Origin: an uncultured Collinsella sp.
GTDB lineage: Bacteria > Actinomycetota > Coriobacteriia > Coriobacteriales > Coriobacteriaceae
Reading direction: 5' to 3'
NCBI GenBank assembly: GCA_944321445.1
Contig: CALULJ010000004.1
Coordinates: forward strand, 1 to 64,000
Length of the DNA: 64,000 nt
Shown: piece by piece, positions 1 to 64,000 of the stretch
How the letters are laid out: each line of letters opens with the position of its first letter
Numbering within the stretch: position 1 is the first letter of the stretch
Notes under the pieces: generated by a model
What the model was told of the DNA's origin: nothing
Database searches by the model: none
The model's input: only the letters and a program-made list of their open reading frames with translations
Translations under genes and position numbers: made by a program

Positions 1-1
1 C

Positions 2-1777
2 GCGAACTTCGGCGTTGCAAGCAAGGAGCAGCGCGAAGCCATCAAGGAGGCCGCCAAGGGCACGCGCTTCACCACCGCCTTCGGCAAGATCTTGAAACGC
101 CTGCTTTCGTGCGGCGTGGGCGTGCACCACGCCGGCATGTTGCCCCGCTACCGCCTGCTTGTGGAAAAGCTCGCCCAGCAGGGCCTGCTGCCGGTTATCT
201 GCGGCACCGACACGCTGGGCGTCGGCATCAACGTGCCTATCCACACCGTCGTGCTCACCGCGCTCACCAAGTTCGACGGGTACCGCATGCGCCGTCTGCG
301 CGCCCGCGAGTTCCACCAAATCGCCGGCCGCGCCGGACGCGCCGGCTTCGACACGGAAGGTTGCGTCATCGCCGAGGCGCCCGAACACGAAATCGAGAAC
401 GCCAAGCTCGTCGCCAAGGCGGGCGACGACCCCAAGAAACTGCGCAAGATCAAGAAGAAAAAGCCGCCCGAGGGATTCGTGACCTGGAACGAGCAGACGT
501 TCACCCGCCTCATCGAATCCGCCCCGGAAACGCTCAAGCCGCGCCTGCGCATCACGCATTCCATGGTCCTCTCCATAGTCGAGCAGGGTGGCGACGCCCG
601 CGCGCACGTCGGCGAGCTCATCGAGCACTCGTTGCAGACGCCCGAGGAGAAGCTCGCCTTGAACGCGCGCGCCGACGAGATCTTCGCCACGCTCATCGAT
701 TCGGGCGTGGTGGTACGCGAGACCCTCGAGGACGGAAGCGACGGCTACACGCTCACCGTCGACCTGCCGGATGACTTCGCGCTGGACCAGCCCCTGTCAC
801 CGTTTTTGCTCGCGGCGCTCGAGCTGCTCGACCCTGAAAGCGAGACCTACACCATGGACCTCATCTCCATGGTCGAGGCGACGCTCGAGGACCCCAAGCA
901 GGTCCTGCGCGCGCAGGAGCGCCAGGCGCGCGACCGCGCCATGGCCGAGATGAAAGCCGACGGCATCGAGTACGAGGAACGCCTGGAGAAGATCGCCGAC
1001 ATCACCTACGACAAACCGCTCGAGGACATGCTGGACGCCGCCTTCGCGAGCTACTGCGAAAAGGTGCCCTGGGCCAACGACTACGCGCTGTCGCCCAAGT
1101 CGGTGCTGCGCGATATGCTCGAGAGCGCCGCGGACTTCAAGGGCTACGTGCAAAAGCTCGGCATCGCGCGCTCGGAGGGCATCTTGCTGCGCTACCTCGC
1201 CGAAGCGTTCCGCTCGCTCGATCGCACCGTACCGCTCGAAAAGCGCAACGACCAGCTGCGCGACATCATCTCGTGGCTGGGCTTCGTGGTGCGCTCGGTG
1301 GACTCGAGCCTGGTGGACGAATGGGAGGCCGCGGGCGACCCCGCAGCCCTGGACGCCGCTCCCCCGCAGGCAGCCGATGCCGTCGTGGCCGACCGCCGCG
1401 GCATGACGCTGCTCGTGCGCAACGCCCTCATGCGCCGCGTGTCTCTGGCGGCAGCCGACCGAACCGCCGATCTGGGCGCGCTCGATGCGGACTGGGGCAT
1501 GACCGAAGTGCGTTGGCAGCGGGCGCTCGATGCGTACTTCGAGGCGCACGACGAGATCCTGCTCGACGCCGACGCGCGCTCGTCGGCGTACCTGTCGATC
1601 GACGAAGCGGACGAGAAGGCCGACCACGTGTGGCACGTGCACCAGATATTCTCGGACGAGGCAGGCGACCACGACTTTGGCATCATGGCCGACCTCGACC
1701 TCGACGCCACAGCGAACGAGGGCGAAGCCATCTTCAAGAACTACCGCGTCGGGTTCATCGAAGACCTGCTGGCATAG
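2..1777 (+). CDS. DEAD/DEAH-box helicase with DUF3516 C-terminus, 5' partial
   Basis: C-terminal part of a superfamily II RNA/DNA helicase; the reading frame is open to the window edge, so the N-terminal ATPase motifs lie outside. Visible are helicase motif V (GTDTLGVGINVP, about 205-240) and motif VI (QIAGRAGRAG, about 317-346) of the second RecA-like lobe. A long, acidic, mostly helical C-terminal region follows, typical of actinobacterial DUF3516 helicases. A TTG at 92 is not the start, because coding sequence (ANFGVASKEQ) continues upstream in frame. The family is thought to act in RNA metabolism or repair; the substrate cannot be told from sequence. The next gene starts 30 bases downstream and may be co-transcribed. 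Confidence 0.9.
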   Translation, partial: ANFGVASKEQREAIKEAAKGTRFTTAFGKILKRLLSCGVGVHHAGMLPRYRLLVEKLAQQGLLPVICGTDTLGVGINVPIHTVVLTALTKFDGYRMRRLRAREFHQIAGRAGRAGFDTEGCVIAEAPEHEIENAKLVAKAGDDPKKLRKIKKKKPPEGFVTWNEQTFTRLIESAPETLKPRLRITHSMVLSIVEQGGDARAHVGELIEHSLQTPEEKLALNARADEIFATLIDSGVVVRETLEDGSDGYTLTVDLPDDFALDQPLSPFLLAALELLDPESETYTMDLISMVEATLEDPKQVLRAQERQARDRAMAEMKADGIEYEERLEKIADITYDKPLEDMLDAAFASYCEKVPWANDYALSPKSVLRDMLESAADFKGYVQKLGIARSEGILLRYLAEAFRSLDRTVPLEKRNDQLRDIISWLGFVVRSVDSSLVDEWEAAGDPAALDAAPPQAADAVVADRRGMTLLVRNALMRRVSLAAADRTADLGALDADWGMTEVRWQRALDAYFEAHDEILLDADARSSAYLSIDEADEKADHVWHVHQIFSDEAGDHDFGIMADLDLDATANEGEAIFKNYRVGFIEDLLA

Positions 1778-1807
1778 GTACCACGGCGCGCGAGGAGGAA
1801 GAGCACA

Positions 1808-2683
1808 GTGACTGAACGGAGCGATGCGGACACCGAACCGACCGTGGGCGTCGTGCTCGAAGGCGGCGGCTTTCGCGGCATGTACACTTCAGGCGTCATC
1901 GACGTCTGGATGGAACGGGGCATCACCGCCACGGCGACGGTAGGCGTATCGGCCGGCGCGACCTTTGGCTGCAACTTCAAATCGAAGCAGATCGGCCGCG
2001 CTTTGCGCTACAACAAGAAGTACTGCGCCGACCCGCGCTACGCGAGCCTGCGCAACTGGATCTTCAAGGGCGACCTGTTCAGCCGTGACTTCGCATACGG
2101 CGAGCTGCCCTGGAAGCTCGATGTGTTCGACAGCGCGACCTTCGCGGCCGACCCCATGCGCTTCACCATAGTGGCGACCGACATCGACACCGGCGAGCCC
2201 GTCTACCACGACCTGGGCCCAGGGGACGTAACCGACATCGAGTGGATTCGCGCGTCGGCATCGATCCCTATGGTCTCGCACCCGGTGTGTCTCGAGGGGC
2301 ATCGCATGCTCGACGGCGGCGTAGCGGACTCCATCCCCTTCCAGTGGATGCTCGACCAGGGATACGACCGCACGGTCGTCGTGCTCACGCAGCCCGAGGG
2401 CTACCGCAAGGAGCCCAACAACCTGATGCCCGTGCTGCGCGTATGGCTGCGGCGCTACCCCAACCTCGTCAAGCTGCTCGCAAACCGCCACGAGCGCTAC
2501 AACGCGCAGCTTGACCGGCTCGCACAGCTGGAGGCGGAGGGTCGTGTGTTCGTCATCCGTCCGAGCGAATCGGTGAAGATGCCCATGATGGTGCGCGACC
2601 CGCAGATTCTCGAGCACGCCTACCAGATCGGGCGCACCGACGCCGAGCGCGCCTTGGACGCCCTGCGCGCCTACCTCGCTTAA
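1808..2683 (+). CDS. patatin-like phospholipase family protein
   Basis: A 291-residue serine lipase/acyl hydrolase of the patatin family (YjjU/RssA-like bacterial branch). The oxyanion hole GGGFRG is at residues 19-24, the nucleophile elbow GVSAG has Ser48, and the dyad aspartate sits in a DGG motif near residue 165. No signal peptide is seen, so it is probably cytoplasmic and acts on membrane phospholipids or lysophospholipids. The start is a GTG preceded by a GAGGAGG Shine-Dalgarno 8-12 bases upstream. It lies 30 bases after the helicase gene, which suggests read-through transcription. Substrate unknown. Confidence 0.9.
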   Translation: MTERSDADTEPTVGVVLEGGGFRGMYTSGVIDVWMERGITATATVGVSAGATFGCNFKSKQIGRALRYNKKYCADPRYASLRNWIFKGDLFSRDFAYGELPWKLDVFDSATFAADPMRFTIVATDIDTGEPVYHDLGPGDVTDIEWIRASASIPMVSHPVCLEGHRMLDGGVADSIPFQWMLDQGYDRTVVVLTQPEGYRKEPNNLMPVLRVWLRRYPNLVKLLANRHERYNAQLDRLAQLEAEGRVFVIRPSESVKMPMMVRDPQILEHAYQIGRTDAERALDALRAYLA

Positions 2684-2828
2684 GGCACCTTTCGAACAGC
2701 ACCTCCCCGCGCCCCGGAAACTGGTCTGCATACCATGTCCGCAGTGTGCCCTTGCGGGTACAAAGGAGGGGACGCGCCCGGCCCATGCCGCACGGCGCGC
2801 ACGAAAAGACCTGTATGGGAGGACCGCC

Positions 2829-3758
2829 ATGTCTGATTTCGTAACCTCGCAGCTCCACGTCGTCACGCTGGCAAACGGTGACCGCGTGCCTGCGCTTGGC
2901 CAGGGCACCTGGTATTTGGGAGACAGCCGCGCCACGCACGATCGCGAGGCGCAGGCGCTGCGCGCGGGCGTCGCCGCCGGCATGACGCTCATCGACACCG
3001 CGGAGATGTACGGCAACGGCCGCAGCGAGCGACTCATCGGTGACGCGCTCGACGGCACCGCGGCCGCAGGCGGCCAGCTGCGCGAGGCAGACGGCAGCCG
3101 CGCCGGTGCCCTTGACCGCGACGAGCTGTTCATCGTGTCGAAGGTCCTGCCCAGCAACGCCGGCCGTCCGGACATCTTCGAAAGCTGCGACAACACGCTC
3201 GAGAACCTCGGTGTCGACTATCTGGACCTGTATCTTTTGCACTGGATGGGCATGGTGCCCCTGGCGGAGACCGTCGCGTGCATGGAGGAACTTATCGCGG
3301 AGGGCAAGATTCGCGCATGGGGCGTCTCGAACTTCGATACCGATGAGATGGAGGACCTCTGGCGCGTCCCTGGCGGCCAGAACTGTCAGGTGAATCAGGT
3401 TCTGTACCACCCGGCATCGCGCGGCATCGAGTACGACCTGCTGCCGTGGATGCGCGACCACGACGTGGCCCTCATGGCCTACTGCCCCCTGGCGCAAGCC
3501 GGCACGCTGCGCGGCCGTCTGTTCCAGTCGCCCGAGCTCGCCGAGGTGGCGCGCCGGCACAACGCGACCGTGCCGCAGGTGATTTTGGCGTGGGACATCC
3601 GCGGCGGCAACACCATCGCCATCCCGCGCAGCTCGCGCCCCGAGCACACGCTCGAGAACGCAGCGGCAGACGCCATCGAGCTCACCGACGAGGATCTCGC
3701 GCTCATCAGTCGCGCCTTCCACGCGCCTTCGTACAAGATGCCGCTCGATATGGAATAG
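2829..3758 (+). CDS. aldo/keto reductase
   Basis: A 309-residue NAD(P)H-dependent oxidoreductase with a TIM-barrel fold that reduces aldehydes or ketones. The catalytic tetrad is visible as Asp56, Tyr61, Lys105 (SKVLPSN) and His138 (LYLLHWMG). The C-terminal cofactor-binding part (AIPRSSRPEH) is also present. Length and layout fit the YeaE/Tas-like bacterial AKR groups. The ATG start has a GGGAGGA Shine-Dalgarno. It stands alone, with 145 bases of non-coding DNA upstream and about 215 downstream. The physiological substrate cannot be inferred. Confidence 0.92.
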   Translation: MSDFVTSQLHVVTLANGDRVPALGQGTWYLGDSRATHDREAQALRAGVAAGMTLIDTAEMYGNGRSERLIGDALDGTAAAGGQLREADGSRAGALDRDELFIVSKVLPSNAGRPDIFESCDNTLENLGVDYLDLYLLHWMGMVPLAETVACMEELIAEGKIRAWGVSNFDTDEMEDLWRVPGGQNCQVNQVLYHPASRGIEYDLLPWMRDHDVALMAYCPLAQAGTLRGRLFQSPELAEVARRHNATVPQVILAWDIRGGNTIAIPRSSRPEHTLENAAADAIELTDEDLALISRAFHAPSYKMPLDME

Positions 3759-3787
3759 TCCACCCAAACTACCGCAACCCACCGATT

Positions 3788-3828
3788 GCGACGCGCGCCG
3801 GAGTCCCGTTGGACCCGGGGCGCGTCGC
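3788..3828. terminator. imperfect hairpin downstream of the aldo/keto reductase gene
   Basis: Arms GCGACGCGC (3788-3796) and GCGCGTCGC (3820-3828) pair perfectly, with further partial pairing inside. No clear U-tract follows, so this is either a weak terminator or an RNA-stabilising hairpin. Confidence 0.35.
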
Positions 3829-3972
3829 GTCTACAGGTCCCACCGTTCTTCCGTTTGCCGGCCTTCCGCCTACGTTCGCATTACCAACAAGCCCCGTTGG
3901 CAGATATCGCGAAAATGTGAACAGATTGTGACCCTACAATGCAAGGGACGGCACCAAGAGCAAGGAGGAGCC

Positions 3973-4302
3973 ATGCCTGAGCATATGGGACCTGCCCTCA
4001 TTGACCCCCAGGGAGGCAGGCATGAGCTTACCCGGCGCCAGTATGAGCTGATCGTCTCGATGACCGCGGGCCTGGGACTCGACATCGCCCGGGCGGCAGA
4101 CGCCGCGACGGACGCGATCGTCTCGACGGGTCAAGCGGCAGAGATTCTAGGCGTCTCGCGCCGAACCGTCACGCGTATGCTCGACCGCGGAGAGCTTCCC
4201 GGCATCCGTTTGGGCCCCAACCATCACCGCAGCGTTCGCCTGGTGGACGTCCTTGCCTTCAGGGACCGGGGCGGTATGAAGGTGAGTGGACAGACGGCCT
4301 AG
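3973..4302 (+). CDS. helix-turn-helix (excisionase/MerR-type) DNA-binding protein
   Basis: A 109-residue protein with an excisionase-type winged HTH in the C-terminal half (STGQAAEILGVSRRTVTRML, about residues 46-65, then the wing LPGIRLGPNHHRSVRL). The N-terminal half (HELTRRQYELIVSMTAG) may form a dimerisation helix. ATG 3973 is chosen because AAGGAGG ends four bases before it; the frame is open further upstream without another good start. Similar domains occur in antitoxins and small transcription factors. No toxin partner is visible: the next gene, 28 bases on, is thpR. Specific target unknown. Confidence 0.8.
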   Translation: MPEHMGPALIDPQGGRHELTRRQYELIVSMTAGLGLDIARAADAATDAIVSTGQAAEILGVSRRTVTRMLDRGELPGIRLGPNHHRSVRLVDVLAFRDRGGMKVSGQTA

Positions 4303-4330
4303 TAACGCTTTCGACAGAAAGGCGGAGGGC

Positions 4331-4855
4331 ATGAGGACCTTTATCGCACTGGATGTGCCATCCGCATTCGAAGACGAGCTGGCAGGGGTATCCCGCCAGC
4401 TCGCTTCTGTTGTGGAGGGCCGCTTCCTCAACCGCAGCACCTACCACGTGACCTTGGCCTTTTTAGGAGATGTCGACGAGGCGGAGGCGCGGCTCGCCAT
4501 GGACGCCCTCGACGCCGCCTGCGATGGCGTGGAAGCGCCCGCGCTCTCCCCAACCGGGCTGGGAACCTTCGGCCGGCCGCACGATGCCACCCTTTGGCTG
4601 GGGCTCGCAACGCAGCCTGCCCTTATGGACCTCGCCGAACGCGTCCGCACCGAGCTGCACGAGCGCGACATCGCCTTCGATGCCAAAGCATTTCGTCCGC
4701 ATATCACGCTCGCCCGCCGCGCGCGCATCCCGCGCGGGCAGCTGCCGGAGCTGCTGTTCCCCGCGCCCGCCGTCGCGCCGAGCGTCACGCTGTACAAAAG
4801 CATCCTCGATCAGACAGGCGCGACGTACAAACCGCTCTATCGCATCGAATTCTGA
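4331..4855 (+). CDS. thpR: RNA 2',3'-cyclic phosphodiesterase (2'-5' RNA ligase family)
   Basis: A 174-residue 2H phosphoesterase of the LigT/ThpR family, which opens 2',3'-cyclic phosphates and can join 2'-5' RNA ends in vitro. The two HxT signature motifs are present: HVTL (His39, Thr41) and HITL (His124, Thr126). Start ATG 4331 gives the canonical MRTFIALDVP beginning and has an AAAGGCGGAGG Shine-Dalgarno; an upstream in-frame start would add unrelated sequence. It is close behind the HTH gene and may share its transcript. Confidence 0.92.
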   Translation: MRTFIALDVPSAFEDELAGVSRQLASVVEGRFLNRSTYHVTLAFLGDVDEAEARLAMDALDAACDGVEAPALSPTGLGTFGRPHDATLWLGLATQPALMDLAERVRTELHERDIAFDAKAFRPHITLARRARIPRGQLPELLFPAPAVAPSVTLYKSILDQTGATYKPLYRIEF

Positions 4856-5102
4856 GAGGGGCCCGCGGGGGCAGCCAACAACCGCACGATATACCCTCGT
4901 GCCACCATCGGACATGGATTTATGCGTTATGCCTTCATATCGTCTGTGCGCGTTATTTTGATATACAACATACCGTTATACAAGTTAGTTATGCAGCATC
5001 GACGTGCGCCGCACGTGACGAGTCGGCCGTGACGTATGATGGGACCGTTGACGGGACCGCCCCGTCCTCACCATCGACTCGCCACCCCTTTCGGAGGACC
5101 TC

Positions 5103-5360
5103 ATGCCCCTGGAATATATCGCCATTCTGCTCGGTGCCGGCTCCATCCTGTTGGGCTTCGCACCTCTCGTCCCCATTCAGGTCATCGGAGTCGCTCTGGG
5201 CATTGCAGGCATCATCATGTCCCGACGCGCCGTGCGGGCCGACTATCGTCGTGATCTGCCGGCAACCGTCGGGCTTGTCGCCTCGATTGCGGGCATCGTG
5301 GTGAGCGGCATCACGCCGCTGTTCGCCGTCATCATCGCCATCGTGCAGGCAGCGGTCTAG
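5103..5360 (+). CDS. small hydrophobic membrane protein
   Basis: An 85-residue protein with hydrophobic segments at about 5-25, 28-40 and 55-82, separated by a short basic loop (SRRAVRADYRR) that probably faces the cytoplasm. It resembles short DUF4190-like actinobacterial membrane proteins; no catalytic residue is seen and no function can be assigned. The ATG has a CGGAGG Shine-Dalgarno. The 247 bases upstream contain an AT-rich stretch (about 4950-4985) that may hold its promoter. Confidence 0.75.
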   Translation: MPLEYIAILLGAGSILLGFAPLVPIQVIGVALGIAGIIMSRRAVRADYRRDLPATVGLVASIAGIVVSGITPLFAVIIAIVQAAV

Positions 5361-5410
5361 CATCAACCCTCCGCGCGGGAACACGATTCCCTGTTCCCTA
5401 AGTGCCGTTG

Positions 5411-5480
5411 ACAGATTCTTGCATCCGTACGATTTGGCTCTTCTTCGAAGGGGGCAAATCGCACGGATGCAAGGATCTGT
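5411..5480. repeat. long inverted repeat 1 (26-bp arms)
   Basis: Arms 5411-5436 and 5455-5480 are inverted copies with two mismatches in 26 bases. The 18-base loop contains a CTTCGAAG palindrome. It lies between the convergent small membrane protein and rsmJ genes. No U-tract flanks it, so a plain terminator explanation is incomplete. It belongs with the repeats at 16955, 60985 and 61272. Confidence 0.9.
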
Positions 5481-5519
5481 TTGTATGAAACCAAAGCCCA
5501 GAAGACGATACGGGCCGCG

Positions 5520-6287
5520 TCAGTCCTCTGCGCGGGGCGGCACCACGCAGTCATAGCGCACAGCCTTGCCCGCCACGGAATAGCTGGGTTTAGCGCCCGC
5601 CAGGTGCGGTCCCTTGACGGGCCGCTTGATCACGATCTTGCGGGGCCTGGCGGCAAGAGCCGCCTCGAACAGCGTCTGCTCGTCGTCGCAGGGGCGCTCA
5701 AGATGATGGAGCAGCTGGAACTTTTTCTTTACCGCCGCGCTCTTGGTGCGCCCTGGAAACATGGGGTCGAGATACACCACATCGGGCGCGACCTCAAGAT
5801 TTCGCAGGTAATCGATGCTGTCGCCTTGGACCGCATGCATGCGCGCCACCACGGTACCCAAGCGCTCGTCATTCTGTGCGCGGCGCAGAGCGTCTTCCAG
5901 CAGCGCGGCGATAACGGGATCGCGCTCGAGCAGGGTCACCTCAAAGCCGGCTGCCGCCAGCAGCAGCGAGTCCTCCCCTAAGCCGGCCGTGGCATCAATT
6001 GCCACCGGCACACCCGTCGCGCCCTTGATCTTCGCTGCGCGCACCAGCAGCTCGCGCTGAAGCCTGCCTGCCTGTAACCGTGGCAGCATATCGCAAAAGT
6101 CGGGACGCAGGCTCATGCCATCCGCCTCGAGGCGCAAACCGTCCTCCGCAAGGCGCAGCACAAGCGTCGCAGCATCGAGCCCGTCATCGGCTTCTGACAG
6201 CGGAGCGCCCAGTAAGGCAGCCAGGCGTGCAGCCTCGGCCTCATCGCCGCCATCGCACACGACCGTCAAAACCCCTTTGGTCTCCAT
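5520..6287 (-). CDS. rsmJ: 16S rRNA (guanine1516-N2)-methyltransferase RsmJ
   Basis: A class I SAM-dependent methyltransferase of about 255 residues. SAM motif I is AIDATAGLGEDS, the acidic end of beta2 is LLERDP, and the family catalytic motif is YLDPMFP; a basic tail KRPVKGPHL follows. RsmJ modifies G1516 of 16S rRNA in the small subunit. The start is taken at METKG (6287); three codons upstream (MRGA) is an equally possible ATG, and the longer frame to 6353 lacks a ribosome site. A terminator lies immediately upstream (6352-6387), so it has its own promoter. Confidence 0.88.
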   Translation of the reverse strand: METKGVLTVVCDGGDEAEAARLAALLGAPLSEADDGLDAATLVLRLAEDGLRLEADGMSLRPDFCDMLPRLQAGRLQRELLVRAAKIKGATGVPVAIDATAGLGEDSLLLAAAGFEVTLLERDPVIAALLEDALRRAQNDERLGTVVARMHAVQGDSIDYLRNLEVAPDVVYLDPMFPGRTKSAAVKKKFQLLHHLERPCDDEQTLFEAALAARPRKIVIKRPVKGPHLAGAKPSYSVAGKAVRYDCVVPPRAED

Positions 6288-6351
6288 GGCACCCCGCATT
6301 CGCCTCAGATTTCGCTGCGCCCCATTGTCCCACAGCAGCACCCGTGCACAC

Positions 6352-6387
6352 AAAACGAGCCGCCTCGCATAGCGCGAGACGGCTTTT
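6352..6387 (-). terminator. bidirectional intrinsic terminator upstream of rsmJ
   Basis: Stem 6359-6368 / 6374-6383 (10 bp with one G-U) with a 5-base loop is flanked by a four-base T run on each strand. On the minus strand it would end a transcript arriving from the non-coding region 6390-6720, just before rsmJ. Confidence 0.75.
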
Positions 6388-6720
6388 CACACGCCAGGGG
6401 CGGAGCCCCATTGCTCCGCCCCACACACCTCTTATTACTTCGGAATCGCCTCTAACCTCACATCGTAGGACTTGCGATCCACTTGTTGCCTTGCCGGGCT
6501 CGCTGGCGCACCTCATCGGCTCCTACCGGGATTGCCCCGTTCCGCGTTGGGCGAGTCCGCTCGCCCCAAATGCCTAAAGGGCCTCGGTGACGTGGAGAGC
6601 GAGCCCGAAGGCTGCTGTTTCCTCACTGCCCGTTGGACCCACCTCCTTAATCCGTCGCCTCGAATCTTTGGGCGATTGTTTGCTCACTCCGATTATTTCC
6701 CGCCTGCGAGCGCATAATCC
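6388..6720 (-). ncRNA. possible structured RNA upstream of the rsmJ terminator
   Basis: No convincing gene fills 6388-6866, but minus-strand DNA here is rich in hairpins and ends at an intrinsic terminator. Going 5' to 3' on the minus strand there is a perfect AAGGAGGTG block near 6650, a TTCG-capped hairpin (AGCC/GGCT), a GGGCGAG-CGGA-CTCGCCC hairpin, a long-range GTAGGA/TCCTAC pairing, and a 9-bp stem (6397-6405/6414-6422). Short open frames exist in all three phases but none is continuous. It could be a structured regulatory RNA or the remains of a frameshifted gene; I cannot name a class. Confidence 0.35.
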
Positions 6721-6866
6721 CCGCCTGGGCATGAGCCCGCGAACGGTCGAATGCGTCGGTGGGCGGCGGCACTGCCGCCCACAGCGGAATAACCGTGGGA
6801 TTTTGCCCGCATCGCGCGCAAACGCGCACAATAAAGGCAAATGAAAACGGACAGAGGGGACTCACG

Positions 6867-7154
6867 ATGCCAAGCAGGAAGCCATCGGCGCGGGCGCGCC
6901 AAATCGCCCAGTTCAAAGCGTCGGGTGACGATTTGGGTGACCTGTTTTGGCGCGAGGAGCAGCATCAGGAACGGCTGGAAGCGCGCCGTGACGAGGCCCT
7001 CTACGAGCGCTCGTGCGCACGCAAGAAGCGCTACGCCACGCGCGCGGACGCGCAGGAGGCGATACGCCTGTGCGAGGAGCACGGCACGCGCGGCCTCCAC
7101 AGCTACAAATGCAGCTACTGCAACGGCTGGCACCTCACATCGCACCCGCGGTAA
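6867..7154 (+). CDS. small Cys/His-rich zinc-finger-like protein
   Basis: A 95-residue basic protein. Its C-terminal third carries Cys and His residues in a zinc-finger-like spacing (SYKCSYCNGWHLTSH) preceded by a charged helix with ERSCARKKRYATRADAQEAI. Families with a CxxCxxWHLTS end are common uncharacterised proteins in actinobacteria. The ATG at 6867 has AGAGGGG upstream; the frame is open further 5' but those codons fall in low-complexity DNA. It is followed by a strong terminator. A nucleic-acid-binding role is an inference from composition only. Confidence 0.7.
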   Translation: MPSRKPSARARQIAQFKASGDDLGDLFWREEQHQERLEARRDEALYERSCARKKRYATRADAQEAIRLCEEHGTRGLHSYKCSYCNGWHLTSHPR

Positions 7155-7197
7155 CAGAAGGCAATCCGCGCGCGCCCCTATCGATACGCATGAAAAC

Positions 7198-7232
7198 GGC
7201 CAGGTGCCCGGTGGAATGCCGGGCGCCTGGCC
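7198..7232. terminator. bidirectional terminator hairpin
   Basis: Arms GGCCAGGTGCCCGG (7198-7211) and CCGGGCGCCTGGCC (7219-7232) pair over 14 bp with one G-U. It lies between convergent genes and can serve both. Confidence 0.8.
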
Positions 7233-7261
7233 TTATGCAAGCTGTCGCCTGTCGCGCACGA

Positions 7262-9472
7262 TTACTTCGTCAGAATGTCGTGCGACGTGGCGTTGAACAT
7301 GATGGCTGCCATCTGGGCACGCGTCACCGCGTCCTGCGGGCGCAGGTCGCGCTTGCCGCCGCCGATATCCACGCCGTTCACCACGCCGTGCTCGACGGCC
7401 CAAGTCACGCTGGAGAGCGCCCAGCTGGAGACGTCGTCCACGCCCAGCAGGCCCTCGAGCGCCGAGGCGGAACCGCCGGTTTCGCCCGCCGCGTTCGCGA
7501 TGATGCAGGCCAGCTGCTCGCGCGTGAGCGTATCGTTGGGGCCGAAGTTGTTGGACCCGTCGTAACCGTTCATGATGTCGTACTTGGCAGCCCAGTTGAC
7601 TGCATCGGTATAGAACTTCCCGGCGGGGACATCGGCGAAGCCCGCAGAGGGCGCCTTCTCGCCGTCGCCCAGGTAGTTGTAGAGCACGCAGGCAGCCTGG
7701 CCGCGCGTGAGCTCGTCTTCCGGCCCGAAGCGATCGGTGCCCTCGTAGCCGTTCATCACGCCGTTTTCCGCGGCCCAGTCGATCGCCCGGTGGTACCACA
7801 GCTCAACCTTCACGTCGCTGAAGCCGTGCGAAGGGCAGCTTGCGCCACCATCGCAGCTCCAGTCGTCTTCGTCCGCGAGCTCAAACTCCGCGGTGACCTT
7901 CACAGGACTCGCCGGCATAACGAAGGTCCATGTGGTGTCGTTCACCTTCGTGACGGCGACCGTGGTGCCCTCCTCGTCCACAACCTTCACGGACTTCGTC
8001 ACGTAGCCGGTGGTTGGCGTGGTGGTTACGGTGACGGTGTCGCCCTTCTGCGCGGAGAGCTTATTCGCCTTCACCGTGCCGCACTTCCCGTCCTCGGTGC
8101 TTACCGGGTAGGCGTCCTTGGCAAACGTCACCTTGACCGTAACGTTCGAGGGATCCATGGGGAATGTGACGGTGCCCGCCTTGTCGTCAAAGGTATAGGA
8201 CAAGTCTTTTCCGTTGGCATTGGTGACGGAGATCTTGTCCACTGCATAGCCCTCGTCGGGCTTAATGGTGATGGTGATGGGGTTATCCATCTGCGCCTGG
8301 GTGTGGCTGGAAGTAACCGTACCGTGCTCGCCGGCGACGACGTTGAGCTTGTACATCGTGCGCTCGAAGGTCACCTTCACGCTCGCCGCGGAGGCGGGCA
8401 TGGTGAAGGTCCACGTGGTGCCGGAGGTCTTGGTCACCTGCACCGCCTTGCCGGAGGCATCGGTCACCGTGACCTCGTCGACGTTGTAGCCGGTTATGGG
8501 CTCGGCGGTGATGGTCACGGTTTGGCCGGCAACGGCCTGCGTGGTACTCAGCGATGCCTTGCCGTAGCTGTCCGCGGTGAGGCTGATGGCGTACTGCTGG
8601 GGCTTCTCCGGCTCGGTCGGGGTGTCCGGCTCCTGGTCGCCCAGGGTCGCGCGATACTCGCTGAAGAGCTTGGTGAACTCCGCGACCGTGTAGGTCTTCG
8701 AGCTCTTGGCGGAGAAGTAGAACACCTGACCTGCGGCGTTGCCGATTATCGAGCCCTGAGCCACGTAGGAAGCGCCCATATACTTGTAATCGCTATTGAT
8801 GATGTTCAAGTAGTGGCCGACTTCGCTATAGACGTCGCTGTACCTCTGCGCCAACGCGTTGAGCTTGGTGTTGAAACTCCCGCTTACCGAATCGAAGTAC
8901 GCACGGGCGGCGCTGCACGCATCGGACTCCCAGTACGCCTTCTCCTCGGTGTACCAACCGGTGAATGGATTGGCATATCCCCATGCGACGTTCTCAGCTA
9001 CGCTAAATGCTTGGGAGTGGCCACCGGCGCTCTTCGAGTAATTCAGCTGCGCAGCGCTCACGGCCATGAGGTAGGGATCGACGAGGAGCTCGCTTAGGCC
9101 CTCCTGCTTGCGCAGACGGTTGCACTCCGCAAGGAAGTTCAGGGATTTCTCCATGTTGTCGAGGTTGAAGGCGTTGCTCTTCTCCCCCATCGTGGAAAGG
9201 TCGTTGTACGGACCGATGACACCCGTGTTCGGCGCGTTGACGATGACCCGCTCCATTGCGGAGTCGCCCAGATAGCGCGCGAACCCCAGCATGCCGTCGT
9301 CGTAGCTCGCCTGCTCGGAGCTCGCGACGGCGATCTCGGATGTCGCCGCCGTGCCGTCGAGCGCGCACGCGACGGCAGGCGACAGCGACACCGCTCCGAA
9401 CGACGCGCACAGAAGCGCTGTCAACGCCATGCGCGAAGCACGGCGCCCCCGACCGACCGAAACGTTCTTCAT
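7262..9472 (-). CDS. SLH-anchored surface protein with CAP domain and beta-repeat region
   Basis: A 736-residue exported protein. Residues 1-40 form a Sec signal peptide (basic MKNVSVGRGRRASRM, hydrophobic core, SPAVACA). A CAP/SCP-like domain lies at about 105-265 (LNFLAECNRLRKQ, GGHSQAFSVAENVAWG). A proline linker (PDTPTEPEKP) leads to three or four bacterial beta-repeats (about 285-530) with recurring TWTFTMPAS blocks. Three S-layer-homology repeats end it (about 545-736: AIDWAAENGVMNGYEG, AVNWAAKYDIMNGYDG, VTWAVEHGVVNGVD). SLH repeats normally bind the peptidoglycan-linked polymer, so the CAP domain is displayed outside. Role in adhesion or host interaction is inferred. Confidence 0.9.
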   Translation of the reverse strand: MKNVSVGRGRRASRMALTALLCASFGAVSLSPAVACALDGTAATSEIAVASSEQASYDDGMLGFARYLGDSAMERVIVNAPNTGVIGPYNDLSTMGEKSNAFNLDNMEKSLNFLAECNRLRKQEGLSELLVDPYLMAVSAAQLNYSKSAGGHSQAFSVAENVAWGYANPFTGWYTEEKAYWESDACSAARAYFDSVSGSFNTKLNALAQRYSDVYSEVGHYLNIINSDYKYMGASYVAQGSIIGNAAGQVFYFSAKSSKTYTVAEFTKLFSEYRATLGDQEPDTPTEPEKPQQYAISLTADSYGKASLSTTQAVAGQTVTITAEPITGYNVDEVTVTDASGKAVQVTKTSGTTWTFTMPASAASVKVTFERTMYKLNVVAGEHGTVTSSHTQAQMDNPITITIKPDEGYAVDKISVTNANGKDLSYTFDDKAGTVTFPMDPSNVTVKVTFAKDAYPVSTEDGKCGTVKANKLSAQKGDTVTVTTTPTTGYVTKSVKVVDEEGTTVAVTKVNDTTWTFVMPASPVKVTAEFELADEDDWSCDGGASCPSHGFSDVKVELWYHRAIDWAAENGVMNGYEGTDRFGPEDELTRGQAACVLYNYLGDGEKAPSAGFADVPAGKFYTDAVNWAAKYDIMNGYDGSNNFGPNDTLTREQLACIIANAAGETGGSASALEGLLGVDDVSSWALSSVTWAVEHGVVNGVDIGGGKRDLRPQDAVTRAQMAAIMFNATSHDILTK

Positions 9473-9562
9473 GATCCAACCCTCATTTCTGTTCCCGATT
9501 CCACAACCGCGCCCGACCCGCGCGGCATCCCAACGCCCCCATTCTCACACGCAAAATGGCCA

Positions 9563-9580
9563 AAATGTTGCGCAACATTT
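9563..9580. promoter_or_regulatory. 18-bp perfect palindrome, candidate operator
   Basis: AAATGTTGCGCAACATTT is a perfect palindrome with a central CG, in the divergent intergenic region between the SLH protein gene and the GH2 gene. Its form suits a LacI-family sugar regulator. No regulator gene is adjacent in the window. Confidence 0.55.
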
Positions 9581-9688
9581 CGCGCATCGCAAACGGCATT
9601 TCGCGCCCGAAGGCGCCCCGCGGCCACTCGCAAGCTGGTACCATGACGGGGAACGCATTCTTCTTTTGGTTGAAACAGACGTGATCGC

Positions 9689-11641
9689 ATGCTCGACATC
9701 AAACGCGTACTGCAAAGCGCCCAAGCGCCCGCCCGTGGTGACCTAAAGTCCCTGTCCACACCGTGGGGAGCGGCGCTTGACCCCGACGCCATCTTGGCCA
9801 AGCACCCGCGGCCCACGCTGCGCCGGCGCGACTTCACCATGTTGAACGGCGCGTGGGATTACGCCATCACCGTCCCCGACGGAGCGCTGGAGCCCGCGCC
9901 CGAAGCGCGCCCGCACACCGAGCAAGAGGTCCGCGACACCGTCGTGCGCGCACTGCGCCCGGAAACCTATGAGGGGACCATCCTCGTGCCGTTCTCGCCC
10001 GAATCGGCACTCTCCGGCGTGGGGCGCATCGTGCAGCCCAACGAGTTTCTGTGGTATCGCCGCCTGTTCCACGCGCCCCTGTTCGGCACGAACGAGCGGC
10101 TCGTGGTCCACTTCGAGGCGGTGGACTGGGCCTGCGCCGTCTACGCGAACGGCAGGCTCGCGGCCACGCACATCGGAGGCTATTTGCCCTTCGACGTTGA
10201 CATCACGTCGTGCGTGGAAAGCGACGCGCCGGTTGAGCTGCGCGTATGTGCCTTCGACCCCACCGACGCCGGCGTGCAGCCGCGCGGCAAGCAGCGCCTG
10301 GATGCTGAGGGCATTTGGTATACGCCGCAAAGCGGCATTTGGCAAAGCGTGTGGTACGAGGTCGTGCCGGCCGTGCACCTGGCCGCCCTCACCCTGAACG
10401 GCGGCGCGGACGGATGGCTTGCCGTCGGCGCGGACATCGCCGACCCTGAAGGGCTGCTGGGCGCAGAGGCGATGCTCGCCGTCACCGTCCGCGAGCAAAG
10501 CGGCGCGTTCGCGGGGCGCCTGGAGCTCCCGCTTGCGGGATGCGTGGGCGATGGGGCCGGAACGTGGCGCTATAGCAGCACGGGGCGGGTGGACTCCCCG
10601 CGCCTGTGGTCGCTCGACGACCCGTACCTCTACGACGTCGAGGTCACCCTGCACCCGGGAACCGGCGCCTGCCGGGAAGACTCCGCGCGCAGCTACTGCG
10701 CGTTTCGCACCGTCAAGGTCGAGCGCGACGCCCAGGGCACGGCGCGTCTGCATCTCAACGGCGAGCCGCTGTTTGTGAAAGGCGTTCTTGACCAGGGCTA
10801 CTGGTCCGACGGACTTATGACCGCGCCTTCAGACGACGCGCTGGTCCACGACATCGAGACCATGAAGCGCCTGGGCTTCAACATGCTGCGCAAGCACATC
10901 AAGATCGAGTGTGCGCGCTGGTACTACCACTGCGACCGGCTGGGCATGCTCGCGTGGCAAGACGCGGTCTCGGGCGGCGACCGGTACGGTGCGTGGCAGA
11001 CGAGCCGCAAGCCCACGCTGTTCTCCTCGTCGTGGGGCAGCCTGCGCGACGACACGCCGCGGGGATGCAAAGCGCTCGCGGCGGGCGATGCGCGCTACCG
11101 GGAGGAATGGCTGGCAAGCTGCCTGGACATGGTGCGGCTGCTGCAAGGGCATCCCTCGATCGTGACCTGGGTGCTTTTCAACGAAGGCTGGGGGCAATTC
11201 GACGCCTGCGCCGCGGCAGAGGCGGTACACGGGCTCGACCCCACAAGGCCCATCGACGCCACGAGCGGCTGGTACGACCAGCGCTGCGGCGACTACCTGT
11301 CGCATCACAACTACTTCCGCCCGCTCGAGATGGCGCGCGATACCCACAAGCTGCAGGGCTACGCGGCTGAGCGCGATTGCCGCGCCTTTGTGCTCTCGGA
11401 GTTCGGTGGGTGGACGCAGCGCGTGGACGGGCATGCCGCCACCGACTCGTCGTATGGCTACGGCAACTTCGCCACAATCGAGGAATGGCGCGACGCCGTG
11501 CGCGCCACGCTCGCTCAGGCCGACGCGCTAGAAGAGCAGGGCCTGGCAGGCTATGTGTACACGCAGCTCTCCGATGTGGAAAGCGAGCTCAACGGCCTGC
11601 TCACCTTCGACAGGCGCGTGTGCAAGCTCGAAGACGCGTAA
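9689..11641 (+). CDS. glycoside hydrolase family 2 (beta-galactosidase/glucuronidase type)
   Basis: A 650-residue retaining exo-glycosidase without a signal peptide, so intracellular. An N-terminal sugar-binding jelly roll covers about 25-200, an immunoglobulin-like domain follows, and the TIM barrel begins near LHLNGEPLFVKGVLDQGYWSDG (about 355). The acid/base is Glu499 in FNEGWGQ and the nucleophile is Glu571 in LSEFGGW, both expected for GH2. It resembles the compact GH2 group lacking the large C-terminal beta-galactosidase domain, so galactoside versus glucuronide specificity is open. There is no strong Shine-Dalgarno. The palindrome at 9563 could regulate it. Confidence 0.88.
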   Translation: MLDIKRVLQSAQAPARGDLKSLSTPWGAALDPDAILAKHPRPTLRRRDFTMLNGAWDYAITVPDGALEPAPEARPHTEQEVRDTVVRALRPETYEGTILVPFSPESALSGVGRIVQPNEFLWYRRLFHAPLFGTNERLVVHFEAVDWACAVYANGRLAATHIGGYLPFDVDITSCVESDAPVELRVCAFDPTDAGVQPRGKQRLDAEGIWYTPQSGIWQSVWYEVVPAVHLAALTLNGGADGWLAVGADIADPEGLLGAEAMLAVTVREQSGAFAGRLELPLAGCVGDGAGTWRYSSTGRVDSPRLWSLDDPYLYDVEVTLHPGTGACREDSARSYCAFRTVKVERDAQGTARLHLNGEPLFVKGVLDQGYWSDGLMTAPSDDALVHDIETMKRLGFNMLRKHIKIECARWYYHCDRLGMLAWQDAVSGGDRYGAWQTSRKPTLFSSSWGSLRDDTPRGCKALAAGDARYREEWLASCLDMVRLLQGHPSIVTWVLFNEGWGQFDACAAAEAVHGLDPTRPIDATSGWYDQRCGDYLSHHNYFRPLEMARDTHKLQGYAAERDCRAFVLSEFGGWTQRVDGHAATDSSYGYGNFATIEEWRDAVRATLAQADALEEQGLAGYVYTQLSDVESELNGLLTFDRRVCKLEDA

Positions 11642-11642
11642 A

Positions 11643-11663
11643 GGGGCGCACCTGCGGCGCCCC
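11643..11663 (+). terminator. GC-rich hairpin after the GH2 gene
   Basis: GGGGCGC (11643-11649) pairs with GCGCCCC (11657-11663) directly after the GH2 stop codon. There is no T run, so termination strength is uncertain. Confidence 0.4.
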
Positions 11664-11829
11664 GCAACGCACAGCGCCCGGCGACGGGCCCGCGGCAGCC
11701 ATTCATCCCAACCCGTACCCATCGCCCTGGCGCTTCGCACAAGACCACACAGGAGTTTTTCCAAGGCGACATCGGAACAAATGGCCACCGCGGACCCGTC
11801 GCCGGGTCGCACAGGGAAGGGGGCGTACG

Positions 11830-13467
11830 TTACGCTGCGGATTCCTTCGTCTTCTCCACCGTTTTGATGGCAGGGGTCGTGGCAAGGCCCAGCAGCACGA
11901 TGGCGGCGCCCACGGCGTAGGCGATGCGGACCGACTCGAAGCGTGCATCGGCCTGATCGCGCACCAGCGCGCGGCGCTCGGCAACGGTCATCTTGATGCC
12001 AGCGATCTGCGACTCAAACTCGCGGTCGCTTCCCAAGTCGATACTCAACGCGGACACCTCGCGGCTGACCTCGGGCGAGATCGCGGGGTCGGCGGCTGCC
12101 TGCGTGTGCACGGAATTGGAGATGCCGAAGAGCAGGATCGCACCGAGAAGCGCCACGCCGACGGCCTGGCCCACGTTGCGCATCGTGGTTTGGATGCCGC
12201 CGGACTGCGAGGCCTCGCGCTCGGGCAGCGCCAGCGCCACGATGTTGCTGGCGTGCGAGGATACCGTGCCCGCGCCGACGCCGGCCATGAAGGCACCGAG
12301 ATACACGCCCACGCGGCTGCAGCCATCGCGCGTGACCGCCGCGGCCATGATGCCGAGCGCGAGCGCCATGGCGACGTAGCCCACCTGGATCACGCGGCGC
12401 GGATGCGCATGGGGCATGAACTTGGGGATGCCCAGCGCGAGCGCGAAGGTGGGAACGCCGGTGACGATGGAGATGGAGCCCACGTCGATGGGCGTCCAGC
12501 CTGCCACGAGCTGCAGGTAGGGCGACATGAGGATGGACTGCGCGCCCATGAAGAAAAACGTGAGGGCGTTGGCGACCAGGCCGGCGCGCACCTGCGGCGT
12601 GGTGAGAAACGAACTGGGCAGCAGGGCGATGCCGTTTTTCTGCTCAACGTGCTTCTCCACGTGCACGAGCACCCCGAGCACGACCAGACCGCATGCAGCC
12701 AGGGGCAGCGCCGGCGAGATGCCGAAGATCGTGAAGGGGCACGTCTTCAGCGGGCTGATGAGGCCCCACGACGAAATGCCCGAGATGCCGATGAGGAACA
12801 GGAACAGACCCGAGGCGGCAAGCACCACGCCGACGACGTCGAACTTGAGCTTCTCGTCGGCCTGGTTGATTTTGGGGAGGCTGAGCGAGAACAGAAACAC
12901 GGCGGCGAAGTACGCGCCCAGCACCAAAAAGGTGACGTGCATGCCCGCGGTTTCCATAACCACGCCCAAAATGAGCGGCAGCACAGCGGAGAGGCCCGAG
13001 GCGGCACCGATGCAGCCAAAGGCGACGGCGCGGTTGGCGCCGCGGTAGAGCAAGGGGATGAGCCCCAGCACCGAGGGGATCATGAAGCTCGCGCCGAAGC
13101 CGACGAGCACGCGCCCCACCCAGATGAAGACCATCATGTTGGGCGCGAACGCGAGCGCCACCTCGCCCGCCGCGCACAGCAGCGTGCCCAGACGGAAGGT
13201 CTTCTTCCAGCCCACGATGGTGCCGGCGAGGCCGCCCGCGATCATGAACGCGCCGCCCACCAGCGGGTACACCATGTTCGCAAGCTGGATGTCCGAGGTC
13301 GTGGCGCCCAGCTCGTGCGTGAGCGCCGAGGTCGCGAGCGACAGGGCGCCGTTGTCGCCCGTCGCACCCATTTGTGCCAATATGAGAATGATGATGGGAA
13401 GAACCGCAAAGGCCTCCCTACCCGCGGACGTGGAGCCCGCGGGCTTCGCATGCACAGCGATATTCAT
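11830..13467 (-). CDS. MFS transporter, DHA2 (14-TM) family
   Basis: A 545-residue polytopic membrane protein with about 14 hydrophobic segments, matching the DHA2 drug:H+ antiporter branch. MFS signature remnants appear around the TM2-3 loop (GWKKTFRLGTLLC) and the antiporter-like stretch GRVLVGFGASFMIPSVLG. A soluble loop of about 45 residues (NSVHTQAAADPAISPEVS...) precedes the last helix. The ATG has an AAGGACAC ribosome site. The bile salt hydrolase gene lies 64 bases upstream on the same strand, so the pair probably forms an operon. Bile acid or drug efflux is a reasonable inference, not shown. Confidence 0.88.
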   Translation of the reverse strand: MNIAVHAKPAGSTSAGREAFAVLPIIILILAQMGATGDNGALSLATSALTHELGATTSDIQLANMVYPLVGGAFMIAGGLAGTIVGWKKTFRLGTLLCAAGEVALAFAPNMMVFIWVGRVLVGFGASFMIPSVLGLIPLLYRGANRAVAFGCIGAASGLSAVLPLILGVVMETAGMHVTFLVLGAYFAAVFLFSLSLPKINQADEKLKFDVVGVVLAASGLFLFLIGISGISSWGLISPLKTCPFTIFGISPALPLAACGLVVLGVLVHVEKHVEQKNGIALLPSSFLTTPQVRAGLVANALTFFFMGAQSILMSPYLQLVAGWTPIDVGSISIVTGVPTFALALGIPKFMPHAHPRRVIQVGYVAMALALGIMAAAVTRDGCSRVGVYLGAFMAGVGAGTVSSHASNIVALALPEREASQSGGIQTTMRNVGQAVGVALLGAILLFGISNSVHTQAAADPAISPEVSREVSALSIDLGSDREFESQIAGIKMTVAERRALVRDQADARFESVRIAYAVGAAIVLLGLATTPAIKTVEKTKESAA

Positions 13468-13531
13468 GTTGTGTCCTTAATCGATTTGAGGGAATCGCCC
13501 GCCCGCGCACGGCAGGCGGGCAGCGATGGCG

Positions 13532-14497
13532 CTAGGCGACTGCCGCGACGATGACGGGCGCGGTACCGGTGAGGTCGCACGACGCAAGCGGGTAGGCGCG
13601 GATCTGCGGGTCGTCGTAGGTCGCATGGTAGTACGTGAGGGTCGATGCCGAGAAGCAGCTGGTGTAGAGGGTCTTCTCGTAGGTGCCATCCGCCATACGC
13701 GCGCAGCCCTCCGGCACGGCGACCGATCCCAGCGTACGGAACAGGCGCGTCACGTTCGCGGCCTCGCCCTTCTGCTGCGGATAGTGGTTGTTCACGAACG
13801 CCACCTTGACGAAGCGCGCGGGACCGCTGTAGTCGCCGGGAACGCCCTGCATGCCCATGCCCGAACCGAAGGGGCTGAGCGTTGCCGCACCCCAGGTGGC
13901 GTGCGCGGGCTCGTTTTCGTCGAGCATGAGGTAGTTGCGGACGTTTTGGCGATGCCAGCCGAAGTCGGGCTCGTTGGTGAGCACGTCGACGTCGTTTTCC
14001 CACACGCGCAAGCCGTCCTCGAGGCACTCGACGACAATCGACGCGGTCTTGTCCGCCACGATCCAGTGCAGGTTGGCCACAGGCAGCTGCTCGTTGACGG
14101 GCTTGGCGACAACTGTGACGTGCGCAAGCGCCCGGCGCACCTCATCCACCGTGGCAAAGTTGCGCGCGACCCAGAATGGGAACTCGTAGGCGGCAACGTT
14201 CACGGTTCCGCCAACAGGCTCCGCGGCGTAGCGGGCGCTCTGGGGGAAGTTGAGCCCTGCGACGGCCAAGCCCTGGTCGTTGCCGCAGTCGAAGTACAGC
14301 GGAATGCCCGCGACGACGATACCCATGCCGATCACCGCATGCCCCGTCGCACGGTCATATGGGCGCGTGAAGGCAGCGGGCACCTGGGCCGACGGCGGCG
14401 TTGCCACCACGCGCTCGCCGTAGCCCTGGGTCCAATCGAGATTTCGGCCGAAGAACATGTTCCCCGCCGTATCGGTAAAGCGAATGCCCGTGCACAT
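13532..14497 (-). CDS. bsh: choloylglycine hydrolase / bile salt hydrolase
   Basis: A 321-residue N-terminal-nucleophile hydrolase that removes glycine or taurine from conjugated bile salts in the cytoplasm. Starting at MCTGIRF (14497, AAAGGGG ribosome site) places every key residue at the published family position: Cys2 nucleophile after Met removal, Arg18, Asp21, Asn175 and Arg228. The longer open frame to 14566 would bury Cys2 and is rejected. The substrate loop sequences differ between BSH and penicillin V acylase; the residues seen favour BSH but do not prove it. Followed by a DHA2 transporter gene. Confidence 0.93.
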   Translation of the reverse strand: MCTGIRFTDTAGNMFFGRNLDWTQGYGERVVATPPSAQVPAAFTRPYDRATGHAVIGMGIVVAGIPLYFDCGNDQGLAVAGLNFPQSARYAAEPVGGTVNVAAYEFPFWVARNFATVDEVRRALAHVTVVAKPVNEQLPVANLHWIVADKTASIVVECLEDGLRVWENDVDVLTNEPDFGWHRQNVRNYLMLDENEPAHATWGAATLSPFGSGMGMQGVPGDYSGPARFVKVAFVNNHYPQQKGEAANVTRLFRTLGSVAVPEGCARMADGTYEKTLYTSCFSASTLTYYHATYDDPQIRAYPLASCDLTGTAPVIVAAVA

Positions 14498-14632
14498 AGG
14501 GCGGCCCCTTTCTTGCCCGGGCGACATATGCGCACCGAGCCCGTGGGTAGTAGATGGTCCTCTCATACCCGCGGGGCTGCCGCCAAAACTGAAGAGACGC
14601 TTACGTAGCGGCTACGAATCGGTTAAGGGCAA

Positions 14633-14656
14633 ACGGGGCGCCGCGTGGCGCCCCGT
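14633..14656 (-). terminator. terminator after tex
   Basis: A perfect 10-bp stem, ACGGGGCGCC (14633-14642) with GGCGCCCCGT (14647-14656), has a four-base loop. It sits just past the tex stop codon and is followed on the minus strand by TTTG. Confidence 0.7.
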
Positions 14657-14667
14657 CCCTGTCTGCG

Positions 14668-16824
14668 TTACTTGCCTTTCACCATGGAAAGCGAGATCTT
14701 GCCGCGCTCGCGGTCGATGCGCTCGACCCACGCGGTCACGGTGTCGCCCACGGTCACCACGTCGCTCGGATGCTTGACGAAGCGCGTGGCCATCTTGGAG
14801 ATGTGCACGAGGCCGTCCTGGTGCACGCCGATGTCCACGAAGGCGCCGAAGTCGACCACGTTGCGCACGGTGCCCGTGAGCTCCATGCCCACCTCGAGGT
14901 CGTCGATGCTGCGGGCGGCGCTGCTGAATACGACCTCGGGTGCGTCGTCACGCGGGTCGCGGCCGGGCTTCTCGAGCTCGGCGATGATGTCGAAGAGCGT
15001 GAGGATGCCGCAATCGATCTCGGACGCCAGGGCCGACACGCTGCCCACGCGCCGCTCGATGTCCGGGATGCCGCCCGCCGCGAGGTCCGCCGCGCCCACG
15101 CCGGCGCGCTTGAGCACCTCGCGCGCCACGGCGTAGCTCTCGGGGTGCACGCTCGTGGCGTCAAGCGGGTTGTCGCCGCCGCTAATGCGCAAGAAGCCCG
15201 CCGCATTCAGGAACGCCTTGGGGCCGAGCTTGGGCACCTCCTTCAGCTGGCGGCGGTCGGTGAAGGTGCCGTGCTCCTCGCGGTAGGCCACGATGTTTTT
15301 GGCGACGGCCGGCGTGATGCCCGACACGTAGGACAGCAGGCTCGCACTCGCCGTGTTGACGTCCACGCCCACGCGGTTCACCACGTCCTCCACCACGTTC
15401 CCAAGCGTGCGGGCGAGCTCGTGCTGGTCAAGATCGTGCTGGTACTGGCCCACGCCGATGGACTGGGGCGGAATCTTCACGAGCTCGGCCAGCGGGTCTT
15501 GCAGGCGGCGGCCCAGGCTCATGGCGCCGCGCGTGGTCACGTCGAGGTCCGGGTACTCCTCGCTCGCGAGCTCGCTTGCCGAATACACCGACGCGCCGGC
15601 CTCGTTGACGATGGTGTAGCGCAGGTCGGGCGCGGACTCGCCGATGAAGTCCGACACGACCTCTTCGGTCTCGCGGCTCGCGGTTCCGTTGCCGATGACC
15701 ACGGTGTTGATGCGGTACTTCTTGGCAAGGCGCGCGAGCTCGCGCTTGGTGCCCGCGATGTCGCGGCGCGGCGGCGTGGGGTACACCACGCCGTGGTCGA
15801 GCAGCTTGCCCGTTTCGTCGAGCACGGCCACCTTGCAGCCGGTGCGGTACCCCGGGTCGAGCGCAATCACACGGGCGCCACGCACGGGACGGGCAGAAAG
15901 CAGGCCCTCCAGGTTCTTGGCAAAGACCTTGATGGCATCCATCTGGGCACGCACCGTGAGCTTGGCGCGCAGCTCCCGCTCGAGCGAGGGCGCCATGAGG
16001 CGCTTGTAGCCGTCGGCGACGGCAGCGTCGAGCACGGGTGCGAACACGCCCGCGCGGCGCGGCCAGCGAGACCCCAGGCGGGCGACGGCGGCGTCCGTGT
16101 CGACGCTCACGCGCACGCGCAGCTTGCCCTCGCGCTCGCCGCGGTCGATGGCCAGGATGCGATGGTTGGGGATCTTGCGCGCGGGCTCGGAAAAGTCGTA
16201 GTACGGCTCGTAGGGCGTCTTCTCGTCCGCATCGACCGCCACGGCGGCGATCGCGCCGGTGCCCTCGGTGAAGGAGCGCAGGTCAGCCACGTTCTCCGCG
16301 TCTTCCGCCACCGTCTCGGCCACGATGTCGGCCGCGCCCGCGAGCGCCTTCTCGGGCGTATCGAAGCCCGCCTCGGCCGCTTCCGGCGTAACGTAGGCCG
16401 CCGCGGCGTCAAGCGCCGTGCCCTTGGTGGTCGCCTGCATGATGATCATATTGGCGAGCGGCTCCAGGCCCGCCGCGCGCGCCTTGCCCGCACGGGTCAT
16501 ACGCTTTTTGCGGTAGGGCTTGTAGAGGTCCTCGACGCGCTGCAGCTGCGTGGCGGCGCGGATGTCGGCCTCGAGCTCCGGCGTGAGCTTGCCTTGGGCG
16601 CCGATGAGCGCGATGACGTCTTCTTTTCGCTGCTCGAGGTTGCGCAGGTAGGTGAGGCGGTCGTCGAGCGCACGGAGGGCAACGTCATCCATGCCACCCG
16701 TGGCCTCCTTGCGGTAGCGCGCGATGAAGGGGATGGTGTTCCCCTCGTCGATGAGGTCGACCGCGGCCTGAACTGCCGTTTTCTTCAGGCCGAGCTCCTC
16801 GGCGAGCGTTGCGATGATGTCCAT
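14668..16824 (-). CDS. tex: Tex family RNA-binding transcription accessory protein
   Basis: A 718-residue cytoplasmic protein. In order it has the Tex N-terminal helical region (EELGLKKTAVQAAVDLIDEG, FIARYRKEATGG), a YqgF/RNase-H-like domain (ARVIALDPGYRTGCKVAVLD, about 320-440), helix-hairpin-helix repeats (about 470-570, SLLSYVSGITPAVAKNIVAY), and a C-terminal S1 RNA-binding domain (about 645-715, DFGAFVDIGVHQDGLVHIS). Length and order match the family exactly. Tex binds nucleic acid and affects transcription and stress tolerance. It is monocistronic, with a hairpin terminator behind it. Confidence 0.95.
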   Translation of the reverse strand: MDIIATLAEELGLKKTAVQAAVDLIDEGNTIPFIARYRKEATGGMDDVALRALDDRLTYLRNLEQRKEDVIALIGAQGKLTPELEADIRAATQLQRVEDLYKPYRKKRMTRAGKARAAGLEPLANMIIMQATTKGTALDAAAAYVTPEAAEAGFDTPEKALAGAADIVAETVAEDAENVADLRSFTEGTGAIAAVAVDADEKTPYEPYYDFSEPARKIPNHRILAIDRGEREGKLRVRVSVDTDAAVARLGSRWPRRAGVFAPVLDAAVADGYKRLMAPSLERELRAKLTVRAQMDAIKVFAKNLEGLLSARPVRGARVIALDPGYRTGCKVAVLDETGKLLDHGVVYPTPPRRDIAGTKRELARLAKKYRINTVVIGNGTASRETEEVVSDFIGESAPDLRYTIVNEAGASVYSASELASEEYPDLDVTTRGAMSLGRRLQDPLAELVKIPPQSIGVGQYQHDLDQHELARTLGNVVEDVVNRVGVDVNTASASLLSYVSGITPAVAKNIVAYREEHGTFTDRRQLKEVPKLGPKAFLNAAGFLRISGGDNPLDATSVHPESYAVAREVLKRAGVGAADLAAGGIPDIERRVGSVSALASEIDCGILTLFDIIAELEKPGRDPRDDAPEVVFSSAARSIDDLEVGMELTGTVRNVVDFGAFVDIGVHQDGLVHISKMATRFVKHPSDVVTVGDTVTAWVERIDRERGKISLSMVKGK

Positions 16825-16954
16825 AGGGCTCCCCTGCTGTTGGGTTCAAAACTGAACAAGGATACCCGCCCGCGCGGACACCCGCAAGGGCGGGCTACCG
16901 CCGGGTGACACCGGCTTCGGCGCGATTTCAGCCAGGGCGGGCCTCGCCTGGGTC

Positions 16955-17106
16955 CCCCGCTGCAAAAAGTCGGGACTTTGGGCGGATTTTTAGCACCGGG
17001 TCGAGACAAGCACCCTTCTGACCTCGGTGTTTTCGCAGGTCCAAAGGCTGCTTATACGGACCCGGTGCTAAAAATCCGCCCAAAGTCCCGACTTTTTGCA
17101 GCGGGG
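16955..17106. repeat. long inverted repeat 2 (48-bp perfect arms)
   Basis: Arms 16955-17002 and 17059-17106 are perfect inverted copies over 48 bases, around a 56-base loop. Each arm contains an A5 and a T5 run. It sits in the 320-base gap between tex and the acetyltransferase gene (both minus strand), which holds nothing else I can identify. It shares the block GGTGCTAAAAAT at the loop end of its right arm with inverted repeat 4. Confidence 0.97.
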
Positions 17107-17144
17107 TCAACAAGAGCGAGCCTTTTTCTCCCCTGGCGCCCCTC

Positions 17145-17768
17145 TTAGTCGAGCCAGAAGCTGTCGACGGGCTTGTCGCCGTTGTAGTAGAGGTCGTCGC
17201 GCTCGTCGATGGCGCGCAGCACGCGGCAGGGGTTGCCCACGGCCACGACACCGGCAGGGATGTCGCGCGTGACCACGCTGCCGGCGCCCACGACGGAGCC
17301 TGCACCCACCGTCACGCCCGGAAGAAGAATGGAACCCGCGCCGATCCAAGCGCCCGCGCAGATGCGCACGGACTGGTTGCACTGCAGGCCAAGCGCGCGC
17401 AGGCGGGGCGACACGGGGTGCGTGCCCGTGCAGATGGTCACGTTGGGGCCGATCATGACGTCGGACTCGATGAAGATGTCCGTATCGTCCACAAGGGTGA
17501 GGCCCATGTTGGCATACACCCGGTCGCCCAGGTGCAGGTGGGCGCCGCCCCAGTTGGCGTGCAGCGGAGGCTCGATCATGCAGCCCTCGCCCACCTCGGC
17601 GACCAGCTTGCGCAGCAGCTCATCGCGCTCCGCCGCGCAGCTGAAGGACAGCGCGTTATAGGCTTCCAGCACCTTGCGACGGCCGGCCTGCTCTTCCAGC
17701 AGCTCGGGGTTGTCCGCAACGTATAGGCGGCCGTCTGCCATACGGCACTTGACCTCTGCCAAATCCAT
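17145..17768 (-). CDS. sugar O-acetyltransferase (maltose/galactoside type)
   Basis: A 207-residue left-handed beta-helix enzyme of the LacA/Maa/NodL group that transfers acetyl from acetyl-CoA to a sugar hydroxyl. The N-terminal Mac domain is at about 8-60 (MADGRLYVADNPEL), hexapeptide repeats cover about 65-190, and the catalytic His117 lies in GTHPVSP. The C-terminal loop (VVAVGNPCRVLRAI) is typical. It is cytoplasmic, and the sugar acceptor is unknown. The ccdA-tlpA gene lies upstream on the same strand with a 57-base gap, so they may be co-transcribed although functionally unrelated. Confidence 0.9.
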   Translation of the reverse strand: MDLAEVKCRMADGRLYVADNPELLEEQAGRRKVLEAYNALSFSCAAERDELLRKLVAEVGEGCMIEPPLHANWGGAHLHLGDRVYANMGLTLVDDTDIFIESDVMIGPNVTICTGTHPVSPRLRALGLQCNQSVRICAGAWIGAGSILLPGVTVGAGSVVGAGSVVTRDIPAGVVAVGNPCRVLRAIDERDDLYYNGDKPVDSFWLD

Positions 17769-17825
17769 GCTGTCCTACCTTTCAGCCGGCGCGTCTAAAC
17801 GGAGCGCCGCATCTCACCCGGAACG

Positions 17826-19109
17826 TCACTCCCCCATGGACGCGAGAATCTTCTCGATAGTCGCCGTATCGAGAGCGCCGGGCACGTAGCCGTAGACGGT
17901 ACCGTCCGGCTTGATGAAGTACGTCGTGGGGAAGGCGCTGACCCCGTAAGCGGAAAGTAGCTCGGCGCCGAAGTCCATGAGCACGGGATACGTGATGTTC
18001 TGCTCGTCGATAAAGGCGGCGACCTCCTCTTCGCTCACGTCGTTTGCCCGGGGATGCTCGTCGTTGCTGGGGTTGGCGACCGCAAGCAGAACCGTGTCGC
18101 CTCCGTCCGCCTCCCACTGCCGGTGCAGCTCCTCGAGGTCTGGGATCTCGCTTTTGCACGGCCCGCACCAGGTGGCGAAGAAGTTGAGAACGACGGTTTT
18201 GCCCTGGTAGTCGGACAGAGCGTGGGTGTTTCCGTGCTGGTCGGTCAGCTTGAGGTCGGCAAGCGGCGCCGCGATGGCGTCAGGGTCGTTGGAGGATGAG
18301 GCAGAATCGCTTTCCGATGTACTTGCTGGCGAGTCCGCTTCGTCCCCAGTCGCGGTCTGCGACGCGGATGGCTCCGACCCAAGCGACGCCAGACGCCCCG
18401 CGACGTTTCCCATCCAACCGGTCGCCGTTATGATGCCCATGGCTATGAGCAGCGCGCCACCGATTTTGACGGTGTAGCGCACGATATTGCCGTGCGCACG
18501 GAAGAAGTTGAGAACAGCGCCCGCCCCGAAGCCGACCGCGAGAAACGGGATCACGAAGCCCGCGGTATAGACCGCCACGAGCGCGTAGCCGGCAAGCGCC
18601 GTAGTCTGCGAGGACGCCATGAGCAGCACGCTCGCCAGAATGGGGCCCACGCAGGGCGTCCAGGCAAAGCTGAACGTGAAGCCGAGGACCAGCGCGACCA
18701 GCGGGTTCATGGCAAAGCGGTCAAGTTTGAACGGCAGCCGGTGCTCGGTTTCTATCGCGTCCGCCTTGCCGAACGCGCCAAGCATGTAGAGGCCGAACAG
18801 GACCATGACCACGCCGGCGATCATTGAGAACGTGCGCTCGTTACCGGTGAAGAAGCGCCCGAGCGCCGTGAAGCCAAAGCCCAGAAGGAAGAATGCGAAG
18901 CTCACGCCGATGACGAAAAACAGCGTGTTGACGAGGACGCGCCCGCGCGGATAGCGCAGCGAGCCATCTTCGGCCCGCTCGACCGCGCCTCCGGCGAGGT
19001 ATCCCACGTACAGCGGGATGAGCGGCAGCACGCAGGGCGAGAAGAAGCTCACAAGCCCCTGGATGAACACCGTCGCCGCAGGCAGCGAAGTCTGAAGATC
19101 GAGGTCCAT
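17826..19109 (-). CDS. CcdA-TlpA fusion: thiol:disulfide transporter with thioredoxin domain
   Basis: A 427-residue fusion. The N-terminal half (about 12-240) is a six-helix CcdA/DsbD-beta module with the two membrane cysteines that carry electrons, in FFSPCVLPL (Cys26) and AWTPCVGP. A Ser/Asp/Glu-rich linker (about 245-280) leads to a TlpA/ResA thioredoxin domain with the active site WCGPC at about 313-317 and a cis-proline segment (SAFPTTYFI). The protein would pass reducing power across the membrane to extracytoplasmic disulfides. The fusion makes donor and acceptor one chain. The ATG sits below an inverted-repeat pair at 19182-19264 that may regulate it. Confidence 0.92.
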   Translation of the reverse strand: MDLDLQTSLPAATVFIQGLVSFFSPCVLPLIPLYVGYLAGGAVERAEDGSLRYPRGRVLVNTLFFVIGVSFAFFLLGFGFTALGRFFTGNERTFSMIAGVVMVLFGLYMLGAFGKADAIETEHRLPFKLDRFAMNPLVALVLGFTFSFAWTPCVGPILASVLLMASSQTTALAGYALVAVYTAGFVIPFLAVGFGAGAVLNFFRAHGNIVRYTVKIGGALLIAMGIITATGWMGNVAGRLASLGSEPSASQTATGDEADSPASTSESDSASSSNDPDAIAAPLADLKLTDQHGNTHALSDYQGKTVVLNFFATWCGPCKSEIPDLEELHRQWEADGGDTVLLAVANPSNDEHPRANDVSEEEVAAFIDEQNITYPVLMDFGAELLSAYGVSAFPTTYFIKPDGTVYGYVPGALDTATIEKILASMGE

Positions 19110-19181
19110 GGCATTTCCCCTCAGCGCGTAACTTTACCCAAGGGTATTGTTACATGCGCGCGTCCCTCCCCTGGTCCTGAA

Positions 19182-19264
19182 CGGAAAATCATGATATTCC
19201 GTTAGCGGTAAAAGGTTTATCTGGGAGGATGCCGAAATCTCTTACGGAATATCATGATTTTCCG
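19182..19264. repeat. 21-bp perfect inverted repeat, 41-base spacing
   Basis: Arms 19182-19202 and 19244-19264 are perfect inverted copies, extendable to 24 bp with one mismatch. Each arm is nearly palindromic by itself (CGGAA-ATCATGAT-TTCCG), so it also reads as two copies of one binding site, upstream of ccdA-tlpA. Confidence 0.85.
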
Positions 19265-19449
19265 CCCGCGTGCACGGAGCGGCGAGGGGGACTCTTCTCC
19301 CACTCTGTCTCTAGCCCATCGATTGCAAGGTCCTCAAACAGGTCCCGCCCGCCTTCGAAGTACGCCTGCATGGTCGAAAGAAGGAGCGACTTGCCGAATC
19401 GCCTGGGACGGCTCAGAAAGAAAGCCTTCCCTCCCCCGTAAACCAAATA
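19252..19449 (-). pseudogene. remnant of AAA-ATPase-like / PD-(D/E)XK family protein
   Basis: A short frame bounded by stops encodes LVYGGGKAFFLSRPRRFGKS followed by LLLSTMQAYFEGG, which is the P-loop region of the common 'AAA-ATPase_like plus nuclease' family (normally over 500 residues). The first about 30 residues and everything after residue about 40 of that region are missing. The fragment runs into the inverted repeat at 19244-19264. It cannot be functional. Confidence 0.7.
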
Positions 19450-19623
19450 TCAGATTTCGAAACATGGTGTCCGTGAGACAACGCAGGCTGGCGAGAGAAC
19501 GGGCACCGGTCGGGGCAATCCAAGGGGACGTACGACACAAAGGCGCATATGACCACAAAACTCTCCCGAATTTCAGACAGGCATCGGGGCGCCAGAAGAC
19601 GCCCCGATGGCCCCGAAATACCC

Positions 19624-19653
19624 GTGGCACGCAGGGCTGCCCTTGGGTATAAT
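19624..19653 (+). promoter_or_regulatory. candidate promoter of antisense RNA
   Basis: A consensus -10 box TATAAT (19648-19653) is preceded after 18 bases by GTGGCA (4 of 6 matches to TTGACA). It points toward the terminator at 19720-19756, predicting an RNA of about 95-100 bases. Confidence 0.55.
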
Positions 19654-19659
19654 CAATTC

Positions 19660-19756
19660 GAGCAGAAGGTTTAAAGCCCTCCTGCCGAGTTAATTGAAGT
19701 GGTGGGCAAGCCCACGCAGAACAACCGCCTCGGCACAAGGCGGTTGTTCCCGTTTT
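19660..19756 (+). ncRNA. putative antisense RNA antitoxin convergent with a small toxin gene
   Basis: The predicted transcript runs from the TATAAT promoter to the hairpin at 19720-19756. It contains a GTGGG-CAAG-CCCAC hairpin (19702-19715) and the terminator stem. A transcript from the opposite-strand toxin gene would enter this region, giving a 3'-end overlap as in TxpA/RatA or BsrG/SR4-type type I toxin-antitoxin loci. The RNA and its ends are predictions. Confidence 0.5.
19720..19756 (+). terminator. intrinsic terminator of the putative antisense RNA
   Basis: A perfect 11-bp stem AACAACCGCCT / AGGCGGTTGTT (19720-19730/19738-19748) is followed on the plus strand by TTCCCGTTTT. Confidence 0.8.
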
Positions 19757-19776
19757 GGAGACTTACCCACCTGCCA

Positions 19777-19854
19777 TTAGATTACGAGAATCAAAACGAC
19801 AACGAATGCGACCAGAGTCGCTGCTGCAAGAAGCAGCGCGGTGAGCTGCGTCAA
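19777..19854 (-). CDS. putative 25-residue membrane toxin (type I TA)
   Basis: A 25-codon ORF starting TTG at 19854 and ending TAA encodes MTQLTALLLAAATLVAFVVV then LILVI, a single uncharged hydrophobic span. A full consensus ribosome site (AAGGAGG) lies 7 bases before the TTG, strong evidence for translation of so short a frame. Upstream are a TACAAT -10 box with TG extension and a LexA-type box overlapping the -35 region. Downstream is a convergent promoter-terminator pair. Size, hydrophobicity and wiring resemble TisB-like or Hol-Tox type I toxins, but there is no charged tail and no homology was tested. Confidence 0.55.
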   Translation of the reverse strand: MTQLTALLLAAATLVAFVVVLILVI

Positions 19855-19910
19855 CGGGATCCCTCCTTCCCCCTGCGAGACTCGGAGGGCGCCGCCCGCT
19901 CGATTGTCCT

Positions 19911-19939
19911 ATTGTAACACAGATTAGAACGTATGTTCG
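19911..19939 (-). promoter_or_regulatory. LexA-type SOS box overlapping the toxin promoter
   Basis: Plus-strand 19926-19939 reads AGAACGTATGTTCG, one mismatch from the Gram-positive LexA consensus CGAACNNNNGTTCG. On the minus strand the -10 TACAAT (19911-19916) is preceded by TGT (extended -10). The -35 hexamer position at 17-base spacing (19934-19939, CGAACA) falls inside the box. LexA binding would block this promoter until DNA damage. Confidence 0.6.
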
Positions 19940-20174
19940 CTATGATGAAGCCAAGGGTCTCTAGCGTACAACCGTTTGGATAGTCGGGTGGGGCTCGTCG
20001 CCCGAATGATCTGCGAGCGCGCGACATCTGTTTGACATACGCCGACACATCGATTTGGCACTAGCTGTCCTGAGTATTTGCTTCTTTTGATACCGTCCGA
20101 AATTGCGATCTGATACCGACGGTATCGCGACATGATACCGCCGGCGTCTCGAATGGGTACCGGAGACCCGCTTT

Positions 20175-20372
20175 CTACTCGGAACCGGCCCCCAGCTTCC
20201 TCCTCATGTTCATCTCGCCCATGCCGGCCCATGCGGCGCCGTGGACGATGCGGTCCATGATGGCGTCGGCGTGGACGCCGCCGCCGAGCCTGGCGTGCCG
20301 GTCCTTCTGGCGGAACTGCGTGCAGAAAACCGTGGAGGCCGTTCCGTAGCGTGCCTCCATTGAATCTGAATC
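20175..20372 (-). pseudogene. IstB C-terminal fragment of an older IS21-family element
   Basis: The fragment encodes the end of an IS21 ATPase helper (ARYGTASTVFCTQF, then ADAIMDRIVHGAAWAGMGEM, stop at 20175). The rest of istB is missing: homology stops where the IS3 terminus (20373) begins. The matching istA N-terminus lies at 24127-24486 on the same strand, so both are pieces of one IS21 copy broken by the IS3 element. Confidence 0.85.
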
Positions 20373-20448
20373 TGAATCTGCCCCATTCCCGTTGACACAC
20401 GGAGTTCCGTTTCGGCATGATGCCGTAAACGGGGAAAGGGGGCATGGG

Positions 20449-20736
20449 ATGGGACATCCGTCGCCCAAATATTCGGCCGAGTTCAAGCGGCAGGCGGTGA
20501 GGCCGTACAGGGAGCGAGGCGGCACCTACGCCGAGATCGGCAGGGAGCTCGGGGTCGACGCCGGCAGCATATCGGGCTGGGTCAGGAAGGCCGACACCGC
20601 CCAGGCGTCGCCCGAGGACAACCCCTTCAAGGTGGCCGAGGAGAACCGGCGCCTGCGCAGGGAGGTCGAGCGGCTCAGGCGCGAGAACGAGGTGCTTTTA
20701 AAAGCGAGCGCCTTCTTCGCCAGCAGGCAGCTGTAG
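20449..20736 (+). CDS. IS3-family transposase OrfA
   Basis: A 95-residue DNA-binding subunit with a transposase_8 HTH (YSAEFKRQAVRPYRERGGTY, AEIGRELGVDAGSISGWVRK) and a leucine-zipper-like coiled coil (EENRRLRREVERLRRENEVL, about 60-82). ATG 20449 is preferred (MGHPSPKYSAEFK). Near the end the codons CTT TTA AAA contain the canonical -1 slippery heptamer T TTA AAA (about 20697-20703), where ribosomes would shift into the orfB frame. OrfA itself appears intact. Confidence 0.88.
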   Translation: MGHPSPKYSAEFKRQAVRPYRERGGTYAEIGRELGVDAGSISGWVRKADTAQASPEDNPFKVAEENRRLRREVERLRRENEVLLKASAFFASRQL

Positions 20737-21257
20737 GCGCCCGGGCGGAGAGGGCGAAGTTCGCTTTCGTATTGCTCGACGAAGGAGCCTAGAGCGTGTC
20801 CGAGACGTGCCGCGCGCTCCATGTCGCCCGCCAGGGCTGCTGCGCGTGGAGGAAGAGGCGGCCGAGCGCGCGCGACGAGGGGGACGCCGAGCTCGCCGGG
20901 AAGATCTCGGGGATGTACGCCGCCGGCCGCGGCATCTACGGGGCGCCGAAGGTCCTCGCCGAGCTCAAGAAGGCCGGCGAGCCCACGTCGCGCAAGCGCG
21001 TGGCGCGCATCATGCGCGAGAACGGCCGGGTCGGGACGACGCGCGGCCGCGCCAAGCGGCCGAAGGGCGAGGCGAAGGCGGCCGCGCCGCAGGCCGACTC
21101 CGCCCCCGACCCGGTGCGCCGCGAGTTCTCGGCCGACGGCCCGAACAGGGCCCGGTTCGCGGGCATCACCTACGTCCGCACGCACCGGGGCCGGCTCCAC
21201 CTGGCCGTGGCGATGGACATATGGTCCAGGATGATCGTCGGCCGGTCGATGTCGGAC
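20704..21257 (+). pseudogene. IS3-family transposase OrfB, 5' half
   Basis: After the -1 shift the frame reads AKFAFVLLDEGA, then meets TAG at 20790-20792, then continues SVSETCRALHV into the HTH_21 and the start of the rve integrase domain (FAGITYVRTHRGRLHLAVAM, first catalytic Asp in AMDIWSRM). It stops at VGRSMSD where an IS21-family element is inserted. The rest resumes at 23701. Both the TAG and the insertion make it non-functional. A GTG at 20796 would allow a separate start after the TAG. Confidence 0.85.
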
Positions 21258-21393
21258 TGTATGTAGTCAAATAAAAGTCGACACTTCCGGCATCGGGTTT
21301 TCGACATGAACCGCAAGAGCATGCCGACCCATCCCATCACAGGCCTAATCTGACAAGTGCTTCAGGTATCTCGTCAGAGAGGCGGAAAGGAAC

Positions 21394-22857
21394 ATGATCG
21401 ACATGCCCACCATCAATTCTATACGGCAGCAGCGACGCGATGGATGCAGCGTCGCCGAGATCGCGCGGAGAAACGGCGTCTCCCGCGACACGGTCTACAA
21501 ATACCTCAAGCGGGATGATTTCTCCCCGACGCCCCCCGCGAGGAAGAAGCGCCCGAGCAAGCTCGATCCCTACAAGCCGCTCATCAGGCAATGGATAGAG
21601 GACGATTCGACGACCTGGCGCAAGCAGCGGCACACCGCGAAGCGGATATGGCAGAGGCTCGTCGAGGAGTGCGGCGCCGACGTGAGCGCGAGCACGGTCG
21701 GGCGCTATGTCAAAGCACTGCGCGCGGAGAACCGCGCCGCGAGCGAGCGCTTTCTCGACCTTGCATGGGAACCGGGCGAGGCCCAGGCGGATTTCGGGGA
21801 GGCGGACTTCTATGTGATGGGGGTTCGCAGGCGCCTGAGCTATTTCGTCTTGACGTTCCCCTATTCCAACGTGGGCCTGGCCCAGGTCTTTCCCGGCGAG
21901 AACGCCGAGTGCGTCTGCCAGGCCTTGAAGGACATCTTCTCCTATATCGGCGGCGTGCCCAAGCGGATAATCTTCGACAACGCCGCCGGCGTAGGGCGCA
22001 GGACGGCCGACAAGGTGCGGACGACCGAGCTGTTCGGGCGCTTCGCCGCGCATTGCGGCTTCGCCTATGCGTTCTGCAACCCCGCCTCGGGGCACGAGAA
22101 GGGCTCCGTCGAGAACAAGGTCGGGGCCGTACGGCGCTCGCTGTTCGTCCCCGTGCCCCAGGTCACGAACATGGGCGCCTTCAACAAGAACCTCCTCGGC
22201 AGGTGCATGGCGCTTTCCAGAAAAGGCCACTGGATCAAAGGCGAGCCGGAGGACCGGCTGTTCGCCGAGGACCGCCTCGCCCTCTCCGGACTGCCCGCCA
22301 AGCCCTTCGAGGTGGTGCGCTACGTCACCGCCCGGGCGGACAAGAAGGGCAAGGTGCGGGCCGACGGCCCCCACTTCTACTCGACCGACCCGGCGTTTTC
22401 CGGATGCGAGATGCTTCTTGGGCTCGGGGCCACCACGCTGCGCGTCTTCGACGGCGCGGGCACGTTCGTCTGCGAGCACGCCAGAGCCTACGGCGACGCT
22501 CCGACCGACACGACGGATCCCGGGTCGCAGCTCCACCTCCTGTGCCTCAAGCCTGCGGGATGGCGCAGCTCGCGCGTCAGGGCGGCGTTGTCCGAAGATG
22601 TCCGCAGCTGGATGGACGGCCTCGGCAGAGACGAGCTCAAAGAGGAGCTGAGGCTGCTGCGCGACGAGACGGCGCGCTCCGGGTGGGAGGCGACGCGCCA
22701 GGCCGCCGAGCTCGCGTACGGGTCCACCGGGCGCATCGATCGGGCAAGCGTGGCGGTCGGCGCGGCGAGGATCGCCTCGGGCGCGGAGGCGATCGCCTAC
22801 GACGAGCCGGTCGACCTGTCCGGCTACGACTCCGTCTTCTTTGGAAGGGGGGCGTAG
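21394..22857 (+). CDS. istA: IS21-family transposase IstA
   Basis: A 487-residue DDE transposase. An N-terminal HTH (CSVAEIARRNGVSRDTVYKY) is followed by the integrase core with catalytic Asp133 (AQADFGEADF), Asp195 (IIFDNAAG) and Glu240 (GSVENKVG), and a C-terminal beta-barrel-like domain. All catalytic residues are present and the frame is unbroken. It is followed after 3 bases by istB, as in all IS21 elements. Confidence 0.93.
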   Translation: MIDMPTINSIRQQRRDGCSVAEIARRNGVSRDTVYKYLKRDDFSPTPPARKKRPSKLDPYKPLIRQWIEDDSTTWRKQRHTAKRIWQRLVEECGADVSASTVGRYVKALRAENRAASERFLDLAWEPGEAQADFGEADFYVMGVRRRLSYFVLTFPYSNVGLAQVFPGENAECVCQALKDIFSYIGGVPKRIIFDNAAGVGRRTADKVRTTELFGRFAAHCGFAYAFCNPASGHEKGSVENKVGAVRRSLFVPVPQVTNMGAFNKNLLGRCMALSRKGHWIKGEPEDRLFAEDRLALSGLPAKPFEVVRYVTARADKKGKVRADGPHFYSTDPAFSGCEMLLGLGATTLRVFDGAGTFVCEHARAYGDAPTDTTDPGSQLHLLCLKPAGWRSSRVRAALSEDVRSWMDGLGRDELKEELRLLRDETARSGWEATRQAAELAYGSTGRIDRASVAVGAARIASGAEAIAYDEPVDLSGYDSVFFGRGA

Positions 22858-22860
22858 GGC

Positions 22861-23616
22861 ATGGCCTACCTCAAGCAAGGCGACGCCATGGCGTTGAGAG
22901 CCCTCATGCGCTCGATGTACTTCTCCGCAGACACCATCGACGCGTTCCTCGCATCCGCGACCGCGGGCCAGGTCGCAGCGGTGGCCGAGATGATCCGGCG
23001 CGAGATGCGGGTGCGCGAGCGCCGCAAGCGGGAGCGGCTGACGAGGAAGGCGAGGTTCCCCCAGATAAAGTCTTTCGACGGGTACGACTTCGCGCAGGTG
23101 GCCCTGCCGGAGGGCTACTCCGTCGACGACTTGAAGTCGCTTGCGTTCGTCGACGCGGCGCAGGACTTCGTCTTCCACGGGCAGACGGGACGGGGCAAGA
23201 CGCACTTGGCGATAGCCGTCGGCCTCGCCTGCGTGGACGCGGGGCTGGAGGTGAGGTTCTTCACCGCCGCCGAGCTGGTGCTCTCCCTGACGCGCGCGAA
23301 CCGAGAGCATCGGCTCGAGCAGCTCATGAAAGACATCGCGAGATCCCGGCTCCTCATCATCGACGAGCTCGGCTACGTCCCGCTCGACCAAGAGGGCGCG
23401 CGGCTCTTGTTCCAAGTCATGAGCGACTGCTACGAGAGGCGCAGCCTCGTCATCACCACCAACATCGAGTTCTCGAAATGGGGCGTGGTGTTCGGAGACG
23501 ACAAACTCGCCTCGGCGATCATCGACCGCATCATGCACCACGGAAGGCTCATCGAGTTCAACGGCACGAGCAAGCGCATGGATCATGCTCTGATGCTCGG
23601 AAAGAAGGACGGCTAG
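22861..23616 (+). CDS. istB: IS21-family ATPase helper IstB
   Basis: A 251-residue AAA+ ATPase that selects target DNA for IstA. Walker A is GQTGRGKTH (residues 107-115; Gln where most homologues have Pro), Walker B is LLIIDELGYV, and the sensor region is SLVITTNIEFSKW. The start ATG follows the istA stop by three bases. It differs from the IstB fragment at 20175, so the two IS21 elements are not recent copies of each other. Confidence 0.93.
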   Translation: MAYLKQGDAMALRALMRSMYFSADTIDAFLASATAGQVAAVAEMIRREMRVRERRKRERLTRKARFPQIKSFDGYDFAQVALPEGYSVDDLKSLAFVDAAQDFVFHGQTGRGKTHLAIAVGLACVDAGLEVRFFTAAELVLSLTRANREHRLEQLMKDIARSRLLIIDELGYVPLDQEGARLLFQVMSDCYERRSLVITTNIEFSKWGVVFGDDKLASAIIDRIMHHGRLIEFNGTSKRMDHALMLGKKDG

Positions 23617-23700
23617 CGACGGCGGAAACCAGGCGGCCGCTCTTGCAGAAAGCGCCGAATCAACGATGCGGAAAGTGTCGACAAAGACTTGACGCAACAC

Positions 23701-24099
23701 ATGTCGGACCGGATGACGGCGGGGCTCGCCGACGACGCCCTCAGGATGGCGATAGCCCGCCAGCACCCGAAAGAGGGTTGCATCCACCACTCGGATCACG
23801 GCTCGCAGCACGTCTCGCTGCTGCTGGGCAAGACGATGCGCGAGGCCGGCATCGAGCCCTCGATGGGGTCGATATCCTCGCCGTGGGACAACGCCGCGAT
23901 GGAGTCGCTCATGGGCCTCATCAAGGCGGAGTGCGTGCACGCGAGGACCTTCGAGACGCGCGAGCAGGCGGCGCCCGAGATCTTCGGGTACATAGAGTGC
24001 TTCTACAACAGGGTCAGGATCCACTCGGCTCTGGGCGATCTCAGCCCCGCGGAGTTCGAGGCGAGGAATATGGAGGGCGCCGTCAAGATGGCGGCGTAA
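23701..24099 (+). pseudogene. IS3-family transposase OrfB, 3' half
   Basis: The continuation of the split transposase begins with the duplicated target codons MSD and reads RMTAGLADDALRMAIARQHP. It carries the second catalytic Asp region (CIHHSDHGSQHVS) and the final Glu (WDNAAMESLMGLIKAE) of the DDE core, then the usual end (NRVRIHSALGDLSPAEFE). It has no start of its own in a suitable context. Confidence 0.88.
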
Positions 24100-24126
24100 G
24101 GATGTAAACGGAATCGGGGTAGATTC

Positions 24127-24486
24127 ATCGAGCTCGGCCGCGAGCTCCTCGTGCCTGCGCTTGACGTACCTCTGGACGGTCGCGTAGGAGCCCCCGAAGC
24201 CCTCCTCCCCGACGAGGCGGTCGTAGACCCTCTTGGCGGTGTGGCGCTGCTTGAACCAGCAGCGCCGGTCCTCCAGGAGCCACGAGTCGATCAGCCCGGC
24301 GAAGGGCTCGAGCAGCGGCGACCCGGGCGTCCTGCCGACCGCCGGGGGCCTCTCCGAGAGGTCCGTCTCCCTCAGGTACTTCCTCACCGTCGGCTCGGAG
24401 ACCCCGGTATCCCGGGCGATCGAGGCGACCGTCGCCCCGTTCCTGCCCAGCCTTCTGATATCGTCGATCTTGTCCACGCCGATCAT
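24127..24486 (-). pseudogene. IstA N-terminal fragment of an older IS21-family element
   Basis: Starting at MIGVDKIDDIRRLGRNGATV, about 120 residues of a second IstA are present: HTH (ARDTGVSEPTVRKYLRET), the linker (RCWFKQRHTAKRVYDRLVGE) and part of the following helix (QRYVKRRHEELAAE). Homology ends exactly at the IS3 terminus (24126). The very long frame that continues through the IS3 and IS21 DNA beyond this point is fortuitous. Confidence 0.85.
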
Positions 24487-24632
24487 TTCCTCTCTGGCCC
24501 CCAATCGTCGTAACCGAAGCAACGACAACGGTGGGCCGAACGGGATGGTCGGCGTGCCCGCGCTCAGACCCGAAACTTTTTCGTGCTCATTCCCGAAACT
24601 TCACCGCGCTCGAACCCGCAATACGGAGGCTA

Positions 24633-25028
24633 TCAAACACACGCGTCCGCGAACAGCCACGGTTCGGCCGCCTTCAGCTTCTCCACGTCGCCGTCGTAAT
24701 CGGCGAGAAGGGCCGTCGCCGCCTTCACGTTGCGCGCGCCCGCCAGCTGCAGCTCGAAGCTCACGCGCTGCGCGTCGCCCTGGCGCCGCAGCTCGTCCAT
24801 CTCGGCCCGCAGCTTCTCGGCCGCATCGTCACCGGTTTCGGCTATCGCACCCGCGCCGCTCGCAGCGCCGCCTGCACCCGAAGCCGCAGCTCCACCAGCG
24901 CCGCCGCCCGCAGCCGCAGCTCCACCTGTCACCGCCCCCGCAGCTGCCGCCGCCTCTGACTCCGCCGCGCCCTGCGCACCCGCCTGCGCTTGCCCGCGCA
25001 CCGCCGCGCCACCGCTGTCTCCGCCCAT
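24633..25028 (-). CDS. phage capsid-scaffold-like protein (probably truncated)
   Basis: A 131-residue protein. An Ala/Gly-rich low-complexity half (1-65) is followed by a coiled-coil helix (KLRAEMDELRRQGDAQRVSF) and ELQLAGARNVKAATALLADY, DGDVEKLKAAEPWLFAD. That ending is typical of tailed-phage scaffold or DUF4355-like head proteins. The usual C-terminal extension is missing and the frame ends with DACV next to IS remnants, so it is probably a prophage fragment. The ATG has a GAGGAAGG ribosome site. No other phage gene remains nearby. Confidence 0.55.
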   Translation of the reverse strand: MGGDSGGAAVRGQAQAGAQGAAESEAAAAAGAVTGGAAAAGGGAGGAAASGAGGAASGAGAIAETGDDAAEKLRAEMDELRRQGDAQRVSFELQLAGARNVKAATALLADYDGDVEKLKAAEPWLFADACV

Positions 25029-25061
25029 AGGAAAGCCCGCCTTCCTCTACCAGCGGGCAAG

Positions 25062-25094
25062 AAAAAAGCCCGCGCCCATCAGATGGGCACAGGC
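25062..25094 (-). terminator. terminator of the polysaccharide operon
   Basis: On the minus strand a 12-bp stem with two G-U pairs and a 3-base loop (25068-25094) is followed by TTTTTT (25067-25062). It ends the long minus-strand operon whose last gene stops at 25149. Confidence 0.9.
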
Positions 25095-25148
25095 TATAAA
25101 CGCGTCACAAGGACGATAGGCGATGGCTAAAGTACCGAGAATTCGCAG

Positions 25149-26275
25149 TTAGATGCCAAAGGCCTTTTTGATCTTGGGGAAATGATTGGATATCGGAACC
25201 ACTAATGCCACAGTGGCAAGGGATGTGATCGTCGCAAACAAGAACAGATGCATATGGGGAACATCATCAGTCGGTCCCCAGACCCCCTGCCATCCGAATA
25301 CTGCATAAATGTATATGGTGGCATATACCATATGCACCAAATAGATAATCGTACTTGCCTTGCGCGAATGTAGAGCAAGTGAACCTGATCTCTTCTCTTG
25401 CTTGCTCACGGATAATAGAAACGTTCCTAACGCAAACATGATGCACCAGGGAAGATGCGCGCTCGCTGAGATCGAAATACATGCTACGGCACCGATTAGG
25501 GCGAGAGCGAAAGAAGCCACCCGGGGCACACTCGCCGACCGCTTCCACTCTACCCCCAAGTACGCCCCAAGTGCTATATAGAAAAAGCCTTCAAACAAGC
25601 CATTCCTGACATTGGCAAACACCAGGAAATACAGATCGAAAACCGACGATACAATGCCAAATCGTGTTTCTGTGCCATGGATTTCAGATAGTAGATAGCC
25701 TGCAACGAGCATTCCGAATGCGATTATCACTACGCGCTGGATGCGACCCCCCCCCGAAGCAATAGATACACCAGAGAGAAAGCGACAACGCTTGCCAGTA
25801 GGTACCAAAGTGGCCAAGAGTAGAGCCCCTCGCCAACAAACAAGAATCCGCGAACCTCATAAACAACCGACAAGATAAGGCCGTGATCGGCAGATTCGTG
25901 CCCAACAATATCTAGAGGAAGCAACAAAGCAAACCACGTTACGTACAGAAAGAGCAGTTTTCTAATCGTTGATTTGATTCGTTGCGAAGCGTTCGAGCGC
26001 CTATCAGCCACGGAAGAGGGATTCAATCCCCTAAAGCAAAGAAAACCGGAAGCGATAAAGAAGAACGGTACAGCAACGCAATCAATTCCTGACACTACGT
26101 GATCAACCGTTTCGTTCCCAAGCGCCATCAGGGGCTTGGTATGAATTTCGACCACAAGAAGTGCCATGATGAGCTTGGTGTAATCTAGAAGGGGAAACGA
26201 TACGGTCATTTTCTGCCCATTATCTTTGGACTCGGCGCTGGCAGAGCCTCGGTCGATTTTCGTTGAACTTATCAT
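25149..26275 (-). CDS. membrane acyltransferase (acyltransferase_3), out of frame at a G9 tract
   Basis: A polytopic O-acyltransferase split in two frames. The N-terminal part begins MISSTKIDRG (26275, GGAGGTGA ribosome site) and includes LDYTKLIMALLVVEIHTKP with a conserved-type His, plus several helices ending WPLWYLLASVVAFSLVYLLL. The C-terminal part (RIQRVVIIAFGMLVAGYLLS to FPKIKKAFGI) continues in another frame. The break lies exactly on nine G (plus-strand C, 25747-25755). Counts of 7 or 10 would restore one protein of about 375 residues. It would acylate the polysaccharide or its precursor. Phase-variable OFF state, fixed mutation or sequencing error are the options. Confidence 0.8.
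25747..25755. repeat. C9/G9 homopolymer inside the acyltransferase gene
   Basis: Nine consecutive C on the plus strand mark the exact position of the frame change between the two halves of the acyltransferase. Nine-base G/C runs are rare by chance and typical of slipped-strand contingency loci. Confidence 0.9.
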
Positions 26276-26338
26276 TGATAAAATCACCTCCAGCTGACAA
26301 AAAACGCATCCGCCATGCGCCGTCAGAAATAAGGGTCG

Positions 26339-26885
26339 CTATCTGACGTATCCGAAACCACCAACCGAGATAAGCCTTCGAAGCATCTCTTCTTTCATCT
26401 CGGCGGTAATACCTCCGTGAAGGGTGTAACCCTCCTCAAAGCGCTCTGCTGCTTCAAGCTCTTCGCTACGCTTTGAAAAGTACTCCGATGAACTGCCGAT
26501 GATGCGAGCGGGATTGCCTGCCACCACGCTGTATGCTGGGACGTCTTTCGTCACCACGGAATGTGCGCCAACGATGCTGCCCTTTCCGACGGTTACGCCG
26601 GGCATCACAATTGCGCCTGCGCCGATGAAGACGTCATCTCCGATTGTCACTAGGCCGATCCTGGTGTATCCGAGCTTCCGCTTCGTGGACGCGTCATGAG
26701 CCAAAAGGTAAGAATAGGGAGCCATAGCGACGTTGTTGCCAATCGAGATTAACCAGCAATGGCCTGCATCGATGGTGCAATGAGGTTGTATGTCGCACCC
26801 CCCCGATGCGTAGGCCGCGGCGCTTCAGGGCATCGATGTCTGCTTCCCCGCGAATGCGGTGAAGAATTCGTCTGATAAGATTCAC
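26339..26885 (-). CDS. serine-acetyltransferase-like hexapeptide transferase, out of frame at a G7 tract
   Basis: A left-handed beta-helix O-acetyltransferase of the kind found in polysaccharide loci. It starts with MNLIRRILHRIRGEADID (GTG 26885, AAAGGAG ribosome site) and reads to RIGG. After seven G (26798-26804) the correct frame is CDIQPHCTIDAGHCW, then the hexapeptide region (GLVTIGDDVFIGAGAIVMPG, VTVGKGSIVGAHSVV) and the end at GGFGYVR. Six or nine G would give one protein of about 180 residues. As sequenced the product would stop early. Probable substrate is a sugar of the repeat unit. Confidence 0.8.
26798..26804. repeat. C7/G7 homopolymer inside the hexapeptide acetyltransferase gene
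   Basis: Seven C on the plus strand coincide with the frame change in the acetyltransferase gene; removing one base restores the frame. Confidence 0.85.
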
Positions 26886-26955
26886 GAAACACTATCTCCT
26901 TTACTCTTAATGGACGTATATCAAGTCGGTAGCTCGCGGTTCGTCTCACCAATCG

Positions 26956-28074
26956 TCAGCTTCTAGATGGCGGGATTTGACCGGGACGGAGCAAGCGTCT
27001 CAGCAGCAGTCGCGCCCGTGAAATTGCCCGCATCGGCAGTAACCAGCCAGCCCTTCTCTTCACTCGCAAGAGAAGAGCTCCCGGGGTACTCCGAACAGCG
27101 AGTAAACCGCGAAACAGGAAATCAACGTCCCCCCTTTTGGATGCATCTTCGACCTTCTTCGCGAATTCCGCATTCGCCTCATTGCGTTGAGTGGACCGAA
27201 TCAGATTGAAATTGTGCCTGCTGGCCTTCTCGAAGGTGGATTCCTGAACCTTGCAAGCCGATTCGCAGCTCGTCTCGAAATAAGTTTTGCCCTTCGGCGT
27301 ATTGATCATGAGGACTGAGGCTCCTGCTGCGCAGTCGAAGCCAGGATGCTCCTCCTGGATCCCCCAATAATCGCCAAGCGTGAAGTCAGAAGCGCGCTCC
27401 CTGCGGGCGAATCTGCACTTGTAGCATGAACTTCGGTATAACTTTCCGCTCAGAAATGCCGCGTAATACGGGTCTTCGTCGCCCGCTCCGAACTTTTCCT
27501 TCATTCTTCCCGAACGGATGGATTTATAGGTGTAGCGGTAATAGAGCCCCCACCCGCGCCTCTTCGATCGGAATTCGTAATGGAGACTTCCGGGAACGGC
27601 GTTATTCTTTTTCTCTAGCCAGGATATGTACTGCCGAAACAGACTCTGGCCTATGACGCCATGGCAGATAACGTCCGCAGTGTATAGCCTGCTCATGTCC
27701 CCTTCGCTGAGTCCTTGCCTAATCAAATACGATCGCAAAGCGAAAATCTGGCATCCGGTTCCCGTCCATAGAACCGTTTTCCCCGTCTTCAGTGCTTCTG
27801 CGCACTCGAAGAACGTTTTGCCGTAATCGCTCTGGACGTATTTCGAGCCTTGAAGTCTCTCCAGTTCGTCCATCGAGCGAACACCCACGTGACGAACGGC
27901 TCCGCCCGGAAGCATTTCCGCTCCAAACACTATGCCCCCACATTGGACGATGGGTCTCGCCAACACAGGAAATGCGCCTCCTGAAGCCGACAAGGCGAGG
28001 GAGGCGAGATCTTTATCCTGAAGGGCAATCACACGCAGGGGGCTATGAAGCAAATCCTCAGTTTTCATTACCAT
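26956..28074 (-). CDS. coenzyme F420 hydrogenase/dehydrogenase beta-subunit-like protein
   Basis: A protein of about 372 residues from the FrhB/FdhB C-terminal family often found next to polysaccharide pyruvyl transferases in surface-polysaccharide clusters. Features are the domain start ALQDKDLASLALSASGGAFP, the Cys in GTGCQIFALRSYL, VICHGVIGQSLF, and a Cys pair CYKCRFARRERASDFTLGDY. The N-terminal ferredoxin domain of some homologues is absent. The start is MVMKTED (28074, AAAGGA site). Its reaction is not known; a redox step on a sugar or pyruvyl group is only a guess from context. It lies directly downstream of wzx. Confidence 0.82.
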   Translation of the reverse strand: MVMKTEDLLHSPLRVIALQDKDLASLALSASGGAFPVLARPIVQCGGIVFGAEMLPGGAVRHVGVRSMDELERLQGSKYVQSDYGKTFFECAEALKTGKTVLWTGTGCQIFALRSYLIRQGLSEGDMSRLYTADVICHGVIGQSLFRQYISWLEKKNNAVPGSLHYEFRSKRRGWGLYYRYTYKSIRSGRMKEKFGAGDEDPYYAAFLSGKLYRSSCYKCRFARRERASDFTLGDYWGIQEEHPGFDCAAGASVLMINTPKGKTYFETSCESACKVQESTFEKASRHNFNLIRSTQRNEANAEFAKKVEDASKRGDVDFLFRGLLAVRSTPGALLLRVKRRAGWLLPMRAISRARLLLRRLLRPGQIPPSRS

Positions 28075-28093
28075 GAAACCTATCCTTTCGATA

Positions 28094-29504
28094 TTATGCG
28101 CGGTGAACATAGCCGGATGCAGCTTTTACCAAGCTTCTGATCTTTGAGCGATACAACCACAGCATCAGCATCAGCTCCGCGACAAGCAAGACGAGGTTCA
28201 CGATCGAGATGTTCGACGCGTACGCAATCACGGCCAACGATAAAAGCGCGGCCCTCCCTATGAGGAGCCCGGCCTTCACACCAAGCTCCATTTTTTTCCT
28301 AAGAACTGCCAAGCGGATGACGATATTCACTGCGAAAGCAGCAAGGATAGCCAGATTAGTCCCATTAAGCCCAAATGTAATGGTCAGCGGATAAGTGAGA
28401 ACGATGTTCACTAGGCATGAGACCGCCATGGTCTTGCCAATTGTTCTGGTATCTTTTATGACGTAGAAGATGTTTCCTATGAAGGTCGATACGGCGCTCA
28501 ACACGGCCACTGCAAGGAAAGAGGGTATAACCGCGTACGACTCAGCATAATCTGCCCCAACCAATATCGGAAACAGAAGAGAAATCACGGGCAGGAGCAA
28601 GGCAAGCGCATCGCAAAGGAAAGCGGCGTACTGAGTTACGGCACTCGAGTAATACTCTCTCTTTCGCATGTCCGAAGTAAACGACACGTCCTGCCATGCA
28701 TACGTGAAGCAAGTCGTCGCCAGGCTTATCGCTGAACCAAACCGTGACCCAACGGCAAAGATTCCGCTCGCAGATAGCGACAAGGCAAACGAAACCACAA
28801 TCCTGCCCAAACTATTCAGAAGCCAGTAAGCAACCGAATTCAAGCATAGAGGGGCAGAGTACAGGAAGAGGCTTTTCACTTCCTGCGGTCTAGGACGTGC
28901 AAGTCTCCTCCACATTCTGAGCGACAGAAACAGATAGCAGCATTGGGCAAAAGAACCAGTGATATACGCAATGTAAAGCGCTTCGTATCCCCAGTCGAGA
29001 AGAACGATTAAGATGACATTGAGCGCCACGTTAACGGCAGAGCAGATTATCCCCGAGAGGGCGAAGCGGACGTTGTCACCCCAACCCCTTGCAATGTACG
29101 AGAACATGGACTGCAAGTTGAGAAACGTTCCGTACAGCAGAATCAGGCCCAGGTATTCGATGTCGAATAGGACGCCAGCGGCGGCACCTATCAAATAATA
29201 TAGAGCAGTTGAGCCGCCGAATACGACCCATCCGCTCGCAACCACGATTTTCGGCGCTTCCCCTTTGAGGTCGTCGCGCATGAATCGCATCACGCTTGTC
29301 CATATGTCGCAGTAGAGGAATGAGGTCAGGAGCGTGACGCAGGTGACGGACACATCGAAGTATCCGTAATCGGCGCTTGGCAAAGCGTTGGTGTATAGGG
29401 GGGAGCAGCGCAACCGTGATTACCCTGCTGAGCGTGTTGCCCACGAAGAATATAAGCGACGATTTCGCAAATGAAAGGAATCCGCTACCGGCGGTATCTA
29501 GCAT
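28094..29504 (-). CDS. Wzx-type polysaccharide flippase, out of frame at a C6 tract
   Basis: An integral membrane translocase of the MATE-like/oligosaccharide flippase family with about 12-14 helices, moving lipid-linked repeat units across the membrane. The N-terminus (MLDTAGSGFLSFAKSSLIFF, VGNTLSRVITVALLP) is in one frame; the remainder (PLYTNALPSADYGYFDVSVT to the end) is in another. The switch lies at six C of the coding strand (29398-29403); five would restore about 470 residues. The flippase is normally essential for surface export, so the OFF state would silence the polysaccharide. A fixed mutation or sequencing error is also possible. Confidence 0.83.
29398..29403. repeat. C6/G6 homopolymer inside the flippase gene
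   Basis: Six G on the plus strand lie at the frame break of the wzx gene; one base fewer restores the frame. At six bases slippage is less expected than for the nine-base tracts. Confidence 0.75.
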
Positions 29505-29524
29505 AATAGACCGACTCCACCTAC

Positions 29525-30697
29525 TTACTCGCTACGGGCAACTCGCTTTGAATCGAGCGCACTTCGAAGGAACTCGAGCGTCTCGTCCCTTTTCGCACTG
29601 AGGCTCGCCCTTGCAGATTCAAAATCAATGGGCCGCTCCATCAAATCGATCTGGTCAAAGTCGGCAAGAAGGCGCTCCTTAAGACCAGTGAGCTCGAGGA
29701 TGCTTTCAATGCGGGTTGAGAACCTGCCCGGACTGATAGAAACAAATGGTTTCTCGAAGTTCAACGAGAAGGCCGTAGCGTGGAAGGAATCGGTCACGAT
29801 GCAGGCAGAGCGGAGAAAGCACCCAATGAAATCCGTGACCTCGGGCGTCACGAGGTTGACAGCTCCCCTCAATCTCTCATTTTTGCGGTAGCAAACCTTC
29901 ACCAAGGGGACACCCATCCTGCTCGAGAGTCGCTTAGCGTATTCGGCGAATCGATCGTCGGGGTTGAGCTGGTACACAAGGATGTAGTTCTCCGGAAGTC
30001 CTTCCGGTATCGTCGAAACCCTTTCCCATTCCTTTTTGGATATCAAGAGCGTGGGGTCAAGAACAAGACTCACGTCAGTAAATCCCAAGTCCTCAAGTAT
30101 GCAAACCCCAGAAGCCTCGCGCATGGAGATTGCATCGTACCTAGACAACGCGTCCTTTGTCTGCGGCTTTTCCCATTCTTCGAGGCGGCTTTTCCCAATG
30201 CTCGCCGCGAAGGCGATACGAGGTTTTCCGATAGGAGCCCATGACAAGAACAGTGCCTCGTCAAAGCCCTCGTTCCACGTGCTATTCCAGACCTGGTCGC
30301 TGCCAGTGCAGTACACATCTGCCAAGGGCGGTTTAGAGGCCAGCTGCTCGACTGAGAGATACCTCTTCGTTTTGTACAGCATCGCTTCCTGAAACGTCCT
30401 GAACGGCCTTCTCTTGCGTTCAAGCGCATAATCGTATGCCTGATAGACCAGCCTTCTTACGCATCGCGGCGTGCGTGCCCAAAATGCAGACAAAGGACGA
30501 AGGCGTCCGTTTTTGAAAGATTTGTCTACCAGGTAGGAAGACTGGTTCACCTTCCGCCAATAATCGACAAGGAGCGGCCTCCATCCCAAGCTCTCAAATA
30601 CAGACTGGGTGGCGTATGCCTGAAGGCACGAGCCGTAATTCGGCGTGGTGTGAAGAGTGATATAGCAGACAGTTTTCAAAACAAACCTTTCAGTCAT
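29525..30697 (-). CDS. polysaccharide pyruvyl transferase family protein
   Basis: A 390-residue CsaB/WcaK-like enzyme predicted to add a pyruvyl ketal to a sugar. Family features are the N-terminal YITLHTTPNYGSCLQAYA segment, the YCTGSDQVWNSTW motif (about 130-145), SMREASGV, and SFHATAFSLNFEKPFV near the C-terminus. The gene is intact and lies between a glycosyltransferase and the flippase. Together with the F420H2-dehydrogenase-like gene it forms a combination often seen in capsule clusters. Pyruvylation would give the polymer negative charge. Confidence 0.9.
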   Translation of the reverse strand: MTERFVLKTVCYITLHTTPNYGSCLQAYATQSVFESLGWRPLLVDYWRKVNQSSYLVDKSFKNGRLRPLSAFWARTPRCVRRLVYQAYDYALERKRRPFRTFQEAMLYKTKRYLSVEQLASKPPLADVYCTGSDQVWNSTWNEGFDEALFLSWAPIGKPRIAFAASIGKSRLEEWEKPQTKDALSRYDAISMREASGVCILEDLGFTDVSLVLDPTLLISKKEWERVSTIPEGLPENYILVYQLNPDDRFAEYAKRLSSRMGVPLVKVCYRKNERLRGAVNLVTPEVTDFIGCFLRSACIVTDSFHATAFSLNFEKPFVSISPGRFSTRIESILELTGLKERLLADFDQIDLMERPIDFESARASLSAKRDETLEFLRSALDSKRVARSE

Positions 30698-30760
30698 CCA
30701 AACGAGGAAAGAGGGGCTACCGGCAGCCCAGAAGCACGCTAAAGGGAAATCGCAGGAAAA

Positions 30761-31789
30761 CTACCTACCAGCCGTTTTCCGAAGTGACCCTTTTATGCTA
30801 CAAAGTGGTGGAATGCACGAGTAAAGACCGTGCATCATTAAGGTCCCTATAACGCGATAATCGAGACGAACCCTCTTTCGTGCCGTCTCATCGCGGTACG
30901 CATCCTGAAACTCCTCAGAGGCTGCCAGCTCACCTATCTTTGCCACGGCTTCTGATGCCGGCAGCGTCTCGGATGCCAACTGCGCAAGCTCCGCATAGGA
31001 CGTTATGCAGAGACCCTTTACGCCCGTGAGGAATGCCGGGTTGTCGTAGCATTCCGCCCAGCGCTCTGCATATCTCATCTGCTCGTTGCGGACAGAGCGG
31101 CGAGACCTGACCTGCTCCTCGCTGAACCGTTTCGTGAGGCTGGAGTAGTTGATCCGATAATAATACAAGGGTTCATGAATATAACACGCGCTGGACGCCA
31201 GATCCACTAGAGGCAGAGACTGAAGAAGGTCCTCACCGTAGCTCAGGCCCGCGTATCTCGAATAGTCTTCGCCAACGTTGAAGATGGTCCGCCGCACAGC
31301 CTTCAAGACCAGCGGGTTGAGCGCGGAAGACGAGCAAAGGCGATACCTGAGCTCCTCGAGATCATCTCCAGAAAAGAAGGCGCTAGCAGAAAATGGCGCC
31401 TGTACACCATCCATGGAATAGTCTTCTCTCCTCGATAGCGCAAAGATGACCATATCCACCTTGGACGAGGAGAATGCTCGATCTATAACAGCAAGTGCAT
31501 CCGACCTTAGTTTGTCATCACTGTCGAGCGTCATAAGGACATCGCCGCTAGCCGCTCTGAAGCCAACCCTTCTCGCCAAAAGAAGACCTGAGTTCTGTTG
31601 CTCGATAAGCTTTACGCGGTCGGGGTGTCTGTGAGCGTAATCTCGACAAATCGCTCCGCTGGAATCAGTCGACCCATCGTTGACCAAAATCACCTCGATA
31701 TCTTCGACAGGCTGATTCAAAGCGGACTCTATGCATTCTCGGAGATACCGTTCAACATTGTAGACAGGGATAATGATTGAGTATTTCAT
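30761..31789 (-). CDS. glycosyltransferase family 2
   Basis: A 342-residue GT-A-fold transferase. It shows the N-terminal IIIPVYNVERYLRECIESAL, the nucleotide-binding EVILVNDGSTD, and the metal-binding DxD-type LDSDDK (about residue 90). A C-terminal region may contact the acceptor. The start is MKYSIIIP at 31789, two bases after the polymerase stop, so translation is coupled. The longer frame upstream overlaps the polymerase gene and is rejected. Sugar donor unknown. Confidence 0.9.
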   Translation of the reverse strand: MKYSIIIPVYNVERYLRECIESALNQPVEDIEVILVNDGSTDSSGAICRDYAHRHPDRVKLIEQQNSGLLLARRVGFRAASGDVLMTLDSDDKLRSDALAVIDRAFSSSKVDMVIFALSRREDYSMDGVQAPFSASAFFSGDDLEELRYRLCSSSALNPLVLKAVRRTIFNVGEDYSRYAGLSYGEDLLQSLPLVDLASSACYIHEPLYYYRINYSSLTKRFSEEQVRSRRSVRNEQMRYAERWAECYDNPAFLTGVKGLCITSYAELAQLASETLPASEAVAKIGELAASEEFQDAYRDETARKRVRLDYRVIGTLMMHGLYSCIPPLCSIKGSLRKTAGR

Positions 31790-31791
31790 AG

Positions 31792-32997
31792 CTATCCTAT
31801 CGCTCGCGGGATAACACCGAAAAGAAGGGCACACAGAATTGAGCTGACCGAACAGGACGATGCCATTTGAAACAAATAAAGTAGGAAAAGGGCAGATGAG
31901 AGTGCTACGAGAGCATATCGCGTTAGCGTCTTGCCTAAAACTTTCCCGGGTTCGTGTGCACCGCTCTTTGCATGTGAATCGATTGCCAACATAATTCCAA
32001 GGGGCTCGAAGAAGTATGCGGTTCTGAGATAGACGTCCGAAGCGATGAAAATGGCTATCCCCAGAGTCATGCAAATTCCAATGAGAACCGAAGAAGTGAA
32101 TACCTTTGCCATTCGGTCAGCCCGTATTCGGCTCTGAATCAAAATACTGCGGCAGGTAATAATCAGTATCAGCAGGAGAATGCTATTTGTAAAACGTAAC
32201 ATCTGCTGGAAACTACTTGAAAGAACCTCAGCTGCCCAGCCTGTTTCCGTCCATGAATCATAATACGTAAGCGTATCCATCGCTCCAGCCAGTAATGGGA
32301 CATTGGACGAAATGAGACCCGCGACCGAAAGAACTGCTGGAAGCGCAAACACAGATAGGATTCCAGCCAATGCAGGTTTCCTGCCAAACAGCAAGGAGAG
32401 TAGCCTTACGCAGATGACTAAAGCCCCAACAGTATGAATGAAGCACGGTAGCAAATACAAAGCAACCGTCAGTAGATTCAACTTACCCCGAGAGGCATCC
32501 CTATACAATGCCAATACGCCCAAACTCATGGCAAGAGATGAACGGACCGCACTCACGCTTCCGAATAGGGATATGGAAAAAAGAGCAGCAAGAATTGCGA
32601 TACAGATACTCCGAAACGCGAAGTCATTACGAGCGCAATAGTCGAAAATGATATAGCTTGCAGACGTAAAAACTATGAATCCGACGACAAATGGTAGGCT
32701 ATCAGCCCCTACGGTATTTGCCGTTATCCAGAAGAAGAGTGACGCCACTGGACTATCGCTGTATCTCCCCAAAACGACATAGTCCAAAGGACGTCCACTG
32801 TATTCGGAGGCAGTCGCAATGTATCGATACAAGTCTCCCTGGGATTCTACGTCCAGCGATACGGCAATCGCTCCAAATGCTGCACCAAGAGCGATCGCGC
32901 ATACAACGGGCCTTTTAGTTCGCCAAAAGTAGCCAAGAACGAACGGAATAGATGGCAGTGGGAATAATAAACTTGTCAGTATGAGGAGTATTGCCAT
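31792..32997 (-). CDS. EpsG-family polysaccharide polymerase (Wzy-like)
   Basis: A 401-residue membrane protein with about 10-12 hydrophobic helices. The periplasmic loop after TM2-3 contains the EpsG-type motif DLYRYIATASEYSGRPLD, and a second VYLRTAYFFEPLGIM segment lies near the C-terminus. It would join flipped repeat units into chains outside the membrane. Base composition is lower in GC than the flanking backbone, as usual for polymerase genes. It is tightly packed: one base separates it from the upstream GT4 gene. Confidence 0.85.
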   Translation of the reverse strand: MAILLILTSLLFPLPSIPFVLGYFWRTKRPVVCAIALGAAFGAIAVSLDVESQGDLYRYIATASEYSGRPLDYVVLGRYSDSPVASLFFWITANTVGADSLPFVVGFIVFTSASYIIFDYCARNDFAFRSICIAILAALFSISLFGSVSAVRSSLAMSLGVLALYRDASRGKLNLLTVALYLLPCFIHTVGALVICVRLLSLLFGRKPALAGILSVFALPAVLSVAGLISSNVPLLAGAMDTLTYYDSWTETGWAAEVLSSSFQQMLRFTNSILLLILIITCRSILIQSRIRADRMAKVFTSSVLIGICMTLGIAIFIASDVYLRTAYFFEPLGIMLAIDSHAKSGAHEPGKVLGKTLTRYALVALSSALFLLYLFQMASSCSVSSILCALLFGVIPRAIG

Positions 32998-32998
32998 G

Positions 32999-34084
32999 TT
33001 AGCTCACTTGTGAATACAAATTGATATAGGTGTCAGCCATGGTTTTGGAAGAAAAAATCGCAGGGGCGGCCTGAAGCCCTTCTAGCTGTGCAATGCCAAG
33101 AAGACTCTGTATCATGGTGTCATTGAGGGATGCGCTATCTACGCATATAGCGCAGTGCTGACTGCCCATAACGCTCACTATTTCGCGATGTGGCGGAATA
33201 TCGGACAGCAAAGCTGGCAACCCACAGCTGATCGCCTCAAGTACCGCTAAAGGCATCCCTTCCGAAGCGGAGGCAGACACAAACAAATCACACGCTTGCA
33301 GCCATGGGACAACTTCGTCGACGAATCCATGAAAATAGACGCGCGGCAGCCCAAGCGATCTGCATTTAGCATATTCAGGACCCTCACCAAATACGTGTAG
33401 CTCAGCATCGGCAGCAGTTTCCTTAAGAGCGGAAGAGAACGCCTCCACGAGCGGAAGAGTCCTCTTCCGCTCGCTGCATCCGCCGGTCGACACAAATGCG
33501 AGTGTATTCTGGCCGATACCGAGCCTCTTGCGCAGCTCCTCGCGCGGCGCCGCAGCAAGCGGTAGGTATTTAGTCTGATCGACCCCGTTGCGGATCGCCT
33601 CGACCTCAAGATCGTATTCCTTCCGGAGGTAGTCTGCATTCGACTCCGAGCATGCGATGACGGCATCGTAGCGTCTAAGCGCCGACACCTCGACACGCGT
33701 CATCCATATCGCCCTGGGCTTCCCGTATGTGGTCAGGTAGTCCTCAAATATGCAGTTGTGCACCGTGGCTATCCGAGCGTACGGCAAATCGCGGCACAGA
33801 ATCGTTGCCCGGAAGCCGTGAGCATGGACTATGTCCGGGGCGAAGCGCGCAATCGCGCGGCTCAGCGCGCGATTGCCACCCAGCATCGATTGCGTGCGGC
33901 TATCAAAAACCCGCTTGACGGGCAAGCCGATGCGCTCGAAGTCCTCAGCTCTGGATCCATCGGGCTCGGGCGCGAGCGTGAAGACGGCGGTCTCGCAGGA
34001 AGCATCCAGGTTGTTGACGATATCGAAGAGCACGTTGACCGGCCCGCACCGCTTAAGGGTGGAGATGACGTAGGCTACCCTCAC
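32999..34084 (-). CDS. glycosyltransferase family 4
   Basis: A 361-residue GT-B-fold transferase. The N-terminal lobe has VAYVISTLKRCGPVNVLFDI and DIVHAHGF. The C-terminal donor-binding lobe has FVSTGGCSERKRTLPLVEAF, the acidic E-x7-E type motif SASASEGMPLAVLEAISCGL, and a Pro-rich end. The start ATG overlaps the stop of the preceding GT2 gene (34081-34084). Sugar specificity unknown. Confidence 0.9.
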   Translation of the reverse strand: MRVAYVISTLKRCGPVNVLFDIVNNLDASCETAVFTLAPEPDGSRAEDFERIGLPVKRVFDSRTQSMLGGNRALSRAIARFAPDIVHAHGFRATILCRDLPYARIATVHNCIFEDYLTTYGKPRAIWMTRVEVSALRRYDAVIACSESNADYLRKEYDLEVEAIRNGVDQTKYLPLAAAPREELRKRLGIGQNTLAFVSTGGCSERKRTLPLVEAFSSALKETAADAELHVFGEGPEYAKCRSLGLPRVYFHGFVDEVVPWLQACDLFVSASASEGMPLAVLEAISCGLPALLSDIPPHREIVSVMGSQHCAICVDSASLNDTMIQSLLGIAQLEGLQAAPAIFSSKTMADTYINLYSQVS

Positions 34085-34920
34085 TTCGCGCGCCCCCTCA
34101 ACAGGCCGTTGTATGCAGCTTTCACGAGACGGGACGGCAGAACCGTTGCCACCGTCCTCTCGATGACCGCACGAGTCCAGCCCACACGGCCGACCAGTCC
34201 AAGCCGGCGCAGAGCGGAGAAGAACTCAATCTGGCTTTTCAGGTACGCCGAGTTCGAGCGGCGAGTATACATCCCGTTCCCGACCCGCACGTCAACGACC
34301 ACGTCGGAAACGTTCGCGCAACTGCATCCCGCCGAAACCATCCTGGCCCAAAGCCAGTAGTCCTCCATCCACGGAAAAGGAAGATACCCGCCGGCTGCGC
34401 CGACCGCGCGCCTATCGAACATGACTGTCATATGATTGAAGGGGTTCCGCCGCTTGATCCCCCTTTCGATAGCGCACTGGTCGAGGGGCACCATACGGAT
34501 TGCGCCCATATCGCCAGGCTCCCGGTCGAACTCCTCGATGACCCCACCCACGAGGTCGAGGTTGTCGGAGGCCATCTTCTCGAGCAGGATGCGGCAGCGG
34601 TCGGGGCGCGACACGTCGTCGGCGTCCATGCGAGCAACGACGTCGCAGCGGCACAGCGGCAGGCCGGCGGCGAGCGCCGGGCCGAGCCCGCCGTTCTCCG
34701 GCAGGCGGTGGATCGTCATGCGCCCTTCGAGCTCCCATTCCCAGTCGGAGAGCACGGCGTCGAGACCGTCCGTGAGCGGGCCGTCGCAGACGACGACCAT
34801 GTCGCGGAACGGCACCGTCTGCCTCGCCATCGAGGTGATGGCGGCGTCGAGGTACTCGGGCTTGTCCTTGGCGTACACCGACATGAGGACGGAGTACAGA
34901 GGCAACTTCGTCGCGCTCAT
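34081..34920 (-). CDS. glycosyltransferase family 2
   Basis: A 279-residue GT-A transferase beginning MSATKLPLYSVLMSVYAKDK. It shows DMVVVCDGPLTDGLD, the metal site ARMDADDVSRPDR (about 95-108) and a domain close to EpsE/rhamnosyl-type enzymes (FPWMEDYWLWARM). The start codon overlaps the upstream sugar-transferase stop as ATGA (34917-34920). A longer open frame to 35277 is a shadow of that gene. It is translationally coupled at both ends. Confidence 0.9.
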   Translation of the reverse strand: MSATKLPLYSVLMSVYAKDKPEYLDAAITSMARQTVPFRDMVVVCDGPLTDGLDAVLSDWEWELEGRMTIHRLPENGGLGPALAAGLPLCRCDVVARMDADDVSRPDRCRILLEKMASDNLDLVGGVIEEFDREPGDMGAIRMVPLDQCAIERGIKRRNPFNHMTVMFDRRAVGAAGGYLPFPWMEDYWLWARMVSAGCSCANVSDVVVDVRVGNGMYTRRSNSAYLKSQIEFFSALRRLGLVGRVGWTRAVIERTVATVLPSRLVKAAYNGLLRGRAK

Positions 34921-35810
34921 CGTGCCCCCTCCCCGGTGGCCATGGTGCGAAGCGTCCTCCATATGAGGGAGAAGTCCAGGGCGAAGCCCCGGTTCTCTAT
35001 GTAATCGATGTCCAGCAGCGCTTTCTCCTTGGGGAGCAGCTCGTAGCCGCCCTCCACCTGGGCGAGGCCGGTGATGCCAGGGCGCACGGCGAGCCGCTGC
35101 TCCCAGCCGTCGATCCTCTGCCTGAACGCCTCGTGGAACACAGGGCGCTCGGGGCGCGGGCCTATGAGGGACATGTCGCCGCGCACCACGTTCCAGAACT
35201 GGGGCATCTCGTCCAGGCGGGAGTTCCTGAGCTTGCGCCCGAACGGCGTGACGCGCGGGTCCTCGCCGGCCGCCCACTGCGCGCCCCGCGCCTCGGCGTC
35301 GGTGTACATGGAGCGGAACTTGTAGACCTTGAAGAGTCTCCCGCCCTTGCCCACGCGCGTCTGGGCGTAGATCACCGGGCCGGGGGACTCGCTCTTGATC
35401 TTCAGGGCGATGACCCCCATGGGTATAGCGAGTATCACGAGCGCACAGGAGCAGGCCATGACGTCGAACGCGCGCTTGGCGGCGCGGTAGACGGGCCCGC
35501 CGTTGACGCGTTTGAGCCTCGGCAGCTCCACGACCTCGTCATCGGGCAGCAGCTTGGCGAGCACGTCGGGCGCGATCGCGCACTCGGTCAGGCCGGGCGT
35601 GTGGCTCAGCGCATGAAGCACCGCCTTGGCCTCGTACTCGTCGGAGGCCTCCTCGGCCGCCTCTGCCAGCTGCTCCACCACAGCGGGAACGCTCTCGTCT
35701 TTGGTTGTGCTTTCGGTGCCGGGAGTCGCCTGCGCATGCGCGGCCTCCTGCGGCGCTAGCACGCCTGCTCCCGATAATCTACCTGAGGCATCGAGTGCCC
35801 CCCCCCTCAA
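34917..35810 (-). CDS. initiating sugar-phosphate (undecaprenyl-phosphate) transferase with G9 tract at start
   Basis: A polyisoprenyl-phosphate hexose-1-phosphate transferase (WcaJ/WbaP C-terminal type) that starts the repeat unit on the lipid carrier. Features are a basic membrane-re-entrant entry (YRAAKRAFDVMACSCALVIL), the core KVYKFRSMYTDAEARG, NSRLDEMPQFWNVVRGDMSL, IGPRPERP, and RPGITGLAQVEGG. About 110 non-membrane residues precede it. The only in-frame start in the 9-G state is a TTG abutting the tract (35798-35806) without a ribosome site. With 8 G an ATG at 35844 (MERLGC...) would be in frame. So the tract may switch initiation of synthesis. Confidence 0.88.
   Translation of the reverse strand: MRGGALDASGRLSGAGVLAPQEAAHAQATPGTESTTKDESVPAVVEQLAEAAEEASDEYEAKAVLHALSHTPGLTECAIAPDVLAKLLPDDEVVELPRLKRVNGGPVYRAAKRAFDVMACSCALVILAIPMGVIALKIKSESPGPVIYAQTRVGKGGRLFKVYKFRSMYTDAEARGAQWAAGEDPRVTPFGRKLRNSRLDEMPQFWNVVRGDMSLIGPRPERPVFHEAFRQRIDGWEQRLAVRPGITGLAQVEGGYELLPKEKALLDIDYIENRGFALDFSLIWRTLRTMATGEGAR
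35798..35806. repeat. C9/G9 homopolymer at the 5' end of the initiating transferase gene
   Basis: Nine C on the plus strand lie between a possible upstream ATG (35844) and the coding body. Length 8 would join them; the present length 9 does not. Confidence 0.85.
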
Positions 35811-35913
35811 GATTTGAGAGCGCTGTGCATCCCAAGCGTTCCATCAATCAGAATCCCGACCCTGATCCCGTGTTCCTGCAGTTGCGGTGTTGCTTAGTCA
35901 TCAGCCGTTCGCG

Positions 35914-36522
35914 TCAGCTCTTGAACGGCACGTCTATGGGCGCCTGCTCGGTGAAGGCGGCGTCCCCGTCCCCAACGCGCACCTGGCAGCGCCTGCGGTG
36001 CCGGTCAACCTTGGAGATGCGCGACTCCTGGCCCACGAGCGGGCCAGACTGCACGCGCAGCACGCCGTCCACGATCACGGCGGTGGAGCTGCGGATGACG
36101 TGGCTCCCGTCCATGGCTGCGGCGTACCAGGCCGCGGCATCGTCGGCGAGCGGGGCCCAGGAGTGGACGTCGGTACCCACGAGCTCGACAGGCAGGGTCA
36201 GGCGTGACATCGCCTTGGCCAAGCCCGCCGCGTCCGAGGAGATAGCGAAGGCATAGCCCCGGTACATGTTCACGGGCTCCAGGAACCAGACCCCGCCGCG
36301 TTTCATCCAGCGCTCCTTGCGCAGGACGAAGGTGTCCTTCAAGACGGACTCCGGCAGCAGGCGCTTGAGCTCCGAGCAGATGGATGCCTCGCGGCCCCGC
36401 GGCATGCGCAGGAGGTACCAGCGCTCGCGGCCGCGCGGGGTGCGCCGCCCCATGGGGAGCCCTGCGGTCAGGCTGCCGCCGTCTGCTGCCGACCTCGCTG
36501 CTGACGCTGCCGCGACGGTCAT
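35914..36522 (-). CDS. NusG-like antiterminator (LoaP/UpxY type)
   Basis: A 202-residue specialised NusG paralogue. The N-terminal NGN domain has RWYLLRMPRGREASICSELK, a central FLEPVNMYRGYAFAI strand, and a C-terminal KOW motif (LRVQSGPLVGQESRISKVDR). It is the first gene of the polysaccharide operon. Such proteins load on RNA polymerase and prevent premature termination across long biosynthetic operons. The ATG has a GGGAGGGG ribosome site. The downstream operon is over 10 kb, the usual target size. Confidence 0.88.
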   Translation of the reverse strand: MTVAAASAARSAADGGSLTAGLPMGRRTPRGRERWYLLRMPRGREASICSELKRLLPESVLKDTFVLRKERWMKRGGVWFLEPVNMYRGYAFAISSDAAGLAKAMSRLTLPVELVGTDVHSWAPLADDAAAWYAAAMDGSHVIRSSTAVIVDGVLRVQSGPLVGQESRISKVDRHRRRCQVRVGDGDAAFTEQAPIDVPFKS

Positions 36523-36926
36523 CCCGACCCCTCCCTTCCCGGTGCCCGCGCTCGCGCCCCGGGCGGGGGTGCGCGAAAAGGTACACGTTATGAGGAGGCT
36601 TAAGTTATCGGATGTTAAGGGGTGTTACGGTTTATGTAGCTGCGGTTTCTTTACAGAGGATCGCGCAAGGCTGTGTATAATGGGATGCGTTACATGGGTC
36701 TAAAAACGTGTACTTTTTGACAGCGCTTGAGGCATCCAGAGACCGACGAAGTGTTCCCATCTACCTGCAAAGACACTCATCCCGGAGCGCGAAATACCTC
36801 TAGGGCAATCCCGCCCATTCGTTCCAAAATCGACGGATTCATGCCGTATTCGGCCAGCAACGTCCGGAAAGCGATACCTTCTTCTCAGGAAGCAAGTTGC
36901 CATCTGCCCGGATGATGGAGGCCACC
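36523..36926. promoter_or_regulatory. divergent control region between the polysaccharide operon and the peptide gene
   Basis: 404 bases without a supported gene. On the plus strand TATAAT (36676-36681) is a plausible -10 box for the peptide gene. GTACACGTT (about 36580) and AACGTGTAC (about 36705) form a separated inverted pair that may be operators. The operon promoter on the minus strand was not located with confidence. Confidence 0.45.
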
Positions 36927-37154
36927 ATGAGCGACGAGAAAAACCTGAACAACGAGATCATCGAGGCAGTGGAGATCTCCGAAGACGAACTCAACGAAAC
37001 GACCGGCGGCGCCATGACCGTGCCTTCGCAGCGCATGCACGCCCGCTGCGTCAAGTGCGGCCACACGTTCTACGCGCTCGTGCCCCTCGATCGCGCGTAC
37101 AAAGTAGGCTGCTCGAAGTGCGGCAGCGGAAACGTTATTCTCTCGCGAATCTAA
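36927..37154 (+). CDS. small peptide with double-glycine leader and zinc-ribbon-like core
   Basis: A 75-residue protein. Residues 1-28 look like a double-glycine export leader: acidic, amphipathic (IIEAVEISEDELNETTGG) and ending GG. The remainder has two CxxC pairs (CVKCGHTF and CSKCGSGN), like a zinc ribbon or a cysteine-rich precursor core. The ATG has an ATGGAGG ribosome site, and a strong terminator follows at once. No modification enzyme or peptidase-ABC exporter lies in the window, so it may be an orphan RiPP/bacteriocin-like precursor served by genes elsewhere. A plain zinc-ribbon protein is the alternative. Confidence 0.7.
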   Translation: MSDEKNLNNEIIEAVEISEDELNETTGGAMTVPSQRMHARCVKCGHTFYALVPLDRAYKVGCSKCGSGNVILSRI

Positions 37155-37161
37155 TTGCAGC

Positions 37162-37204
37162 AAATCGCCCCTGAGGCATTGCCAACAAACCTCAGGGGCG
37201 ATTT
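37162..37204. terminator. perfect 15-bp terminator hairpin
   Basis: Arms AAATCGCCCCTGAGG (37162-37176) and CCTCAGGGGCGATTT (37190-37204) pair fully. It ends the peptide gene and can also stop transcripts from the opposite direction. Confidence 0.88.
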
Positions 37205-37245
37205 CACCAATCAGACCCATTGAGCCCTACGTCAGGATCCCTGAC

Positions 37246-37420
37246 CCCAAATAGGGCCGTAATAGCAACAATTTTGGAGATAATCAGCTTGAGTCTATTC
37301 CCATTCAGCAAGTAAAGAGTGGACTCCCGCGTGCACTCGTCTACGCGGTTTACCGTCGTCTCCCCATTCACCGAAATCGGGCAATTTCCGGGTACCCGAG
37401 TTGAACTCAAATTGAGCTCG
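37246..37420. repeat. dispersed intergenic repeat R, copy 1
   Basis: Diverged copy of sequences at 40300-40470 and 43378-43560. Shared blocks are AGGGCCGTAA, TTTTGGAGATAATCAG, CTCGTCTACGCGGT, CCGTCGTCTCC, CACCGAAAT and GTTGAACTCAA. Here no ATPase gene follows it on the minus strand, so it looks like a cassette boundary whose gene was lost. Confidence 0.7.
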
Positions 37421-37506
37421 ACACCTCTCCGCCAGACGGCGTTTTCCCGACAGCAATCCGCATTCCGCAGGAAAACAAGCGTCTCTAGCAAGGTAAAGCT
37501 CAGCAA

Positions 37507-38596
37507 TCACCACCGAGGCTGTCGTCCGAGTTGCCGGCCCGATAGGTCGTAGACCTGCCGCGTGGGGGCAGAAACAAGCTTGCTCTCCTTCACCACGTCG
37601 GAAAGGTAACGTCTTACCGTCCTCTCACCAACGCTCGTGACCCGCTCGCAAACGGCCGATGCGGGGAAAAAGCCGTAACGGGCAATGAGGTCATCGACCG
37701 CGCTCTCGACCTCCGCGCGCGTGCGGCTCCTTCTGGACCCACCAACGACTCCGCTTCTCTCAGTCTCCTTCGCGGCCTCGCGATCGTCCTCATTCCCCAC
37801 CATGCTCGCCATGACAGGAGGTACCGGCACGAACGCGGTGAACTGATCGCCGTCCTCCAGAACGGGGTCCCTCCCCGTGTAGAGCCGCGAGAACTTGTAG
37901 AGGCTCCTCGTCCCGCTCCCCAGCTCCTCCGAGCGCCCCATCTGCGTGAAGAGGTTGGCGATGATGGGGTTCTTGGGCGTGGGGTCGAGGCTCTCGAGCG
38001 TCACGGGGCCGGCGAAGAGCGCGCGGCTCGCGTTGCTCGTGCGGATGCCCTCTCCATCGATCGTAATGCGGGCGATGTGCGGGCTGACGAACTCCCGGTG
38101 AATGAGGCAGTTGCACACGAGCTCGCGAGCGATGACGTCGCGCGCACTCTTGCGCTGCCCCCCGTCGAGCACGAAGAAGTCCGGCAGCCACTTCTCGCAG
38201 AAGCCGACGAGCTCGCCGTATGCCCTGACGAGATTGCTCCTGCATACAAGCCGGCCCCCAGAACGTATAGAGACGGTCCATGGGAACCCAGACGCGTATG
38301 ACGAGCTTGCCCTCGGAATCGCGCAGCCGTTCAAACTCGACCAGCAGCGACACGTTGAACGGGTCCGGGCTGCTCGGGACGTTGGATATGTTCCGCTCGA
38401 TGGAGAGTGCCGATGTTTCGGGCACACCCTCAACGGTACCGTCGTCACAGACGCCGAGAAGCACGCTACCACCCTGTCGGTTGGCGAACGAGCAAATGGT
38501 CTCGAACGTGTCTTAGCGCGGCTGAGCCCCACAACACTTGAACTCGACGCTTATGCCTTCGCCCGCCTGGATGTATCTATCAAGCACATCGCTCAT
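37507..38596 (-). pseudogene. AlbA_2-type ATP-binding protein, broken by a stop and a frameshift
   Basis: From ATG 38596 the frame reads ISVEFKCCGAQPR, then TAA (38513-38515), then continues DTFETICSFANRQGGSVLLG (AlbA_2/Schlafen-like DNA-binding domain). At about 38255 the frame shifts within a G5 run, after which SNLVRAYGELVGFCEKW and ARELVCNCLIHREF (HATPase AAA_4-like) follow. A winged-helix end carries SVGERTVRRYLSDVV. Intact relatives are about 360-residue regulators or defence-linked proteins. With two lesions it is almost certainly inactive. Confidence 0.8.
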
Positions 38597-38721
38597 GGGA
38601 TGCTCCGCTCTATTCTGGACATTATTCTGGACTTCTTATCAGTATTGTCCAGATTATGACCAGAATGGAAACTGCTTAGACGCTCGCTCCGCACTCATTC
38701 AAAATGCGAAGAATGAAGCAC

Positions 38722-39012
38722 CTAAATGCTACTCAAATAACTGAGGCTATCTTTGTCGGTGTCGAGCGCGAAGTAGAAGCTCAGGTCGGCGAGGTAATAC
38801 TTCTGCTCTCCCTGGAGCGACTTGCGCGACTTCATGTCGAAGCGTGTGCATTTGGGGTAGTCGAGCGCCTTGGGGAAGCCGCCCTCGAAGATGCAATGGT
38901 CGAGCTTCGCCACGGGATTGGGATCGACCGCCTGCCCGAGGAAGCGCTTCATCTCCCGGTACTCCTTGAAGCTGAGCGTCTGGACCTCGAACTCCACGTA
39001 GCGCCCCGTCAT
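38722..39012 (-). pseudogene. internally deleted AAA/DUF4143 ATPase remnant
   Basis: A 96-residue frame matches two separated parts of the intact ATPase at 51442-52710. TGRYVEFEVQTLSFKEYREM through EGGFPKALDYPK is joined directly to CTRFDMKSRKSLQGEQKYYL, with about 110 residues missing between. It ends early after ALDTDKDS. The close match to the 51-kb copy suggests recombination between paralogues. It abuts the stop codon of the next ATPase gene. Confidence 0.85.
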
Positions 39013-40235
39013 TCAAATAGGTCTTTGTCCTCCGCCATGAAATCGATGAGATTGAGATGCCTCACACCCTCGCGCTCCTGAAGCAACGGATCGAGTGTGA
39101 AGAGGTAGCGCGGGTAGCCATCGCGAATATAGCCGAAGGGCCGGTATTCGCGATCTTCGGTCGCGCGGTCCGCGATGCTCATCGCCACCTGGATGTAGGC
39201 GTACGCGCTGCGCCGGCGAGCAATGAAATCGCATTCGAGCTTCCCGATCCTCCCAACGGAAAGTCTGTAGTCCTTGGCGCGAAGATGCAGGTAGAGCGCA
39301 TTCTCGAGCAAGGGTCCGTAGTTGAGGCGAACGTCGACATTGCGCGCGAAATAGATGCCTGGATCCGCAAGATAGTACTTCTCCTCGCCCCGCAGGGACT
39401 TGCGCGACTTGAGGTCGAAACGGGAACAACGGCAGAGGACCTTAGCATCGACCAGCGCCTGGATGTACGAGGCGATAGTCCTGCGCTGCACACGGATCTT
39501 CTCGACGTTAGTGAAATGGTCAACCAGGTTCGTCAGGCTCGTCGGCGCGCCGAAGTTGTTGATGAGATACGTCATGACCCGGTTGAAGGTGTCGACGTGA
39601 CGGATCTTCTTCCGACCCTTGATGTCCTTCTCGATGATCTGGTTCACCACGTCCTCGATGTAGCGCGCCTTCGCGTCGGGATCATCGTATGCGAGCGACC
39701 GCGGGAAGCCTCCGAAGCGCAGATAGTCGTCGAATTCGCGGCGCACGTCGCTGGCCTCCTTGCCAAGATGGCGCTTCATTCCCAGATACTCGGCAAACGA
39801 GAGCGGGAACATCTCGAACTCGACGTAACGGCCCGTCAGCTTGGTCATGAGCTCGCCGGAGAGCAGATATGAATTCGATCCGGTGATGAATATTGAGAAG
39901 CCTCCGTCCGCGTTGTACGCGTTGACGACCTCCTCGTATCCCTCGACGTTTTGCACCTCGTCAATAAAGAGGTACTTGAAGTCGTCGTCCAGCAGCCGCT
40001 TCTCGATTGCCGCCTCAAGTTGGTCTGGGGTCTTGATCGACCGGTTGCCCCGCTTCTCCAGATCGAGGTAGACGATGTCCTTATCGGGAACCCCGCGCTC
40101 CCCAAGCTCCTCGATGACCGTCTCCATGAGGCTGGATTTGCCGCACCGCCGTATGCCCGTGATGACCTTGATGATGTCGTCATCGTAGAACGGTCGGATC
40201 TTCTTGAGGTACTGCTCGCGACGATACAGCTTCAT
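39009..40235 (-). CDS. AAA-type ATPase with DUF4143 domain
   Basis: A 408-residue ATP-binding protein of the AAA_14/DUF4143 family. Walker A is GIRRCGKS (residues 27-34), Walker B is YLFIDEVQN, the sensor is IFITGSNSYLLSGEL, then a winged-helix region (FNRVMTYLINNFGAPTSLTN). The C-terminal DUF4143 nuclease-like fold has LECDF but IQVA where active PD-(D/E)XK enzymes have EVK. The family is abundant in gut bacteria and its function is unsettled; location here fits a defence or addiction role. Repeat R copy 3 lies directly upstream with a TTAACGCAC/GTGCGTTAA inverted pair. Confidence 0.9.
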   Translation of the reverse strand: MKLYRREQYLKKIRPFYDDDIIKVITGIRRCGKSSLMETVIEELGERGVPDKDIVYLDLEKRGNRSIKTPDQLEAAIEKRLLDDDFKYLFIDEVQNVEGYEEVVNAYNADGGFSIFITGSNSYLLSGELMTKLTGRYVEFEMFPLSFAEYLGMKRHLGKEASDVRREFDDYLRFGGFPRSLAYDDPDAKARYIEDVVNQIIEKDIKGRKKIRHVDTFNRVMTYLINNFGAPTSLTNLVDHFTNVEKIRVQRRTIASYIQALVDAKVLCRCSRFDLKSRKSLRGEEKYYLADPGIYFARNVDVRLNYGPLLENALYLHLRAKDYRLSVGRIGKLECDFIARRRSAYAYIQVAMSIADRATEDREYRPFGYIRDGYPRYLFTLDPLLQEREGVRHLNLIDFMAEDKDLFE

Positions 40236-40299
40236 GGAAATCGCCTCCTGACCCCATTATAGAGCCCGGAGGCGAATTCGGCGTTTAACGCACCAATTT

Positions 40300-40470
40300 T
40301 CGCGTTTTTACAAAATTATGTGCGTTAACTAGGCTACTCCCACTCAGTATTCAAATCGTGCGTTTCTATGGCCTCTCGTCTACGTGGTGCGTCGTTGTCT
40401 CACTCATCGCCGAAACGGCACGAATGTCGAACTCGGATAAACTCAATAATGAACTCAGCTATTCCAGCCT
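40300..40470. repeat. dispersed intergenic repeat R, copy 3
   Basis: Shares CTACTCCCACTC, TCAAATCGTGCGTTTC, CTCTCGTCTACGTGGTG and AATGAACTCA blocks with copy 2 at 43378-43560, at moderate divergence. It lies between the ApeA-like gene and the 39009 ATPase gene. Part of the ATPase 5' region (GTGCGTTAA pair, 40277-40330) adjoins it. Confidence 0.75.
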
Positions 40471-40474
40471 AGCA

Positions 40475-41983
40475 TCAGATGTCAGACGCTCTTCCGGAGC
40501 AATCTGAGTCACCGTCTTCCTCACTTTCCGACGCATCAACCAAATCCTGGCTTTGATATTGCACGCTTAGCCAATCTATCACCCATGATTTAAAATGAGA
40601 ACGCTCAAGCTCGCGCCTGATTTGTGTTGGGCACATGCCAAACAGTCGCCATAGAATGACATAGCAAAGCAATGCGGTCCCCATCGTTAGTCGATATAAA
40701 TTAGATGGGTCGACCGCGGCGGCCGCAGGCCCATGCGAGTATGTGTTTCGAGCAACCTGTTGTTCAGACACAAACTTATCTATATCAGGGACAAGCCACC
40801 CGACAACATCTTTCTGCCTGTCCATAAGTTCATTTATCAGACGCTTTGCGCCTTTTGAATTCTGTCCTATTCGAGACTGGATCCATGCCACAAATTCTTC
40901 TGGCATTCCTTCGGTTCGCTTCAAGAGTTCTTTTCGATTTTGCTTAAACACAGCTTTTGGCCAAGATTGTAGGTCAGCTCTGTATCTTGAAATCGCTTCC
41001 AAAGCCTGAGATGCGGACACGCACTGCAACTCAACTGGCATTTTCCAGTCATAGGTAAGTATTGAAACAATTAAGTCGCCGGCGCGTTTGAGAAGCAGGT
41101 AGTCTTCCTTGTCTCTCCTATCGATGCCATAGTCGAACCAGCTAGAAAGATAGTTGCCGATTTCTCTTTCTAGTGCGCGATAAGGGAACGGCATCGCACG
41201 TATAGCATTTTTTGACGGAGTGGGAGAATCAATCAATGGTGCGTAATATTGAATTGCGCTCTCTTCACCATCAAAATACAAAGCAAACCTTTGGATGGCT
41301 GCATGAAAGCCCATGCACAAGCTAAGGAACTTTGACAGTTTGACGGCGAAATCACGAGCCTCCTCGAGAGTCTTTCCGGCTGAGAAACATACTTTCAAAC
41401 AGCATTGGTGACGAAAAGTCATCTCGTTTACATTCAGCCCGGGAATGATGTACTTGCTGAACAGCGTAATACTGCATTGCTCACTCTCTAGCAAGACCAC
41501 GGCCTCGTCATTTTCTTTTTTATATTCGAGCGCTCTGAAGCGCATATTATCTTGATCATCGGAATCAAAAGTCATGCAATAAGCTGATTTCCCGTACCAG
41601 TCAGCCAGATTCCTTACCTCGATATCCACCCTATTAATTACGTTAGACGGGTCGAATTCACGGCATCCCTTTGCTGCCATAAGATAATCTGCACGGATGA
41701 CCTGATGGACCATTCCCGGATAGCGCGTTTCACCGCCACTGTACACAGCGTTTCCAAGCACCAACGCATACCCGTCTTGAGAGAACCCGTATAAGTACTC
41801 CGCAGCAGAGAGTTCTTTTTCACCGTTTATGACAACGCCTGGGGAACCGAGCAGCTTTCCGCAGGGGATGTCGAGAACAACCCCCTCGTCGCCAAGGTTT
41901 GCCGTCCCTTGAACCGCGTTGTCCCCACGCGCCTCTTCCCAGCTCTTTCCCCATACTCCCTGGGTAAAACTTGAAGGAATCAT
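40475..41983 (-). CDS. ApeA-like HEPN anti-phage protein
   Basis: A 502-residue protein. The N-terminal half (GVWGKSWEEARGDNAVQGTA, VLDIPCGKLLG) resembles the ApeA N-terminal beta domain. The C-terminal half is a helical HEPN domain with the RNase signature Rx4H as RNTYSH (about 411-416). ApeA proteins are single-gene abortive-infection effectors that cleave RNA when triggered. ATG 41983 has GGAGGG seven bases upstream, so the six extra 5' codons are excluded. The DUF4143 ATPase gene 38 bases upstream on the same strand could be co-transcribed. Family assignment is by layout and motif only. Confidence 0.7.
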   Translation of the reverse strand: MIPSSFTQGVWGKSWEEARGDNAVQGTANLGDEGVVLDIPCGKLLGSPGVVINGEKELSAAEYLYGFSQDGYALVLGNAVYSGGETRYPGMVHQVIRADYLMAAKGCREFDPSNVINRVDIEVRNLADWYGKSAYCMTFDSDDQDNMRFRALEYKKENDEAVVLLESEQCSITLFSKYIIPGLNVNEMTFRHQCCLKVCFSAGKTLEEARDFAVKLSKFLSLCMGFHAAIQRFALYFDGEESAIQYYAPLIDSPTPSKNAIRAMPFPYRALEREIGNYLSSWFDYGIDRRDKEDYLLLKRAGDLIVSILTYDWKMPVELQCVSASQALEAISRYRADLQSWPKAVFKQNRKELLKRTEGMPEEFVAWIQSRIGQNSKGAKRLINELMDRQKDVVGWLVPDIDKFVSEQQVARNTYSHGPAAAAVDPSNLYRLTMGTALLCYVILWRLFGMCPTQIRRELERSHFKSWVIDWLSVQYQSQDLVDASESEEDGDSDCSGRASDI

Positions 41984-42021
41984 AACATGCCCTCCAGTCA
42001 ATCAACGTAGGCTCTCTCGAC

Positions 42022-43323
42022 CTATCCCCACAGCCCTGTGTTCGACATCGCGTACAGCGGGACGTTCCTCATCCAGTCCTGCTCACGATAGCCCGACAGG
42101 CTGAAGCGAACGGAATTAATCTCCGGATGGGATTCCTTGAATGCTCGTAGACTCTTGGCACGCAGGTTTTCTTCGGCCTTTACCTCTATGGCATACACTC
42201 CGTTTGCCTTCTGCACCAGAAAGTCGATCTCTCCCGAAGAGTTTTCAGCGGACCAGTAATAAGGCGTGAGCCCGCAGTCCGAAACGAGCTGCTGGCAGAC
42301 GTACTGCTCGGTAAGCGAACCCTTGAACTCCTCGAAGATCCCGCTGCCACCGACGACCGTCTCTTTGCCCAACTGTGCCATGGCACCCAGCAGGCCAACA
42401 TCCACCAAAAAGAGCTTGAATGCAGTGTCATCCGCATAGGGGCTCAATGGAATCCCAGGCTTCGAGATTCTGCGGACAAGCGTTGTGATACCTGCCTGCG
42501 TGAGCCATGTGATGCCCGACTGGTAGTTCCGTGCCCGCGCCCCCTGCGCGATGTGGCTGAACACGAACTTTTTGTTTTCTCGACCGAGATGGGACGGGAT
42601 CGACCGCCACGCGGCGAGCGCGTACTCAGTCTCGACCCTGCCGAGGTGCTTCGAGATGTCGCGCTCGTAGCCGCGCAGAATATCGAGCTGCACCTCGCGC
42701 GCATCCTCCAAGAGACCTCGCTCAAGAAAGGCGCTCACCGCCTCAGGCATGCCCCCGACGTAGTAGTACTGACGAAGGAGCGGAACGATCCTGCTTGAGA
42801 AGCTGTTGATAAGGCTCGCGTCGCCAGCGTCGATGAGGTCACAGAGCGGCCGATTCCCCGTCGCAGCGAGGAACTCCCGAAAGCTAAGGGGATAGAGATC
42901 GAGCGTATTCACCTTCCCCACGGGATACCCGCTGCCCTCGTGCACAGTGATGCCCAAAAGCGAGCCGGCCGCTGCCACCACGTACCCGGGTGCGTCCTCG
43001 CAGAAGTACTTGAGGCTCGTGAGCGCCTTCGGGCACGCCTGAATCTCGTCGAGGACGATGAGGGTGCCTCCCTCGGTCACGACCTCCCCCGTCTCGAACT
43101 GGATGGCGGATACAATGCGCGGAATATCGTAGCCCAGCTCAAACTGCTCACGCATCCTGGGATTGTCATCGAGATTCACGTATGCAACGTTCTCGAACTG
43201 CGTTTTTCCAAATTCTTTAAGCAGCCAAGTCTTTCCAACCTGACGCGCACCGTTGAGAATAAGCGGCTTGCGACGGAGCCTGTTCTTCCAGACAATAAGC
43301 TCATCCATGAGAAATCGTTCCAT
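42022..43323 (-). CDS. AAA-type ATPase with DUF4143 domain
   Basis: A 433-residue protein with Walker A GARQVGKT (residues 25-32), Walker B TLIVLDEIQACP, an arginine-finger-like region, and a C-terminal DUF4143 with an intact PD-(D/E)XK pattern (GEIDFLV ... YAIEVKAEENLRAKSL). It therefore could be a nuclease, unlike the paralogues at 39009 and 51442 where EVK is lost. It belongs to a different subgroup (about 20-25% similar by eye). A perfect 17-bp inverted repeat sits 24 bases before its ATG. The ApeA-like gene follows. Confidence 0.9.
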   Translation of the reverse strand: MERFLMDELIVWKNRLRRKPLILNGARQVGKTWLLKEFGKTQFENVAYVNLDDNPRMREQFELGYDIPRIVSAIQFETGEVVTEGGTLIVLDEIQACPKALTSLKYFCEDAPGYVVAAAGSLLGITVHEGSGYPVGKVNTLDLYPLSFREFLAATGNRPLCDLIDAGDASLINSFSSRIVPLLRQYYYVGGMPEAVSAFLERGLLEDAREVQLDILRGYERDISKHLGRVETEYALAAWRSIPSHLGRENKKFVFSHIAQGARARNYQSGITWLTQAGITTLVRRISKPGIPLSPYADDTAFKLFLVDVGLLGAMAQLGKETVVGGSGIFEEFKGSLTEQYVCQQLVSDCGLTPYYWSAENSSGEIDFLVQKANGVYAIEVKAEENLRAKSLRAFKESHPEINSVRFSLSGYREQDWMRNVPLYAMSNTGLWG

Positions 43324-43346
43324 GCAAGCTCCTCCCCTAAAATGGC

Positions 43347-43388
43347 TACGGCCTTATTTTCGCACAGATTGGCGAAAATAAGGCCGTA
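43347..43388 (-). promoter_or_regulatory. 17-bp perfect inverted repeat in the leader of the 42022 ATPase gene
   Basis: TACGGCCTTATTTTCGC (43347-43363) and its inverted copy (43372-43388) are separated by 8 bases and lie 24 bases before the start codon. It could be a dimer operator for autoregulation or an RNA hairpin limiting translation. Confidence 0.7.
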
Positions 43389-43560
43389 AGAAAGCCAGTT
43401 TTGGAGAAAATCAGGCGGAGTTTTACTCCCACTCGATAATCAAATCGCGCATTTCCATGGTCTCTCGTCTACGTGGTGTACCGCCGTCTCCCAATTAACC
43501 GAAATCAGCCGAATCTTCGACGCCCGAATGAACTCATAATTGAACTCAACGTGGTCGCTT
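43378..43560. repeat. dispersed intergenic repeat R, copy 2
   Basis: Contains AAGGCCGTAAG, AGTTTTGGAGAAAATCAG, ACTCCCACTC, TCTCGTCTACGTGGTG, CCGCCGTCTCCCAATTAACC and TTGAACTCAA, matched in order by copies 1 and 3. It lies between the truncated 43567 gene and the 42022 ATPase gene. Confidence 0.75.
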
Positions 43561-43566
43561 CTTCTC

Positions 43567-44244
43567 CTATATCCCAACAAGGCTGTTCTCATCGAGCAGG
43601 AAGTCGAGCACGCTCATCGTGACCACACCCTGCTCGTCGCGCAGGGGCTTCACCACGTCGCGCACAAGCACAACCTTCTTAAAGCTGTCATTGATGCCGA
43701 GCAGGGAGGCCTTCTCCTGTGCGGCCTCCTCAGGAGTCCTCATCTCCAACGCCGATTGGATGTAGACGCGGTCGGAGCCTCTGTTGGCGACAAAGTCGAC
43801 CTCAAGCTGCTTGCGAACGTCCCTGCCCTCCTCGCGGACGCGCTTCTCGACCACGCCAACGTCCACGGAGTACCCGCGCGCCCTGAGCTCGTTGTAGACC
43901 ACGTTCTCCATGATGTGGCTCTCCTCAATCTGCCGGAAGCCGAGCCGCGCGTTTCGGAGCCCCGCGTCCTCGAAGTAGTATTTCAGGGGGCTGCCGATGT
44001 AGCCCCTCCCCTTCACGTCGTAGCGCCGCGCCTCCTCGATGACGAAGGCGTCCTCAAGGTAGCCTATATAGCTGGAAATCGTGTTCGAGGAGATCTTGGA
44101 ATGAAGCACGCTCCTGAACGTGTTCTCGAGCTTGCCCGGGTTCGTGAGCGTCCCGATGCCGGAGGCGAGCACGTTTTTACGAGGTGCGCACCTCGCTTTG
44201 ATTCCCAATTGACTTCTATTGAGCATTTTTGCCGTATGCGGCAT
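43567..44244 (-). pseudogene. truncated AAA/DUF4143 ATPase (C-terminal half only)
   Basis: Residues from about 25 onward (FRSVLHSKISSNTISSYIGY to FLLDENSLVGI) form the winged-helix and DUF4143 parts of an ATPase, with EVDFVANRGSDRVYIQSALE at the nuclease-like site. The P-loop half is absent; the first about 24 residues (MPHTAKMLNRSQLG) are unrelated. It is a 5'-deleted remnant. Confidence 0.8.
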
Positions 44245-44636
44245 TTCTTCTCAATAGGGCAGTTCATACCATAATTGACGCGCAGTTAGCGGAGGACACG
44301 CGTCTACAAGATGCTCCGCGACGAGATGGCACGTGTACCGAGAGCACGGGAGCATACGATCCGCCGACGAGGTCGACGAGGCGCTCGCCTGGTCGGTCGA
44401 CTTCCTCGCGAGGGAGTTTCCGCTGCGCGCGGCGAGGAGGGGCCCTCTGACGTCGAGCGAGAGGACGCCCTCGTCTTCGGAATGTCGCGGAGGTAGGGGA
44501 ACGCCCTCGCCGCTGTCAACGCCAACGGAGCCGCCGTGTCGCACAGGCTCTGTGTCGAGTCTATGGAACCCACGTGATAGACGGCCCACAGCTCCGCAGC
44601 GTCCCCCTCCCCGCCTCAATCGGGTATACTTCAGTC
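44245..44636. other. non-coding gap with unidentified remnant
   Basis: About 390 bases without a supported gene. One plus-strand frame reads YREHGSIRSADEVDEALAWS and VDFLAREFPLRAARRG, which looks protein-like, but has no start and quickly becomes low-complexity. I treat it as a decayed gene fragment of unknown family. Confidence 0.4.
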
Positions 44637-44700
44637 ATTGTGAAAAGCCCTAGGGCTTTTAGCGGCTGCGGGTACCTGTACCTTCAGCCGCATTTTTCTT
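44637..44700 (+). ncRNA. candidate small RNA upstream of the Abi_2/AbiF-like gene
   Basis: An 18-base perfect palindrome AAAAGCCCTAGGGCTTTT (44643-44660) is followed by a second stem GCGGCTG/CAGCCGC (44662-44668/44685-44691) whose loop contains GGTACCTGTACC, then ATTTTT. A TATACT -10-like box (44625-44630) precedes it. The Abi gene starts 17 bases later. AbiF-type HEPN proteins are known to be paired with an adjacent structured RNA acting as antitoxin, and this element is in the right place and has terminator-like form. Confidence 0.55.
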
Positions 44701-44716
44701 ACCTTTTGGAGCCGAT

Positions 44717-45862
44717 ATGGAAGATCCCGGCACCGCGACAACAAAGGAACGGCCGCTCATCGACGCCGCCCAGCAGGTCCGCCACCTCAAGGACCGAGGG
44801 GTCCGCTTCGAGCTGACGGACGAGCGGGAGGCCGAGCGATTCCTGCGGGAGAGCAACTTCTTCTTCAAGGTGAAGGCGTTCGCGAAGTGCTTCTCCCGCT
44901 ACACCAACCCCGGCTCGGAGCGCTTCGGCTCCTATATCAACCTCGACTTCGCCTACCTCGCCGAGCTCACGAGGCTCGACCACCACCTCCGCGAGACGGT
45001 CCTCTCCCTCACGCTCGACATCGAGCACTACATGAAGGTCGAGCTCAACAGGATGATCATGGACGCGGGAGACGATCCCTACGAGCTCATGGCGTCCTTC
45101 TTCGACTCCGAGCGCGAGAGGAAGGTCAGAGTGCTCGAGAAGAGGGTCGACCTTTGCTCCATTCGGCCGAAGGCCCCGGTGGTCAGAAGCCTGTCCGGAG
45201 ACCTGGCGGCATCGGACGCCAAATCCGTCATCTCCGCCCTCGCCTCCCTGCCGCACCTGGCATCGGACGCGCTCGGCGGAATAGACCCCGACCACACCGA
45301 GAGGAGCCTCGCCGGGCTGGGCGGGTCCTCCTACACCCGTGGGCTCGTCGAGAAGTACGGGGGCCCCGGGCACATGGCGGTCTGGAGCTACCTCGAGCTC
45401 GCGTCCTTCGGGGGCGTCATCTCGCTCTACAAGTACTACGTCTTCGAGCGGCGAGCGATGCAGGACGAGGAGGCAGTAAAGGGCCTACTCTTCCCGACGA
45501 AGGCGCTGAGGAACGCCGCCGCCCACAACGGGAACATGCTCAGCACGCTCGGCTCGAAACTGAAGAAACCCGTCGGCTCCATCTCGAAGATGGCGATCGA
45601 GGAGCTGGGGATCGACCGCGAACTCGTGTCGCTCGCCAAAAGGGCGCCCATCGTCCACGACTTCACCGCCCTCGCCCTCTGCTACATGCACCTGGTCAAG
45701 AGCGAGGACGCGAGAGGGGACGCCGCAGAGAAGCTCCTAACCCTGCGCAGGCGATTCATGGCGCACATAGACTACTTCTCCAAGCAGGGCGAGCTGAAGA
45801 ACGGCCTGACCATGCTCGGCGAGGTCATGAACAGGGCGGCCGGCCGGCTCTCGCGCCCATAG
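44717..45862 (+). CDS. Abi_2 / AbiF-like HEPN abortive infection protein
   Basis: A 381-residue protein of the Abi_2 family. The N-terminal half has the family core LRESNFFFKVKAFAKCFSRY, INLDFAYLAELTRLDHHLRE and LTLDIEHYMKVELNRMI. The HEPN RNase signature is Arg265-His270 (RNAAAH). A helical C-terminus follows. Such proteins act as toxic RNases in phage defence and are ancestral-type relatives of Cas13 HEPN effectors. A GGAG ribosome site precedes ATG 44717. The structured element at 44637-44700 may be its RNA antitoxin, and a terminator follows at 45967. Confidence 0.85.
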   Translation: MEDPGTATTKERPLIDAAQQVRHLKDRGVRFELTDEREAERFLRESNFFFKVKAFAKCFSRYTNPGSERFGSYINLDFAYLAELTRLDHHLRETVLSLTLDIEHYMKVELNRMIMDAGDDPYELMASFFDSERERKVRVLEKRVDLCSIRPKAPVVRSLSGDLAASDAKSVISALASLPHLASDALGGIDPDHTERSLAGLGGSSYTRGLVEKYGGPGHMAVWSYLELASFGGVISLYKYYVFERRAMQDEEAVKGLLFPTKALRNAAAHNGNMLSTLGSKLKKPVGSISKMAIEELGIDRELVSLAKRAPIVHDFTALALCYMHLVKSEDARGDAAEKLLTLRRRFMAHIDYFSKQGELKNGLTMLGEVMNRAAGRLSRP

Positions 45863-45966
45863 TCAACGCCATCGTCGCCCTTCGATTTCCCCCTGAAGCT
45901 CGTTGACATCTGGACGCCAAATCGAACAGAATGCTCTTAGATGTAAAAGCCGTTTACGGTTTTGTA

Positions 45967-46003
45967 AGAGCGGGGCCGCCTGGCGGAACCGCTCTAGTTT
46001 TTT
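45967..46003 (+). terminator. terminator after the Abi gene
   Basis: AGAGCGG (45967-45973) pairs with CCGCTCT (45989-45995), with an inner GCCGCC/GGCGGA contribution, followed by AGTTTTTT. Confidence 0.85.
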
Positions 46004-46078
46004 AGGTCGACTCTTGGAGAGCCCACTAGTGACTGCGACCATCCGCTGAAATCCTGAACCCCCGCTCGGACAGAGCGG

Positions 46079-46230
46079 GTCCGAGTAAGTCCGAGTAGAT
46101 TCGAGTAGATCCGAGTAGCCCGGCAGCAACCCGGCTACCCACTGCGTAAAAACAGCAGCTCAGACGCGTGACATGCCGTCACATGAAGCGGCGAGTTCGG
46201 GTAAGAGCAAGTCCGAGTGGTCAGAGTAGG
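46079..46230. repeat. 10-bp-phased repeat array, left flank of the GmrSD-like pair
   Basis: Four consecutive 10-bp units (GTCCGAGTAA, GTCCGAGTAG, ATTCGAGTAG, ATCCGAGTAG; 46079-46118). About 80 bases later a second cluster at 46195-46230 (GGTAAGAGCA, AGTCCGAGTG, GTCAGAGTAG). A GTGAC-ATGCC-GTCAC inverted pair lies between. The same arrangement recurs at 51275-51437. The surrounding gap 45863-46731 holds the Abi terminator and a possible small ORF. Confidence 0.85.
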
Positions 46231-46495
46231 GCCCGACTTCCCCTCTCGGCCGGGTGCAGAGCCGACAAGGCGGACTCCAGAGTCAACCCAATAGAGACGA
46301 GCCCAGGCCGGCGGACGCCGGTTATCCCTCGTGCGCGCAGCCTGTCACGGGACCCGCTTCCCCCACAAGGGCCGCGATGCTTTCCCGGCTTCTTTCGGGC
46401 TCGGCCGCCCCCGCTCAGAGCGGTGCCGGCGACGCTCTGTTGATGTGCAATAAGAAATGGTCCGAACGAGCACCGACTTCTGAGCACCGCGCGTA

Positions 46496-46647
46496 TCAAA
46501 ATGTGATCAATCCCGGCATGATGACCACACCCAGGAACCAGGACCACACCCCCCTTCAAGCGTGGCGATGTTGGATGGCTCCTCCCTCGGAAGCACCAGG
46601 AAGGCGAATCGGAACGCAGCTACGGCGCCTGATGCGATAAGATTCAT
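46496..46647 (-). CDS. possible small membrane protein, frame broken at a G6 tract
   Basis: From ATG 46647 (AAGGGGAG ribosome site) the frame reads MNLIASGAVAAFRFAFLVLP and REEPSNIATLEGG. At six G (46549-46554) the present frame goes to a polar end, while one extra base would give VWSWFLGVVIMPGLITF and a stop. That would be a 50-residue protein with two hydrophobic segments. The second segment strongly suggests the shifted frame was once real. Function unknown; it lies divergent from the GmrSD-like gene. Confidence 0.35.
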
Positions 46648-46731
46648 CTTGGGTCTCCCCTTCTCGTCGAATCCGAATCCAACTCGAAGGGTAAGGAAAG
46701 CCCGCCTCCATATCAAACCAACCGAAACCAT

Positions 46732-48609
46732 ATGCCGTATAACGAGAGCCGGGATGAGATGATCAAGAACGTAAGTGACCCCTCCGTAGCCAGCATCCTA
46801 TCAACCGATGCGCTGAAGGTCTACAACATACCCCGTTACCAGCGTGAGTACACATGGGGCCAGCGAGACTGGGCGAACCTCTACGACGACGTCTTCGACA
46901 ATGACCCAGGCTACTTCCTCGGATCCATCATCGTCATCCAGGGCGAGATCGACCCGAAGACCAACATCGTGGACTTCGAGGTCATCGACGGCCAGCAGAG
47001 GCTTACTACCATCAGCCTGCTACTCGCAGCGCTGTACGCCCGCATCAACGAGCACCCAGACGCCATAGACGAGGACATGCAGCTCGACGACGTAAGGCCG
47101 CTGCGCAACAGGCTCGTCCTCAAGTCAAACAAGGGCATGACGCGCGTGGTGCCTCAGGTTCAGAACCACAACCAGGACGACTACCGCTGGGTCCTCAAGG
47201 AACGCGTCGGACTCGCAGTCGTGATGCAGCGGCCCAAGTACCACGGCGTGCGCAAGATGTCGAAGGCATTCGAGTACTTCTATGACCGGCTCGGCGAGGA
47301 GATCGCCGGCATGGGTGATGACGATGCCGTGCGCACCCTGCTCGACAAGAGCAGGGTGCTCTGCTCGGCTGTGCTCGTGCAGATTAACGTAGACAGCCAC
47401 GCCGACGCCTACACGCTGTTCGCGTCGCTGAACAACCGAGGCGTACCCCTCTCCGCCGTGGACCTAATCAAGAACACCCTGCTTGCGAAGGTGGCCGACG
47501 CCGATGGTGACGAGCTCGACTACTACTTCGAGCAATGGCAGGAGGTGCTTCGTAACCTCGGCGACGACTACGCCACCCAGGAGCGCTTCTTCCGCCAGAA
47601 CTACGACGCCTTCCGCCGCGACGTGAACAAGCCCTTCGTGCAGGAGGGCGGCGCACAGCTGCCGCTCGGCTCGGTGGCCACCCGCTCGAACCTGCTCAAA
47701 ATCTACGAAAAGAGGATCGGCCAAGACCCCGGCGCGCTCGGGGTGCTCGACGAGCTCATCGGCAACTCCGCCATCTATTCGCAAATCATCGGGATTGACC
47801 GCGAGGGCATGGACGCCGGGCTCGTACGCCAGCTCGTGGAGCTTGCACGCGCTCAGGGCGTCCCCTCCTACCTGATGCTCCTCTACCTCATGAAGAGAAG
47901 GTCGGAGCTCGACCTGGACGACAGCCTCATCGCCGGAATCGCCGCGCTGCTGGTCAGGTTCTTTGTGAGGCGCAACATAACCGACACGCCGCCCACCCGC
48001 GATCTGGAGCGCCTTTTCATCAGCATATGCGAGGGCATCGAAGACGACCGGATGGAGGGCGTAGACGTCGCTCGCTACATCAAGCGGAGGCTTGTCGACG
48101 TTTCGTCAAGCGACGTGACCTTCAAGGAGCGGCTTGAGGGACCGATATACGACGTGAACCCGGATATGACGCGCTACATCCTCACCGTGCTCGCGGAGCC
48201 GAGCGTCACCAAGGAGATGAAGGGGCTCTGGGAGCGCTACCCGTCAGGTAACTACGTGTGGACCATCGAGCACGTGTTCCCCCAGGGCGAGAACATCCCA
48301 GCGAGCTGGGTGGACATGATCGGTGGTGGCGACAAGGCGAAGGCCCAGGAGATTCAGGCTGCATACGTCCACACCCTCGGCAACCTGACCATCACCGGCT
48401 ACAACTCGAAGCTGAGCAACATGCCCTTCATCGAGAAACGCGACCGCAAGGACTCAAACGGCTCGAACGTCGGGTACCGCAACGGACTCAACCTCAACGA
48501 CGACCTCGTGAGCGTGGACAGCTGGACGAAGGAGCAGATTGAGGCGAGAACCGAGAAGCTCGTGAAGCTCGCATTGAAGGCATTCACGTTCGACGACATC
48601 GAGTTTTAG
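46732..48609 (+). CDS. DUF262-DUF1524 protein (GmrSD-like type IV restriction family)
   Basis: A 625-residue single-chain GmrS+GmrD-like protein. The N-terminal DUF262 (ParB/sulfiredoxin-like NTPase) has NIPRYQREYTWG (about 32-43) and EVIDGQQRLTT (about 81-91). The C-terminal DUF1524 His-Me/HNH nuclease has WTIEHVFPQ (His about 513) and HTLGNLTITGYNSKLSN. Known members cleave modified phage DNA. ATG 46732 is given, but MIKNVSD at 46759 is equally plausible; neither has a strong ribosome site. The next gene starts 14 bases downstream, indicating a two-gene unit flanked by phased repeats. Confidence 0.85.
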   Translation: MPYNESRDEMIKNVSDPSVASILSTDALKVYNIPRYQREYTWGQRDWANLYDDVFDNDPGYFLGSIIVIQGEIDPKTNIVDFEVIDGQQRLTTISLLLAALYARINEHPDAIDEDMQLDDVRPLRNRLVLKSNKGMTRVVPQVQNHNQDDYRWVLKERVGLAVVMQRPKYHGVRKMSKAFEYFYDRLGEEIAGMGDDDAVRTLLDKSRVLCSAVLVQINVDSHADAYTLFASLNNRGVPLSAVDLIKNTLLAKVADADGDELDYYFEQWQEVLRNLGDDYATQERFFRQNYDAFRRDVNKPFVQEGGAQLPLGSVATRSNLLKIYEKRIGQDPGALGVLDELIGNSAIYSQIIGIDREGMDAGLVRQLVELARAQGVPSYLMLLYLMKRRSELDLDDSLIAGIAALLVRFFVRRNITDTPPTRDLERLFISICEGIEDDRMEGVDVARYIKRRLVDVSSSDVTFKERLEGPIYDVNPDMTRYILTVLAEPSVTKEMKGLWERYPSGNYVWTIEHVFPQGENIPASWVDMIGGGDKAKAQEIQAAYVHTLGNLTITGYNSKLSNMPFIEKRDRKDSNGSNVGYRNGLNLNDDLVSVDSWTKEQIEARTEKLVKLALKAFTFDDIEF

Positions 48610-48623
48610 GGGGCATAGCTGGA

Positions 48624-51059
48624 ATGAACAATACGGTCGCAACTGCTTTCTTCATGGATGACGACAGGCCGCTCATCCAATACGAGCTCGCATTCCAAGA
48701 GAAGCCGAAGCTCCTCATGGCTGAACCCAGTTCTTTCGGAAGCTCATCGGGTGCCAGAGAGGTTTATGCTGGCGTGACCGAGACACTTGAGGACAGAATC
48801 GAGTGGGAACCACGCGTAGACGAGGCGGACAAGCTCGACTACATCGTCGCAGTAAGCAGCGGCGTCCTTTCCGGCCTTATTGATGTCTTCTACGTGAGCG
48901 AGCTCTCCCTCGACCGCGCAAGCGAGTGGGGCAGGGACAGGATCGAGAAGGTGGTGATGAAGGTCGCCCGCGTGGAAGGTTACTCCGGGGATGACCTAAG
49001 CGACGCGATAAAGACGCTCGAGAAGAACCACCCGCTTGCAGCTGATGGCAACACCAACGACTTCGGCGGAGGATTGCAGCACCACCTTCGCGACTTCTCG
49101 CACCATTTCAGCATCGGCGGCCTGTTCTTCTCGATATTCACCCAGTTCACTGGGCTTGTCGTGGGAACCGACAAGGCGGGCATGCTGCACGTCGCTCCCG
49201 TCCCCAAGTCGCACAGGGCCTGCATCGGAAAGAACTTCCAGGAGAAGATCGCCTTTGGAACCATCGGCTGGTTCTTCCACATGGTAAGCGACATGGCAGG
49301 CTCCAGCGGTGCGCTCATGGGCGGCACCGGCATTCCCGGCCCGCTCGTATCGTTCATGAAGGAGCTCTCGGCGCTCCCGTTCTTCAAAGAGTCCGGCGAC
49401 GGAGACATGGGCTTCCGTCTGTGGGTGACCAAGCTCTTCAACGGAACCTTGCTTGCCGATCACGACGAGAACGGCAGGATAATCAAGGACAGCGTCAAGA
49501 AGTTCGACCTGCGCACCGAGGTCGGCATACTCGGCGAGGTCGGAAGGCAGACCATCCCGATGCTCATAAACCAGTGCGTCGTGCGCGGGTTCTACTTCTG
49601 TAGGAGGCTTGCCCGCGAGGTCCGGGACCTTGGGATACGCTGCATTGGCGACCTCGAGCGAATCGCCCCCGAGGACATTCTTCCCTGGGGCACCCCCGCC
49701 ATGCGCCGCATGGTCACCGTGTCGAGCGGCGTCTTCACCGGCGTGGACATCGCCGACGCCGCCGTGAGGGCCATCATGGGCAAGGACCCCGTCACGTTTT
49801 TCCTACGCGTGAACTACGTGGGCGTGGCGACTTTCGTGATCGCCTGCGTCGTAGACGTAAACGCCACGCTCAAAGACAGGGAGTTGGAAGAGGGCGAGAG
49901 CCCGGAGGAGGCATACGAGCACGGGCTTTCCGACCTTGGCTGTCTCAAGCTCGACTTTATGCAGGCGCGAATGCTGCACTCAATCGAATATGCCATCGTC
50001 GCCCACGACATCACAGAAGAGAAGCGCCCAAAGCGCGCCGAGAGGAAGCGCGCGTGGCTCAGGGAATGGAGCGAGATGGTCGTCGAAACGGTCGACCTTG
50101 TTTGGGCAGCAAACGCCGGGTACTTCCTGGGCAGTGATGCCATATACGACTCCGTCGCGACACGGCTCGATAACTGCGCGAACAGCTCCTGGCTGTGGCT
50201 CGTCGCGATGGAAGCAAAGCGGTTCAAGCCCTACGTTCCGCTACATGGCGACAACGACAAGCTCTACAAGGGGCTCAAGCTCGGCAGCGACTACCTCGGC
50301 GAGGTGTTCTGCGAGCGCCAGAGCGTCGTGGGAAAGAAGGACCTCACGAAGCTAGACAAAGCGGTTAACAACGCACGCGGTAAGCTTGACGGTGCCGTGA
50401 CAAAACGTGTCGTTGGAGCTGCGGGAACCGTGGTTGTCGTGGCAGCGACTGGTGGTCTCGCGTTCTACTTCGCACCCGCCATAGCACCGACATTGGCAGC
50501 GGCTCTGGGGCTTGAGGCGGCCGCGCTGCACGGAGCTGCTCTCACGAGTGCCAGCCTTGCATTTCTTGGCGGCGGCGCTATCGCCGCCGGTGGCGCCGGC
50601 ATGGCAGGTGGGACTATGCTCATAGCCGGCGGCGGCGCGCTGCTCGGAGCCGTCGGTGGATCCGGCGTCTCTGCCGCAACGTCGATGGCACTTGTGACGA
50701 ACGGGAGCTATGTGCTGGACGAGTGCGCCAAGCTCGTAGCCTTCTGCGAGGAAGTGCTTATCGGACGGTACGGCGACCTTAACTCCGTCGCTGAAATCCA
50801 TACCGTGCTGAACCAGCGGATAGTCGAGCTTGAAGTTGAGATTGAAGCAGTAAAACGCAGGGTGCCTGACAATGAGGTTCCCGAGGACGATGACGATAAG
50901 ACAGACGACAAGGAAGATATCAGCCCAAAGAGGATGATCAAGATCATGAACCGAAGCAGAAAGTACATGAGACGCAGCAGCGACGAGCTCGCCAAGGCTC
51001 TAAAGACAGCGACCAAGAAGATGAGCGCCCTGCCAGCTGTTGGTAAGATGGGGTCATGA
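48624..51059 (+). CDS. uncharacterised 811-residue protein with glycine-rich hydrophobic region
   Basis: I do not recognise this family with confidence. It has a mostly helical body with LQHHLRDFSHHFSIGGLFFS and TQFTGLVVGTDKAGML (about 150-185), and FGTIGWFFHMVSDMAGSSGA followed by GTGIPGPLVSFMKELSALPF (about 212-252). A glycine/alanine-rich hydrophobic stretch at about 593-690 contains AATGGLAFYFAPAIAPTLAA and GGGAIAAGGAGMAGGTMLIA and could insert in membranes. The tail is acidic (NEVPEDDDDKTDDKED) then basic. It starts 14 bases after the DUF262-DUF1524 gene (GGGGG ribosome site), so the two are almost certainly co-expressed. A membrane-acting effector or partner is inferred from context only. 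Confidence 0.7.
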   Translation: MNNTVATAFFMDDDRPLIQYELAFQEKPKLLMAEPSSFGSSSGAREVYAGVTETLEDRIEWEPRVDEADKLDYIVAVSSGVLSGLIDVFYVSELSLDRASEWGRDRIEKVVMKVARVEGYSGDDLSDAIKTLEKNHPLAADGNTNDFGGGLQHHLRDFSHHFSIGGLFFSIFTQFTGLVVGTDKAGMLHVAPVPKSHRACIGKNFQEKIAFGTIGWFFHMVSDMAGSSGALMGGTGIPGPLVSFMKELSALPFFKESGDGDMGFRLWVTKLFNGTLLADHDENGRIIKDSVKKFDLRTEVGILGEVGRQTIPMLINQCVVRGFYFCRRLAREVRDLGIRCIGDLERIAPEDILPWGTPAMRRMVTVSSGVFTGVDIADAAVRAIMGKDPVTFFLRVNYVGVATFVIACVVDVNATLKDRELEEGESPEEAYEHGLSDLGCLKLDFMQARMLHSIEYAIVAHDITEEKRPKRAERKRAWLREWSEMVVETVDLVWAANAGYFLGSDAIYDSVATRLDNCANSSWLWLVAMEAKRFKPYVPLHGDNDKLYKGLKLGSDYLGEVFCERQSVVGKKDLTKLDKAVNNARGKLDGAVTKRVVGAAGTVVVVAATGGLAFYFAPAIAPTLAAALGLEAAALHGAALTSASLAFLGGGAIAAGGAGMAGGTMLIAGGGALLGAVGGSGVSAATSMALVTNGSYVLDECAKLVAFCEEVLIGRYGDLNSVAEIHTVLNQRIVELEVEIEAVKRRVPDNEVPEDDDDKTDDKEDISPKRMIKIMNRSRKYMRRSSDELAKALKTATKKMSALPAVGKMGS

Positions 51060-51274
51060 GCGACATTGAGGGACAAGCGCCAGCTGCCAACAACGTTGTT
51101 CCGACAATAAGCACTGATGTGCTCTAAGAAACGCAAGGGGTTTGTCGGCAATTCCATAAGCGAAACTGTACGAAAAGCGGCTGGCAACTCGCTGCCGAGC
51201 AATATCAGAGCATGAATGTCATCGTTGTTCAAAAGCTCTAGCGCACTTAAGCCTCTCACCTGCCCTGCCCTTCA

Positions 51275-51437
51275 TTCCGAGTAGATGAGAGTAAGTCCGA
51301 GTAGGTTAGTGTGGATAAGGGTAGCCAGCGCACATCCCGACCACCATCAGAATATAAGCCCGCAGTTCATCTCTATGACATGCCCTCCCGCTAAGCAATT
51401 GGCGCAGGTAAGAGCAGGTCCGAGTAGGTAAGAGCAA
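51275..51437. repeat. 10-bp-phased repeat array, right flank of the GmrSD-like pair
   Basis: First cluster 51275-51324 with 10-bp periodicity (TCCGAGTAG, ATGAGAGTAA, GTCCGAGTAG, GTTAGTGTGG, ATAAGGGTAG). Second cluster 51406-51437 (GGTAAGAGCA, GGTCCGAGTA, GGTAAGAGCA). GACATGCC lies between, as in the left copy. The gap 51060-51441 contains no supported gene. Confidence 0.85.
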
Positions 51438-51441
51438 CTTC

Positions 51442-52710
51442 TTAGCAACCTACTCCCGCCGAAGCGCTCACCCACGCCAACCCGAACGTCCGCCCCTCCC
51501 CGATCAGCTCCGTCACGTTCTCGTGCACGATGCCGCCGCGGCGCTGGATGGGGTCGCTGCGCGTGATGACGAACTTAGGCCAGTTGTCCCTTATCTGCTC
51601 GAGCGGTCGGTACTCGCGGTCCTCGGTCTTCCGGTCGTTCATGATGGTCATCGCCACCTGCACGTAGGCGTACTCCATCTCGGGCGAGCGCATGACGAAG
51701 TCGCATTCGAGCTTGCCGATGCGCCCCACGCTCACCTCGTATCCCAGGCTCCTCGCGTAGCAGTAGACGATGTTCTCCAGCACCGGCCCGTAGTTGATGC
51801 GGTTGTCCGTGTTGAGCGCGAAGTAGAAGCTCAGGTCAGTGAGGTAGTACTTCTGCTCGCCTTTGAGCGACTTGCGCGACTTCATGTCGAAGCGCGCGCA
51901 CTTGCTGATGATCTTGGCGTCCTCGAGTATCTGGAGGTAGCGGTTGAGCGTCTCGCGCTTGATGCGGACGCCCTGCCGCTCAAGGTCGGAGAGGATGTTC
52001 GTGAGCGAGGTCGTCGCGCCAAAGTTGTTGATGACGTAGTCGCGCACCTGGTTGAAGACCGAGACGTTCTTCACCTTCACACGCCTTCGGATGTCCTTCT
52101 CGAAGATCTCCTTGATGACGGAGCTCACGTAGGCGCGTTTGTCCGCCATCTTGGGGTAGCCGAGCGCCTTGGGGAAGCCGCCCTCGAGGATGTAGCGGTC
52201 GAGCTCGGCCACAGGGTTGGGGTCGACCACCTGCCCTAGGAAGCGTTTCATCTCGCGGTACTCCTTGAAGCTGAGCGTCTGCACCTCGAACTCGACGTAG
52301 CGCCCCGTCAGCTTGGTGGCGAGCTCACCGGAGAGCAGATAGGAGTTCGACCCGGTGATGAAGATGTAGAATCCGCCCTCGGTGCGAAACTCGTTCACCA
52401 CCTCCTCGAAGCCCTCGACGTTCTGGATCTCATCGATGAAGAGGTACTTCATGCCGCGGGTCTTGAGCGCAGGCTCGATCAGCGCCTCGAGCTGGTCCGG
52501 CGTCTTCACCGAGCGGAAGCCGTACCGGTCGAGGTCGAGGTAGATGATGTGGTCCTCCCGCACCCCCGTGGCCCTGAGCTCCTCAGCAATGGTCTGCATG
52601 AGACACGACTTGCCGCACCGGCGGACCCCGGTGAGGACCTTGACCACGCCGTCGTCGCGGTAGAACCCGCGGATCTTCTCGAGGTAGCCCTCGCGCTCGA
52701 ACAAACGCAT
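51442..52710 (-). CDS. AAA-type ATPase with DUF4143 domain
   Basis: A 422-residue paralogue of the 39009 gene, similar along its whole length. Walker A is GVRRCGKS, Walker B is YLFIDEIQNVEGFEEVV, the sensor is FITGSNSYLLSGELATKLTG, and a winged-helix region precedes DUF4143 with LECDFVM ... YVQVAM (nuclease Lys absent). It is the closest relative of the deleted remnant at 38722. It sits between the right phased-repeat array and the restriction-modification operon, transcribed in the same direction as the latter but separated by 77 bases from hsdS. Confidence 0.9.
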   Translation of the reverse strand: MRLFEREGYLEKIRGFYRDDGVVKVLTGVRRCGKSCLMQTIAEELRATGVREDHIIYLDLDRYGFRSVKTPDQLEALIEPALKTRGMKYLFIDEIQNVEGFEEVVNEFRTEGGFYIFITGSNSYLLSGELATKLTGRYVEFEVQTLSFKEYREMKRFLGQVVDPNPVAELDRYILEGGFPKALGYPKMADKRAYVSSVIKEIFEKDIRRRVKVKNVSVFNQVRDYVINNFGATTSLTNILSDLERQGVRIKRETLNRYLQILEDAKIISKCARFDMKSRKSLKGEQKYYLTDLSFYFALNTDNRINYGPVLENIVYCYARSLGYEVSVGRIGKLECDFVMRSPEMEYAYVQVAMTIMNDRKTEDREYRPLEQIRDNWPKFVITRSDPIQRRGGIVHENVTELIGEGRTFGLAWVSASAGVGC

Positions 52711-52787
52711 GCCGGCCCCAGCCTCTCTACTGGAGCCGGCATAGCAAATATCGCGTTTATCGGGGCATCTTCAACGCCATCGTTGAT

Positions 52788-54146
52788 CTACACCCCCATA
52801 ACTGCCGAATTTCCTGCTCCCACTCTATGAGTCCCTCCGTCTACGCAAACTTTGACCTGTCCATTCATGAGCATGGGCAGCAGCCAGTCGCGAAGCCTGA
52901 TGAGCTCATCGTTTTCCCTTAAGAGACTGCTGTATTGCGCCGCCTGTTCCATTCGCAGCTGTGCAAACGTCGCCAACACTCTTAGGTCGGTGGCGGGCAT
53001 AGGGAAGTAGAAGTCAAGCGCCCCTTCGACATCCAGATGCTTGATCTTCGTACCATTCGCGTAGCCGACAATATGCTTGTGTATATCTAATCTTCTAAAC
53101 AGGCGTTCGAGTACGTAGGCATACAGCGGGTTGCTCGGAATCAGCTTCACAACATCAGTCGATATGACAGCGACCCCATCGAAAATGTCCGGCATAAGCA
53201 GTGCCTTGCCGATGACATTGGTCTTCCCCGTCAGGTCAATCGATGTTTGCTGGGTGACGCACATAATAAGGTCACCGGGTTGTACCGTTCGCCTCTCATC
53301 TATCTTTCCGGAGTAGCTCTTTATCGTCTCGGGCCTGTAGGTCCCATCGGTATTGAATGAAGCCAAGCTCACCATGGGTACGCCATCGCCGAACAAGTCA
53401 TCCGATTTATATGAGATGCCCTTCATCACGCTTACCAGGTCACAAACCTTAATCACATCCCATCCTGCGGGAATATCGCGTCTGAGGGTATCGTTGTAGA
53501 CCATTTTTCCACCGGAGGAGCGGTAGGGTCTACCGTTCTCATCGGGGAAGTCGAACTGCGTGAACCAGTAGTCATAAACGAGCTGAGCCGTCTCCTCAAG
53601 CTCAGAGCATAGCCTCTTGTTCAACGCAATCTTGTCGTTGATGCAGTCCATGAGATTTGCGATGGCGCTCTGAACTCGAATGTCTTCAGGAATCCATACG
53701 TCGCAGTTCTTAATTGCATCCGGCGAGGTATGCCTAATCTTCGTTTGTTGGGATGCCGCAGCCAGTTGCTTCTTTACGCCAGGAGAAGAAACCAGATAGG
53801 CGGCAAACCTTTTGTCTATCTTTTCTCTGTTGGGCACAATGCGACCTATGTCGCCACTCTGAATATAAGTATCACCTATCGGAATCGTTGCAATTTCGCC
53901 CAAAAGCCCGGTGACCTGCTCTGTAAGAGGCGTAATCAAATCGCCCTTGTCAAGCACATACTGATGCCTGATTGGCCCAATATAATACAATTTATCTTTT
54001 GAATAATCTTCTTTAAAACCTCCTGACATGTAGTCAAAGTTACCAAGTGTTAAGCGGATATATCTACCCTGAGTAGCATAGTGCCTTCCGGAAAGACTCA
54101 TGCCCCGCTTGACGTCGAGAAGGGAACCCAGCTTTACTTTAATCAA
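52788..54146 (-). CDS. hsdS: type I restriction-modification specificity subunit
   Basis: A 452-residue HsdS with two target-recognition domains (about 5-190 and 235-430), each followed by a helical spacer: AIANLMDCINDKIALNKRLC after the first and TFAQLRMEQAAQYSSLLREN after the second. The start is TTG at 54146, with GAGGAG eight bases upstream, overlapping the hsdM stop. The longer frame from 54272 lies inside hsdM and is rejected. It determines the DNA sequence methylated and cut. No second hsdS or recombinase is present in the window. Confidence 0.9.
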   Translation of the reverse strand: MIKVKLGSLLDVKRGMSLSGRHYATQGRYIRLTLGNFDYMSGGFKEDYSKDKLYYIGPIRHQYVLDKGDLITPLTEQVTGLLGEIATIPIGDTYIQSGDIGRIVPNREKIDKRFAAYLVSSPGVKKQLAAASQQTKIRHTSPDAIKNCDVWIPEDIRVQSAIANLMDCINDKIALNKRLCSELEETAQLVYDYWFTQFDFPDENGRPYRSSGGKMVYNDTLRRDIPAGWDVIKVCDLVSVMKGISYKSDDLFGDGVPMVSLASFNTDGTYRPETIKSYSGKIDERRTVQPGDLIMCVTQQTSIDLTGKTNVIGKALLMPDIFDGVAVISTDVVKLIPSNPLYAYVLERLFRRLDIHKHIVGYANGTKIKHLDVEGALDFYFPMPATDLRVLATFAQLRMEQAAQYSSLLRENDELIRLRDWLLPMLMNGQVKVCVDGGTHRVGAGNSAVMGV

Positions 54147-55764
54147 GGCAAATCTCCTCAAGCTGGCCGAGAATACTTTTCTGCAGTTTTTCGCCCTCGG
54201 CAAACATAACCTCGAGGTTGGCAACGTGGTTGGCGAGCCTCTCGGAGAATTCCTCAGGCGTGATGTCAACATAGTCGATCTTTACGTCGAAGTACTGGCC
54301 AGCGCTAAATGAGCAGTTCTTCGCCTCGATGTCCTCATAGCTCGCAAGCACGCTGAAGTCCTCAATCTCCTCAGCGGCATTGAACGCATCTATGATACGG
54401 TTCATCTCGAAGTCGCGAAGGTACGTCCGCTTGTTCTTGGTGCCTTCGGCCTTCTTCTGCTCGCCGAGCTTCGAGGCGTCCATGAGCAGCGCATGGTCAT
54501 ATTCCTTCGAGGAGTCGATGAAGACTACGCTCACGTTGGTCCCCGTGTTGGCAAAGATACTTGATGGCATGGAGATGACACCGCGAAGCATTTTTCGCTC
54601 GACGAGTCTCTGACGGATCTTCTTCTCGATTTTTCCCTTAGCGGTAAGAAAACCGGTCGGCACGACGAATGCTGCCCTGCCGCCAGGCTTGAGCGATACG
54701 ATGATGTGCTGGAGGAACATCAAGTAGATTGCCATTCCCTTGACGTTCTTGTTCGGGATGTTGGGAACTCCCGCCCAGAAGCGCGTTGAGTACTTCTCGC
54801 CCGCAAGTTTGTTTCTGGTCTTCGAGAAGTCGACCTTGAAGGGCGGGTTGCTCACGATGTAGTCGAACTTGCGCACCGAGCCGTCAGGGTCCTTGTGGCC
54901 GGGGCTCTTGAGCGTGTCGTCCTGCACGACGTTTGGCAGGGAGTGCACGAGGTCGTTTAGGATGAGGTTGAGACGCAGAAACTCGTTTGCCTTCTGGCTG
55001 CGGTCTTGTGCGTAGATGGTACAGGCATCTTCGCCAATCTGGTGTGCGACGGCCAATAGGAGCGTCCCCGTACCTGAGGCGGGATCGTAGACGGTCACGT
55101 TGGCATCGCCCTCGCGAACAAGCACCCTTGCGATGATTGTGGCGATGGAATGCGGCGTGAAATACTCGCCGTACTCGCCGGAGTCCTTGTTGTAGTCGCT
55201 GATGAGGTACTCGAAGACGTCTGCGAAGAAGTCGTAGCTCTGCGCAAAGGCCCCCTCGAAAGAAAAACTAGACAATGTCTCAATGATGGACTCTGCAAAC
55301 GGGTCCCTCTTGGCGATCTCTGTGACGTGACGCGAGATGCCGCTGAAGAGCCGGATATTTGTTCCATCCCCGGCATGCACTGAGAAGATGTCGGCGTTGT
55401 CTGCGGCAACACCGAGCATCGCCTCGTCGAGCTTTTCAGAAAACCCCTCTTCGGTCTTGTGGTTGAAGAGCCGCGAGATCATCCACTCGGGGCGAATAGT
55501 CGCCGTGTTAGGTAGCTTGATCATGACCTTGGCGCGGGCCTTATCGTCCATGGCGAGGTAGTATTCTTCGGTCGTCACCCCCGCAGGAATGCTGCACTTC
55601 TTCGAGAGGTCGTGCAGGAACTTGTCGTGCAGGAACTTGAACAGGAACGTTTCCGTGATGATTTGGTACTCGCTGCTGCTGTTGCTGAGGCCCGCGTCGC
55701 CTAGGCAGGACTTGAGCCGGTCAATCATGCCCTTGGTGTTAGTGAGTAGCTGGGTCTTGTCCAT
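54139..55764 (-). CDS. hsdM: type I restriction-modification DNA adenine methyltransferase
   Basis: A 541-residue N6-adenine methyltransferase. The N-terminal HsdM helical domain has KFLHDKFLHDLSKKCSIPAG. SAM motif I is DPASGTGTLLL, and the catalytic motif IV NPPF lies in YIVSNPPFKVDF (about 300-310). The helical C-terminus is SAGQYFDVKIDYVDITPEEF. The stop overlaps the hsdS start, and the start directly follows the hsdR stop, so hsdR-hsdM-hsdS are one operon transcribed on the minus strand. Confidence 0.95.
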   Translation of the reverse strand: MDKTQLLTNTKGMIDRLKSCLGDAGLSNSSSEYQIITETFLFKFLHDKFLHDLSKKCSIPAGVTTEEYYLAMDDKARAKVMIKLPNTATIRPEWMISRLFNHKTEEGFSEKLDEAMLGVAADNADIFSVHAGDGTNIRLFSGISRHVTEIAKRDPFAESIIETLSSFSFEGAFAQSYDFFADVFEYLISDYNKDSGEYGEYFTPHSIATIIARVLVREGDANVTVYDPASGTGTLLLAVAHQIGEDACTIYAQDRSQKANEFLRLNLILNDLVHSLPNVVQDDTLKSPGHKDPDGSVRKFDYIVSNPPFKVDFSKTRNKLAGEKYSTRFWAGVPNIPNKNVKGMAIYLMFLQHIIVSLKPGGRAAFVVPTGFLTAKGKIEKKIRQRLVERKMLRGVISMPSSIFANTGTNVSVVFIDSSKEYDHALLMDASKLGEQKKAEGTKNKRTYLRDFEMNRIIDAFNAAEEIEDFSVLASYEDIEAKNCSFSAGQYFDVKIDYVDITPEEFSERLANHVANLEVMFAEGEKLQKSILGQLEEICLD

Positions 55765-58700
55765 CTACGCTGCTTTGCCCTTCTCTTGTTCGTACTGGCC
55801 CGCGATAAAGCTCGCGAGCGAGGTAACCTGATCGACGTCGTAGTCGACGCCCTGATTGTCGCATGCGTCCGCAAGCATGGACTCGACTTGCCTGAGAAAG
55901 TACGGCGGATTGCCTAGGATGTTGGCATTGCGGGCCACAAGGGCATCCGCATTTTCCTTGACTCCCGCGAGGATGCCGACCAGCTTCGATGTGCCGGTCG
56001 TGATGGGCGGAGGCGTCCTCTCGGCCTTCTTGTGAGCGCGAACGAACTTGGGGTCGTTGTGGTATTTCTCTGCCAGCAGAGCCTCCCGCTGACGATACTC
56101 CGAGATTCTCTTCTTGAGCGCACGATACTCGTCGATTGAGATGGCCATCTCCTCCGAGGTCATCTCTTCGACGTTGCGCTCCCTCATCCTCTTCTTGAGC
56201 TCGTCGAGCAGGTTAATGAACTCCGGGTCGTCGGCATCGATGACGCGCGATGCTTCGCGATAGGCGTCTCTCATGACGTCCTCGAGCTCCGTCGCCACCT
56301 TGAGCTCTCGCTCGCCCTGCTTCTTGAAGCTGAACTCAAGCTGCGCGAGGAGCACGTTGATGGCGCCAGTAGAGAGGTCCTTTCGCGCAAGCGCCTCACG
56401 GGCGTTCACCGCATCGATGCGGTGCTGCACCTCGCGCAGGAGCTCTGCGGCGTTATATACGTCAAAGCCTTGGTACAGGCTCTCGAACCCGTGCATGGAT
56501 GCGACATTTTTAAGCTCGCGGTACCTCGTCAGGGCGTCTCGCAACTCGTAAAGCGCGGACTTCTCCTGAATGGCATTGACCTGTTTTTGGAACTCGACCA
56601 CATTGTCCGTACTGTAAAGGAACAGCGAGTCTTTGACCTTGGCGAGATCGGTCTCAATCTCCTCTGGCGTCATGAAGAGGGAGTCGTAGTAGGTCGCGAA
56701 ATCCCCCAGTTCTTCCTCAAGCTCTCGCAGATATGCCTGGTTGGTCCTATCGTACTCTTCGCGGATATCGGCAAAGTCAATCACGTAGCCGAACGCGTGG
56801 TCATGATATGGACGGTTTACGCGCGTGAGGCATTGGAGCAGGTTGTGCTCCCTGATCTTCCGACAGAGATAGAGTCTCTTAAGGCGCGGGGCGTCAAAGC
56901 CCGTGAGCAGCATGTTGTACACAACCAGAATATCGATGCCGCCGCGCTTGAACTCGATCTGGATACCGCGTCGCTCCTCCTTGCTTCCTTCATCATGGAG
57001 CACGAGGGCGCTCGAGAGATCGGGATCGAGCTCTTGCAGCTCGGCGTAAATCTTGCGCGCTTGTTTTGCCGAGCTCGCCACAACCATAGCGCCGATGCTT
57101 TCGTCCCCCAGACGCACCTGTGCGTCCATATAGTCATCTACGATGTAGTTCACAAGAGGCTTGACATAGTTGTCGTGCTCGAACACCTCGTTCCACGAGG
57201 TCACTCCCTTGATCTCGCGCAGCTCCTTTACGACCTCCTGCATCCTAATCTTGAAAGTCGACTTCACGCCCTCGCGCATGAGACGAAGCGTATAGCCATC
57301 GTCGATGGAGCGGTTGTAGAAATAGCGGTGGATATAGGGGCCGAAAACGTCGCGGGTATTGCCGCTCTTATGGCTAATGAGCGGCGTTCCCGTGAGCGCG
57401 ATCTTGACAGCATGTTCGTCGGAACGCATAAGGCTTGCGAGGAAGCTGCCGCCGGGCCTGTAGTCGCGATGGGCCTCGTCCAGGAAGAAGATCCGCTGCA
57501 CGTTGAGGCTGTAGGGTGGCTCGATCGCCATGGCATCATCCGAGAACTTCTGGATGTTCACAACCGTTATCTCGGTAGCCCGTCGATCGAATCGTGATGT
57601 AGCAACGTTGCCATCCGCTATCCTGGCCGCAGGGTCATTCCTCAGGCAGTCTCCAAACTCTTTGCGCGAATTGACGACACGAACGCTGGCATCGCGGGCG
57701 CGGAACTCATCAGCGGCTTGATCTGCAAGATCAAGCCTGTCGACGATAAAGAAGAATTGAGCGATGACGCCCTTAGACTGGTACCAGTCGGTGAGGTACC
57801 TAGACAAGAAGAAAGCCAGGGCAGTCTTGCCACTGCCCTGGGTATGCCAAATGACCCCTCGGTCGGCGCCAGCAGCTAGCCTCTTTTCAACTGCTATGTT
57901 CGCGAAGAATTGCGGGTAACGCATCACGTGCTTCCGAAGCTCCTTGGCACCGCTGTCGTTGGTCTTCTCCACGTAGCAGATGCCATAACGAAGCATCCAA
58001 GTCAGCCTTGCCGGCGAGAAGAGCGAAGTAATAATGCGGTTTGTGGGCGTTAGCGGATCTATGGACGACTCGAACTCAGGTTTTCCCCAAAACGAGCCAA
58101 GGCCGTTGTCTTCGAGGACCTTCTTCTCGAGCTCGAAATCGCGTGGGCCAAGACCTGCGACGAGAAAACCCTCATCCTCCTCGCGAAAATGGTTGAGACT
58201 CACGGCTCCGTAAGCACTCGAAGCGTAATACGAGCCAAAGAGCGGCTGGCGGCTGCCGTTGTCGTACTCCATGTTGTTCGAGAACACCATAATCTGGGTA
58301 ATGTTGACAAAGCGCCAGTATATGGGATTGGAGAACCGGGAGTACATGCGCTCGCGCTCAGCGACAATGCCATCTTTGTTGTTCTGCCTCTTAGCCTCGA
58401 GGAAGCAGAGCGGCATTCCGTTTACGAAGAACGTGATATCCGGCCTGAACGAGTCGTCCCCGCTGGAATAGGGCAGCTCGGTGACAACTGTAAAGATGTT
58501 GTTTGCCGGGTTGCCGAAATCAACCAGCTTGAGACCATCAACCGAAGTCTGAAGTGTCTTGAAGAAGGAGCGTCCTAGATCATTTGCCGACAGCATGTCA
58601 CGAAGAATCGAGGCAATGTGACACGTCTGGGATTCCGAAAGGGCCACGCCGTTGACTTTGGAGATTCCTCTGCGCAGGTCTTCGTAGAAGATGTTGGTGT

Positions 58701-58827
58701 CGGTATCAAAGTCGATGCCAGCAACACTATTCTTGATGGAGCGATATGAGTAGCCAAGCCTGGTCGCATGGATAACAGCAGGCAGTTTTACATATTTGTC
58801 TTCGGGCCTGTGATCGCCAACGCCCAT
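55765..58827 (-). CDS. hsdR: type I restriction endonuclease subunit R
   Basis: About 1020 residues. An N-terminal PD-(D/E)XK nuclease (FRPDITFFVNGMPLCFLEAK, Asp and Glu-x-Lys) is followed by a DEAD-like translocase with Walker A (TQGSGKTALAF) and DEAHRDYR, the second RecA lobe (DILVVYNMLLTGFDAPRLKR, RVNRPYHDHAFGYVIDF), and a helical C-terminus. The frame is open to 58941, but MGVGDHRPEDKYVKLP (58827) has a better ribosome site (GGGCGGTGG) and a typical beginning; the longer form would add 38 atypical residues. Confidence 0.93.
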   Translation of the reverse strand: MGVGDHRPEDKYVKLPAVIHATRLGYSYRSIKNSVAGIDFDTDTNIFYEDLRRGISKVNGVALSESQTCHIASILRDMLSANDLGRSFFKTLQTSVDGLKLVDFGNPANNIFTVVTELPYSSGDDSFRPDITFFVNGMPLCFLEAKRQNNKDGIVAERERMYSRFSNPIYWRFVNITQIMVFSNNMEYDNGSRQPLFGSYYASSAYGAVSLNHFREEDEGFLVAGLGPRDFELEKKVLEDNGLGSFWGKPEFESSIDPLTPTNRIITSLFSPARLTWMLRYGICYVEKTNDSGAKELRKHVMRYPQFFANIAVEKRLAAGADRGVIWHTQGSGKTALAFFLSRYLTDWYQSKGVIAQFFFIVDRLDLADQAADEFRARDASVRVVNSRKEFGDCLRNDPAARIADGNVATSRFDRRATEITVVNIQKFSDDAMAIEPPYSLNVQRIFFLDEAHRDYRPGGSFLASLMRSDEHAVKIALTGTPLISHKSGNTRDVFGPYIHRYFYNRSIDDGYTLRLMREGVKSTFKIRMQEVVKELREIKGVTSWNEVFEHDNYVKPLVNYIVDDYMDAQVRLGDESIGAMVVASSAKQARKIYAELQELDPDLSSALVLHDEGSKEERRGIQIEFKRGGIDILVVYNMLLTGFDAPRLKRLYLCRKIREHNLLQCLTRVNRPYHDHAFGYVIDFADIREEYDRTNQAYLRELEEELGDFATYYDSLFMTPEEIETDLAKVKDSLFLYSTDNVVEFQKQVNAIQEKSALYELRDALTRYRELKNVASMHGFESLYQGFDVYNAAELLREVQHRIDAVNAREALARKDLSTGAINVLLAQLEFSFKKQGERELKVATELEDVMRDAYREASRVIDADDPEFINLLDELKKRMRERNVEEMTSEEMAISIDEYRALKKRISEYRQREALLAEKYHNDPKFVRAHKKAERTPPPITTGTSKLVGILAGVKENADALVARNANILGNPPYFLRQVESMLADACDNQGVDYDVDQVTSLASFIAGQYEQEKGKAA

Positions 58828-59062
58828 TGAGTCCACCGCCCTGGAAGGAATAGCTGATGCAGAAATTATACCAGCGAAGCTGAAGGGCAGAATAATCCTC
58901 CGCGCGAGGTCATGGACCCATTTTCGTTCCCGTGAGTACATGAAACCGGGACATAATTCGCCGTGAGTGCACTATGAGTGCATTTCTCCGGGGAGTGACG
59001 CTAACGAGCGAACGCGCTTCTCGGCGCAACGCGAAGCGTCGAGTCGCCACGGCCATAGGCGT

Positions 59063-60820
59063 CTATGATGTGAGCAACTTGGCAAGACCCATTATTCCCG
59101 CAGGTAGAACTGGCAATTGGCTTGCGAATACCACACACACAATCACAGCAACGACATGACCGAAATGACGCGAGAAAAAACGAGGGAGACCGTCTCCGGC
59201 CTCCCTCGCAAAGGGCTGCAACAATTCCCACACGATGGTCGCCGGGGGCTTGCTCGTGATGTCGTAGGCAACGCGGTTCACGCCGGGCACCTCGGCCACG
59301 ATGCGGCTCGAGATCTTGCCCAGCACCTCGTAGGGCAGCTTGGCCCAGTCGGCGGTCATGGCGTCGCTCGACTCCACGGCGCGGATGATCACCGGACGCT
59401 GGTAGGTGCGCTCGTCGCCCATGACGCCCACGCTCTTGATGTCGGGCAGCACGGCGAAGTACTGCCAGCAGCTGTGCTCGGAGTTGCGGTCGCCCGTCTG
59501 CTCGAACAGGCGCGCGTTGTAGGCGTCCAGTTCCTCGCGCACGATGGCGTCGGCGTTCTTCAGGATCTCGAGCTTCTCGGGGCTCACCGAACCGATGATG
59601 CGAATGGCCAGGCCCGGGCCCGGGAACGGCTGACGGTACACAATGTGCTCGGGCAGGCCGAGGGCCAGGCCGAGCTCGCGCACCTCGTCCTTAAAGAAGT
59701 GGTCAAGCGGCTCGATGAGATCGAAGTGCACGCCGTCGGGGAACGGGATGAGGTTGTGGTGGCTCTTGATGGTCGAGGCCTTGCCGCCGGTCTTGCGCGC
59801 GCCGGACTCGATGATGTCGGGGTAGATGGTGCCCTGGGCCAGGTACTTCACGCCGTCGAGCTCCTGCGCAACGGCGAAGAACTCCTTCCAGAACTGCGTG
59901 CCGATGATGCGGCGCTTCTCCTCCGGCTCGGTGACGCCGTCGAGCAGCGCGGCATAGCGGTCCTCGGCATGCACGTGGATGAAATCGACGTCGAACTGCT
60001 TGGTGAAGACCTCCTCGACCTGCTCGGGCTCGCCCTTGCGCAGCAGGCCATGGTTGATGAACACGCAGGTCATCTGGCGGCCGATAGCGCGAGCGCCCAG
60101 CGCCGCGACCACCGAGGAGTCCACGCCGCCCGAAAGCGCCAGAATCACGCGGTCGCTGCCGACCTTCTCGCGGATGTCGGCGCACATGGACTCAACGAGG
60201 TTGTCCATGGTCCACGTGGGCTCGATGCCGCAGATGTTGAACAGGAAGTTCGACAGGATCTGCTGGCCGTACTCGGTGTGACGCACCTCGGGATGGAACT
60301 GAGTGGAGTATAGCTTGCGCTCGGGGCACTCCATGGAGGCGACGGGGCACACCTCGGTGGACGACGTGACCACGAAGCCCTCGGGCGCGCGGGAGACGGC
60401 GTCGCGGTGGCTCATCCACACGGTCTGCTGAATGGGCGTGGCGTTGAACAGTGCGCTCTCGCGGTCGCGCTCGATGGTGGCCGGGCCGTACTCGCCGATC
60501 TCGGAGTGCGAGACCTCGCCGCCGAGGACCACAGCCATGGTCTGGTGGCCATAGCAGAAACCGAGCACGGGGATGCCAAGGTTGAGCACCTCGGGATCGA
60601 TGGTGGGGGCGTCCTCGGCGTATACGGACGCCGGGCCGCCGGAGAGGATGAGCGCCGCCGGATTCATGGCGCGAACCTCGTCGGCCGAGATATCGCACGG
60701 AACGATCTCGGAGTACACGTGCAGGTCACGCACGCGACGGGCGATGAGCTGGCCGTACTGCGCGCCGAAGTCGAAGACGAGGACCTTGCTCCCCATCTGG
60801 TTGGAAGAGGGCTGCGACAT
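59063..60820 (-). CDS. guaA: GMP synthase (glutamine-hydrolysing) with 53-residue C-terminal extension
   Basis: Converts XMP, ATP and glutamine to GMP. The glutamine amidotransferase nucleophile is Cys89 (GFCYGHQ), with His/Glu in FHPEV. The ATP pyrophosphatase P-loop is SGGVDSS, and the dimerisation domain ends in the usual KPPATIVWE at residue 532. No stop follows. The frame continues LLQPFAREAGDGLPRFFSRH and a hydrophobic VVAVIVCVVFASQLPVLPAG to TAG at 59063, right through the transcription terminator at 59175-59208. The start is MSQPSSNQ (60820, AAAGGAAG site); the longer 5' frame is rejected. Confidence 0.95.
   Translation of the reverse strand: MSQPSSNQMGSKVLVFDFGAQYGQLIARRVRDLHVYSEIVPCDISADEVRAMNPAALILSGGPASVYAEDAPTIDPEVLNLGIPVLGFCYGHQTMAVVLGGEVSHSEIGEYGPATIERDRESALFNATPIQQTVWMSHRDAVSRAPEGFVVTSSTEVCPVASMECPERKLYSTQFHPEVRHTEYGQQILSNFLFNICGIEPTWTMDNLVESMCADIREKVGSDRVILALSGGVDSSVVAALGARAIGRQMTCVFINHGLLRKGEPEQVEEVFTKQFDVDFIHVHAEDRYAALLDGVTEPEEKRRIIGTQFWKEFFAVAQELDGVKYLAQGTIYPDIIESGARKTGGKASTIKSHHNLIPFPDGVHFDLIEPLDHFFKDEVRELGLALGLPEHIVYRQPFPGPGLAIRIIGSVSPEKLEILKNADAIVREELDAYNARLFEQTGDRNSEHSCWQYFAVLPDIKSVGVMGDERTYQRPVIIRAVESSDAMTADWAKLPYEVLGKISSRIVAEVPGVNRVAYDITSKPPATIVWELLQPFAREAGDGLPRFFSRHFGHVVAVIVCVVFASQLPVLPAGIMGLAKLLTS
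59175..59208 (-). terminator. guaA terminator located inside the extended reading frame
   Basis: On the minus strand CGAGGGAG pairs with CTCCCTCG (8 bp, 12-base loop), followed by TTTTTT. RNA released here would lack the in-frame stop codon at 59063. Confidence 0.8.
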
Positions 60821-60984
60821 GAAGCTTCCTTTCCATAAGAAACGTGCGAGCGGCTCGCGCCGCCGAAAAGCTAACCAGTCAATGATACACATCGGCGCCG
60901 CACGCGCGCCGACTTCGAGCAAAACTCCCCGAAAGAGCAGCACGACGCATCCGTCGGGATCAGCATTGAGGGGCAGCAGGGCGA

Positions 60985-61195
60985 ATCTAGACAAATTGGG
61001 TCGATATGCATTTTCCAAGCATGCTGGAGCTGGTCGTAGCTCCTGGGGAACAGCCAACTCCGGCTAGACCGGGTTGGCATGCAAGCCGTACCGCGCCTCC
61101 AAGCGCCCAAATCCAGGCGAATGCGGGGCCGCATGCAGGTAGCCCCCGTTTGTCGCGTATTTTGAAAAATGCATATCGACCCAATTTGTCTAGAT
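60985..61195. repeat. long inverted repeat 3 (30-bp perfect arms)
   Basis: Arms 60985-61014 and 61166-61195 are perfect inverted copies over 30 bases. The 151-base loop itself contains smaller hairpins (GGAGCT/AGCTCC) and three GCATGC sites. It lies between divergent guaA and the asparaginase gene, in tandem with repeat 4. The 725-base gap holds no gene that I can support. Confidence 0.97.
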
Positions 61196-61271
61196 CGGCG
61201 CGCGGGGCAGCTCGCGGGGTCCCGCAACACGCCGAGCGACCGCGCGCCGAGGGAGGTTTTTGTGCTCAAAC

Positions 61272-61475
61272 TGGATAGAAATGTCGATTATGCATTTTTG
61301 AGCTGGGCCGCCGAGCCGTTTCAAGCGTCATTCGAGCGGCCAACGAGCTCCGTCGACCGTGTTTTCCGTGATTTCAAGCCCTGCACCCGTCCGGCATCGA
61401 CCCGTGAACCCTCGAAACCGCCCGAAAACACCTCACCAGGCGGTGCTAAAAATGCATAATCGACATTTCTATCCA
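61272..61475. repeat. long inverted repeat 4 (28-bp perfect arms)
   Basis: Arms 61272-61299 and 61448-61475 are perfect inverted copies over 28 bases with a 148-base loop, almost the same loop length as repeat 3. The loop-proximal edge GGTGCTAAAAAT is shared with repeat 2, and AAAAATGCATA-TCGAC is nearly shared with repeat 3. It ends about 70 bases before the asparaginase start. Confidence 0.97.
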
Positions 61476-61545
61476 ACTTCGCGCAACGACCCGCCCGTGG
61501 GACATAATGGGGACCGACCACTTCAAGCGAAACGGAGCCTGTGCA

Positions 61546-62592
61546 ATGAAATCGATCCTGCTTATCGCGACCGGCGGCACCATCGCCTCAGCGGAAGACG
61601 GCCACGGCCTCTCCCCCAGCCTCACCGGCGAGGACCTCGCTCGCGCCGTGCCGGAAATCGCCTGCCTCGCGAACATCGACATCGTGCAGCTCATGAACAT
61701 CGACAGCACGAACATGCGCCCGCGCGACTGGCTCGCCATCAGCTCTGCCATCACCAGCCGCTACGATGCCTACGACGGATTCGTGGTGCTGCACGGCACC
61801 GACACCATGGCCTACACCGCCGCCGCGCTCTCCTACCTTATCCAGGACAGTCCCAAGCCCATCGTGCTCACCGGCTCGCAAAAACCGATGGAAGACTCCT
61901 TCACCGACGCCAAGCTCAACGTGTTCCAAAGCATCCTGTATGCCACCGACGACCGCAGCCACGACGTAGTCATCGTGTTCAACGGCACGGTCATCGCCGG
62001 CACGCGCGGCCGCAAGCAGCGAACCATGAGCTTCAACGCGTTCAAAAGCGTGAACTACCCCTCGATCGCCTACATTCGCAACGACCGCATCATCCGCAGC
62101 GGCGACGCGCTCGTTGCAGCGCAGGGGCTGGCCGCAGCTGCGACAAAGCCGGCAGGCCCGCGCTTCTTCGACACGCTTGACGAGCGGGTATTTGTGCTCA
62201 AGCTCACGCCCGGCATCAGCCCGGCCATCTTCAGGCTGCTCAAGCCCAACTACGAAGCCATCATCCTCGAAACGTTCGGTATCGGCGGCATCCCTGAGTA
62301 CGCGGGCGACGCGCACAGCGGCCCGTCGTTCAAGGACGCGATCTTCGATTGGGTCGATTCGGGACGCACGATCGTCATCACCACACAGGTGCCCGAAGAA
62401 GGGCTTGACCTGGGCGTATACGAGGTCGGCCGCGCCTACGCGGAGCATGCGGGCATCTTAAAGGGCGACGATATGACCACCGAGGCGCTCGTGGCGAAGA
62501 CCATGTGGGCGCGCGGGCAGTCGAGTGACCCCGACCGCGTGAAGGAGCTGTTCTACCGCCCCGTCAACAACGACCGCCTCCCCATGGTGTAG
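61546..62592 (+). CDS. ansA: L-asparaginase, type I (AnsA-like)
   Basis: A 348-residue asparaginase that hydrolyses L-asparagine to aspartate and ammonia. The first active-site threonine is Thr12 in IATGGTIAS, and the second motif is HGTDTMAYT (Thr85-Asp86). GSQKPMEDS carries the following conserved Lys. No signal peptide is present, which fits the cytoplasmic type I. The start is MKSILLI at 61546 with a GGAG site; the frame opens 13 codons further upstream. A CATAAT -10-like box near 61503 may be its promoter. Confidence 0.92.
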   Translation: MKSILLIATGGTIASAEDGHGLSPSLTGEDLARAVPEIACLANIDIVQLMNIDSTNMRPRDWLAISSAITSRYDAYDGFVVLHGTDTMAYTAAALSYLIQDSPKPIVLTGSQKPMEDSFTDAKLNVFQSILYATDDRSHDVVIVFNGTVIAGTRGRKQRTMSFNAFKSVNYPSIAYIRNDRIIRSGDALVAAQGLAAAATKPAGPRFFDTLDERVFVLKLTPGISPAIFRLLKPNYEAIILETFGIGGIPEYAGDAHSGPSFKDAIFDWVDSGRTIVITTQVPEEGLDLGVYEVGRAYAEHAGILKGDDMTTEALVAKTMWARGQSSDPDRVKELFYRPVNNDRLPMV

Positions 62593-62644
62593 GGCCGTCG
62601 GCAAAAGCGCGCTCTGCTCGAAAACTCAAGGCCGCTAAACGAAT

Positions 62645-62675
62645 GAGGGCCGCAGGACATGTGCCTGCGGCCCTC
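62645..62675. terminator. terminator hairpin between convergent genes
   Basis: GAGGGCCGCAGG (62645-62656) pairs perfectly with CCTGCGGCCCTC (62664-62675). It lies between the asparaginase gene and the DUF1648 gene and can serve both strands. Confidence 0.8.
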
Positions 62676-62702
62676 ACGACCATACACATGGAAAACAGCG
62701 CC

Positions 62703-63065
62703 CTATGCGGCAAGCCCCGTCATCACGCCGTAGAGTAGCCATGCGAAAGCGATGTCGATCGCCGCCGTCGTAACCACGGCGTTGCGCATGAAGCGCTCGG
62801 CCGTCGTGATCGCCATGGTCATTGAGTCGCGCGCATGGTCGGCCGCCTTGCGGGCCGTCTGCAGGTAGATGCCCAAGCCAAACGCAAGCGCCAGCACAGG
62901 CGGAATGAGCAGCTCGAACTTGCTGCCCCAGCGGTCCCCCGAGAAGTTCATGGGCACGCTGTCGGGCAGACCCGGAATCACGATGATGGCGACGATAACC
63001 GGAAGCACGGCGAGCGCAATCGCAACGATGCTCAGGTAACCTGCCGTTTTGCTGTACTTGAACAT
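62703..63065 (-). CDS. DUF1648 domain membrane protein
   Basis: A 120-residue protein with three hydrophobic helices (about 10-32, 52-70, 95-116). The DUF1648 signature IPGLPDSVPMNFSGDRWGSK lies between the first and second helix. The family includes the N-terminal part of SdpI-type immunity/signalling proteins, but the SdpI C-terminal half is absent. Function unknown. It is 33 bases downstream of ychF and could be co-transcribed with it. Confidence 0.75.
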   Translation of the reverse strand: MFKYSKTAGYLSIVAIALAVLPVIVAIIVIPGLPDSVPMNFSGDRWGSKFELLIPPVLALAFGLGIYLQTARKAADHARDSMTMAITTAERFMRNAVVTTAAIDIAFAWLLYGVMTGLAA

Positions 63066-63098
63066 GGGTCTCCTTTGCTGGAACGGACAGAGCCCCGC

Positions 63099-64000
<902 letters not shown>

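Follow-up and report, generated by a model that had tools for sequence, protein, structure and literature searches.

In Campylobacter jejuni and Neisseria, capsule and decoration genes of contingency loci carry G/C tracts at which slipped-strand mispairing switches the reading frame, and the mechanism is already known in Bifidobacterium and Gardnerella as well. The sortase-dependent pili of Bifidobacterium breve UCC2003, an actinobacterial gut commensal, are switched by replication slippage at a G tract that lies between a short translated leader and the main ORF and usually has an off length, as described in the available part of that report (PMC9187656). Gardnerella, likewise an actinobacterium, has many tracts of at least eight bases, with lengths of 9 and 10 between colonies; about 70% of its G/C tracts are found upstream of ORFs, and cell-surface motifs are common in the proteins that the available part of that study names (PMC11287997). 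For the class Coriobacteriia, the matches listed in our literature searches held no account of it; they included two reports on other mechanisms in Eggerthella lenta, namely reversible inversions of capsule clusters (PMC13174815) and prophage recombinases together with diversity-generating retroelements (PMC8778435); in the accessible sections of the former, slipped-strand mispairing is named once as a general alternative and the word 'homopolymer' is absent. Among the titles and abstract openings searched, we found no account of homopolymer phase variation in Collinsella, which fits the statement in a preliminary description of this DNA that such variation is little described in Coriobacteriia.

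Organization of the operon

We analysed a 64-kb stretch of DNA from an uncultured Collinsella sp. (the window). The surface-polysaccharide operon at 25149-35844 (minus strand) is genuine and, judged by its family matches, probably of the Wzx/Wzy type; its four G/C runs were confirmed on the coding (minus) strand at the lengths given in the preliminary description. The features are as follows.

36576..36718 (-), promoter-like module ahead of the LoaP-like gene: pair of imperfect palindromes with a spacing of 127 nt
35914..36522 (-), LoaP-like antiterminator, NusG paralogue (NCBIfam NF033641 antiterm_LoaP, E 3.9e-22)
34917..35844 (-), predicted initiating polyprenyl-phosphate sugar-phosphate transferase (PF02397, 211.6 bits, cut-off 27)
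35798..35806 (-), G9 tract in the initiating-transferase leader (plus strand reads C)
34081..34920 (-), glycosyltransferase family 2 (PF00535, 74.7 bits)
32999..34084 (-), glycosyltransferase family 4 (PF13692, PF13439)
31792..32997 (-), membrane protein, putative Wzy polymerase by position and hydrophobicity
30761..31789 (-), glycosyltransferase family 2 (PF00535, 109.8 bits over 30761-31786; ATG at 31789 read by hand)
29525..30697 (-), polysaccharide pyruvyl transferase (PF04230, 130.7 bits)
28094..29504 (-), Wzx-type flippase in two frames (PF01943, 42 bits, cut-off 28.2, downstream ORF)
29398..29403 (-), C6 run at the flippase frame change (plus strand reads GGGGGG)
26956..28110 (-), FrhB/FdhB-type protein, intact (PF04432, 51.2 bits)
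26339..26885 (-), hexapeptide O-acetyltransferase in two frames (PF00132, 42 bits, downstream ORF)
26798..26804 (-), G7 run at the acetyltransferase frame change (plus strand reads C)
25149..26287 (-), acyltransferase-3 (O-acyltransferase) in two frames (PF01757, both halves)
25747..25755 (-), G9 tract in the acyltransferase (plus strand reads C)

Apart from the four genes with runs, all seven operon genes listed are open. The putative Wzy polymerase had no family match in Pfam or NCBIfam profile searches. The antiterminator scored 79.1 bits against NF033641, below the 125-bit cut-off, hence 'LoaP-like', and had no match in the Pfam search. In the acyltransferase, the upstream half matched PF01757 at 49.4 bits (profile 4-143) and the downstream half at 29.6 bits, slightly below the cut-off of 31 (profile 152-324). 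We infer from these family matches that the ORFs at the runs would encode functional proteins.

Reading frames at the four runs

The two G9 tracts are the only G/C runs of at least eight bases in the window, so that a tract of this length lies in or beside the initiating-transferase and acyltransferase genes and not the acetyltransferase (G7) or flippase (C6) genes. The whole 2.36-Mb genome has 16 runs of at least nine bases, giving 0.07 expected in the operon against the 2 seen, with a P of ~0.0025 that is post hoc because the operon was chosen for its runs. The run-length distribution of this genome has a bump at nine, with 7 eight-base and 14 nine-base runs in total; a 335-kb sample contained 16 six-base and 4 seven-base G/C runs, and the C6 and G7 runs by themselves are therefore not unusual in length. 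Elsewhere in the genome, a G13 tract breaks a MutH/C5-methylase gene, and in the gene for a 2380-aa FctA pilin (L067) a G10 tract separates a leader from the signal peptide.

The preliminary description placed each frame change exactly at a homopolymer. This was borne out for the initiating transferase, acetyltransferase and flippase, where the run-length class sets the frame at the run itself, but in the acyltransferase the change is most parsimoniously a one-base difference shortly 3' of the G9. The catalytic ORF of the initiating transferase spans 34917-35810, and the ATG at 35844, preceded by GGGA, is off-frame relative to it; translation from this ATG would reach a stop after 21 codons because the G9 throws a conserved leader (..ALDA..GAGV) out of frame. 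The genome has a further initiating-transferase gene, on contig C49, with this leader; it carries G5 at the site and is open. The tract is retained in the homologue of a relative, G039, as G10, and short runs occupy the site in the C49 gene and in G014. The closest named matches of the initiating transferase (best 3 of 80) were from Adlercreutzia (two) and Slackia (one). At 26 sites BLAST-aligned to the start of another clade's initiating transferase, the longest G run at or near the site was 8-11 bases in 8 and 4-6 bases in 18, and translation from the ATG at the run gave 10 codons in G003 (G10) vs 246 in G005 (G8), the flanks of the two being 90% identical.

The acyltransferase tract occurs at identical codons in three genera, which belong to two families: the window; G045, of another genus, where a G9 is in frame (identity 57% before the run, 41% after); and G223, of the second family, where a G8 is out of frame (45% before, 37% after). 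In the window the upstream frame continues across the G9 into GVAS, residues shared with the open G045 homologue, and from TCC to GGCTA(T/C) we counted by hand 38 nt in the window vs 39 nt in G045. Because the G045 homologue has the same G9 and yet is open, the most economical explanation is that the two differ by one base ~8-45 nt 3' of the run. Counting its own genome, the upstream half had matches in 11 of 396 genomes of the class and the downstream half in 2 of 65 genomes of the family.

The hexapeptide acetyltransferase changes frame exactly at the G7, judged by its G045 homologue (47% identity), and the flippase exactly at the C6 (LLP|LYT), judged by the uninterrupted G052 homologue. For each gene this closest homologue was the one examined, and the run is missing from it; G052 has CCCC at the C6 site. 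The C6 is more likely an incidental slippage mutation than a switch, one that would survive because the initiating step is off, and the G7 may be a third, slower switch.

Tracts in related genomes

We compared relatives at one genome per species. In stretches round the initiating transferases of 28 genus genomes there were 54 G9 windows vs 5.3 expected, corresponding to 33 tracts, with at least one tract in 21 of the 28 genomes; this count leaves out G007, G030, G031 and G032, whose poly-G counts are anomalous and which by themselves gave 0 G9 windows vs 13.1 expected, so that with them the figure is 54 vs 18.4. The excess was not significant in a sampled family, f3 (13 tracts vs 8.0 expected, P 0.07; minus G090, 5 vs 3.5, P 0.27).

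Tract length also differs between relatives. An acyltransferase-like gene of G018, G004 and G026 carries one tract at three lengths, 9, 10 and 7 (plus T), within flanks that differ from those of the first relative by at most 1 mismatch in the 200 nt before and 1 in the 180 nt after; this gene may be a remnant, because its frames are short in all three (135, 67 and 128 codons). Eight acetyltransferase tracts of relatives were re-read by script, since the automatic same/shift labels err near some gene ends. Those of G012 (G9), G019 (G9) and G037 (G8) are open through to WGG.PAR and that of G011 (G9) is not; the G003 tract (G9) is open and the first of G014 (G10), going by the automatic reading, is in frame, and at the G009 tract (G10) and the second of G014 (G8) the frame leaves the expected motif.

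Proposed phase variation, its alternatives and known systems

Slipped-strand phase variation had been proposed for all four genes. The proposal is supported for the two G9 genes, given the conserved acyltransferase tract, the G10 leader in G039, the enrichment in the genus, the one tract that differs in length between near-identical relatives and the tracts that break other genes of this genome, and it loses force for the G7 and C6 genes, whose runs are short and missing from the closest homologue examined for each. We consider the operon, with a probability of about 0.78, to be a slipped-strand contingency locus, its tracts lying in the gene for the first biosynthetic step and in one for a terminal decoration. 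Errors in copying the leader G9 would shift the frame of the initiating transferase, such that cells of one length class would make the enzyme and start the polymer and those of other classes would not; the gene reads off in the present assembly. The acyltransferase G9 would exert the same on/off control over a decoration, and this gene is also off in the assembly. With the first gene off, expression of the remaining operon might be lowered by polarity, which a LoaP-like factor would counter. The starting point is the observed frames and tracts, with the conservation, enrichment and between-genome length differences of the latter; from these we infer reversibility, switching rate, surface phenotype and polarity. 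At roughly even odds, the genus and its relatives could run a genome-wide set of G-tract switches, in which the leader tract would be the master on/off for capsule loci sharing a single loaP promoter module; decorations, a pilin and a DNA methylase would have tracts of their own, and a clone would hold many surface states.

The operon might instead be decaying, its frameshifts simply landing at runs prone to mutation, without any switch being maintained. Four of its genes are off together, the C6 and G7 are short runs that the single homologue inspected for each gene lacks, and the surroundings include a broken gene upstream, near 38255, and an IS21-type element (IstB match) past the 3' end; against this, the remaining seven genes are all open, the acyltransferase tract persists in homologues whose identity ahead of it is only 57% and 45%, and tracts are enriched genus-wide at such loci, with related copies open at other lengths, which makes decay unlikely. 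Nine-G runs can also slip during transcription, and an in-frame TTG stands at the run in the transferase ORF (35810), so that RNA-polymerase slippage or re-initiation could yield some full-length protein in every cell, the tracts setting a level with no switching. This is rather more doubtful still: the leader ahead of the run is in-frame coding sequence in the C49 gene and G014, because of which 35810 is unlikely as the main start, and the analogous pilus tracts of B. breve act by replication slippage, according to the part of that report at hand (PMC9187656).

Inversion of the promoter, in the manner of the E. lenta capsule-cluster inversions, could be the main operon switch, with the tracts secondary, and inverted arms (36576-36594 and 36700-36718) do flank a promoter-like TATACA, 39 nt after the start of the first palindrome, before the LoaP-like gene. 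However, both palindromes occur at 8 loci (3 in the same genome, 5 in relatives) with a spacing of 126-129 nt, and at 8 of 8 the module has one orientation, the opposite being absent; a ninth locus, in G048, has the second site only. We therefore rejected inversion as the switch and regard this role as very improbable, and the arrangement points to the arms being two operator-like sites, not an invertible segment. Least probable is a homopolymer sequencing or assembly error. The assembly is in 84 contigs and some platforms struggle with G runs, but 150 of 163 coding-scored five-base G/C runs within a 335-kb sample of this genome were in frame (the window's G7, C6 and 35798 runs scored uncertain), and the 8 inspected of 21 frame-change calls comprised 6 gene junctions, 1 ambiguous case and 1 broken gene (~38255). 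After this check of the genome's other runs we thought such error unlikely as a general cause; moreover, same-codon tracts recur in separate genomes, and G002, a genus member with polysaccharide-locus tracts, is one contig.

If the operon is a slipped-strand contingency locus, capsule identity would depend partly on chance tract length, beyond gene content; single assemblies would mislabel capsule genes as pseudogenes, making strain comparisons misleading; and phage sensitivity and immune recognition might be affected. With C. jejuni and Neisseria, which belong to other phyla, the window shares G/C tracts and would share frame switching, and we know of no recurrent tract in an initiating-transferase leader in either. 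The E. lenta system shares the class Coriobacteriia and loaP-linked capsule clusters, but its reversible capsule variation proceeds, in the available part of the report, via megabase inversions and not homopolymers (PMC13174815), alongside which the tracts would be a second mechanism of capsule variation. Unlike in Gardnerella, as far as the accessible text of that study goes, polysaccharide loci are here the class tested and enriched (PMC11287997). The 2380-aa FctA pilin has the same layout of leader, tract and ORF as the B. breve pili, and, unlike in the portion of the B. breve report available, the window's candidate switching tracts also lie in polysaccharide genes, those of the initiating transferase and of a decorating acyltransferase (PMC9187656).

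The polysaccharide operon and its homopolymers

The window belongs to contig 4 of a genome of 2.36 Mb in 84 contigs, and open reading frames together with family matches define a polysaccharide operon in it, with the following features:

36522 to 25149, minus strand: operon encoding a LoaP-like antiterminator, an initiating sugar-phosphate transferase (PF02397), three glycosyltransferases, a membrane protein, a pyruvyl transferase, a Wzx-type flippase, an FrhB-type protein, a hexapeptide acetyltransferase and an acyltransferase-3
35798-35806, minus strand: G9 in the initiating transferase leader
29398-29403, minus strand: C6 in the flippase gene
26798-26804, minus strand: G7 in the acetyltransferase gene
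25747-25755, minus strand: G9 in the acyltransferase gene

The membrane protein has no family match and may be the polymerase. Apart from the two G9 runs, no G/C run in the window reaches eight bases. A gene at 37507-38532 (minus strand) lies in two frames near 38255 and is apparently decayed; it shows a weak resemblance to RecG at its C-terminal end (HATPase_c_4 at 21 bits, under the cut-off of 26).

The initiating transferase reads 21 codons from the ATG at 35844 and then meets a stop. In G039 (81% identical), G10 occupies the homologous place and the nearest leader ATG is off-frame, as in the window. The same leader, with the run interrupted, precedes an open gene in G014, and an initiating transferase of another type on contig C49 of the same genome (39% identical to the window gene in the alignment) has the leader in common, with G5, and is open. 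At 26 sites of the genus BLAST-aligned to one initiating-transferase start of another clade, the run, counted at or near the aligned site, was 8-11 long in 8 and 4-6 in 18. Counting from an ATG at the run or six bases 5' of it, the genes of G005 (G8), G009 (G9) and G019 (G10) had 246-265 codons and that of G003 (G10) had 10.

The acyltransferase homologue of G045, from another genus (57% before the run, 41% after), is open, with G9 at the same codons. That of G223, from another family (45% before, 37% after), has G8 at that place; the downstream frame picks up at the run, spaced as in G045, so this gene changes frame there. In the window, the G9 is read in frame to give the conserved GVAS, and the stretch 3' of it has one base fewer than in G045 (38 vs 39 nt). 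The frame changes at G7 in the acetyltransferase gene and at C6 in the flippase gene; within the family, the closest homologue of each (G045, 47%, and G052, 39%, respectively) is open and lacks the run. The preliminary description placed a frame break or start displacement exactly at the homopolymer in four genes, which holds for the initiating transferase, acetyltransferase and flippase, while for the acyltransferase parsimony places the break after the run; a change in run length would still shift its two halves relative to each other. An acyltransferase-like gene of relatives has run lengths of 9 (G018), 10 (G004) and 7 plus T (G026), and its flanks show no more than one mismatch over 200 nt on the 5' side and one over 180 nt on the 3' side; all three copies have short frames (135, 67 and 128 codons, respectively), so the gene may be a remnant.

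Nine-G windows around initiating transferases

A profile search gave PF02397 matches in 34 of 43 genus genomes, and 57 stretches of up to 20 kb each were taken for the 62 rows outside the window's own genome, five fragment rows being dropped. Near initiating transferases, 54 nine-G windows were seen in 28 genomes vs 5.3 expected from the nine-G total and rounded size of each genome. They form 33 tracts, with at least one in 21 of the 28 genomes; taking 5.3 as the expected tract number, Poisson P is ~6e-16, tracts shared by descent being non-independent. This count leaves out the own genome (3 windows vs 0.49 expected) and four genomes with anomalous numbers of poly-G runs (G007, G030, G031 and G032); the four gave 0 windows vs 13.1 expected, and including them the comparison becomes 54 vs 18.4. 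Their excess poly-G is perhaps an assembly artefact. Their nine-G window totals are 90, 566, 989 and 270, respectively, that of G007 being due in part to one G-rich stretch of ~100 bases. The genus tracts lie in or at the starts of initiating transferases, hexapeptide acetyltransferases, acyltransferases, glycosyltransferases and other genes, with families mostly assigned by eye, and some are intergenic.

A wider sample comprised 40 stretches from 29 genomes, picked among the matches listed from 120 genomes searched (79 with a match), and left out six locus-rich f3 genomes (G110, G124, G128, G141, G182, G192) and families f4 to f10. Family f2 had 14 windows vs 1.84 expected (9 tracts), and genera of f1 other than the own genus had 4 vs 0.50 (3 tracts). 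Family f3 had 28 vs 8.04 (13 tracts; P 0.07), 21 of the 28 coming from G090 alone. These figures thus support an excess of G-tracts in f1 and f2; for f3 and families further out it is unproven.

Predicted effects of the proposed switching, and a promoter-like module

Slippage at a nine-base run would shift the frame, so that polymer synthesis would be controlled at its first committed step by the leader tract, and a decoration by the acyltransferase tract. An off state of the first gene may also lower expression of the later operon genes by polarity, judging by the Bifidobacterium breve case (PMC9187656). In Streptococcus pneumoniae, cells are reported to die when the capsule flippase is lost and to be rescued when the initiating transferase is depleted (PMC8561386); a flippase off state would therefore be survivable with the initiating transferase off. 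The C6 frame change itself is best read as a passenger.

A promoter-like module lies 5' of the LoaP-like gene:

36576-36718, minus strand: AAAAAGTACACCTTTTT, TATACA 39 nt after the AAAAAGTACACCTTTTT start, and AAAAGGTGTACCTTTTCGCGC 127 nt on

Allowing up to three mismatches per site, the module was present, with a spacing of 126-129 nt and always in one orientation, at three capsule loci of the own genome and five in relatives (window 36576-36718, L079 about 4144-4293, L086; L224, L254, L271, L273, L230). A LoaP-like gene lies 3' of it at the five loci examined (the window, L079, L086, L273 and L230). The module loci are likely under a common regulator.

Tracts elsewhere in the genome

G/C runs of at least eight bases number 23 in the own genome: seven of length 8, 14 of length 9 and single runs of 10 and 13. 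A 335-kb sample, covering the window and the surroundings of the runs, contained 16 six-base and 4 seven-base runs, or ~113 and 28 when scaled to the genome; length nine is therefore commoner than eight, against the falling series from six to eight (~113, 28, 7). Numerous runs are intergenic, some within a repeated CTGGGGACGGGG element, and not all are switches. G-runs, mostly intergenic, lie in or adjoin a repeated CTCTGGGGACGGGG-type element at L061 15017, L069 7245, L076 6722 and L080 1414.

Some coding or promoter-proximal tracts look like switches, including a G9 in frame within a secreted-looking protein and the following:

L062 7164-7176 (C3:65164-65176): G13 in the gene of a fused MutH/C5-cytosine methylase; by eye, the C-terminal methylase motif is in another frame
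L063 7994-8002 (C4:87993-88001): G9 between TTGACG and TATACT (19-nt spacer), 5' of a DUF6020 membrane gene
L067 7195-7204 (C8:40195-40204): G10 separating a short leader (MSRWFEKYV) from the signal peptide of a 2380-aa FctA-repeat pilin

The methylase is a candidate phase-variable methylase and the DUF6020 site a candidate phase-variable promoter, at which a promoter scanner permitting spacers of 16-18 nt found nothing.

Among the matches listed from the open-licence literature, no title or abstract start reported homopolymer phase variation in Coriobacteriia, which is weak evidence that it is new to the class, since open-licence papers were the literature covered. Variation reported in Eggerthella lenta in two papers among these matches involves inversions (PMC13174815) and prophage recombinases or retroelements (PMC8778435). 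The layout of the FctA pilin tract is the same as that of the B. breve pilus switches.

Follow-up and report, generated by a model that had tools for sequence, protein, structure and literature searches.

A two-hairpin RNA beside AbiF-like HEPN proteins of Coriobacteriia as a candidate antitoxin

In an uncultured Collinsella sp., a compact structured element stands directly in front of an Abi_2 gene, raising the question of whether it encodes an RNA that neutralizes the protein encoded behind it, and how such a pair would relate to the AbiF systems already described. The DNA analyzed here, hereafter the window, is a stretch of 64,000 nt (contig C4; the genome spans 2.36 Mb and is closest to Collinsella and other gut Coriobacteriia), and the order at the locus is a TATACT box, two hairpins, a T-run and an intact Abi_2 gene, interpreted in the original prediction as an AbiF-like HEPN toxin with a candidate RNA antitoxin. 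The features of the locus are:

44625–44630 (+): TATACT, −10 box of the RNA A promoter (direct reading; −35 weak)
44637–44697 (+): RNA A, two hairpins and a U-run, about 60 nt (fold, covariance models R1/R2, covariation)
44643–44660 (+): hairpin 1, AAAAGCCCTAGGGCTTTT, a perfect 18-base palindrome
44662–44691 (+): hairpin 2, with a 1x1 mismatch and a CCUG tetraloop (fold, covariation)
44693–44697 (+): terminator T-run, T5 (direct reading)
44717–45862 (+): Abi_2 (AbiD/F-type) HEPN protein, 381 aa, predicted RNase toxin (Pfam, PADLOC, AlphaFold2, PDB fold match)
45509–45526 (+): codons of R265-N-A-A-A-H270, HEPN catalytic motif (alignment)
45869–45940 (+): C-terminal remnant of a second Abi_2 gene, PSSPFDFPLKLVDIWTPNRTECS and stop, 23 codons (translation)
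45903–45932 (+): RNA C promoter, TTGACA-18-CAGAAT, inside the toxin remnant
45940–46002 (+): RNA C, sister two-hairpin RNA with a U-run, its toxin gone (R3, covariation)

The HEPN protein and its relation to canonical AbiF

The Abi_2 ORF is intact, with GGAG at 44708–44711, and its product matches Pfam Abi_2 (PF07751) at 50.9 bits against a cut-off of 25.6; the best PADLOC label is AbiD. Arg265 and His270, singled out in the original prediction, lie at exactly those positions, and R265, N266 and H270 of the RNxxxH motif (RNAAAH) are invariant across 18 aligned proteins. The equivalent Arg/His pair is required for the activity of PbAbiF and AbiFCd (PMC12373285). The AlphaFold2 model (pLDDT 83.4, pTM 0.82) has a sole standout match in the PDB, 8vz6, which is PbAbiF with its ncRNA (Foldseek probability 1.00, TM 0.43/0.53, E 4.7e-3; Z 13.7 over 269 residues), followed by Cas13d (Z 6.5–7.7), with unrelated rows below 5.7. 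This link comes from the fold search only, phmmer of the protein against PDB sequences having returned no match. Phage and plasmid collections contained distant Abi_2 relatives only, whose identity reaches at most 28% across most of the protein length and 39% when just the N-terminal third is considered. The Pfam match, the invariant motif and the fold match to PbAbiF thus bear out the AbiF-like assignment, and the 381-aa protein is a probable RNA-cutting toxin and kin to the ancestor of Cas13.

The described pairs PbAbiF–AbiFr (8vz6) and AbiFCd–RCd22 of Clostridioides difficile share with this locus the Abi_2-superfamily HEPN fold, the RNxxxH motif, and a small structured RNA with one promoter and a terminator just 5′ of the toxin ORF. 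They differ from it in both partners: the window RNA belongs to another family, with two hairpins, no UCAAAU bulge and no RF03085 match, whereas the window protein carries an extra middle segment of about 60 residues and sits on a separate branch (100/100). At the window locus RF03085 gave no match at E ≤ 10, likewise in the window's own genome, and an Rfam search of the locus at the same threshold returned chance matches only. The positive controls were detected (phiC2 at 37.6 bits, and four Coriobacteriia genomes above cut-off, one of the same genus), and two of these four, L201 and L203, have a canonical AbiF ORF downstream of the match, as do the weaker matches at L206–L208. RF03085 matches at L202, L204 and L205 have no detectable AbiF gene beside them; solitary RNAs may occur in this known family too.

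The tree places the window protein in an A clade (100/99) that joins B (100/100), A and B group with the shorter C proteins, and the canonical RF03085-linked AbiF proteins fall on one side of a 100/100 branch. Judged from sequence, the window protein is a lineage separate from canonical AbiF, including the AbiF of its own class, and the two-hairpin RNA family is absent from Rfam. To our knowledge, Rfam catalogues only one RNA family, RF03085, for AbiF-type HEPN proteins. The original prediction is thus supported in placing a structured RNA next to the gene, given the covariation and the fact that no full-length relative recovered lacks the RNA; identity with the reported abiF RNA is not supported, since RF03085 does not match.

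The RNA upstream of the toxin gene

Most of the elements first read from the letters were recovered: the 18-base palindrome is perfect at 44643–44660, and the TATACT box and T-run lie at 44625–44630 and 44693–44697. The second hairpin likewise exists at 44662–44691, except that its supposedly palindromic loop, GGTACCTGTACC, is only a near-palindrome in which two central bases break the symmetry. Hairpin 1 has a conserved A/U base, a covarying upper stem and a variable loop, and hairpin 2 together with the T-run is an intrinsic terminator as well. The folding energy of the RNA A stretch is −28.8 kcal/mol, against a mean of −17.9 for shuffled sequences (z −3.8; 0 of 200 shuffles as good). The 5′ end is placed near 44637 by the −10 box, and R1 matches 44638–44696 at 91.3 bits. 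The terminator ends 19 nt 5′ of the toxin start codon; since the GGAG and the ATG at 44717 follow directly after it, there is no space for a separate toxin promoter.

The same hairpins stand at an unchanged distance upstream of homologues that are 32–94% identical at the protein level, in Collinsella, Olsenella, Atopobiaceae, Thermophilibacter and Paraeggerthella, and TATACT or a close variant precedes the RNA in these homologues, again at an unchanged distance. The covariance model R1 found 26 distinct RNA A copies, in which both sides had changed in 10 of 19 pairs (52 cells); 99.0% of cells pair, a value that none of 500 shuffles reached and that falls to about 50% once the partners are slid. 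The stems change and only a loop of 3–5 nt varies freely, while there is hardly any variation in the CCUG loop, in the A/U base of hairpin 1 or in UUGUGA, the 5′ segment left unpaired. Such recurrence upstream of homologues with compensatory changes is far beyond chance. A covariance model from the upstream regions of homologues had been suggested as the check, and absence of the hairpins from close homologues as the refutation; with the model built and the hairpins both present and covarying, the idea survived. We rejected RNA A as a small-peptide gene, as the frame is interrupted by length differences of 1 nt and 13 nt among homologues and the compensatory changes preserve pairs, not codons.

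A more divergent version of RNA A, type B, occurs at L013, L031 and L064. At L048 (2397–2468), an RNA A variant has a hairpin 1 that is 13 nt longer, and the toxin is split by frameshifts. A phylum-wide RNA search of 396 genomes gave no convincing type A copy outside Coriobacteriia: strong matches end at the class, and the residual ones (E 3e-4 to 0.01) lacked an Abi_2 neighbor and were about as many as chance predicts for 396 genomes. Calibration of the models R1–R3 was short. Scans of viral contigs found neither toxin nor RNA.

Sister RNAs at the 3′ end of shorter toxins

Shorter Abi_2 relatives of about 330 aa have no RNA A upstream; weak R2 matches instead lie immediately 3′ of their stop codons. 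A model of these 3′ elements (R3, in which hairpin 1 is not included as structure) defines type C, and in the 2.36 Mb genome it has three strong matches, which stand 3′ of the genome's three Abi_2 genes, one at each; the following match has an E value of 0.04. Because these sites were among the seeds of the model, what is informative is that no others occur. Among 111 R3 matches examined from 298 Coriobacteriia genomes, 74 share a contig with an Abi_2 match, and in all 74 the RNA is on the Abi_2 strand, at the toxin's 3′ end in all but a few. There are one or two copies per locus, some in tandem. Both hairpins covary (8 of 18 pairs, with 95.6% of cells pairing), and R3 also detects RNA A; the A–C cross-scores are moderate (16–33 bits) and the sequences suggest that the two types form one superfamily.

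Type C RNAs also appear to carry promoters of their own, embedded in the coding end of the toxin. Scored against TTGACA/TATAAT with 15–18 nt spacing and an end 5–10 nt before the start of the RNA model, sigma-70 promoters reached at least 9 of 12 at all of 16 distinct type C loci except L104 (score 8, poor −35); L137 has TTTACA as its −35. The −35 mostly falls within the last ten or so toxin codons and is read in two frames, R-L-T and L-V/I/F-D-x-W. In R-L-T tails, the Leu codon of the −35 is TTG in seven of seven tested, a codon that makes up roughly 3–9% of Leu codons in these genes. With a promoter in the toxin's last codons, the type C RNA can be made independently of toxin transcription. 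The downstream element as a mere terminator was rejected, as its genome-wide specificity and the embedded promoter speak against that reading.

The window has a type C copy of its own behind the 381-aa gene (RNA C, R3 50.2 bits, E 1.6e-8 genome-wide), one of the three strong matches in the genome and an element that the original prediction did not mention. Its promoter lies inside PSSPFDFPLKLVDIWTPNRTECS. This peptide is similar to the C-termini of complete type C toxins (L158, ending YFDFIMKLVDIWCPKRA before the stop; L159, ending YFDFLWKLVDTWLPRQA) and, on this resemblance, is what is left of a second toxin directly behind the first; the corresponding place at L034 reads TTGACG-18-CAGAAT. 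RNA C is present behind the toxin at L034, L035, L037 and L042, and absent at L033, L036, L038 and more distant relatives, and this patchiness makes it a neighbor rather than a fixed part of the A system.

Antitoxin action, its alternatives and the surroundings of the locus

The RNAs outlast their toxins. At 39 type A/B RNA loci, all matched by the RNA model (counts include near-copies and derive from one sampling of genomes), the toxin is intact at 15 and broken at 8, and no cognate toxin is present at 16, so that 24 of the 39 upstream-type loci have an RNA with a broken or missing toxin. Conversely, the protein search recovered 14 full-length A/B relatives, and all 14 keep the RNA. Among 37 type C matches counted as without a toxin on the contig, 28 have no detectable toxin in the fetched region and some do have a toxin or toxin piece there; several type C loci retain just the promoter-bearing toxin tail. 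Loss of the toxin with retention of the RNA is the pattern expected of an antitoxin. The solitary RNAs probably persist as protection against incoming toxin copies, though they could also reflect some function of the RNA besides antitoxin action, and their number makes protection by orphan RNA antitoxins directly testable.

We consider it likely that the locus is a pair of RNA antitoxin and HEPN-RNase toxin of the AbiF kind (type III-like). From the TATACT promoter, a short two-hairpin RNA would be transcribed as far as its terminator, 19 nt ahead of the toxin's start codon, toxin would arise from occasional read-through only, and the RNA would exceed the toxin mRNA. By homology with AbiFr on PbAbiF and RCd22 on the AbiF of C. 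difficile, the folded RNA would bind the AbiF-like HEPN dimer and block the RNxxxH active site, and a drop in RNA, for example upon phage transcription shut-off, would free the toxin to cut RNA and stop growth. The sister types would do so from different sides, A and B from upstream of 380-aa toxins and C from downstream of toxins of about 330 aa; independence of the type C RNA from the toxin's 5′ end, and the survival of both types beyond the toxin, imply an RNA acting in trans. Several observations count against this pairing. (i) Because the RF03085 motif is missing from the RNA, the contact by which PbAbiF is known to be inhibited cannot be carried over. (ii) It is a single two-hairpin unit instead of a tandem array. 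(iii) At L034, one of the 15 loci with an intact toxin, an insertion sequence lies between RNA A and the intact toxin ORF. (iv) The superfamily link between A and C is built on the moderate cross-scores given above. The transposase ORF of the L034 insertion sequence (1172–2443) is ISL3-like by eye.

The layout of promoter, RNA, terminator and RNase toxin recalls type III systems (ToxIN/AbiQ, TenpIN, CptIN) and is found at 44625–44717 and at homologues, the promoter being predicted; by analogy with those systems, the RNA is predicted to block the RNase directly, which the 3′ position of the sister RNA, the uneven decay and the lack of antisense pairing support indirectly. Unlike them, the window protein has a HEPN rather than a ToxN fold, there is no tandem repeat array, and the sister group, type C, carries its RNA downstream of the toxin, whereas a 2016 review gives the upstream order for all type III systems (PMC5086642).

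Lactococcal AbiD/AbiD1 offers a precedent for a different use of such hairpins: the PADLOC label is AbiD, and AbiD1 has a structured 5′ UTR and a short, prematurely terminated transcript (PMC12373285), although the AbiD1 leader is described as acting on translation, as a switch to which a phage protein binds. The hairpins could accordingly be an attenuator or sensor of their own downstream toxin gene with no antitoxin role, and the RNA A terminator, directly 5′ of the toxin, must indeed lower toxin transcription. We nevertheless regard a purely cis-acting leader as unlikely, because the sister RNA is encoded behind its toxin under a separate promoter, RNAs survive at loci that have no toxin, and the L034 insertion severs the cis link while both parts are intact; the asymmetry of decay, the 3′ position and the separate promoters together favor a trans-acting RNA antitoxin. 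Far less probable still is that the elements are ordinary terminators or intergenic repeats without a specific tie to the toxin, as might be supposed from the hairpin and T-run that end both RNAs and from the many solitary copies: type C has only three strong matches in the 2.36 Mb, all beside Abi_2 (with the caveat that these sites were among the seeds), linkage is on the same strand in 74 of 74 cases, both hairpins covary and the promoter distance is fixed.

Type I control, in which the RNA would repress by pairing with the toxin mRNA rather than by binding protein, fits a short structured RNA adjoining a toxin gene, yet we give it a similarly slight chance. The RNA is encoded on the toxin's strand, and antisense pairing with the toxin start region was rejected as no better than shuffled (12 pairs, z −0.8 to +2.2). 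Least credible of all is a Cas13-like guide that steers the HEPN RNase to targets. Cas13 is thought to derive from AbiF-type HEPN proteins (PMC12737573, PMC12165695), and the window protein shares the HEPN fold with Cas13d and Cas13an, with a Z of 7.7 to Cas13d. However, the window has no CRISPR array, no spacer and one HEPN domain per chain, and the RNA alignment lacks a variable spacer, with hardly any change in UUGUGA, the CCUG loop or the A/U base.

Beyond the antitoxin pair, we tentatively propose, at slightly under even confidence, that Coriobacteriia harbor an undescribed branch of RNA-neutralized HEPN toxins. In this branch the RNA gene would primarily belong at the 3′ end, driven by a strong promoter set within the final codons of the toxin; a single relocation would have brought it to the 5′ leader in the window clade, and solitary copies would be retained as immunity against incoming toxin-carrying elements. 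If true, a second RNA family and two gene orders within one clade would make the pairing of protein and RNA more flexible than known, and the second family would offer a natural test set for how RNAs hold a HEPN active site. The promoter of an RNA antitoxin within the coding end of its toxin would depart from the textbook type III operon.

The Abi_2 ORF is surrounded by defense-like genes, namely an ApeA-type HEPN gene, AAA_14/DUF4143 ATPases and a GmrSD-like gene. The ApeA-type gene (40475–42001) adjoins three AAA_14/DUF4143 genes on the minus strand (39009–40235, 42022–43323 and 43567–44244, the last truncated), making these surroundings dense. Directly 3′ of the GmrSD-like gene (46732–48609) lies an ORF for 811 aa (48624–51059, plus strand) with no Pfam match and a PADLOC match to BnzB (2e-45). 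Repeats of GTCCGAGTAG occur at 46080–46240 and 51295–51427, three in the window against 0.13 expected, and several related loci have comparable repeats on their downstream side. At L036, L040 and L042, a tyrosine integrase and a small ORF ending in DALIFGMSRR stand upstream of RNA A, the window copy of the small ORF is decayed, and the Abi_2/RNA module looks like the cargo of a small integrative element. At L098, L100, L102 and L106, about 100–200 nt separate a solitary RNA A from an AAA_14-type ATPase gene that converges on it; the surroundings differ among these loci, and the two may travel as a pair.
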